Below, piece after piece: positions 1 through 34,253 of a DNA stretch of 34,253 nt. Below the pieces are notes generated by a model. The model was not told the DNA's origin. It worked only from the letters and a program-made list of their open reading frames with translations, and made no database searches. Each line of letters starts with the position of its first letter. Within the stretch, counting starts at the first letter, position 1. The translations under genes and the position numbers were made by a program. Source of the stretch: Fragilariopsis cylindrus CCMP1102 (taxonomy: Eukaryota > Bacillariophyta > Bacillariophyceae > Bacillariales > Bacillariaceae); NCBI GenBank assembly GCA_900095095.1, contig FMBT01000623.1:1-34253 (forward strand), in the 5' to 3' direction.

Positions 1-178
1 GACCTGCTATTATACCTCTTGTAAGGACTGGTATAGTCCTTGTTGTTGTTGTTGTCGATGTTGTAAATGTTTCATCTTCATCTTCTCCTTCTTTATCTGT
101 AGTTCCATTAGTAATGTTGCTGTTTCCATAAAGATCGTCGTCATGATCGTCTACTTCCTCCGGGAACGTATCTTGCAT
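1..178 (-). CDS. Partial acidic, Thr-rich coding segment at left edge
   Basis: Reading leftward on the minus strand from an ATG at 178, the frame stays open to the window edge (59 codons). It encodes a start MQDTFPEEVDD, then a stretch rich in Asp, Glu and Thr, then TRTIPVLTRGIIAG at the edge. The segment just upstream on the same strand (about 361 to 186) is open in another frame and also looks coding (RKTFEKKLQTNNDEE, then Ser/Thr-rich), ending at a TAG beside the ATG. A splice acceptor-like TTTTTACCCAG lies at about 362-372. I could not find a donor that joins these pieces and the 381-845 frame in phase. The whole may be one gene with misplaced introns or with a sequence error. No family is recognised. 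Confidence 0.35.
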   Translation of the reverse strand, partial: MQDTFPEEVDDHDDDLYGNSNITNGTTDKEGEDEDETFTTSTTTTTRTIPVLTRGIIAG

Positions 179-380
179 CCTACGATGTTGCTTGCTGCTG
201 TGACGTTAAGAACTGATTTTGTTGCAATTGTGTACGCCACACTCCGTTTTCATTGGTCATTTTTACAGTAGTTTCTTCATAAGTAGAAGTTGAAGAAGAA
301 ATTGAAGTCGTCTCTTCATCGTTGTTGGTTTGTAGTTTCTTCTCGAAAGTTTTCCTCCTGGGTAAAAATAATAGCTGTAT

Positions 381-845
381 TCAATAATATTTTATCCCTA
401 TTGTCATCATCTTTACTACCGTCGACGACGTAGTCATCGTAATAGTGATTTGACGTTGTTGTTGACGTTGTCGTTGCGGTCCTCCTCCTGTACTTCCTCG
501 AAGAAATGAGGCAGTGGTAGTGGCAGTGGCAGTGGCAGCGGTAGTGGTAGCGGCAGCGGGACCAGTAGCACTAACATCAACGAAGATCGCTCGTCCTGGT
601 ACAATATTATCAAAGTTGACGCTATTAATGGAAACGAAATGTAGTAGTAAAGCCAATAATGCCATCAGATAATAGCAGCAACTGCAGTTGTCTACTCTTC
701 TCCTTCTAATTTTTCTTCTTAATCTTCTATTATTTATCATTCGTCTAATTTTTGATATTCTCATCAGTATCAGACTTGTTTTGTAGTGAATCAATCGAAT
801 GAGTGAATGGATCAGTGAGTCTCTCTCATACGCTATATAGTACAT
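381..845 (-). CDS. Hypothetical N-terminal exon with a basic, hydrophobic leader
   Basis: This minus-strand frame of 154 codons starts at the ATG at 845, with other in-frame ATGs downstream. It encodes an Arg-rich stretch (RRLRRKIRRRR), then a hydrophobic segment (YYLMALLALLLHFVSI), then an Ala/Thr-rich region and a Gln/Arg-rich tail. A basic region before a single hydrophobic helix would fit a signal anchor or a plastid/ER leader. The last codons (to the TGA at 381) may already be intron, because a good acceptor-like sequence follows and coding-like sequence resumes at about 361. The frame is low complexity in part and has no recognisable domain, so it may also be chance. It would be divergent from the 1724 gene. 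Confidence 0.3.
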   Translation of the reverse strand: MYYIAYERDSLIHSLIRLIHYKTSLILMRISKIRRMINNRRLRRKIRRRRVDNCSCCYYLMALLALLLHFVSINSVNFDNIVPGRAIFVDVSATGPAAATTTAATATATTTASFLRGSTGGGPQRQRQQQRQITITMTTSSTVVKMMTIGIKYY

Positions 846-1103
846 ACAGTCTCTTTTTGCTCTGCTTCTTCCAACAACACATGATATGCCTTCATCACAA
901 CGTGCGTCTCTGATGATCTCTTGTCGTGATCTTATGATGTCGGCGATGTGTGTACTTCTAAGTAAGAAACAGGAAAACAGTTAGATTTGTTTTATATACA
1001 CGAATCAATCTTGAATCTTCTTTTCGATTCTTCTAGCGCGACGATGATGATTGATTCTTGTTTGATTTCATTCCTTCATTCACCATTCGAATGATAATAA
1101 TTA

Positions 1104-1165
1104 TATTCGACTCAGTCGACTAAACTCATTTTGGTTTCATTTTTTTTTTTCAAACGTAAAATCGC
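1104..1165. promoter_or_regulatory. Shared divergent-promoter block, copy 1
   Basis: The block begins TATTCGACTCAGTCGACT, continues with CTCATTTT, and ends AACGTAAAATCGC. The core CGACT-C-AGTCG is a perfect palindrome around one base, as expected for a dimeric regulator such as a bZIP protein (inference). The same parts in the same order recur at 9133-9188. It lies about 260 bases from the leftward ATG at 845 and about 560 from the ATG at 1724. Confidence 0.4.
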
Positions 1166-1669
1166 ACTAAGCTGAGGGACAGAAGGACAGAAAACAGACG
1201 TTATGTGCACATCGCATCCATCAATGATTATTAGTCAATCAAACAAAAAATCAATCACAAAAATCAAAAATCATACAAGCAGTCACGGACACCCATAACA
1301 CCCATCACATGCATACGGTAAGTTACATCATCTGGTCGGCAGTGAAGGAGAAGAGGACAGAGCCAGGACACCTTCTTTCAACTCTCTTCTAGCTACTAGC
1401 TAGCTACAGTGGCTGCCATTAGCTTTATTAGAGCTCTACTATACGACAACCATTGAACTGAACATTGAAAGCAATTCGAAACAAACAAAAAAACACAGAC
1501 GAGGTGACTACCGTTGTATCATTGAAGGCAGGGCAACCCTTTTTCGTTCCAAGATAGTACTAGTATATTCTAATAAAAGTTTACTTTCAATAAGCTCTCG
1601 TTCGAAAGTTGAAGTCGAACGAATAATACGTACGGTAGAAAGCAAAGTAAACCTAAAGCAGGTTCAAAT

Positions 1670-1718
1670 AGAAAGAAAGGAAAGAAAGAAAAGAAAGAAA
1701 GAAAAGAAAAGAAAAGAA
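1670..1718 (+). repeat. Purine-only (GAAA)n tract in the 5' leader
   Basis: Forty-nine bases contain only A and G, mostly GAAA and GAAAA units, and end five bases before the first ATG of the 1724 gene. It is probably part of the mRNA leader and is a likely site of length variation. Confidence 0.7.
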
Positions 1719-1723
1719 CAGTG

Positions 1724-4714
1724 ATGATGTTGGATATTCAGAAAAAGATGACGATTCTTTTAAGTCTGTTTAGTATGACAGCATTGTCAGTTATAATGAG
1801 CATGACTAGTCCTACCACGTCGTGCGAGGCATTCACATTATCATCAAGCAGCAGCAGCAGCTCGACGATGACCCGAATGGTTGCCTCTTCATCCTCATCG
1901 ACTACTTCTTCTTCAACAACAACAACAAAATCGTCGTCTTCGTCGTCTTCTTCTTCGCTGACACTACCTAAAACACAATATCCAGATCCAAATTTAAACA
2001 ATCCATGGTATTCCACCAAAATTCAAACTGATATGTCCTATTCGACAAAAGTAAAATCATTATATTTACGTCATTGTGTTGTAGAACGAAAAGAAACTGC
2101 AGAATTAGCATTAAATTGGTATCTACAATTAACCAGTGGTGGTAGTGTTGAAAATGTTGGTACTAATAGTGGTGACGACGTCGAACAAGTCGTGATTCAT
2201 ACCAGTCGTGATCCATTCGGTGATGTGACAAAGCAATTATCAGCCTGTACAATGACAAGAGAAGAAGGTGGGAAGATTGGTTGGGTCGACATAGAAGTCA
2301 ATAAAAAATCAAATGAACTGACCTATTCAAGTTTAATACCTAGTGATATTCTTAAGAATTTAATTGAATTACAACCCAAAGCTGGGGATGTGCATATCAT
2401 TGGTCCCTCATCCAGTAGCAATCAAGTACATTTAATACGTGTAGAAGAATTATATATACCAAATATTGTACTACCAACTGAAAGAAAATCATTATCCACA
2501 TTAACATCGAGTAGTAGTAATAGTAATGGTAGTAAAAATGAAGATAAACTTGGTTCATTTAATGGTATAAATGCATTAGTATCACGTAACAAATTGAAAG
2601 GACATGGTACGTTGCGTTACTCGATAGATATTGTTTTACATTCTGTTTTGAATTAAAAGATCATTTTTCTTCTAATCGTTCATTTGCTCACTCACACACT
2701 CACTCACTCAAATTCACTCACACAGGTGTTATGCCAACTGTACCAAAATTTACAAAGACACAAAATAAGAATGGTGATAGTAACGATGACACAAATCAAA
2801 ATACAAATCCGAAACAAAAACAAAGAACATACGCAATTCAAACAAATGGTTGTCAAATGAATGTAGCGGATTCCGAACGGTTAGAAGGTATATTACAAAA
2901 TGAATTAGGATTACAACCAATTAATATGGATGAATCGTATCGTCCGGTGAATAAAGTAGAATTAAATACTGCCGACGTGATTATATTTAATACCTGTTCG
3001 ATACGAGATCATGCAGAACAAAAATTATATGATGCATTAGGACCATTCCGTGCCAGGAAACGACAAAAGCAGGTAGAAGGTGATACCAGTAATAGTGATT
3101 TTGCATTAATTGTTACTGGTTGTGTGGCACAACAAGAAGGTTTAAGGTTATTACAAAAAATACCTGAAATTGATGTTGTATTAGGACCACAATATGTACC
3201 ATATTTATCAGAAGTATTAACAAAAATTGAATGGGGATATCAATTCTGTTTAACAGAACCAACTATTATTATTGATAATTATAAAACAAATTATGATGGT
3301 AGTTCGTCGAGTAGCAGTACGAGTACGAGTATGAGTACGAGTAGTACAACAATAACTCCATCATCATCGACAGAGTCATCATCGATAGAGTCATTATCAG
3401 AGTCATCATCAACCTTAACAACAACAGCAACTCCATCATCGTCGTTGATGTTAGGACAACAACTTCCTGAAAATGATGATTTTTCATCGAAACCTATTCG
3501 TGGGCATGCAGTACGTGCATGGGTTAATGTTATATATGGTTGTAATGAACATTGTACATATTGTGTTGTACCAGCTAGTAAGTTTGATGCGTCTTTTGTT
3601 ACTGATGCTATTGATGCTATTGATACTTTGCCTGGTGTTTGGCACGTAATCGTGTTGTTGTAATCCTTTTTCTCACTCATTATATTTCTTCTTGTTGTTC
3701 TCAATCCTTCACAACACTTAAAACAAACACAAACAAAACAAATAAGCTCGTGGAATGGAACAATCACGGAGTATGGAAAGTATATTAGAAGAATGTTTAG
3801 ATTTAATTAATAATCGTGGTTACAAAGAAGTTACATTATTGGGACAAAATATTGATGCGTATGGACGGGATATGGTCCCAAAACGATCATTTGCGGATTT
3901 ATTACATTATCTTAATAGTAATTTATCATCTATAACCAGTAAATGCAGATTACGGTACGTAACATCTCATCCACGATATTTTTCAGATCGTGTAATTGAT
4001 GCAGTATCAACATTACCAAGTGTTTGTGAATGTTTTCATATGCCATTCCAGGCAGGTGATAATGATGTATTACGACGAATGAGACGTGGATATACATATG
4101 AAAGTTATATGAAAATTATACATAAGATACGCACGGCGTCACCTGATGCAGCAATAACAGCTGATGTTATTGTTGGTTTTCCAGGTGAAACAGAAGAAGC
4201 ATTCCAACGTACATTAGATTTAATGGATGAAGTTAAATTTGATAATTTGAATTCATTTGCATACTCAGCACGTCCAAATACAGAAGCAGCAACATGGACC
4301 AACGATGATGCTACTACTACATCTACTACTGCTACGTCTACAACTATCGATCTCACGACGACTGTTACGGACGATGATGATGATGATGATGATGATGATG
4401 AAGACAAAGCAGTAGTAGAGAATTATTTCGTTGTACCAGAAGAAGTGAAGAAGGAACGATTGGCACGTGTACAAGAATTAGCAGTACGGAATGGATTAGA
4501 ACGTAGTCAACGATATCTTGGTCGTGTCATTGAAGTTTTAGTTGAAGATAAAAATCCAAGAAATAATGGACAAGTTATGGGACGTACAAGACAAGGCCGT
4601 CAAGTATTCTTTGATGGTATCATTGATGAATTAAAAGGAGAATTTGTAGATGTAGAAATAACAGAAGCAAGAACATGGAGTTTGATGGGAAGACCAATAA
4701 CAAATAACGAATAA
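1724..4714 (+). CDS. miaB: Plastid parvulin-type isomerase fused to MiaB tRNA methylthiotransferase
   Basis: Three exons (1724-2606, 2726-3577, 3747-4714) join in phase into 900 residues. Residues 1-36 are a signal peptide ending SCEA, followed by F37, the plastid import site. Residues about 105-245 resemble a PpiC/parvulin prolyl isomerase: RHCVV, GGKIGW and HLIRVEE match the family, with both typical histidines kept. The rest is MiaB: cluster cysteines C337, C385 and C427, a radical-SAM CxxxCxxC at 567/571/574 (YGCNEHCTYC), and a TRAM domain from about 833. AWVNVIYGC and LLGQNIDAYGRD match cyanobacterial MiaB, pointing to plastid origin. The known family reaction adds a methylthio group to i6A37 of tRNAs, using two [4Fe-4S] clusters and S-adenosylmethionine. 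Ser-rich (about 487-546) and Asp-rich (about 763-804) inserts are unusual. A GTG at 1721 precedes the ATG. The MiaB assignment is strong; the isomerase assignment is moderate. Confidence 0.88.
2607..2725 (+). other. Intron 1 of the isomerase-MiaB gene
   Basis: This 119-base intron runs from GTACGT to CACACAG. Splicing joins KLKGH to GVMPTVPK in phase (split Gly codon). It sits in the linker between the isomerase and MiaB parts. If retained, translation would stop at 2654-2656, leaving only the isomerase part. Confidence 0.8.
3578..3746 (+). other. Intron 2 of the isomerase-MiaB gene
   Basis: This 169-base intron runs from GTAAGT to AATAAG. Splicing restores CVVPATRGMEQSRS, matching the family motif CVVPxxRGxEQSR that follows the radical-SAM cysteines. 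That makes the junction essentially certain. Confidence 0.88.
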
Positions 4715-4822
4715 AATAGAATGGAAATAGTAAATTAATAAGTAGTACAATGCTCTAAAATTATTTGACGTATGTATTGCAGTGAGATAAAATTATGACT
4801 GCATGTATATTGTTGTTGTTTA

Positions 4823-6517
4823 TTAGCGGAGTACTCTCCAAACAAAGCCGATGGAATTAAGCTTATCAAGGCGTTCTTTTAGTAGTTTATTCTTATTGAA
4901 AACTTTTCGCTGAGTACTTACCCACCGACCGAGTGGGGGATCTTCATCGTATGGTTTTGGTACCATTGTATGTTTATGCAACTTATTGTACGCAACAAGT
5001 TTTTGAAACACATCATCCCATTTTTCATATTTCTTTCCTTGAACTCCTTCCCATTCAAAGTCAATCGAATTCAAAAGGTCGAGTCGATTGGAAGGCATAT
5101 CATCATTTTTGTATATACCACGTTGTTGACTAACCCACTTTCCGAACTTGGGATCTTCGTCATATTGACTTGGCACCATCGTATTCTTGTGTTTCTCCTT
5201 GTACACAACAAGTTTTTTAAACATTCTCCTCCATGTTTTATCATATAAGTTCCATGCAAAGTCAATCGAATTCAAAAGGTCGAGTCGATTGGAAGGCAAT
5301 TCATCATTTCTGTATTGATAACGTTGTCTACTAACCCATAGACCGAGTGGGGGATCTTCATCATAATGACTTGGTACCATCGTATGATTATGTATCTCCT
5401 TATAGGCAACAAGTCTTTGAAAAGTCTTTTCCCAATTTGTATCATGCAAGCTCTTGTTATCAATTCGTCTTCTCTTTCCTCTTACTACTGGTGACTTTGA
5501 ACCTTTATCTTGATTGCTATCAGCGCTGTCTTCAGTTTCATCGCAGCTTTCTTCATCATCGCTGTGATCACGAGTACGTTTTCGATTTGTAGGACGCACA
5601 TCACCTTTACTGTTTTCTATGTCATTCTTCATCGCACACCTACTGCTACTGCTATTGATGTTGATGTTATTACCATTATATAACACCCAAACACTATCAC
5701 GTGGTTCTGTCTTGATCTTTTGTTGCATCCCTTCATTTATTCTATCATTATTATTATTGTGGTTGTGGTTGTTGGTGTTGCCTTCATCGTTACCGACGTC
5801 ATCGTCTGCCTTTGTTGCTGTTGTATCATCATGTCCTGCGATATTAGTAGTAGTGATAGTGACAGTGACAGCGTCGTTGTCGCCGTTCTTGTTGGTGTTG
5901 TAGCTTTTAGCCATGACGTCGGCGACAGTAGTAGTAGTAGTAGAAGTGGTAGTCGATAAGGTATCGTAATTATTGACGACAGGTAGGGCGATAGTAGTGC
6001 TAGGCGCAGCAGCAGCAGCAGTAGCAGCGTTATCGTTGTTGTTATCATTGACGACGTCATCATCGTTGTTGCTGTAGTCACAATAATATGGATGATTCTG
6101 ATACAATTCCATATATTGTGAATTAGCAGCAACAGCAGCAACAACAGCAGCAGTATCATCAACATACGTATTTGTATCTGCATTCGGCAACACCACGCTG
6201 GTAGTAGTAGAAGAAACATAATTATTCATAGTTGCCATCGCTTCTGCCATTACTATTCGTAATAATTCATCACCATCGTCAACATCAACGGCGTTATTAT
6301 TATCGCTACTAGTACTAGTACTAGTACTACTATTACTCATGACTGATATCGGTTTAATTTCTTGGTTCTTCCATTCAATATAATCATCATCGTTCCAACT
6401 GTCATTATTGACCTCCACCATCACCTTTCGTAACAATTCTTCACCGTCATCAGCAACATCGATGATATTGTTGTTCATAACGTAGTTATTATCACTACTA
6501 GTACTAGTAGTAGCCAT
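4823..6517 (-). CDS. Helicase-associated (HA) domain protein, three HA repeats
   Basis: This 564-residue frame starts at the ATG at 6517. Three HA domains lie at about 361-427, 428-499 and 500-564. Each has the family pattern: an aromatic start (W..xFQxLVAYK), a VPxxYDEDPxLGxWV core, QR, then RLDLLNSIxFxW. HA domains are small tryptophan-rich helical bundles, thought to bind DNA. They were named from bacterial helicases and are expanded without helicases in diatoms. There is no helicase motif here. The N-terminal part is low complexity (Asn, Asp, Thr, Ala) with a duplicated module, DDGEELLRKVM and DDGDELLRIVM. NRKRTR and RGKRRR are likely nuclear localisation signals, and KIKTEP fits a SUMO site. 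It ends 108 bases from the convergent 1724 gene. A nuclear DNA-binding or regulatory role is inferred; the target is unknown. Confidence 0.85.
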   Translation of the reverse strand: MATTSTSSDNNYVMNNNIIDVADDGEELLRKVMVEVNNDSWNDDDYIEWKNQEIKPISVMSNSSTSTSTSSDNNNAVDVDDGDELLRIVMAEAMATMNNYVSSTTTSVVLPNADTNTYVDDTAAVVAAVAANSQYMELYQNHPYYCDYSNNDDDVVNDNNNDNAATAAAAAPSTTIALPVVNNYDTLSTTTSTTTTTVADVMAKSYNTNKNGDNDAVTVTITTTNIAGHDDTTATKADDDVGNDEGNTNNHNHNNNNDRINEGMQQKIKTEPRDSVWVLYNGNNININSSSSRCAMKNDIENSKGDVRPTNRKRTRDHSDDEESCDETEDSADSNQDKGSKSPVVRGKRRRIDNKSLHDTNWEKTFQRLVAYKEIHNHTMVPSHYDEDPPLGLWVSRQRYQYRNDELPSNRLDLLNSIDFAWNLYDKTWRRMFKKLVVYKEKHKNTMVPSQYDEDPKFGKWVSQQRGIYKNDDMPSNRLDLLNSIDFEWEGVQGKKYEKWDDVFQKLVAYNKLHKHTMVPKPYDEDPPLGRWVSTQRKVFNKNKLLKERLDKLNSIGFVWRVLR

Positions 6518-6540
6518 GATTGATTGATTCGATTATTGTT

Positions 6541-6639
6541 CAATTCAGTTCAGTTCAGTTCAATTCAATTCAATTCAATTCAATTCAATTCAATTCAATT
6601 CAATTCAATTCAATTCAATTCAATTCAATTCAATTCAAT
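6541..6639. repeat. (TTCAA)n pentanucleotide microsatellite
   Basis: About 20 units of CAATT/TTCAA, with a few CAGTT variants at the left end, begin 23 bases upstream of the HA gene start at 6517. The tract therefore lies in its leader or core promoter. The variants sit only at one end, as expected when an array grows from the other. Confidence 0.9.
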
Positions 6640-7402
6640 ATAATTCGATTCTATTAAAGTATGCTATTAGGTACTATTGTTGTCTTCTGGTCTTTTAATT
6701 GCTTGGGTTCATCTCTAAGCTCTGTCGATAAGAATATCAATAGAACGGAGTTGTACAGTAGACAAGAATAATTTCCTCCGTGCATACGCTTGCTACGGGG
6801 TAAGCCATAATAATATTTTGACGCGCTAAATTAGACTACGGAGGAAGTAGTAGCGCCGTTTGGATTTTTGAAATCAAGTCATACATTACGTATATGTATT
6901 TGAAAACATAAAAATTCGCGAAAAATAAAAATCGAGCGCAATATTCTTAGATTTGCATCCCCCCCCCCCCCCCTAGTGAAAGCGATTACCACCACCGCCG
7001 TAGCGAAAGAAACAAATACTGTAGTGCTCTCAACAATAATTATGCTGATAATAAGGTTGTGAAAAATAACAGAATAGTCCCACCATTGGTGGGGACAATT
7101 AGAAATATGGCATACCAATAGTGTAAAGAATCAGCATAAGAAATACGGTCTATAAAAGTGTTTTGAATTTTTTTATCTTATGTTTTTTTTGTATGTTGTA
7201 TGTGGTTCCAAAAATAATATAGTTAACTCTACGCAATCCTGTCAAGCAGCTTTATTGTGCATTCGTTTCTTGTCTTTATTTTTAATTTTGCTCCTACACA
7301 TTTTACAATGATATCTCGTCTTCGCTCGTCTTTATATATCATTTTTCCGTTTTCAGGAATAGGACTACACGCACGTGTACAATGATACTCACTATGTATG
7401 TG
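6640..7402. other. Intergenic region with a poly-C run
   Basis: No credible gene was seen. The region lies between the start of the HA gene (6517) and the stop of the GNAT gene (7403), both on the minus strand, so it holds the HA promoter and the GNAT 3' end. A run of 15 C lies at 6959-6973. Open frames here are short and without family features. Confidence 0.5.
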
Positions 7403-8851
7403 TTATAATATTTTACGTAAAGTCAAGATTTTGCTTGGTAGTGGATCTACAGATGATATTACTTTTGTTGTTGTTTTTGATAGTATTGCTGTTATCTTAT
7501 TAATTTCATTTTCATCTTCATCTTCGTTTACATCATCATCATTAGTCGATGCAATGTTTTTGATCTTGTTGTTATCATTGTTAGTAGCAGTACCAGTGTT
7601 TGACAATCTTGATATTGTTGTTGACATTGTTGATGACGACGACGATGTTGACATCCAATTTGATTTTTCATATCCTAATAAATTTTGATATAATTCAATT
7701 GCTGCTTGATTGTTTTCTTCGACACGGATCCATATATCATTTAATAGTAATTGTGGTGGTTGTTGTTTATTTTTATTTCTATTCCTATTATGAATCGTAG
7801 TATTTAAATGAATCACAAATTGTTCGGATTCTAGTATTAATTGTTTTGCTAATCCTTTTCGTCGATGATTGATATCAATTATTAAATCAGATAGGTACGG
7901 TCTTGGTAATTTTAATTTTAATTCTGAATTTGAAGTTGAAGTTGAAGTTGATGATGATTCATTTACAACAACAGAAACATATGGTCGACAATCAATATCA
8001 CAAAAACCAACAATTTCTTTTGATTTGGACTTTGTTGTTGATTGACTGATATCATCATTATTCTGTGTTGTTGCTGTTGTTGTTGTGATTGTTGTTATCT
8101 TGATTGCTTCTACTATTAGCATCCGATGTCTGTCTTTATTCATATATGGATAATTTTGTTGTAGTCGATTTAATTCACCAGTAATTTCAATTTCAATTTC
8201 TATTTCTGGATTCATCTTACTATCTGAATTTGAATTTGAGTTTGAGTTTGCATTTGAATTTGAATTTGTATTTGTAGTAGTATTATTATTATTATGATAA
8301 AATCCATTTATTATTAATGTAGCAACTTGATTTAATTCTTTAAAAGAACAATCACGGATTTTATATTCTATACTACTATTTACATCCTCATTATCCTTAT
8401 CTTTGTCTTTATCTTCTTCTTCTATGATTTGTACTAGCTGCGGCGAAGATGATACTGTGTCCTGTGACGTGGTTGACGTTGACGTTGACGTCGACGTCGA
8501 CGATGATGATGATGATGATGATGATGATAAAATACTGAGTCGTCGTTGCCTGTAGTTACTGCCATTGCCAGCATTGCTACTTACGCTATTGTTAATTGTA
8601 GCAATTGTAGTCCTAGCAGTGGCTCTAGTAGCAGTAGCAGTATGTGTTGTAGGTGTAGGTGTAGTTGTGAATGCTGTTGCTACATCATAAGTACTAATTT
8701 TTTCTTTGTTGGTGAAGTTGAACATCATTATCATTGTTAGTAATAATGAAATAATCGACGAATAGTAACAAGATGAAGCAGTATATTTCCAATTCGATTT
8801 CGAATTCGATCTTGTCGTAATCATTGTTGTCGTCATTGGTGGCCTCGTCAT
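7403..8851 (-). CDS. Plastid-targeted GNAT-family N-acetyltransferase
   Basis: This is 482 residues from the ATG at 8851. The leader has a hydrophobic stretch (IISLLLTMIMM) and then DVATA|F at 60/61, the A|F plastid import site, followed by a Thr-rich transit region. The GNAT fold covers about 160-400: IEYKIRDCSFKEL at its start, RPYLSDLIID (strand 4), then the acetyl-CoA loop HRRKGLAKQLI at about 330, matching the (R/Q)xxGx(G/A) signature. DIWIRVEENNQAAIELYQ and LGYEK form the last conserved part. Long Asn/Thr/Ser inserts split the domain, and the C-terminal tail is low complexity. Plant plastid GNATs acetylate protein N-termini and lysines; the closest match and the substrate here cannot be assigned. 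The gene diverges from the aldehyde dehydrogenase gene across about 740 bases. Confidence 0.8.
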   Translation of the reverse strand: MTRPPMTTTMITTRSNSKSNWKYTASSCYYSSIISLLLTMIMMFNFTNKEKISTYDVATAFTTTPTPTTHTATATRATARTTIATINNSVSSNAGNGSNYRQRRLSILSSSSSSSSSSTSTSTSTSTTSQDTVSSSPQLVQIIEEEDKDKDKDNEDVNSSIEYKIRDCSFKELNQVATLIINGFYHNNNNTTTNTNSNSNANSNSNSNSDSKMNPEIEIEIEITGELNRLQQNYPYMNKDRHRMLIVEAIKITTITTTTATTQNNDDISQSTTKSKSKEIVGFCDIDCRPYVSVVVNESSSTSTSTSNSELKLKLPRPYLSDLIIDINHRRKGLAKQLILESEQFVIHLNTTIHNRNRNKNKQQPPQLLLNDIWIRVEENNQAAIELYQNLLGYEKSNWMSTSSSSSTMSTTISRLSNTGTATNNDNNKIKNIASTNDDDVNEDEDENEINKITAILSKTTTKVISSVDPLPSKILTLRKIL

Positions 8852-9592
8852 TTCCGTTGTCTTTAAAAGTCGTTTCAGAAAAAGAAAAGAAAAAGAAAAG
8901 AAAAACTCTAGCTTTGTTTAGCTATAGCTATAGCTAGTTCATTGCTTTGTTTAGCTGGGACTATCTAGTATAGGGTCGATATACTTCCGACGGTATTATG
9001 TCCTCGGCCGTGTGTGGTTGGTTGTTGTTATGACGTGACGTGACGTTATGTCGTGTGATGTCATGTCTGATGTTGTAAGAGTATGTTTTATTTTAAAAAA
9101 AGATCCAAAATAAGGCAAAGATTCGATGATTCTATTCGACTCACTCGACTCATCAGTCGACCTCATTTTTTTAACGTGAAAAGATCGCGGCGGAAGGAGG
9201 AGGTAACTTAGGGAGGACTTGAAAGTTTATTTTTATTTTTTCATCAGCCACAATTTATTTTTACGACGGATCGTAGTCCATTCACGAAGGATTTATTTTT
9301 ACGACGGACCGTTAGATTTCATTCATTCATTCGAGGTTCTTCGCATTCATTCACGGTTCGCTGTATATTTGACGCTATCATGACATATTATCTTCTTCGC
9401 TTTCCTCCTTTTTCTTGCTCTTCTTACCAGCACACTAACTTTGCACAATCCAAAAATACAAATAATACAGGAGAGGAAAGACTCACTCCTCAACATCCTC
9501 CATCTCTCTCTCACTCTCACACACTTTCTGCAAACAGTATCTCTGTCAACACCACAAAAGAACACAGCCAGAGGACAGCCAAACCAACAAAC
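8852..9592. promoter_or_regulatory. Divergent promoter region, GNAT and aldehyde dehydrogenase
   Basis: This 741-base gap feeds the minus-strand GNAT gene and the plus-strand aldehyde dehydrogenase. It holds the block at 9133-9188 shared with 1104-1165, a self-complementary GCTATAGCTATAGC stretch near 8920, and a CT/CA-rich leader before 9593. An in-frame ATG at 9380 is open into the dehydrogenase, but the added 71 residues look like leader sequence. Confidence 0.5.
9133..9188. promoter_or_regulatory. Shared divergent-promoter block, copy 2
   Basis: It contains TATTCGACTCA, then CGACTCATCAGTCG (inverted half-sites), CTCATTTTTTT, and AACGTGAAAAGATCGC. The order and sequence match 1104-1165, with insertions and deletions between parts. 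It lies about 280 bases from the GNAT ATG and 405 from the dehydrogenase ATG. Confidence 0.4.
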
Positions 9593-11889
9593 ATGCGATT
9601 TCCATTTACAAGTATTCGTGCAGCTGCTACTTCTACTACTAGTACTAGTAGATGCGCAAGAGCAAGAGCAGGATTAATAACAGCGACAACGACCAGGAGG
9701 AGTAAACGATTCTCGTCTTTGTCTCTCATCGTCGCAGCGTCATCATCCTCAACAGCAGCAGCATTCTACTCCACAACAATAAGATCTTCCGTATCAACGA
9801 TATCAACAACAACAACGTCGTCGATTGGTGGCTGCTACTACCAGTCGTCGTCTCTGTGTCGTCGTAGCTTCACGTCAACACCATCGTTATCGTCATCCGA
9901 ATCTGAATCTGAATTCGAATCATCATCATCATCCCTACTATATCCAGATATACGTTCCTATGATAAACAATATATTCATGGAAAATGGATTCATTCCACA
10001 AGAAATCAAGATACTAATCCAAATGAACGTACCTTAAATGTCATTGATTCCAATACATCCAATATCATTGCCACTATACCCAATGGTACCAAACAAGATA
10101 CGATCAAAGCAATTACTGCGGCAAATACTGCATTGCCAAAATGGCGTTCAACACCACTCAAGATAAGATTAAAGTATATACGTACATTTTTAGAAAAAAT
10201 TGAATTACATCGTGAAGAAATTAATAATCGATTAAGTGTAGAATTAGGTTGTACCAAAAAATTTGCTAATGATGCACAATTAGGATCCTTAATTGGACAT
10301 ACCATCACAGTATTAAATTTATTAGATACTGATAATGAAAATGAAAATGATGATAATGGTAACAACAAAGATGAAAGTAAATTTCAATGGGACTATGCGG
10401 CTGGTAAATGTACAGTAGTGAAAGAACCAATTGGTGTAGTGGGTTGTATCACACCGTGGAATTATCCATTAAATCAAATTGCATTAAAAGTAATACCAGC
10501 ATTATTAGCTGGATGTACAGTCGTCTTAAAACCATCCGAAATTACACCCTTATGTGCCTACTCCGTCTGTGAAGCCTTTCATGATAGTGAGTTACCACCA
10601 GGGGTCTTTAATATGGTAATGGGAAAGGGTCCCGAATGTGGTGAAATATTAGCAGCACATGAAAATGTAAATTTAGTATCCTTTACTGGTTCCACACATG
10701 CTGGACAAATCTTAACAAAAGTTGCCGCGGAATCCGGAACCATGAAACCAATCAAGACGGAATTAGGTGGAAAATCTGCTTCACTGTTGTTAGACGATGC
10801 TAACTTCGATAAAGTGGTACCTGTCTATGTCAAACAATTAACAAGTAATACCGGTCAATCCTGTAATGCATTAAGTAGAATGATCGTACCACGATCTGCT
10901 TATCAAAAAGTGGTGGAGTTATGTATACAAACAATGAAAACAGAAATTATTGGTGATTCACGTTATAATTCCAAAGCAACTATTGGTCCATTGGTGAGTC
11001 AAAAACAATATCAGTCGGTGATATCCTTAATAACATCTGGTATTCAGGAGGATGGTGCCACATTATTATATGGTGGTCTAGAAAAACCATCCAATATAGT
11101 AGAATCCAAAGAAAATGAAAATGGATACTTTGTCCAACCCACATTATTTGGTGACGTTACTAACGATATGATTATAGCTAGAACTGAAATTTTTGGTCCG
11201 GTCTTATGTTTAATACCCTATGATACAGTAGAAGAAGGGATTGAGATTGCCAATGATACACCCTATGGATTAAATAATGCTGTTGCGTCCAATGACATTC
11301 AAAAAGCATTACAGGTGGCAGCACAGTTACAAAGTGGTATGGTACGTTCTATATATATATATATCGTTGTTTTAAAAAAAGCGGTATGGCGGAGGATCAT
11401 ATACTATGATTTGTTTTCGAAACGAAACGGAATCGATTGATCGATCGTATCATGGCATGGGATGGTATGGCGTGAAATGGAATGGATACGTTGTATCATC
11501 ATGCTGAGGCCGTTGATTGGTTGGTTGATTGATTGATTGATGTTGTGCTGCCTCGCACTACTCTTTGCTCCCCGATCTCCTTGCTGCTTCATAATATGTT
11601 AGCTATTCCCGCACCACAGGATTTTTTTCTCGCCCCATGTATATACCGTACCACCCATTCACTCACTCTCACTCTTCGTTATTATTATCTACTATTTTAT
11701 TTTATTTCTATTATTATTATTACTATCTTACAGGTTATGATCAATCATACAAATTTAGATTTAAAAGCACCGTTTGGTGGATATAAATTAAGTGGTAATG
11801 CACGTGAATGGGGTGAAAGTGGATTAGATGAATTTTTAATAACAAAAATGATTAATATGGATATAAATGAATATCGTAAAAATAAGTAA
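9593..11889 (+). CDS. Aldehyde dehydrogenase, NAD(P)-dependent, with organelle leader
   Basis: Two exons (9593-11341, 11734-11889) join in phase to 634 residues. ALDH-superfamily marks are TPWNYPLNQ (Asn290), KTELGGKS (general base Glu390), the nucleophile Cys424 in NTGQSCNA, and TEIFGPVL. Exon 2 supplies APFGGYKLSG and AREWGESGLDEF. The Glu-to-Cys spacing of 34 equals that of mammalian ALDH2, so the active site is complete. The enzyme should oxidise an aldehyde to an acid. It resembles the betaine-aldehyde/broad ALDH group, but the substrate cannot be read. The first ~110 residues are rich in Ser, Thr and Arg with almost no acids, typical of a mitochondrial presequence. An AAAF later in the leader leaves plastid targeting possible. 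I chose the ATG at 9593 because upstream sequence looks untranslated; 9380 is the alternative. Confidence 0.87.
11342..11733 (+). other. Intron of the aldehyde dehydrogenase gene
   Basis: This 392-base intron runs from GTACGT to a pyrimidine- and A-rich TACTATCTTACAG. Splicing joins QSGM to VMINHT in phase and restores the conserved C-terminal ALDH motif. It starts with an AT repeat and contains GATT/GGTT repeats. Confidence 0.88.
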
Positions 11890-12795
11890 GTAAATGGAAT
11901 GTAATGTGTACTGTACACAAGTACAGTCCAGTGGTAACAACGTTAAAGAATGTCATGTGAAGAGAAATGGTGGTGGTATGTTTTTGTTGTGATGAAGATA
12001 CTATACTGTAGATGGCGATGGACGATTTGATTTGATTCACGCTTACCCCCGTCTGTACGATGGTTGCTATGTATGACTTTCGAATGAAGATGCGATTATT
12101 GATGGTTGAATGTTGAATGACGATCAGCAAGTATAGTACGGTGTATTTACTAACTAATATAAGACGAGTGGTAAAGGATGACTATAAAGAAGAAGAAGAA
12201 AAAAGGTGATGAATAAAAACGCGATTTTTTTGTTGTAACTATACTATAGTCCTAGATAGACCGTAGCTGTGGAGGTAAAATGTATGTTAGCTAGATCTTG
12301 GCCTCGCTACTATGCTAGCAGTGATGTATGAATGCTTGTGCACGAAACAACTACGACGTAATCTACCGGACCATCTTCCGTTCAAACGTTGAAAACAAAT
12401 TGTACAGAAAATTTAAAAAATCGCAGCCCCCATAAAATATCGAATTAAGCAATTTACCTTGCACCCCAAATCGCGCATAGTGACTTGTTAGCGATGTTGT
12501 TAGCTAACAAGTTGGGACTTGTTTTTTCTGCCTGGTCCTGGAGACAGATTTTCACTCGTATTCGAACGCGTTAGTATTCAGTAAGAATTATGTGCACTAA
12601 GAAAAGAAAAGAAGAAATAATATTTCGTCTGAGAAAGTTTGTACTGTATTAAACAGATCTATTCAACTTCGAAGAATTAGAACTTCATATCTCGCGTTCA
12701 TACAGGTCGACTACAAGGAACGGTAGTTCCTTTGCGCCAAACGACGAACTGGTGCTACTGTAGCAAGCATACGCAACAACAAAGGCCGTCGCACC
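11890..12795. other. Intergenic region
   Basis: The first part is the 3' end of the dehydrogenase gene. No credible gene was seen. It contains a perfect hairpin at 12483-12512 and short open frames with no family features. Confidence 0.5.
12483..12512. repeat. Perfect 10-bp hairpin
   Basis: ACTTGTTAGC and GCTAACAAGT are exact reverse complements separated by ten bases, and GGGACTTGTTTTTT follows. The function is unknown. Confidence 0.6.
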
Positions 12796-13528
12796 ATGGT
12801 ACCGCAGTCTTCTTTCCCAGAACATCCAGCAACCATGGAACCAGTCTTTGAAATGTCCGCTTCGTGCTTCTATTTCAGCCATCCCGATCCAGAATTCGCC
12901 GCATGGCGCGATCGAGTCAAAAGAAATTGCGGCGACTATGAGCTATGCTTGATCGGTGTACCCAAACACATGAGCGACTGCTACAAGAGGAAATGCAAAC
13001 AAGAGAACTCCCTTTTCCACAGCCAAACCTCACAAGATGGCAAGTTGGTTGGAAAGCGGGTGGCGGATGTCTTATGGGACCGCATCAATTTTGGCGACTT
13101 GCGATGGCATCGGATACGTCCCGGTCGCGGACGACCCATTCAAGGAAAGCTTGCGCCCGAAGCTGGTGTGGTAGAAGTCCTTGTCGAAAAAGCAAAAATC
13201 ATGAAACAGATCCGCTATTTCCCCAGCACCGAGGACGAAAAGAAACAAATCCGACGTGACTCAGAAACACCATATATGATCGGAAATAGTATGCAAAGAC
13301 TCTCATCAAGACTCTCATCCCTCAGGAGGAATACCTTCAAGGCATCGAAGATGATTGTGACGACGAGTTGACTGAACTCGTTATAAAGCACGGGAGCTTC
13401 GCGCAAAAGTTGTCCTGAAAGAAGGCCTAGAGGTGATTGTTTGTGGCGAGCTAGGAAGACCCCCAAGAATGACGGAAATTTCTACAAGGTTAGTCTTTGA
13501 GACCGCTAACTTAGGACTCGATTTATGA
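12796..13528 (+). pseudogene. Hypothetical or decayed gene in three successive frames
   Basis: An ATG in good context (CGCACCATGG) opens a 191-codon frame to 13371, with coding-like content (DPEFAAWRDRVKRNCGDYEL, LRWHRIRPGRGRP). Near its end the reading becomes Ser/Arg-rich and less credible. Another frame carries an acidic coding-like stretch, LIPQEEYLQGIEDDCDDELT, ending at 13418. A third then reads LKEGLEVIVCGELGRPPRM to a stop at 13528. The simplest reading is a gene broken by one-base shifts; small introns or assembly errors are alternatives. By eye the composition is more GC-rich than the neighbouring genes and lacks their homopolymer runs, so it may be a foreign or mobile-element remnant. 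No family is recognised. A minus-strand frame at 12685-12882 overlaps the start and is also open. Confidence 0.35.
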
Positions 13529-13909
13529 TCTATTTCGCCACGAGTTAAGGTATAAGAAAGTACAAGCATCAGTAGCTATTAGGTGGTCGTCCAGTAAGAG
13601 TATATCGAATATGCAGCGTTTAATTTTTTTGAAGAATAATTTAATATAATCAATCATGATCTTTCCGAAGTGAGTTGTGTGGACTAGTCTAGTATAAATT
13701 GGAAATACACACCGCCATCAACCTCCTTCTTCTTGATGAAAACGTATATCTTTAATCATGATGTTAAAAATATATATGAAATCATCGCATAATAGGATTC
13801 GATTCGATTCGATTCTACATACTCTAGTAAATATGTACCCAAACTTTTTTGTGAAAAAGAGAGAGAACGACCATACTGTGACAGCATGCCACCGCCTTCC
13901 CGTTTGCTC

Positions 13910-14765
13910 TCAGCGAATCTTTAAGCATGAAAAATCAAGAAAAATAGTCATTAATCTTTTTTGTTTTAAATCACTACCACCATAATTATAATATGTTATC
14001 AATTCATTGAATACATTACTATTGTTATTTTTAATATTAATCTTTTTAATATTATTATAATCTTCTTGTAGTTCTTGTTCTTGTTCGATTTGTGCTTGTT
14101 GTGTTATTGTTGTCATGCTACACTTCTTCTTATCCTTGAACATCGTCCAACTTTCATCGTTACCCTTGATCATCACTTCGTTAATACTTTCAATCACTGC
14201 ATCATATGCATCATCATCGTGATTATTACCACTACAAAAATCCAAAAATGCTGGTGTTCTTTGTTTCCGTATTTCCTCTGCCATTTCCTCTATATCAATT
14301 CCATATAACGCAGCTATGCATGCCTTAGTATTTTCGATCACTGCACGTGCAGCTTCATCGTTACTATTATTCTCCAAATCTATGCGTGCTTGTTTTCTTT
14401 GTTTCCGTATTTCCTCTAAATTCTTATCAGTTTCATGAATTCCATATAATTGACTATATTCCTCATTACTTTTTAATAATGGTTCAAATGAAAATGCATC
14501 GATAAGATGTTCACCAGTATAATCAATCGGATCTTTATATAAGTGTTCATGTAATGACATCTTTGGTGGTGGTGGTGGTGGTGGTGGTTGCTTACGTGAA
14601 GCTTTACTTCCAGTAGACTTACGATCCTTTTCATATTGATTACGTTCCAATTCTTTTCAATACTTTTGCAACCCTCTGCCCGTGCTGTTGTTGAACTAGT
14701 GGTTGCTGCTGCTGTGGCTGTTGCTGTACTTGTATGAATAGTTGTTTCTTTTTGGTACGAGCCAT
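13910..14765 (-). pseudogene. Unknown protein with duplicated LYGI/EEIRKQR unit, frame broken by one base
   Basis: The main frame (14650 to 13910) has no ATG at its head and meets a TGA at 14657-14659. A second frame starts at a good ATG at 14765 (MARTKKKQLF, then Gln-rich) and ends just past the same place. The two would join smoothly at VLK/ELERNQYEKDRK if one base of the T4 run at 14654-14657 (A4 on the coding strand) were extra. So this is either one gene with a sequencing error or a recent frameshift. A separate gene starting at the ATG of MSLHEHLYKD is the alternative. Visible parts are a Pro8 run, SLHEHLYKDPIDYTGEHLID, and two tandem units of about 45 residues sharing LYGI, EEIRKQR and AVIE. 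The C-terminus is Asn/Lys/Gln-rich. Charged helices suggest a soluble, possibly coiled protein. No family is recognised. Confidence 0.5.
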
Positions 14766-16371
14766 TTTGAATGAGCGATGATGGTTGGTGCTTGTTTTGT
14801 CTGCGTTAAGAGTTGAGAGTTGAGAGATTGGCTACCGTATTTTTCTTTTTGTGGTTACTCTTTGCTTTGCATTTGCTTTGCATTTGCTTTTGCAATGCAT
14901 GGGTTGATAGTTTGTGAAGGCAGTGAGTACTACATAATGCTGTCGTCTGATTAATCTTGTAATGGTCTTCAGACTTCGGCACTGTCTATTTCTACCCGTA
15001 CTTTTGTACCATGGCTGATTGAGATTTGCATACCTTTTGAAAGAATGAAATACAAAAGGCGATTAGCGTTACTTTATACAGTAGTGATACTGTACTTCTG
15101 ACTAGCAGTGTTTGTTACGCGCTTTTGCTGTAAGAGTTTCTTACAAACGTAACCACCCCTGCTCCACATTTTGATTGGATCTAAGCAAACTGGAACAACT
15201 TTCTATCATAACTTTAACAATTAATTAATTCTCCTCTGCTTTTTGAAAGCATACTGTACACAGCATTTTTACTACCCTGAATGAATGCAAAAATATGCAC
15301 ACCAGAGATAATATTATCTGCTGCATTGCTGATGAATGGATTGGATGGATGCATGGATTTGCTGCTATAAAAGTCTACTACCATGAGAGGGATATCTACT
15401 GTATTGTTGATGGACAGATGAATGAATGGATGGATGTGTTCTTGTTTGTGTCGGAGAAATGGAATGCTATAGAAGTATATTATTAGTAGGACAGATTCCA
15501 GTTATGGCGCTGTTAACAGTGCCACTTTATGGGGACCATTTTTTGTGTGGGTGTAATTACCTCAAACATTGGACTAAGTGCCCCATCTTGAGACACAGTA
15601 CACCCCCGTTCAAAGGTACGTGTCTTTTTACCAAGCAAAAATACGCGAAGGTTGCTTTGTATGGGACGCACCTGTGCTGTTATAAGCCCATACTTACTCA
15701 ATTACGGAAGAGCACCCTGGGAATGTTTTCGGTTAATGCAAGAAATGGTGCAAAATGTAAGCCTGTGTGATAATTTTTACTATATGAACCTAAAATATTT
15801 AGGTACAGTTACAAATCAACGCTCTTCCACTTGTAGTCTAGTTGGTGACATCCGACTGGCTTGCATTGATGGACTTGGGTTCATTTCTTATGTACGTCAA
15901 AGTTGTCCTATGTATATTATTATCAGTCTCTACAGTTTTCAATTTTCTTCAATTTTTTTGTCTGTAAAATGATGCTTGCTTTTTACATGCAACAAATACC
16001 TACAAAAATCCTTATAACTGGAATTCTGTTGAATCTGCATTGAAATATTAGAAATATTTCATTACTGCAGCAACTGTAACATGACATGTTCTGCAAAGAG
16101 ATCATTCAGATGTTCTGTGGCTATTATCTTATCTCCATGGATTCCATCCCTGTGGTATGAACCGTTTACTTGTTGAAAGGTAGAGCTTGCACAAACTAAT
16201 AGTAGTCTTCTTTCCTCCTCCTCATATTATTGGTGAGGTTGACAACTATCTATCCCTTGTGGTTGACCATCAGCAACACAACACAAAAAATGCACCATGT
16301 GGTGTACCATACTATGCGCATACTTTCTTTCTTCACTAGCTAGTAGAATGAAGTTGAGGAAACTTACTATG

Positions 16372-16372
<1 letters not shown>

Positions 16373-16404
<32 letters not shown>
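16373..16404. repeat. (CT)n microsatellite
   Basis: About 16 CT units. A second shorter CT run follows at about 16470-16486 in the next degenerate repeat unit. Confidence 0.9.
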
Positions 16405-16407
<3 letters not shown>

Positions 16408-16411
16408 GTCT

Positions 16412-16439
16412 TCCATGTGGAAGTAACAGTCCACATGGA
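16412..16439. repeat. Perfect 10-bp hairpin beside the (CT)n array
   Basis: TCCATGTGGA and TCCACATGGA are exact reverse complements with an eight-base loop. It is followed by TATATAATATATTGTGAGGTGGGAA-type sequence that recurs in diverged form at about 16529-16585. Confidence 0.65.
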
Positions 16440-17496
16440 TATATAATATATTGTGAGGTGGGAATACCTCTTCTCTCTCTCTCTCTTCCTTATTTCTCTT
16501 CTCCCAGTGTGCATGTAGACAGGTAGTCTGTCCACACACACGGGATATATAGTATTATGTGGGACGGGGTGACATACCTCTAGAGGGAAGAAGACTAGTT
16601 TTTGTGTGAGTGGTTGTGTATTCTTCTCTACTATCATTCTATCCTTCTCCCTCCCTCTCTCATATGATCGAGTACTATTCACCACATATATGTGTAGCTG
16701 CCTCCCTTGGTGTGACAGCCACCAGCACCAGCACCAGCAACAACTACAACAACAACAACTATACAACAACAACAACAGCACCAGCGCAGCAGCACCAGCA
16801 GCAGCACCAGGCACAGTAGGTATGGTATAAAGAAGGTGCTCCAAATAGGGGGGGCTATTTGCAGGCACATCAGCATTATTTTATTCTCACCTAGTCAAGG
16901 AAGACTGATGAATCCTGCTGCTTTGTTGAATTGAATTGGGTTTTACATGGATATGGGTACTACTAGATAGCTATTAGCTTAAGTCCAAGGTTCCAGCAAC
17001 AGAGAAAGTATAATAATACAAACAGACTCATCCAACACTGGTACTCTCAGCCAGTCACTAATCTTGTATATAGCTAACAGCTAGAGACAAGTACTACAAA
17101 TAATTGTACGCATTATTTATGGTACATACCAATTCATTCTGAGGTAGAAGTCAAAAAGAATTTATGCTCCCTCAGCTATTGAAGTTTTGAAGTGTGCATC
17201 TTTGAGGTTGTGTGCTGTTGAGGAATTAAAGAACGGCGTTGTACTAGTTTGTATGCAAGGCAAAGGAAATAATAGCATTTTTGTCCTACCAGGTGGTAGA
17301 AGGTGCAGACCTTTATGTTGCGTTGCAGTACATGGTGCTTCAGTTTGAGATGCACCATCACACAATTGTCAGTAGTAGTAACATTTATTATAATTGGACT
17401 TAATTGTCAGAAAGAGTTAGATATTCATCATGTGCATGCTGCTTCTTTCCTCTGATCATGTGATGATAGTATTTTCTTGAATGAAGGTAGCTAACT

Positions 17497-17961
17497 AGTA
17501 AAAAGTGGTTCTAGTCAGATGAACTTTCCCCTGCCTACTACCTCAAATGCATTGTGTCACCATGATCATGATATTTCCCACACTTCTTCCCACATATCTA
17601 GAATGCTAATGCTTGTGTGTTGTCCCTTTCTCTCTTTTGTTAGTAGTAGATAGAAGCTGCTGACATAGTATCAGATTCACATCTCCCCACACATCTCCAC
17701 TAACCACTAAAAGATAAAAGGAACCCATCAATTCTCAAGTAAAAAGCAGTTTTAGTCAGATGAACTTTCCCCTGTCTACTACCTCAAATGCATTGTGTCA
17801 CCATGATCATGATATTTCCCACACTTCTTCTCATGTCTAGAATGCTAATGCTTGTGTGTTGTCCCTTTCTCTCTTTTGTTAGTAGTAGATAGAAGCTGCT
17901 GACATAGTATCAGATTCACATCTCCCCACACATCTCCACTAACCACCAAAAGATAAAAGGA
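17497..17961. repeat. Tandem duplication of about 240 bp
   Basis: Copy 1 is 17497-17721 and copy 2 is 17738-17960, offset by 241 bases at the start and 239 at the end. The copies are almost identical. Differences include GTGGTTC/GCAGTTT near the start, CCTGCC/CCTGTC, and a two-base deletion at CCCACATATC/CTCATGTC. A 16-base non-repeated stretch separates them. Neither copy contains a credible reading frame. The low divergence points to a recent duplication. Confidence 0.9.
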
Positions 17962-18800
17962 TCTCTTCTTTGTTGAATATTGCTAAAACAATACAGAAAA
18001 AACCTTGTTATGTGGGTCAAAACACACCACAATTGTGCTGGCCTGTACGTCAAAATACTAGCAAATGTTATTTGTTCTCCTCCTTTAAATATCACAGATC
18101 TGCAGGTATGAGTTAATATTTTTTGTTGGAGAACTATGCCCCTTCCCTCACTGTATAGTAGCATGTCATTCTTCCTATTATTGTGTAAAGGACCATCAGT
18201 ATCATATTGTGTCTCAAAATCAGCCAATATTCATTTCTAGTTATTATATTAGAACTACTATAGTACTACACTACTACTGTGCACCTGTTGTTGCTTGTCT
18301 TGCTGTGTATCAGTTTTACATTGTGTATCAGTTTTACATTGACTGGATATGTCATTTTTATGATTCTATGCATGTGCTTCATGTCATTTTTGGGATCTTT
18401 ATCTTGCTAGCAGATAGCTAGTAGGTACAAGAAGGCAATCTAACATAACATCATTATAGGAACATTGTCAGTTGTCTATAGTAGCTAGGTGCATGGCATG
18501 CTAGCTTCCTAAATAGTAATTTGTTTGCATAGCATGGAATTGGGTAAAATTTCCTCTATTTTTGACGAGCAAAGGGAAAATCGAAATCGCTTCAGTGACG
18601 CACCCCGTTATTAAAATTATTACCCCTGAAGTCAGCGAAGCTAGCTTATGCTATTGTCACTCTCCACATTTTTTATCAACAATTTTTAGGATAATCTACG
18701 GTAGAAGCAGGCTTTCCATGCTCACTCTCACATTAATCTGCTTCGCTTGCCTCAAATCTTAAAATACTTAGAGCAATAATTTTAAATCTCCCCCAACTCT

Positions 18801-18815
18801 ACGTGTTGACACGTG
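18801..18815. promoter_or_regulatory. Palindromic ACGT-core / G-box element
   Basis: ACGTGT-TG-ACACGT is a perfect inverted repeat and runs into CACGTG (18810-18815), a G-box bound by bZIP or bHLH factors in many eukaryotes. It lies about 530 bases upstream of the antenna start. A regulatory role is inferred. Confidence 0.35.
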
Positions 18816-19212
18816 CTATCAGAATATCTTTGAAGTTGCAACTGTTGTGTTACAGCCATCGAGCACACACGCACGTAATTTATGCGTGTAAAAATCATGT
18901 CTTAGAAAAGCGAGTGGTTCATTATTTGAAAATCACCCGGAAGTAGACGTGGCCAACACACCTTTTAAGTAAATCAATTCGACAGATGAGTTTATGAAGT
19001 TAGAGAAGAAAGAATGCATTCCAAGGATACTACTACTTAAGTAGTACATTAACCATGACTTAAAACACGCTTTACAAACCGTACAATTTTTCAATCACTA
19101 ATGAAAGTTGAAGTAATCTCGCGATCCTTTGCTTTTGCTTCTTCAGGTTTTCATGAAATTAAAAATCTTGTGCATTCCCAGCACGCACGACAACAACAAG
19201 AACAAAAACAAG

Positions 19213-19257
19213 ATCTTCCTGATCGAATATGTGGGTAATCTCGCCGATGTACGGTGT
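19213..19257 (+). promoter_or_regulatory. Spaced 16+12-base element upstream of the antenna gene
   Basis: ATCTTCCTGATCGAAT (19213-19228) and GATGTACGGTGT (19246-19257) are separated by 17 bases. Both parts recur exactly, with the same 17-base spacing, at 22180-22224. It lies 88-132 bases before the antenna ATG and so may be in the promoter or the mRNA leader. Confidence 0.5.
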
Positions 19258-19344
19258 TGGACAAAGCTCCTTGTCGTCGTATTTACATGTCATACTCACA
19301 AACTTAAACTTAACTACTTTAAAACCAACAAAATATAAAACAAA

Positions 19345-19971
19345 ATGAAATCTGTTATCGTCGCCACCCTGATCGCTTCTGCTGCTGCATTCGCACCTGC
19401 CGCCCAACAAAAGACATCCACCAGTCTGAATGTTGATATGACCAAGGCAATTGGTGCCCAAGCTCCTCTTGGAACATACGATCCATTAGGAATTTTCCCG
19501 GACCCCACCAATGCCGATGATGAACAATTCGAACGTCTACGATGGGTAGAATTAAAGCACGGACGTATTGCCATGCTTGCCACTGTTGGATACCTCACAA
19601 CTGCGGCAGGAATTCGTTTCCCTGGAGCGGAAAACATCCCCGGTGGATTTGCTGCTCTTGATAACTTACCTGGTATGGTATGGGCACAAGGTGTCGCCAC
19701 ATTGGCGATGATGGAAGCCGCCAATCAAAATCAATTTAAGGCACCATGGGGTATGGGTGAAGTCCAAGAAGGTGACACCTCTGAATTCATGGGTGATTTC
19801 CGTAACAAAGCACTTGATTTCGGTTGGGATAAGCAAACGGATGAATGGAAAACCAAAAAGAGAGCCATCGAACTAAACCAAGGACGTGCCGCACAAATGG
19901 GAATTCTTGGACTTATGGTACACGAAAAGTTAGGTAACCTTGATGCCATCATTCCTGGGTATCATGCTTAA
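19345..19971 (+). CDS. Fucoxanthin-chlorophyll a/c binding protein (Lhcf-like)
   Basis: This intronless 208-residue protein has the usual family length. Residues 1-15 are a signal peptide and ASAAA|FAP (11-18) is the classic plastid import site, followed by a short transit part. Helix 1 contains RLRWVELKHGRIAML (64-78) with the pigment-binding ELKHGR, helix 2 is near 111-127, and helix 3 contains RAIELNQGRAAQMGILGL (173-190). The paired Glu and Arg of helices 1 and 3 bind chlorophyll and cross-brace the fold in the LHC family. The product inserts in the thylakoid membrane and passes light energy to the photosystems. The Lhcf type is preferred, though the exact class is not certain. Codons favour C-ending forms more than in nearby genes, suggesting strong expression. 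The ATG at 19345 has an A-rich leader (ACAAAATG) typical of this gene class. Confidence 0.95.
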   Translation: MKSVIVATLIASAAAFAPAAQQKTSTSLNVDMTKAIGAQAPLGTYDPLGIFPDPTNADDEQFERLRWVELKHGRIAMLATVGYLTTAAGIRFPGAENIPGGFAALDNLPGMVWAQGVATLAMMEAANQNQFKAPWGMGEVQEGDTSEFMGDFRNKALDFGWDKQTDEWKTKKRAIELNQGRAAQMGILGLMVHEKLGNLDAIIPGYHA

Positions 19972-20140
19972 ACACTTTTTCCTATCACACACACCAACTT
20001 AAAAACTGCTGTCTGTTCACTACGCCGTGAGTGAGCGAACGACAACAAACCACATACCCGTCCGATCTTTTATCGATATCGATCGAACACACCTTTCCTT
20101 TATGCTGTGATCTATGTATAATACTTGAAGTATATACAAC

Positions 20141-20146
20141 AATAAA
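20141..20146 (+). promoter_or_regulatory. Possible polyadenylation signal of the antenna gene
   Basis: A canonical AATAAA lies about 170 bases past the stop codon. Confidence 0.4.
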
Positions 20147-20626
20147 AACATATTGATCCCATACACACACAAACTACTTCTACGACTCTTATACTTTCTA
20201 CTATATCTCTAGCTAGCTAGCTAGCATTATCTTCGTATCGTCTACATGGTTCGCTTGTCCACCGCTGCTCTACTACTCAGGACAGCACATACTGTACACA
20301 CATTCTTCTCTTGTTGTCCCTCTCATCGTCTCTCTTCTATCTAAAGTCATATCTCATAACTAGTGCAATTGTCACAGAGCAAACGATAGTATGCTTACGT
20401 ACGAAGGCGCGACTCGACTCCCTCTCCTTTTTCGAAATTGTTCCACCATGTCTACAAAATACAAGTACCGAACGGGAACCGGAAGTTTTCAAGTGACGAC
20501 TACGCTAACAAAGCTTGCGGTACAATGAGAGTACATCTCGTTTCAAAACATACATACTGTAATACATATTATTTTTGCATCAAGCTATAAGGAGGATCAT
20601 CAAAGCAGGTACAGTATCACGACAAG

Positions 20627-20632
<6 letters not shown>

Positions 20633-20662
<30 letters not shown>
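20633..20662. repeat. (CA)n microsatellite
   Basis: Fifteen uninterrupted AC units. Confidence 0.92.
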
Positions 20663-20667
<5 letters not shown>

Positions 20668-20734
20668 AAAGGAGAGGTAGAGAAAGGAATAAGTGGTCTA
20701 CTATCTAGCGAAGAAATAAATCAAGTAAGTGCGA

Positions 20735-20754
20735 TACGGTACGGTACGGTACGG
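20735..20754. repeat. (TACGG)n short tandem repeat
   Basis: Four units of TACGG in a row. Confidence 0.85.
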
Positions 20755-21183
20755 CCGCGTGGTTTATCTGTTTTCTTCTACTAGTGGATTTTATAACTCA
20801 TGTCACAATAAAGGAATATTATTGTAAGAGGATAATATGATATGTCTTCGTCCGTTCCCTTTCCGTTGTTATACCTATCAAAACAGCATCGTCGCACGGT
20901 CCTAGCATACCAAATAATACACCATACAGGAAAAAAACATATCTATTGATACTACTATTTTGTACTACTACTACAACTACTACTAAAGCTGCTCTAGAGG
21001 TACAGAAAATGATGTGAAATTTAAAATCGATCTATTTTAGAGCTTTATAATACGACGATTCCTTTTTCATTTTTTTCTATGATACATATTACAGTAACTC
21101 TTCCCGGGATTTCTTTTTAGTAAGAAAGTTACAATATTACCATTCCCAAATCCCCATTCATTATTTATTTTGTTATACCTATA

Positions 21184-22143
21184 TTATTTCTTTCCCTCTC
21201 TAGTTGTTGGAGAAAAAAGATCGGTAAGCGAAGCCAATCTCCTTTGATGCGTACTCTCTTCCGTCCTGCTACTACTACTATTGCTGGGACGGCTTCCGGT
21301 AGATTTTGTAGCCCACGATGTACGAACTTCGCCAGAATTGCGAGCTAGATCTGAGAATGAGTCCCCCAATATTGATCCTTCTAGCAATTTGTTGTTGTAG
21401 CGGCTAATACTGCTACCATCCCCACAATTGTTGCTATCAACGAGGGGAGCAAAATCATTTCTCAGAAAGGTGTTATGATTTGCTGCTGGTTTACCTTTCT
21501 TGCGACAATTTTTGTTGCTGCCAGTACCATCCCCACAATTGTTGCTATCAACGAGGGGAGCAAAATCATTTCTCAGAAAGGTGTTATGATTTGCTGCTGG
21601 TTTACCTTTCTTGCGACAATTTTTGTTGCTGCCAGTACCATCCCCACAATTGTTGCTATCAACGAGGGGAGCAAAATCATTTCTCAGAAAGGTGTTCTGA
21701 TTTGCTGCTGGTTTACCTTTCTTGCGACAATTTTTGTTGCTGCCAGTACCATCCCCACAATTGTTGCTATCAACGAGGGGAGCAAAATCATTTCTCAGAA
21801 AGGTGTTATGATTTGCTGCTGGTTTACCTTTCTTGCGACAATTTTTGTTGCTGCCATCAAAATTTTCAAAGCCGCCACCAAAATCATTGCGCCATCCCTC
21901 TTCTACCGGTAGGGAAGCCATACTTGATGTGCTCATAGAAAACGACCGAGAAGACGCGGAAGAACTCCGAGACGATGATATTAAATCTGACAACGATTGT
22001 GACCTTCTAAGCTGTCGCGGTCGAGTTGTTCCCCTTGAGATACTAGGTGAAGTACCACTTATTGTATGAGACCCTCTAAAAGTTCCACCCTTGCGAGGAA
22101 CTTTTGGTGGTGCAACGAACGGTGCTAAATCTGATCCGGACAT
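21184..22143 (-). CDS. Unknown protein with four 37-residue tandem repeats
   Basis: The protein has 319 residues from the ATG at 22143. The N-terminus (SDLAPFVAPPKVPRKGGTF) is followed by a Ser/Arg-rich region with RRSQSLSDLI. Four tandem 37-residue units then start at 97, 134, 171 and 208. Each has NKNCRKKGKPAAN, then FLRNDFAPLVDSNNCG. The units are nearly identical; a His/Gln exchange marks one copy. The C-terminus has RRLASLTDLFSP, echoing the SLSDL motif. RRxxS contexts look like kinase or 14-3-3 sites (inference). The basic CRKKGK and acidic-to-neutral DFAPLVD parts alternate. LAPFV and WRNDF near the N-terminus look like the source or relics of the repeat. There is no signal peptide or membrane segment, and no family is recognised. 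The frame is convincing because the termini are non-repetitive and the start is clean. Confidence 0.65.
   Translation of the reverse strand: MSGSDLAPFVAPPKVPRKGGTFRGSHTISGTSPSISRGTTRPRQLRRSQSLSDLISSSRSSSASSRSFSMSTSSMASLPVEEGWRNDFGGGFENFDGSNKNCRKKGKPAANHNTFLRNDFAPLVDSNNCGDGTGSNKNCRKKGKPAANQNTFLRNDFAPLVDSNNCGDGTGSNKNCRKKGKPAANHNTFLRNDFAPLVDSNNCGDGTGSNKNCRKKGKPAANHNTFLRNDFAPLVDSNNCGDGSSISRYNNKLLEGSILGDSFSDLARNSGEVRTSWATKSTGSRPSNSSSSRTEESTHQRRLASLTDLFSPTTREGKK
21415..21856. repeat. Coding minisatellite, four 111-bp units
   Basis: Units begin at 21415, 21526, 21637 and 21748, exactly 111 bases apart, and are near identical. The unit length is a multiple of three, so the gene stays in frame and both opposite-strand frames are also open. 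Confidence 0.95.
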
Positions 22144-22179
22144 AACAATAATTGTATTTGAATTTGTATCTGTATTAGA

Positions 22180-22224
22180 ATCTTCCTGATCGAATGGGGG
22201 GGGGAGGTAATTGATGTACGGTGT
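22180..22224 (+). promoter_or_regulatory. Second copy of the spaced 16+12-base element
   Basis: It has the same two blocks and the same 17-base spacing as 19213-19257, but with a G9 run in the spacer. It lies 37-81 bases upstream of the minus-strand gene starting at 22143, so its orientation relative to the gene is opposite to that at the antenna gene. Confidence 0.5.
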
Positions 22225-23562
22225 AGCAGGACTGCCTTCTTGATTTGATGCGTTTGTGTGCTGATGATGAGGGATGATGGATCTGATAGAGGGTAATGAG
22301 GGATGTGGGTTAGAAGCTAGTTAGTTAGTTAGTGCTGATGAGGACCTAAGGCCGTCCGCATCGCAATGGTTTCCGTAAACAAACAATCCTTGGCTAGTCG
22401 TGTTGAATCAATCATGCCACAGGGCAGAACTAAACAAACAACAATCAACGACAGGTATAGTGTCTACTTACATAATGCCTTAAAAGATCTAAGATCGAAT
22501 GATCGAATGAATCGAATCGAATCGAATCGGATTGTGTATTGGATTGTGTGTATTTGATTGTATTGAATGTATTGATTGTGAACGGTACAGTATTGTGATT
22601 TTGTATTGGGTCTGCGTTGTTCCTCTGTATAAAAAATTGCATTGGAGTTTTGAAACTTTTAAGGCGTCGATTGATTCATTCAAATCAAAATCAAATACAC
22701 CGTAAGTACAGATAATTTGCGAGAAGTTTAGCGTGATTGAATTTTGGATTTAACTGTAACGTTAGTGTGTGAATGAATGAATCAATCGAATCAATCAATG
22801 AATCAAATCCTTTTGTCAAGCAATTGAGTCCCTGATCGATATTATACGGGATTCGTTGACACTTACTTTAGCTAGCGTGCTTTATGAACGAAATTTTGAT
22901 CACGTCAAAGAAGAAGCAAACTCTTTTCAAATTTTCTCTGCTTCTACTAACGTTACAGTGCTGCTGTACTCTAGGAGTTCCACAGCGCCTTAAAATTAAT
23001 ACGCGCTTATTACGCGTGTGTTTTTTAGTGAGGAAGTTCTTCTGTTCTGTTAAAGAGATTTCTAATATGTCGTCGATGTTGCGCTTTTAAGAATAAAATA
23101 GAAACAGAAAAAAACACAGTACAAAATAAAATCGAAACAGACAAAATCACAATGAAGGAACAACAGACAACAGACAACAATATTCATACGACGTCGTCCC
23201 GTGAGCGTGAGGACGACATAGTAATACGATGATGAATGATAAATGGCGACATTTCGCTGTGTCTGTTGGGTAACTTAGCGATCGAAAAATTAATTAAAAC
23301 GTGTTCGATATGATTTTTTTTCGCGTAATAGTTTAAGAACCAACAGCATCGACGAATGGTTTTAAAACTAACTAGCACTCGGCACGAGTTAATTCGATAG
23401 AATAGAGGAGGGAGGTATATTTTTTGACAAATCAACAGAACACAAGGCAAAATAGAGAACAACAAAAAGCTCACAACTTTTTCTTCTGGCTAATTCCAAA
23501 AGACTTTTAACTTACTTACTCAACAAACTTCTACAAGTTACTTTTCAATCTCTTCAATCAAG
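22225..23562. other. Intergenic region
   Basis: No credible gene was seen. The region separates the divergent genes at 22143 and 23563. It holds GAATC repeats near 22500-22530 and a 14-base inverted repeat (22753-22766 and 22946-22959). The last ~60 bases are a CT-rich leader for the 23563 gene. Confidence 0.5.
22753..22959. repeat. 14-base inverted repeat flanking about 180 bp
   Basis: ACTGTAACGTTAGT at 22753-22766 is repeated exactly as its reverse complement at 22946-22959. No target duplication is obvious outside it, so a small transposon is possible but not shown. Confidence 0.4.
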
Positions 23563-24984
23563 ATGATGAATATGATCCTTAGCCTTGAGCTCGCCGTCCT
23601 CCGTCTCGGATTCGACTACCTCTGTTGCTCTGCCTCGATGTCCTGGGACTACATCGTCAAGCCTACCATGGCCGTCCTCTCTACCAACGTGGTCGGTCAA
23701 GTGTTTGTATGTTTCCTCCTGTATTTAGTTGTCCATGCAGGTACTGTCATCCTCAACGACTGCATCAAGACAACTATCAAGACAATCATCAATGCCATCC
23801 AGTGGCTGATTGATGATATGGGAAGTGCCTTCAATGCATTCCTTTATATCATCGTCATGATTATCGGTGCGCCCATCTTCTTGGTGTACGATGCTGTCTG
23901 TCAGATTTACAATCTGGTCTACGACTTCTTCGTCATTGAAGAAGATCATCTCAAGATCATTTCTGTCTACACGACTGTGTTACAACTCATCACCTGTCCT
24001 CTTTGGAACATCACCGGGTTCCTTATCAAGAAGATGATGAATGCTTATGCTTATATTGCCACCGCCGATGGTAGCGGTAGTGGTAGCATTCCCGATTTGA
24101 CTCCTGCTACTCCCGAACGACGTCCTCGTTCCGCATCAGAGTATTCTCCTCCACGATTCTATCGTCGAAAAGGCTATACCAAAGAACGAACTCTACCGGT
24201 ATTCGTCAATGACTTCTATCTCGATCTTGACAAGTTTGTTGACTTGGAGAAGAAATCGGAAGTTCCAGCACCAGCACCTACTGCTCCTGCTCAACCGGAA
24301 GTTCCAGCACCAGCACCTACTGCTCCTGCTCAACCGGAAGTTGCAGCACCAGCACCGGCTCAAGAACCTGCACCTGTTGCTGCACCTGTTGTTGCACCTG
24401 TTGCTGCACCTGTTGTTGCACCTGTTGCTGCACCTGTTGCTGCTCAAGAACCTGCACCTGTTCGTGCTCGTATCACAAGACGTCGTCGTACCTTTGTTAC
24501 TACCGTGAAATCTTCCACAAAAAGAACTCAACGTTGGTGTATGACGAACGAGGAGAATGATGATGGTTACAATGAGCTCGATCGATCGCGATCTGGATCT
24601 AGATTGAAGACGTGCACCGATGAAGAATATTTTAAAGGAGTTGCTCAAAAGGCATTCCCTACCGATGAATTTATGAAGACGACGAGCAGCCGTCCATTCA
24701 ACAACAAGGAAACACTATCACCAGCATCATCATCGGTACAACAACAACAAGATGATTATCAATTCGCAGCAATGCTATCATCGGTACAACAACAAGTGTT
24801 TGATGATCCTGATGTAGCGGTCGTCATTTCTCAATTTGCAGCAATGCAAATTACCTCCAGTAAGAAGGATGATGAAATGATCATTGATGAAACTGTTAAG
24901 GAGGGTGATGACACGTACATGCGTCCCCAAGAAGATGCAATCTGGGATTATATCGAGACTGCATGGGAAGACGACAACCTATAA
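23563..24984 (+). CDS. Unknown membrane protein with Pro-Ala repeats
   Basis: The protein has 473 residues from the ATG at 23563, in a good leader context (CAAGATG). The N-terminal third is hydrophobic: probable membrane segments at about 43-63 (VVGQVFVCFLLYLVVHAG), 88-108 (FLYIIVMIIGAPIFLVY) and 132-155, plus a hydrophobic first ~25 residues. Then come a basic, Ser/Pro-rich part (ATPERRPRSASEYSPP), two exact copies of EVPAPAPTAPAQP, and VAAPVVAP-type repeats to about 300. A basic RARITRRRR follows, then an acidic tail. The tail has two copies of an SSVQQQ...QFAAM unit. A membrane anchor with a flexible Pro-Ala stalk and a soluble tail is the likely shape. No family is recognised. Codon choice is C-rich as in the antenna gene, suggesting good expression. 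Confidence 0.75.
   Translation: MMNMILSLELAVLRLGFDYLCCSASMSWDYIVKPTMAVLSTNVVGQVFVCFLLYLVVHAGTVILNDCIKTTIKTIINAIQWLIDDMGSAFNAFLYIIVMIIGAPIFLVYDAVCQIYNLVYDFFVIEEDHLKIISVYTTVLQLITCPLWNITGFLIKKMMNAYAYIATADGSGSGSIPDLTPATPERRPRSASEYSPPRFYRRKGYTKERTLPVFVNDFYLDLDKFVDLEKKSEVPAPAPTAPAQPEVPAPAPTAPAQPEVAAPAPAQEPAPVAAPVVAPVAAPVVAPVAAPVAAQEPAPVRARITRRRRTFVTTVKSSTKRTQRWCMTNEENDDGYNELDRSRSGSRLKTCTDEEYFKGVAQKAFPTDEFMKTTSSRPFNNKETLSPASSSVQQQQDDYQFAAMLSSVQQQVFDDPDVAVVISQFAAMQITSSKKDDEMIIDETVKEGDDTYMRPQEDAIWDYIETAWEDDNL
24259..24336. repeat. 39-bp direct repeat, two exact copies
   Basis: The unit begins GAAGTTCCAGCACCAGCACC and occurs at 24259-24297 and 24298-24336, with a partial third copy after it. Related 12/24-base GTTGCTGCACCT units follow to about 24447. 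Confidence 0.9.
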
Positions 24985-26852
24985 ATATATAGGTGGTATG
25001 TAAAAAAACAACAACAATTGTCGTAAATTAAAAATCATTATGTACATTATATAAAATGAAACGGACGGTGAAATCAATTATTGAATTGGAATTGAAATCG
25101 GAAAGGGAGTGGAAATGGTTTGGAATGATTCGAATGGTTATTATATTATGATTACGTGCTTATTTATGTTGGCGGGATGGGATGGGATTCGTTCTTGACT
25201 TTACGTTTTTGGTTGATGTTGATTATAATACTGTTTTTTTGTGGTTGGTTGGTTGGTTGTCATTGGGGTATCTTATTATTATGAATTATTATTATTGGTT
25301 TAAAAATTGTGAGTATGTATTTTCGTTTGATTAGTGTAAGGGGGACGGCCCCATTTGTACATGATTCTAAAGGAGTTAAGTAGGACAGGAACCTGTGAAC
25401 GGATGTACGCATCTGGTTGACACAGCTGTCTGAAAGGTGATGGATAGTCAATTGAAAAATGGTGGCATAAAGGTAGAAATCAACCCACCCCTTTGGCAGC
25501 AACCCACATACCTACCCGGAATACATGATACATGCACTAGGCCATTCGTGGCTGAAACGAAAATATATACGATCTTTTTTTAAACTAAATAATAATAACA
25601 ATAATATATGCACCCGATGGGCAACGGCAACTCGAATAGAAAACTGGTATTTTGGACAACGGATGACTTTAAGCAACGAGAAAGAGGCGGATGATAGGAT
25701 TTCCAACAACGTTACGGTGCACAACAATCATATATGTAAAAGACCGGGTACAATCATTGACCTGTGTTCACTTCACTTTTTCTATTACAATTTTGTGGAT
25801 GGAAAATGAGATAAAATAAATCTCTTGTAAAATAACAAAAAAAATATTATAAAAATAAAAATAAAAAATAAAAGATAATGCATAAAAAGATATGTATAAC
25901 AAAATAAAATAAAAAAATTGTTAAAAGAACAAAATCCACTTCGTTTATTCTAATACACTTTCAGTCTTCTTACTACTAGCTAGAGTTACTATATATATTT
26001 ATATCGTTCATCCTCTATTTAGACTTACAGTAGAGAGCATACCGTTCGGTAGTATAGCAAAATTGTAACTTCTTTTTTGTTTTGTTGACTACGTATGTGC
26101 CTTCCAGCAGGAGTTGTTTAGTGCATGATATGTTATGGCCTACTAAAGTATTATAATATATATGATTCAATCGTAATGGTAGTTATTTGGATTTATTTTG
26201 TTGTATTTGAGTACATTATCGTTCCATCACTATCTTCGTTTTTGATGTCTCGCTCATGGGGTTGAAACGGGTGACCTTAGCCCTCTATTTTGTTGGTAGA
26301 TCTTAATATTTTAAGGTTTTAGAGTGTTAATAATTACCGAATAACATTCCTCGCGTGGTAAAGTTAGCGTTGTACGGACGGAGGAAGTACAGTACGTCAA
26401 TTCACAATTTGCGTGTGCACAACGATCAAAAATCAAACAAAATCATATCATGCTCATTCAATTTCACAACTATATACCACAATGGGATGTACCTTGCTGC
26501 AACTTCTCTTCACAGTAGGAATATAAGAATAATAAGAAAGACATCCGTAGATACAGTTGCAGTCGTCGTCGTTGACTATTTTCTCGTGGCATTAGTTTCG
26601 ATTCTAGGGAGGCGGTACGGTGCAACTTTCGATTTTCTCTACTACTCGGTGCCCATAACAGTTAGCAACGTATTAAGAGAAGATATATTTGCATTACATC
26701 CTGGTTAGGTGTAAATGAACAAATCTTACAAACAAAAATTCAAATCAGAAATAACAACAACAGCAACGACGGTACGCGACGGTACGTACTAGTAGCTGTT
26801 GATTTCATTTCTAAACAGATCCGGTCCGCCTTGTAGAATAATATCAGGAAGT
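24985..26852. other. Intergenic region
   Basis: No credible gene was seen in about 1.87 kb. The left end is the 3' end of the 23563 gene, and a (GGTT)n run lies near 25246-25258. 25840-25920 is very A-rich with ATAAA motifs. The right end is the leader of the 26853 gene, including two CGACGGTACG copies near 26767-26785. An acceptor-like CTAAACAG at 26812-26819 may mark a 5' UTR intron. Frames such as 26355-26708 lack an ATG at the head and any family feature. Confidence 0.5.
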
Positions 26853-29048
26853 ATGAATACTACTTGCTGCAAGATGATTCATGACAAGAACGAAGACAGC
26901 AGTAAGATATCTGCTACTGATAGTCCTTCCACTACAAGTAGTAGTAGTACCGCAACAATAATTGCTACAACGGATACAACATGTAGAAACAACAACAACA
27001 ATCCGTGTTCGAACAACGCCATCGGTAGCAATGGCGGTGGTGTTGCTGCTATTCTTCGCGCGAATAATGATAACGATCCACCGAACTACTACGGCGACAG
27101 CAGTAACAGCAGCAGCAATAATATCGATGACGATAAGAAGAGGGATATCATCATCACCAATCGCGTTGTTGGACAAATTAAAATAACGAAGGAAGAAATA
27201 AATCCGTGCTCGAACAACGTCATCGGTAGCAATGGCGATGGCATTGCTATTCTTCGCGCGAATAATGATAACGATCCGAACAACTACTACGGCGACAGCA
27301 GCAGCAGCAATAACGATGGCGTTCAGAATAGGGATATCTTCACCAAACGCGCTGGACAAATTAAGATAAAGAAGGAAGAAATAAAAGGTATGCAGCACTA
27401 TAATAATGATAATAATAATACATACCTCGCGAGTTGTGATAAAAATAAAAATAATAATAATAATAATCTTGATGATAACTCTTATGCTGATTGGGAAGTT
27501 GGTAGTTGGTGTTGGCTGCTACCCACTGCTAAAAATCATAAAGATGATATAACCAATACTACTGATAGGAAGAGAAAACAAAAGCAGAAGTCTCTCCTCG
27601 ATAATAATACTATCAATGAGGATGGCAACGATGTCAATTATGGTGATCCTCCTCCTGCTGCTGCTGGGAATAATGCGTCCATTAGGAATGATGACGGCAT
27701 ATACAAGGACAACGACAACGACAACGAAGAAGAACCAATGAAGAAAAAGATGAGGATGAAAGACAACGAGGATAAGAATAATGAACACATAACTGATACC
27801 ACCACCCCCATGAACGATACTATCAAAACCAAGAATAATCGTCGCGATAATAAGGATGATAATGGTTATGAATCATGGATGACAGGGAACTGGTGTTGGC
27901 TCCTACCCGCTGATCGTAGTATAGAGTTGAAACGGTGGAAGTCGGATACGAACACCGGTCAACTCAATAGCAGCAGCAGTTGTAGCAGTAGCAACAGCAA
28001 CAAAGACGACGATGATGATGATGAAGAGTTGGTCATTAAACAAGGAGGAAAGAGCGGCAACGATGGTCCCCGAGAAGAAGATATTAGCGATCAAGATATC
28101 GATGACGATGATAAGGATAAGGATAAGGATAATGATGGTTACGAATCATGGACGGTAGGGAATTGGTGTTGGATATTACCTCCTTCATCAGATGAATCGA
28201 TGACTGAAGAAACCGCAGAACATCGTCGAACGGGTGTTGTCCCTACCGTCAACGACACTACTAATATTCGTGTCCGTAGTTCACCTCGTCGCCGTTGTAG
28301 CTCCTCCTCCGTTCATCGTCTCCTACACGACGATGATGAAGACGACGACGACGACGACGACTTTGAGGATAATCGTAATAATGAACGAATTAATTCAAAT
28401 ACAGGAAAAATCACCATGAGCTACAAAAGATGGCATACTGAAATATGGCACGAAATGTACCAGAGACTTGCTGCGTACAAAAAACAGCACTACGACTCTA
28501 CTAGTGTTCCTCAAGGGTATAAAGCAGACCCAAAACTCGCAATTTGGGTTACGACTCAACGGACACTGTATAGGAAGAATGAAATTTCCGAAGAGCGGAT
28601 CAATTATCTTGATTCGATTAGTTTTGTTTGGAAAACTTTAGAAATATTTCCATGGGATGAAATGTTCCAACGGCTTGTGACTTATAAAAAGAAGTTCAAG
28701 TCCACATTAGTTCCGCAGAAGTATCCATATCTTGGACGGTGGGTGAGTACACAGCGGGCATATTATAATAAAAAAGAACTTTCCGTAGAGCGGATCAATC
28801 TTCTTGAGTCGATTGGTTTTGTTTGGAATCCACTTGATGAGCAATGGATGGTAATGTACCAAAAACTTGTGACTTACAAGAAACAGCATAGGTCAACCAA
28901 AGTGCCGTGGAATTATACGGATGATCCAAAATTAGGCATATGGGTCATGCGTCAACGTCAAGTCTATAATAGTACCAATTCGAGTATTTTGACAAAAAAG
29001 CGCCAGGAACTTCTTAGTTCCATTGATTTTACTTGGTCAGCGAATTAA
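26853..29048 (+). CDS. Helicase-associated (HA) domain protein with SWCWLLP-type repeats
   Basis: The protein has 731 residues from the first ATG in frame; an upstream TTG at 26799 is not a plausible start. Three HA domains end the protein at about 530-599, 600-663 and 664-731. They show YQRLAAYKKQH, DPKLAIWVTTQR and RINYLDSISFVW-type motifs; the middle one lacks the DP residues and is shorter. The N-terminal half is low complexity with two repeat classes. A 60-residue tandem duplication carries SNNxIGSNGxG, LRANNDNDP, NYYGDSS and GQIKI. Three copies of W.VG(S/N)WCW(L/I)LP lie at bases 27482-27526, 27865-27909 and 28135-28181. IKKEE fits a SUMO site, and RKRKQKQK and RRRCSSS are possible nuclear signals. 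DNA binding is inferred from the HA family, with no helicase present. It is a distant relative of the genes at 4823 and 31773. Confidence 0.85.
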   Translation: MNTTCCKMIHDKNEDSSKISATDSPSTTSSSSTATIIATTDTTCRNNNNNPCSNNAIGSNGGGVAAILRANNDNDPPNYYGDSSNSSSNNIDDDKKRDIIITNRVVGQIKITKEEINPCSNNVIGSNGDGIAILRANNDNDPNNYYGDSSSSNNDGVQNRDIFTKRAGQIKIKKEEIKGMQHYNNDNNNTYLASCDKNKNNNNNNLDDNSYADWEVGSWCWLLPTAKNHKDDITNTTDRKRKQKQKSLLDNNTINEDGNDVNYGDPPPAAAGNNASIRNDDGIYKDNDNDNEEEPMKKKMRMKDNEDKNNEHITDTTTPMNDTIKTKNNRRDNKDDNGYESWMTGNWCWLLPADRSIELKRWKSDTNTGQLNSSSSCSSSNSNKDDDDDDEELVIKQGGKSGNDGPREEDISDQDIDDDDKDKDKDNDGYESWTVGNWCWILPPSSDESMTEETAEHRRTGVVPTVNDTTNIRVRSSPRRRCSSSSVHRLLHDDDEDDDDDDDFEDNRNNERINSNTGKITMSYKRWHTEIWHEMYQRLAAYKKQHYDSTSVPQGYKADPKLAIWVTTQRTLYRKNEISEERINYLDSISFVWKTLEIFPWDEMFQRLVTYKKKFKSTLVPQKYPYLGRWVSTQRAYYNKKELSVERINLLESIGFVWNPLDEQWMVMYQKLVTYKKQHRSTKVPWNYTDDPKLGIWVMRQRQVYNSTNSSILTKKRQELLSSIDFTWSAN

Positions 29049-29948
29049 GATGGATTCAAAGTACCAGTAACAGCAAAAATAAAAATGTTTTCTCATGTAT
29101 TTTCTACTTCTTTCCCGTCGCTTTAAGATTTTTTAAAAGCATACTCTAATACAAAATCAGATCTCCTAGATTCATGCCTTGTATAGTGTGGTACATTTTA
29201 CTGCTGTAATGACATGTGTGATTCTTACATTAGGCTAGTAGAATAGATAGTTGGTTTACAAGTTGTAAATCCTCGTGTGTTTTCTTCTTCTTCTATTAGT
29301 GGTGAGCACCAGCAATCTGGCAATTCAGTAAATTTTGAGGATTATTAGAGTGATGCTTTCAGATACCCTCCCTTGACTGCCACCACATGCTAGCCAGCTG
29401 TTGTATGTACATGTTGTAGTTTCTCCTTTACATATGTATTCATGCAGCATAATATAACCTATCAAAGGAATAGCTACCACACATCCACTGTGCCACATGC
29501 TGTCAGTAAATCAACAATCTGACATGCCACCATCTATCTTATACTGTTACTCTTCTTTTTTGTCCAACATTGAATGAAGACACATCATTAATTCAAGGAG
29601 GGTAAAATTTAATCTACTAACTGGTGCTATGATTTTACATCATGTGCATGCATTTCTCATATAACCTCTAAAGAATAGTAAGTACATTTAACTTTTGACT
29701 TAACAATTCTAGCAGTTTGTTTGTTCCCATTTTTTAATTAAGAAAAAAACAGATTATTGTTAGTTTTCTTGGATCCTCTTCTTTGATGTGGTCTGTCTGT
29801 CAGCCCGTTCAACAATTATCTCTTTTGCGGAAATCTATCTTTCATGCATGCCTTTTTCTTGTGTATCTTTCATCTTTCGACGAGCATGTTGCTAACTAAG
29901 CACAAAAAGTTGACAGCCAAAAGTAAACAAAAGAAGACAAGTAAGAAG
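29049..29948. other. Intergenic region
   Basis: No credible gene was seen. It contains the 3' end of the HA gene and the leader of the MYND gene. ATGs at 29844 and 29886 are in frame with the MYND gene and would add 35 or 21 residues. Confidence 0.5.
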
Positions 29949-30758
29949 ATGGATTACCGCAACCTATCAACAGAAGAAAAAGAAAAATACCAATTTGATG
30001 ACGATATGCGATTTCCAACATCGGACTCATTTGTTCGTGGGAACGAAGCATTGTGGGAACAAGGAGGTATGCAAGAGGACAGTATGGCACTATTCGTGAA
30101 GGGTGCCGAAGCTGGTTGCGTATCTAGTATGAATAATGTTATGGGTGAATTGACCAACGATGGAAAATTCCATCATGCTCTTGCTTGGGCATTAGAGGCA
30201 GCGATCCGTGGTGGTCGAGGGGGTATTATGATACTGAACGATTGTTACGCAGCATCCAACAACATTTATTCACAAAATGCGCATGCATTGAGTATGTATT
30301 GGACGAGGATGCTATATGAACGGGGACCTGAATCAGTTGATATTCAAGCTGCTGATCAACTTGAGGATGATATCGGCAAAAAGTGCTTCCAATGTGGAAG
30401 GAAAGATTCAAAGAACAAAGTTATTTTAAAGGCATGTAGTATGTGTAACTTCTATTTTTATTGTAATAAAAAATGTCAATTAAATCATTGGAAGGAGGGG
30501 AAACACCGAGGAGAATGCCATCAACTATCCCTTTTGAATAAATATCATAAACCATACGCAAAAGAAATCCGTGATAAAATTATTCGTGGAGATGATCCGA
30601 AGTTGATTAAAGAACTACAAACATTACGAAGAAAGTTAGGATTGACACGCCCACGAGACGAATATGACGACGAATCATTATTTAAGAACAGATTTTTTCT
30701 ACTTGTTGCTAGAAATGATGGGACTGTTTGGTATGGATCAATTCCAAAAGTCATCTAA
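29949..30758 (+). CDS. MYND zinc-finger protein with Sel1-like N-terminal region
   Basis: The protein has 269 residues from the ATG at 29949, chosen for its context (GAAGATGG) and the soluble start MDYRNLSTEEKEKYQ. Residues about 50-115 resemble Sel1/TPR-like helical repeats (MALFVKGAEAGCVSSMNNVM, then ALAWALEAAIRGGRGG). A complete MYND finger lies at about 146-190: CFQC, CSMC, FYCNKKC and HRGEC supply the zinc ligands in the family order CxxC, CxxC, YCxxxC, HxxxC. MYND fingers bind proline-rich partner peptides and usually mediate protein contacts. There is no SET domain, so methyltransferase activity is not indicated. Sel1-MYND proteins are common in diatoms and mostly uncharacterised. The tail (TLRRKLGLTRPRDEYDDES) is charged, and the end GTVWYGSIPKVI is followed by a TAA. 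Confidence 0.82.
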   Translation: MDYRNLSTEEKEKYQFDDDMRFPTSDSFVRGNEALWEQGGMQEDSMALFVKGAEAGCVSSMNNVMGELTNDGKFHHALAWALEAAIRGGRGGIMILNDCYAASNNIYSQNAHALSMYWTRMLYERGPESVDIQAADQLEDDIGKKCFQCGRKDSKNKVILKACSMCNFYFYCNKKCQLNHWKEGKHRGECHQLSLLNKYHKPYAKEIRDKIIRGDDPKLIKELQTLRRKLGLTRPRDEYDDESLFKNRFFLLVARNDGTVWYGSIPKVI

Positions 30759-31772
30759 AAAGAAAATTAAAAGAGAAATCTTCTGCCTGTTTTCGTTGGT
30801 GACAATAAGGGTTGGTTCAATTGGACACAGACGGAGACAGGAGAAGATCAACTATGGGTGGAGGAGAAAGACTGATGGTTCAAACTGCTGTTGAATAATT
30901 CTTATTGTTGAATTTCAGATATGTTATGTATATGGACTATTAGATGCATCACCATGCGTATCTCTTCTCCTGCCATGTATACATTCGCTGAAAAACAAAT
31001 TCAATTATTGGGGAGAAAAAGAGGCTTCATTTTATTGGCATATGTAATTTTCTTCCTTCCAGGTAGTTCTCGGTCTGTGTTGGGGTGCATCTATGTTATC
31101 GTCCATTAACAAAACCGCCACATCATTCTTGGACCTTGGGTGGTGATGGTAGTAGTTTTAAACGTGAACGACATGGAATACGAGTAACTTTACTATGGCA
31201 TATTATGACGAAACAGCAAGTATTGACTGACATCTACACGTGTGCGTATTTCGTGTGCAGACCAACCCCATTCCACCGGAAGACTATCATTATCAGCAAC
31301 AGCAACAGCAACAAATGCTGACTGTTCGGGGAATGAACGATACCTTATGCGTGAGAGAGTAGGTAACGTGGTGTGGCGGTGCGAACAAAAGTTTGGAGTT
31401 GCACATTATGCGGATTTGCCATTATGGTCTTGGTCGTCGTGCTATTCTATTCTATTTTATTCTATTCGATCCTTTATCTTACTAACTATCAATATAAAGA
31501 CGAAATATCCTTTTGTATATACACATGTGAATGTTATAGTTATTGTATTCGCTCCTTTGTAGAGGAAGCTTATTGCTGATGATGTTATTATATTGTAGGA
31601 CCTATCATACATATTGATTACGTGTAGTGTACTATGAATTATCATCGTTTGATAACCCCTTTGTTGCTGCTGCAGCTACTATTGCCAACATTCCCTTCCA
31701 CCCATCCCATCCCATCCCATCCCATCCCACCCCACCACAAAAATCTACTCCCCCACCTTCCCCTGACTTACT
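30759..31772. other. Intergenic region with weak coding-like traces
   Basis: No gene can be defined. Coding-like pieces occur in different frames. At about 30800-30875 one frame reads GWFNWTQTETGEDQLWVEEK before a stop. At about 31080-31320 another reads WTLGGDGSSFKRERHGIRVT onward. These may be remnants, exons of an unseen gene, or chance. A (CCCAT)n repeat lies at 31701-31729. Confidence 0.4.
31701..31729. repeat. (CCCAT)n microsatellite
   Basis: Five CCCAT units, then CCCAC, located just beyond the stop codon of the third HA gene. Confidence 0.9.
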
Positions 31773-34253
31773 TTAGGAATTTATCGATTTACGGGACCTG
31801 CCACTTCCGATTTCCCATGACCATGATGGTAGTTGCTCTAAAGTATTAATTCGTTTGAATGTCATTGAAGGGTCTTTTGTATTATACGTTCTACGTTGAC
31901 GCTGTGTCCATTCTGCTAGTGCACGATGATCGGAAGTTGTAAAAACATCGCAAGTTCCAAATTTCTTTTGATATTCTACCAATTCGTCATACTTTGTTTT
32001 CCATAAATGATCTAATCGATTCCAGACAAAATCCAATTCATCTAATAGGTCAGTCCTATCTTGCGTTATTTTGCTTTCACTAAAACTGTTACGTTGACGT
32101 TTCACCTACACAATGCAATAAACGGCAGAGTATTGAATATTGTTATCGTTTAATATCAGATAGAACAAAACAAATCATGCAACAAAAGAATAGCAGCGTA
32201 AGCATGACTCTGTTGAAGATATGAATCGAAGTCCCTGCGGACAACTTGTTCCTTCTCCTTTTCGAATTGCATTCACGATATAAAAACTTACCCAACCCGA
32301 TAACTTCTTATTTGGATCGCTTCGTAAGACATTGGAATGTCCATTCAATTTATAGAATTCGACAAGAGATAAATAGCTTGAACTCCATTGATCTTGTATC
32401 ACTTCGGATAGTGGTTGCGTTTTTTTCTTTGCAACAGTAGTATACGTAGCAGCAGCGGCCACATTAGAGAAGGAGGCGACGGCAGTACTAGTAGGCGCAT
32501 TCTTTTTACTGTTGTTGTTCATTGTCTTGTTCTTGACCACAAGTTTCTCTAAGGGTGAGACGGTAGTAATAGAAGGCGATACGGTTTCGTTATCAGAATT
32601 CTTGATCTTGTTCTTGACCACACGTTTCTTCTTCTTAACAGTAACGGCACGCTTACTGTTGTTGTTGTTGTTGTTGTTGTTGTTGCGATTCTTGATTCCC
32701 GTATCATCGGCTACTGATGCCATATTAGCAACGGTGTTCTTATTAGAAGAAGACGAGACGGCGGTCTTCATGGTCTTAGACTTAGACTTATGCTTAGCAT
32801 CACTATCAGCCGTTATAGTAACTTTCATTTTCGTAGTAGTCAATTTCTTGGACGTAGTTTTCTTTTTGATGCTGTTGCTAGCAGATGCAGCACCACCGAT
32901 GTCGTTACTAGCGTTGCCTTTTCTCTTCCTGCTAGCGAGCGCGACTGATGACACAGATAATGCAACGGTACTTGTACCAGCAGTTTTGTTGCTGTTGTTG
33001 TTGTTGTTGTTGTTGCTTTTGCTGCTGTTGTTGATACCGCGACTCTTATTAATCGACACGAATCCGGATGATGATACGGATGCAGATGATGCAATACCAC
33101 TACTACTGTCACTAACAGCAGCAGCAATGGATGCTAAAAATTTCTGTTTCATTTGTTCAGAAGTAATATTTGGACTACGATTAGCAATAGCTTCGGGGGA
33201 AGAAACAGCAAGCCTTCCATCATTGTTGTCGGTATTCTTGTTGTTGTTACAAGCAGTAATAGTAGTAACAGTACTACTAGTAGCAGCATTTTTTCTTCTT
33301 CTCTGAGAGGTTATATCAGTAACCTTCATAGTAGGAGAAGCAAGAGATTTAATAGCAGAATCAATCCCAACTGCTGCTGTGCCGGCAAAAGTAGCCGAGG
33401 TATTCGTCTTTTTCTTCGTTGTCTTCGTTTTTTTTTCTTTCTTTTTGATGACCATCACCTTCTTGTTGCTGTTGCTATTGCTTTCGTTTATCTTTCTCTG
33501 CTGTGCAGCGATGAACGATGCTGCCGATGCCGCCGATGCCACTGCGGTGTTGATTGATGCTAACGTATATGCTGCCGCGATGGTAGTAGCAGTAGCAGTA
33601 GCAGTAGTAGGAACAACAGAATGAGGAGGAGGTGCCTTATTCATCGTCGTTGTAGTCGTCACCCTGTTGTTGCTGTTCTTCTTCTTCTTCATCACCTTCT
33701 TCTGTGCCGCGGTGGTAGTAGTAGTGGCAGGAGGAGCTTTCTTCATCATCGTCGTTGATGCCTTGTTGTTGCTATTGTTCCTCATGTTGGTAATTATCGA
33801 TGCTGCTGCCAATGTCGCCGATGCCGATGCCGATGCCGAAGCCGACGCTGATGCGGTAGTAGTAGCATGAGTGAGAGTAGGAGCCTTCTTCATCATCATC
33901 ATCGTCGATGCCTTATTGCTGCTACTCCTACTAATTTTGACATTAGAAAGCACACTATCGTTATAGGTTTTAGCGTTAGCGAGTACAAGAGCAACCAATA
34001 GCTGTTGTTGTTGTTGTTGTTGTTGCTGCCGTCGTTGATGATCATCATATTCGTATTCGCATTCGTGATCGTGATCAAATATCGATTTAGGATGATCACC
34101 TTGTTCGAGAGGTAACGATTCATGATTGGCATTTTCATTATTATGGTACTTTAATATTCGACGTGCCCCAGCACCAGCACCAAAACTATTATTATTGTTG
34201 TTCTTGTTCTTGTAAAAATGACGAGAAGTTTCTTGATCAGATTTTCCCGTTCC
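31773..34253 (-). CDS. HA-domain protein with Lys/Ala/Thr-rich region, 5' end cut
   Basis: Two exons (34253-32292, 32105-31773) join in phase into at least 764 residues. The frame is open to the right edge with no in-frame ATG before about 33900, so the start lies outside. The visible N-terminal part (FGAGAGARRILKYHNN, LPLEQGDHPKSIFD) is followed by nine Gln and then ~500 residues of low-complexity Lys, Ala, Ser, Thr and Asn. These include three related units (NNKASTTMMKKAPP and variants) and KKKEKKTKTTKKK clusters, resembling histone H1-like tails. Two HA domains end the protein: WSSSYLSLVEFYKLNGHSNV with KKLSGWVKRQR and DLLDELDFVW, then LWKTKYDELVEYQKKFGTCD with WTQRQRRTY. The second is shortened at its end. 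A basic DNA-binding nuclear protein is inferred. The long plus-strand frame across it (32512-33306) is a shadow. Confidence 0.78.
32106..32291 (-). other. Intron inside the first HA domain of the 31773-34253 gene
   Basis: On the minus strand the 186-base intron runs from GTAAGT to TTGTGTAG. Splicing joins KKLSGW to VKRQRNSF in phase and restores the HA core GWVxxQR, which neither exon has alone. Confidence 0.87.

Follow-up and report, generated by a model that had tools for sequence, protein, structure and literature searches.

A parvulin-family domain fused to a putative MiaB methylthiotransferase in the diatom Fragilariopsis cylindrus

The stretch of DNA analysed here (the window) is the whole of contig FMBT01000623.1 (C705) of Fragilariopsis cylindrus CCMP1102, 34,253 nucleotides in length, and it was compared with a genome search set of 67.9 Mb in 818 contigs. 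That genome encodes silicon transporters (PF03842, up to 757 bits), which fits a diatom, although a few other algae also have such transporters. It contains a nuclear gene, designated A, which by its sequence is a gene for a putative tRNA i6A37 methylthiotransferase (MiaB) with an N-terminal parvulin-family domain. The parvulin–MiaB fusion is genuine, because a second gene of the same genome, the paralogue B, has the same domain order.

Structure of gene A and its MiaB domains

All features of A lie on the forward strand. Its three exons (1724–2606, 2726–3577 and 3747–4714) join in frame to give 900 codons and a stop on translation of the spliced exons, and the product consists, from N- to C-terminus, of a leader that resembles a targeting sequence, a divergent parvulin-like domain (residues about 107–246) and a complete MiaB. 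Exon 1 (residues 1–294), recognised by its open frame and GT donor, carries the leader, a low-complexity Ser-rich stretch, the parvulin-like domain and a linker, within which intron 1 (119 bases, 2607–2725, GT..AG) is located. Exon 2, defined by splice reading, a PF00919 match in the genome search and Pfam, contains the end of the linker, then UPF0004, the N-terminal domain of MiaB, and also the cysteine motif of the radical SAM domain; intron 2 (169 bases, 3578–3746, GT..AG) follows directly after this motif, and its joint restores the reading CVVPATRGMEQSR. Exon 3, defined by splice reading and Pfam, supplies the remaining radical SAM domain, the TRAM domain and the stop. A second copy of A on contig C505 (locus L019) has the same three exons, with exon 1 alike, and encodes 891 amino acids; the two copies have zero base differences in intron 1, and we infer that they are two haplotypes. 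The sequence-only reading, made from the letters of the window before any search, was right in its coordinates and in both splice joints, as the GT..AG boundaries, the 900 in-frame codons and the same exons in the C505 copy indicate.

The complete MiaB described in that reading is likewise borne out. Compared with the NCBIfam MiaB equivalog TIGR01574, A scores 386 bits (cut-off 355.3), and each of the three domains is above its Pfam cut-off: UPF0004 (residues 330–448, 2830–3186; PF00919, 73.7 bits, with a genome match at the same coordinates), Radical SAM (residues 561–737, 3523–4222, split by intron 2; PF04055, 91 bits) and the TRAM RNA-binding domain (residues 833–895, 4508–4696; PF01938, 55.8 bits). 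The cysteines of MiaB are present in the translation, with the CxxxCxxC motif at C567/C571/C574 and with C337, C385 and C427 in the UPF0004 domain, which we take to be those of the auxiliary cluster. A thus shares UPF0004, radical SAM, TRAM and the cysteine motifs with MiaB as represented by TIGR01574 and by structures 7mjz and 7mjv; it differs from TIGR01574 in its Ser/Thr/Asp-rich inserts, and the bacterial MiaBs among the matches listed are without its leader and its parvulin-like domain of about 140 residues. On these comparisons A would be an ordinary MiaB plus an added parvulin-like domain, which is probably functional.

The product of A is probably plastid-targeted. By eye, the leader (residues 1–100, 1724–2023) has a hydrophobic stretch that runs to ..TSCEAF and is then Ser/Thr-rich, resembling a diatom plastid pre-sequence; we liken ..SCEAF.. 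to the ASAF-type cleavage motif of such pre-sequences. For the MiaB part, which the sequence-only reading called cyanobacterial-type, a plasmid search gave 101 records with MiaB, and cyanobacteria account for none of the 20 records listed. Modification of chloroplast tRNAs to i6A37/ms2i6A37 is reported as confirmed (PMC8877259), and MiaB of the apicoplast is described as a predicted Fe-S enzyme (PMC8844926). A has in common with these chloroplast and apicoplast MiaBs that all are predicted plastid tRNA methylthiotransferases, and is set apart from them by description only, in that the passages on them (PMC8844926, PMC8877259) make no mention of a parvulin domain.

The parvulin-like domain and its paralogue

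Viewed from the window alone, the parvulin call for A is weak, because its PF00639 score is below cut-off and searches of NCBIfam and the PDB give no acceptable match. PF00639 scores 14.8 bits on the full protein, 18.5 bits on residues 92–255 and 17.8 bits in the genome scan, with a gathering cut-off of 21.7, and PF13616 is matched neither in the protein search nor in the genome scan; the domain (2042–2461) is termed parvulin-like because A itself falls below the Pfam gathering score. A phmmer search of the PDB returned no match at E≤10, and for the domain NCBIfam gave nothing over cut-off and one chance-like match (E 0.19). Structure predictions of the domain are of low confidence, whether from three sequences (pLDDT 63, pTM 0.60) or from a single sequence (pLDDT 47, pTM 0.43), and a profile built from six other parvulins of the genome gives the domain 6.4 bits, compared with 8.1 bits for the best of 2000 shuffles. 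The sub-cut-off PF00639 score, the empty PDB search with the domain alone, the low-confidence models and the silent six-parvulin profile are all in keeping with an N-terminal domain of some other fold, its parvulin motifs being mere likeness.

The paralogue B makes the parvulin call for A convincing, because its own domain is above two Pfam cut-offs and is homologous to that of A. A PF00639 search of the genome gave 23 matches, among which are contigs C169 and C451 (31.4 bits), where PF00639 and UPF0004 match within one open frame of 338 amino acids. B, of 713 residues, is encoded in three exons. The first of its introns interrupts the MiaB N-terminal domain; none lies between the parvulin domain and the start of MiaB, and intron 1 of A is absent. 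The whole B protein scores 31.0 bits with PF00639 (Rotamase) and 30.5 bits with PF13616 (Rotamase_3), both above their cut-offs (21.7 and 22.5), and the domain alone scores 33.1 and 37.1 bits; B on its own also finds PrsA in the PDB (E 6.9e-6). B also has the Radical_SAM, UPF0004 and TRAM domains, and its MiaB part matches 7mjz over residues 8–442 of 443.

When one is searched against the other alone, the N-terminal domains of A and B share 28 identities over 98 positions (E 9e-12), and in aligned columns of the two proteins 30/112 are identical in the parvulin part and 246/441 in MiaB. At E≤10, a search of the whole genome with the B parvulin domain returned only the two copies of B and the two of A (E 1.9e-7 for A and 3.6e-7 for its C505 copy), the search scoring the candidates of a loose first pass (4 of 4 scored); none of the other rotamase genes of the genome, with Pfam scores of up to 77.8 bits, was returned. 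Profiles that include two bacterial parvulins, L026 and L027, also recover A: its domain scores 20.8 bits when both are added to the profile (2000 shuffles, ≤7.8) and 28.6 bits with L026, L027 and B (2000 shuffles, ≤7.6), both profiles being partly circular in that L026 and L027 were fetched by patterns from the A/B alignment, one of them the GG-IGW motif. The B-versus-A pairwise alignment and the whole-genome search with the B parvulin are free of this circularity. A four-row profile (A2), built from L026 and L027 together with A and B, has SurA (E 6.3e-15) and PrsA (E 1.5e-10) as its best relatives in the PDB, the two bacterial rows pulling it toward SurA and PrsA. The parvulin domains of SurA and PrsA are thus the closest PDB relatives of this profile; both proteins are bacterial foldases that work in trans.

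With a significant match to an above-cut-off domain at the same place in B, and with the scores over shuffles of the partly circular profiles, a different fold for the A domain is very improbable. The parvulin domain that the sequence-only reading had placed at residues about 105–245 therefore stands by way of its homology to the B domain; A taken alone is under the Pfam cut-off, PF00639 falling short of it on residues 92–255 and PF13616 giving no match.

It might also be argued that the fusion in A is an artefact of the gene model, with exon 1 a separate parvulin-like gene and exons 2–3 a MiaB that begins from the Met at 2731; the frame of unspliced exon 1 does continue to a stop at 2656. However, a MiaB begun within exon 2 would be without a leader, the GT–AG intron is the same in both copies of A, and B carries its parvulin domain and MiaB N-terminus in the single 338-aa frame. 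We consider such an artefact scarcely credible. The single spliced chain described from the window is upheld by the reading frame of A and by B, in which the parvulin domain and the MiaB start share one frame; two separate transcripts, the case that would tell against that description, are very unlikely given the uninterrupted parvulin–MiaB frame of B.

Two separate genes were considered as an arrangement and were rejected on the strength of this uninterrupted frame.

PF00919 has 11 matches in the genome, and the eight contigs that carry them form four pairs: A with its C505 copy, C169/C451 (B), C97/C148 and C38/C342, where C148 is assigned to C97 as its second copy because their scores are equal. 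By likeness we take C97 to be RimO-like and C38/C342 to be CDK5RAP1-like. Two of the four pairs (A and B) carry the parvulin fusion, and no unfused copy of the A/B type of MiaB was seen among the four. In a 15-row tree, A and B cluster by their MiaB parts with support of 100/100, the tree being a sparse one with ten MiaBs from bacteria and viral contigs (none of them known to be cyanobacterial) and with C38 and the RimO-like row on long branches. This clustering makes it likely that the fusion preceded the duplication, and on the sequences one fusion, followed by duplication into the two MiaB genes of the genome, probably accounts for both; gene conversion, or two fusions drawing on one parvulin, could also have given this pattern.

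The fusion was also sought outside this genome. An A/B profile matched in 297/297 genomes of one bacterial phylum, and none of the 150 bacterial matches listed from that phylum has a frame of more than 581 amino acids; since each of these rows is the best piece per genome, it is the frame length that is informative rather than the match start, and there is therefore little room for a parvulin domain in those MiaBs. A search of plasmids with the B parvulin gave one record, annotated as a peptidylprolyl isomerase. No account of a parvulin–MiaB fusion was found among the listed titles and abstract openings of open-licence PMC articles, and the architecture may already be present, unremarked, in protein databases such as UniProt or InterPro.

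A bacterial origin of a ready-made fusion was considered and rejected: scans of viral and genome contigs gave stand-alone MiaBs of 441 and 492 amino acids (L023, L025), a further MiaB locus at a contig edge (L024) and parvulins within other proteins (L026, L027). No relative was confirmed in two further scans of viral contigs.

Selection and catalytic residues

The parvulin core of A is under purifying selection, as judged from the differences between A and its C505 copy. In the core (residues 105–139 and 161–245) there are 16 silent and 0 replacement differences, compared with 29 silent and 32 replacement for the leader, the insert and two low-complexity parts pooled (Fisher P 8e-5); this is a comparison of one pair of copies, those of B being identical in DNA across the gene (C169 and C451) and so uninformative. 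The leader (residues 1–99) evolves loosely, with 16 silent differences and 13 amino-acid changes, and the insert (140–160) has 1 silent and 3 replacement differences. Outside the pooled class are the UPF0004 domain (10 silent, 0 replacement), the radical SAM domain (9 silent, 0 replacement), the linker (3 silent, 2 replacement) and the C-terminal residues 801–900 (3 silent, 5 replacement). From the 16 silent and 0 replacement differences of its core we argue that the domain is translated and would be doing something.

Whether that something is prolyl isomerisation can be judged against Pin1, for which catalytic H59, C113 and H157 (with S154) and pocket residues L122, M130 and F134 are described (PMC8530231). 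The catalytic His/Cys/His positions are kept in the alignment of both proteins, as H117/C175/H236 in A and H123/C156/H214 in B. In the proline pocket, where the alignment is uncertain, A has Asn and Tyr, and B has Lys and Leu, in place of the Met (Pin1 M130) and Phe (Pin1 F134), respectively; a 4-residue insertion adjoins the pocket in the A/B alignment. Catalysis may therefore have been lost, since pocket Met and Phe are unlike Pin1 in both proteins; the argument is softened because these two positions deviate in bacterial L026 and L027 as well (Thr/His and Leu/Ile). A triple change of G/H/L is reported to abolish the function of NifM (PMC12691677); at the matching place, on our reading of the alignment, B retains G-Y-H and A has Q-V-H. 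Taken together, the residues make it plausible that B is catalytic and doubtful that A is.

The replaced pocket residues, the insertion beside the pocket and the fast-changing insert of A (residues about 140–160) would suit a docking module from which isomerase activity has gone, and which tethers MiaB to the plastid ribosome, a membrane, MiaA or an Fe-S carrier. The His/Cys/His retained in both genes would, however, be needless in a pure scaffold. Moreover, two-hybrid contact of NifM with its client is reported to run through its N-terminal part and not its PpiC domain (PMC12691677), so that a parvulin domain is not necessarily a good anchor. We think docking rather unlikely.

In both genes the second catalytic position is Cys and not Asp, which brings to mind a redox switch, in which this residue (C175 in A, C156 in B) would sense plastid peroxide or thioredoxin and tune the speed of MiaB maturation. 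In Arabidopsis PIN1At its counterpart, Cys69, is reported to be oxidised by H2O2, to dimerise and to be reduced by thioredoxin (PMC8716364). However, six of the six other aligned parvulins of the genome have the same Cys, so its retention is no sign of a switch, and we hold a switch to be improbable.

A possible folding aid for an Fe-S enzyme

A MiaB of the plastid would be imported unfolded, and would then refold and take up two [4Fe-4S] clusters. Organellar radical-SAM enzymes as a whole require refolding after import and the loading of oxygen-sensitive clusters, and to our knowledge it is largely open how these steps are assisted. A role in folding of the radical-SAM enzyme, which the sequence-only reading had offered among others, is the one we too would prefer, by analogy with known systems. 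We propose that the parvulin domain would be a folding or maturation aid, acting in cis, for plastid MiaB, and give this proposal an even chance of being correct. The MiaB of A would be imported into the plastid and refold there afterwards; the parvulin domain, held on a flexible linker, would bind or isomerise prolyl segments of the MiaB domain, and it would do so during refolding and the insertion of the two [4Fe-4S] clusters. The analogue is NifM, a free PpiC-type protein that matures the Fe-S protein NifH, and in A the same job would be done in cis.

The cis-acting aid is favoured because two parallels point to it. The [4Fe-4S] protein NifH is reported to be matured predominantly by way of the PpiC domain of NifM, a process in which Pro256 is implicated (PMC12691677), and MiaB of E. 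coli co-purifies with the isomerase PpiB, and less so with PpiB R43A (PMC7353009). On this reading, A and the NifM–NifH pair have in common a PpiC-type domain that serves an Fe-S enzyme (PMC12691677); NifM, in contrast, stands apart from its client and has a domain of its own for binding, whereas the domain of A is built into its client, and the two are likened by description and not by sequence. NifHs from bacteria without nifM are reported to mature with no need of a PpiC domain (PMC12691677), so help from an isomerase is no general need. The bacterial MiaBs among the 150 matches listed, too, do without such a domain, to judge by their frame lengths.

PpiB is itself a cyclophilin rather than a parvulin, which counts against that parallel.

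The plant rhodanese-parvulins AtPin3 and TaPar32 are another described case of a parvulin joined to a sulfur-related enzyme domain with which it has no kinship; there the parvulin carries a C-terminal rhodanese-like domain, and MiaB is absent from the arrangement as described (PMC9797600).

The wider form of the proposal is that the plastid-type MiaBs of diatoms, perhaps of all red-derived plastids, have a built-in parvulin which matures the radical-SAM enzyme in cis, as NifM does for NifH and in one chain, possibly redox-gated by the parvulin Cys and coupling the fidelity of chloroplast translation to folding state. In this full form we regard it as tentative and on the whole unlikely. What the genome offers is a foldase-family domain fused to a radical-SAM enzyme in two genes, with purifying selection indicated in the one where it is testable (A). 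It raises the possibility that plastid MiaB is a client of isomerases, and with A a single protein would suffice to test whether prolyl isomerases act on Fe-S clients, as has been argued for NifM and NifH.

Neighbouring frames in the window

Two long frames carry tandem W..L..Y...VP..LG.WV..QR repeats. One, on the reverse strand at 4823-6532, has three stretches matching the helicase-associated (HA) domain (PF03457, 187.8 bits); the second, on the forward strand at 26796-29048, was recognized only by eye. A reverse-strand frame at 21184-22320 was likewise seen by eye to contain a unit of about 37 residues, reading SNKNCRKKGKPAAN.NTFLRNDFAPLVDSNNCGDG, in four near-identical tandem copies.

A GNAT acetyltransferase frame with low-complexity inserts is present on the reverse strand at 7403-8917 (PF00583, 24.3 bits), near the MiaB gene. 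An aldehyde dehydrogenase with a long N-terminal extension is encoded on the forward strand at 9212-11440 (PF00171, 410 bits), and a MYND zinc finger protein at 29787-30758 on the same strand (PF01753, 31.8 bits).

Divergence between gene copies

The two copies of paralogue B, the second parvulin-MiaB fusion gene of this genome, are identical in DNA sequence across 2440 bases (L017 on contig C169 and L018 on contig C451). In contrast, the two copies of the window's own fusion gene differ at many positions.

The CDK5RAP1-like gene

The copy of the CDK5RAP1-like gene on contig C38 (L021) is a single uninterrupted frame of 830 aa, whereas that on contig C342 (L022) is divided into two overlapping frames of 459 and 371 aa, with the frame change falling at a CAA-type repeat at about 4077-4125 of L022. 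Either the haplotypes differ here by a frameshift, or the sequencing introduced an error.
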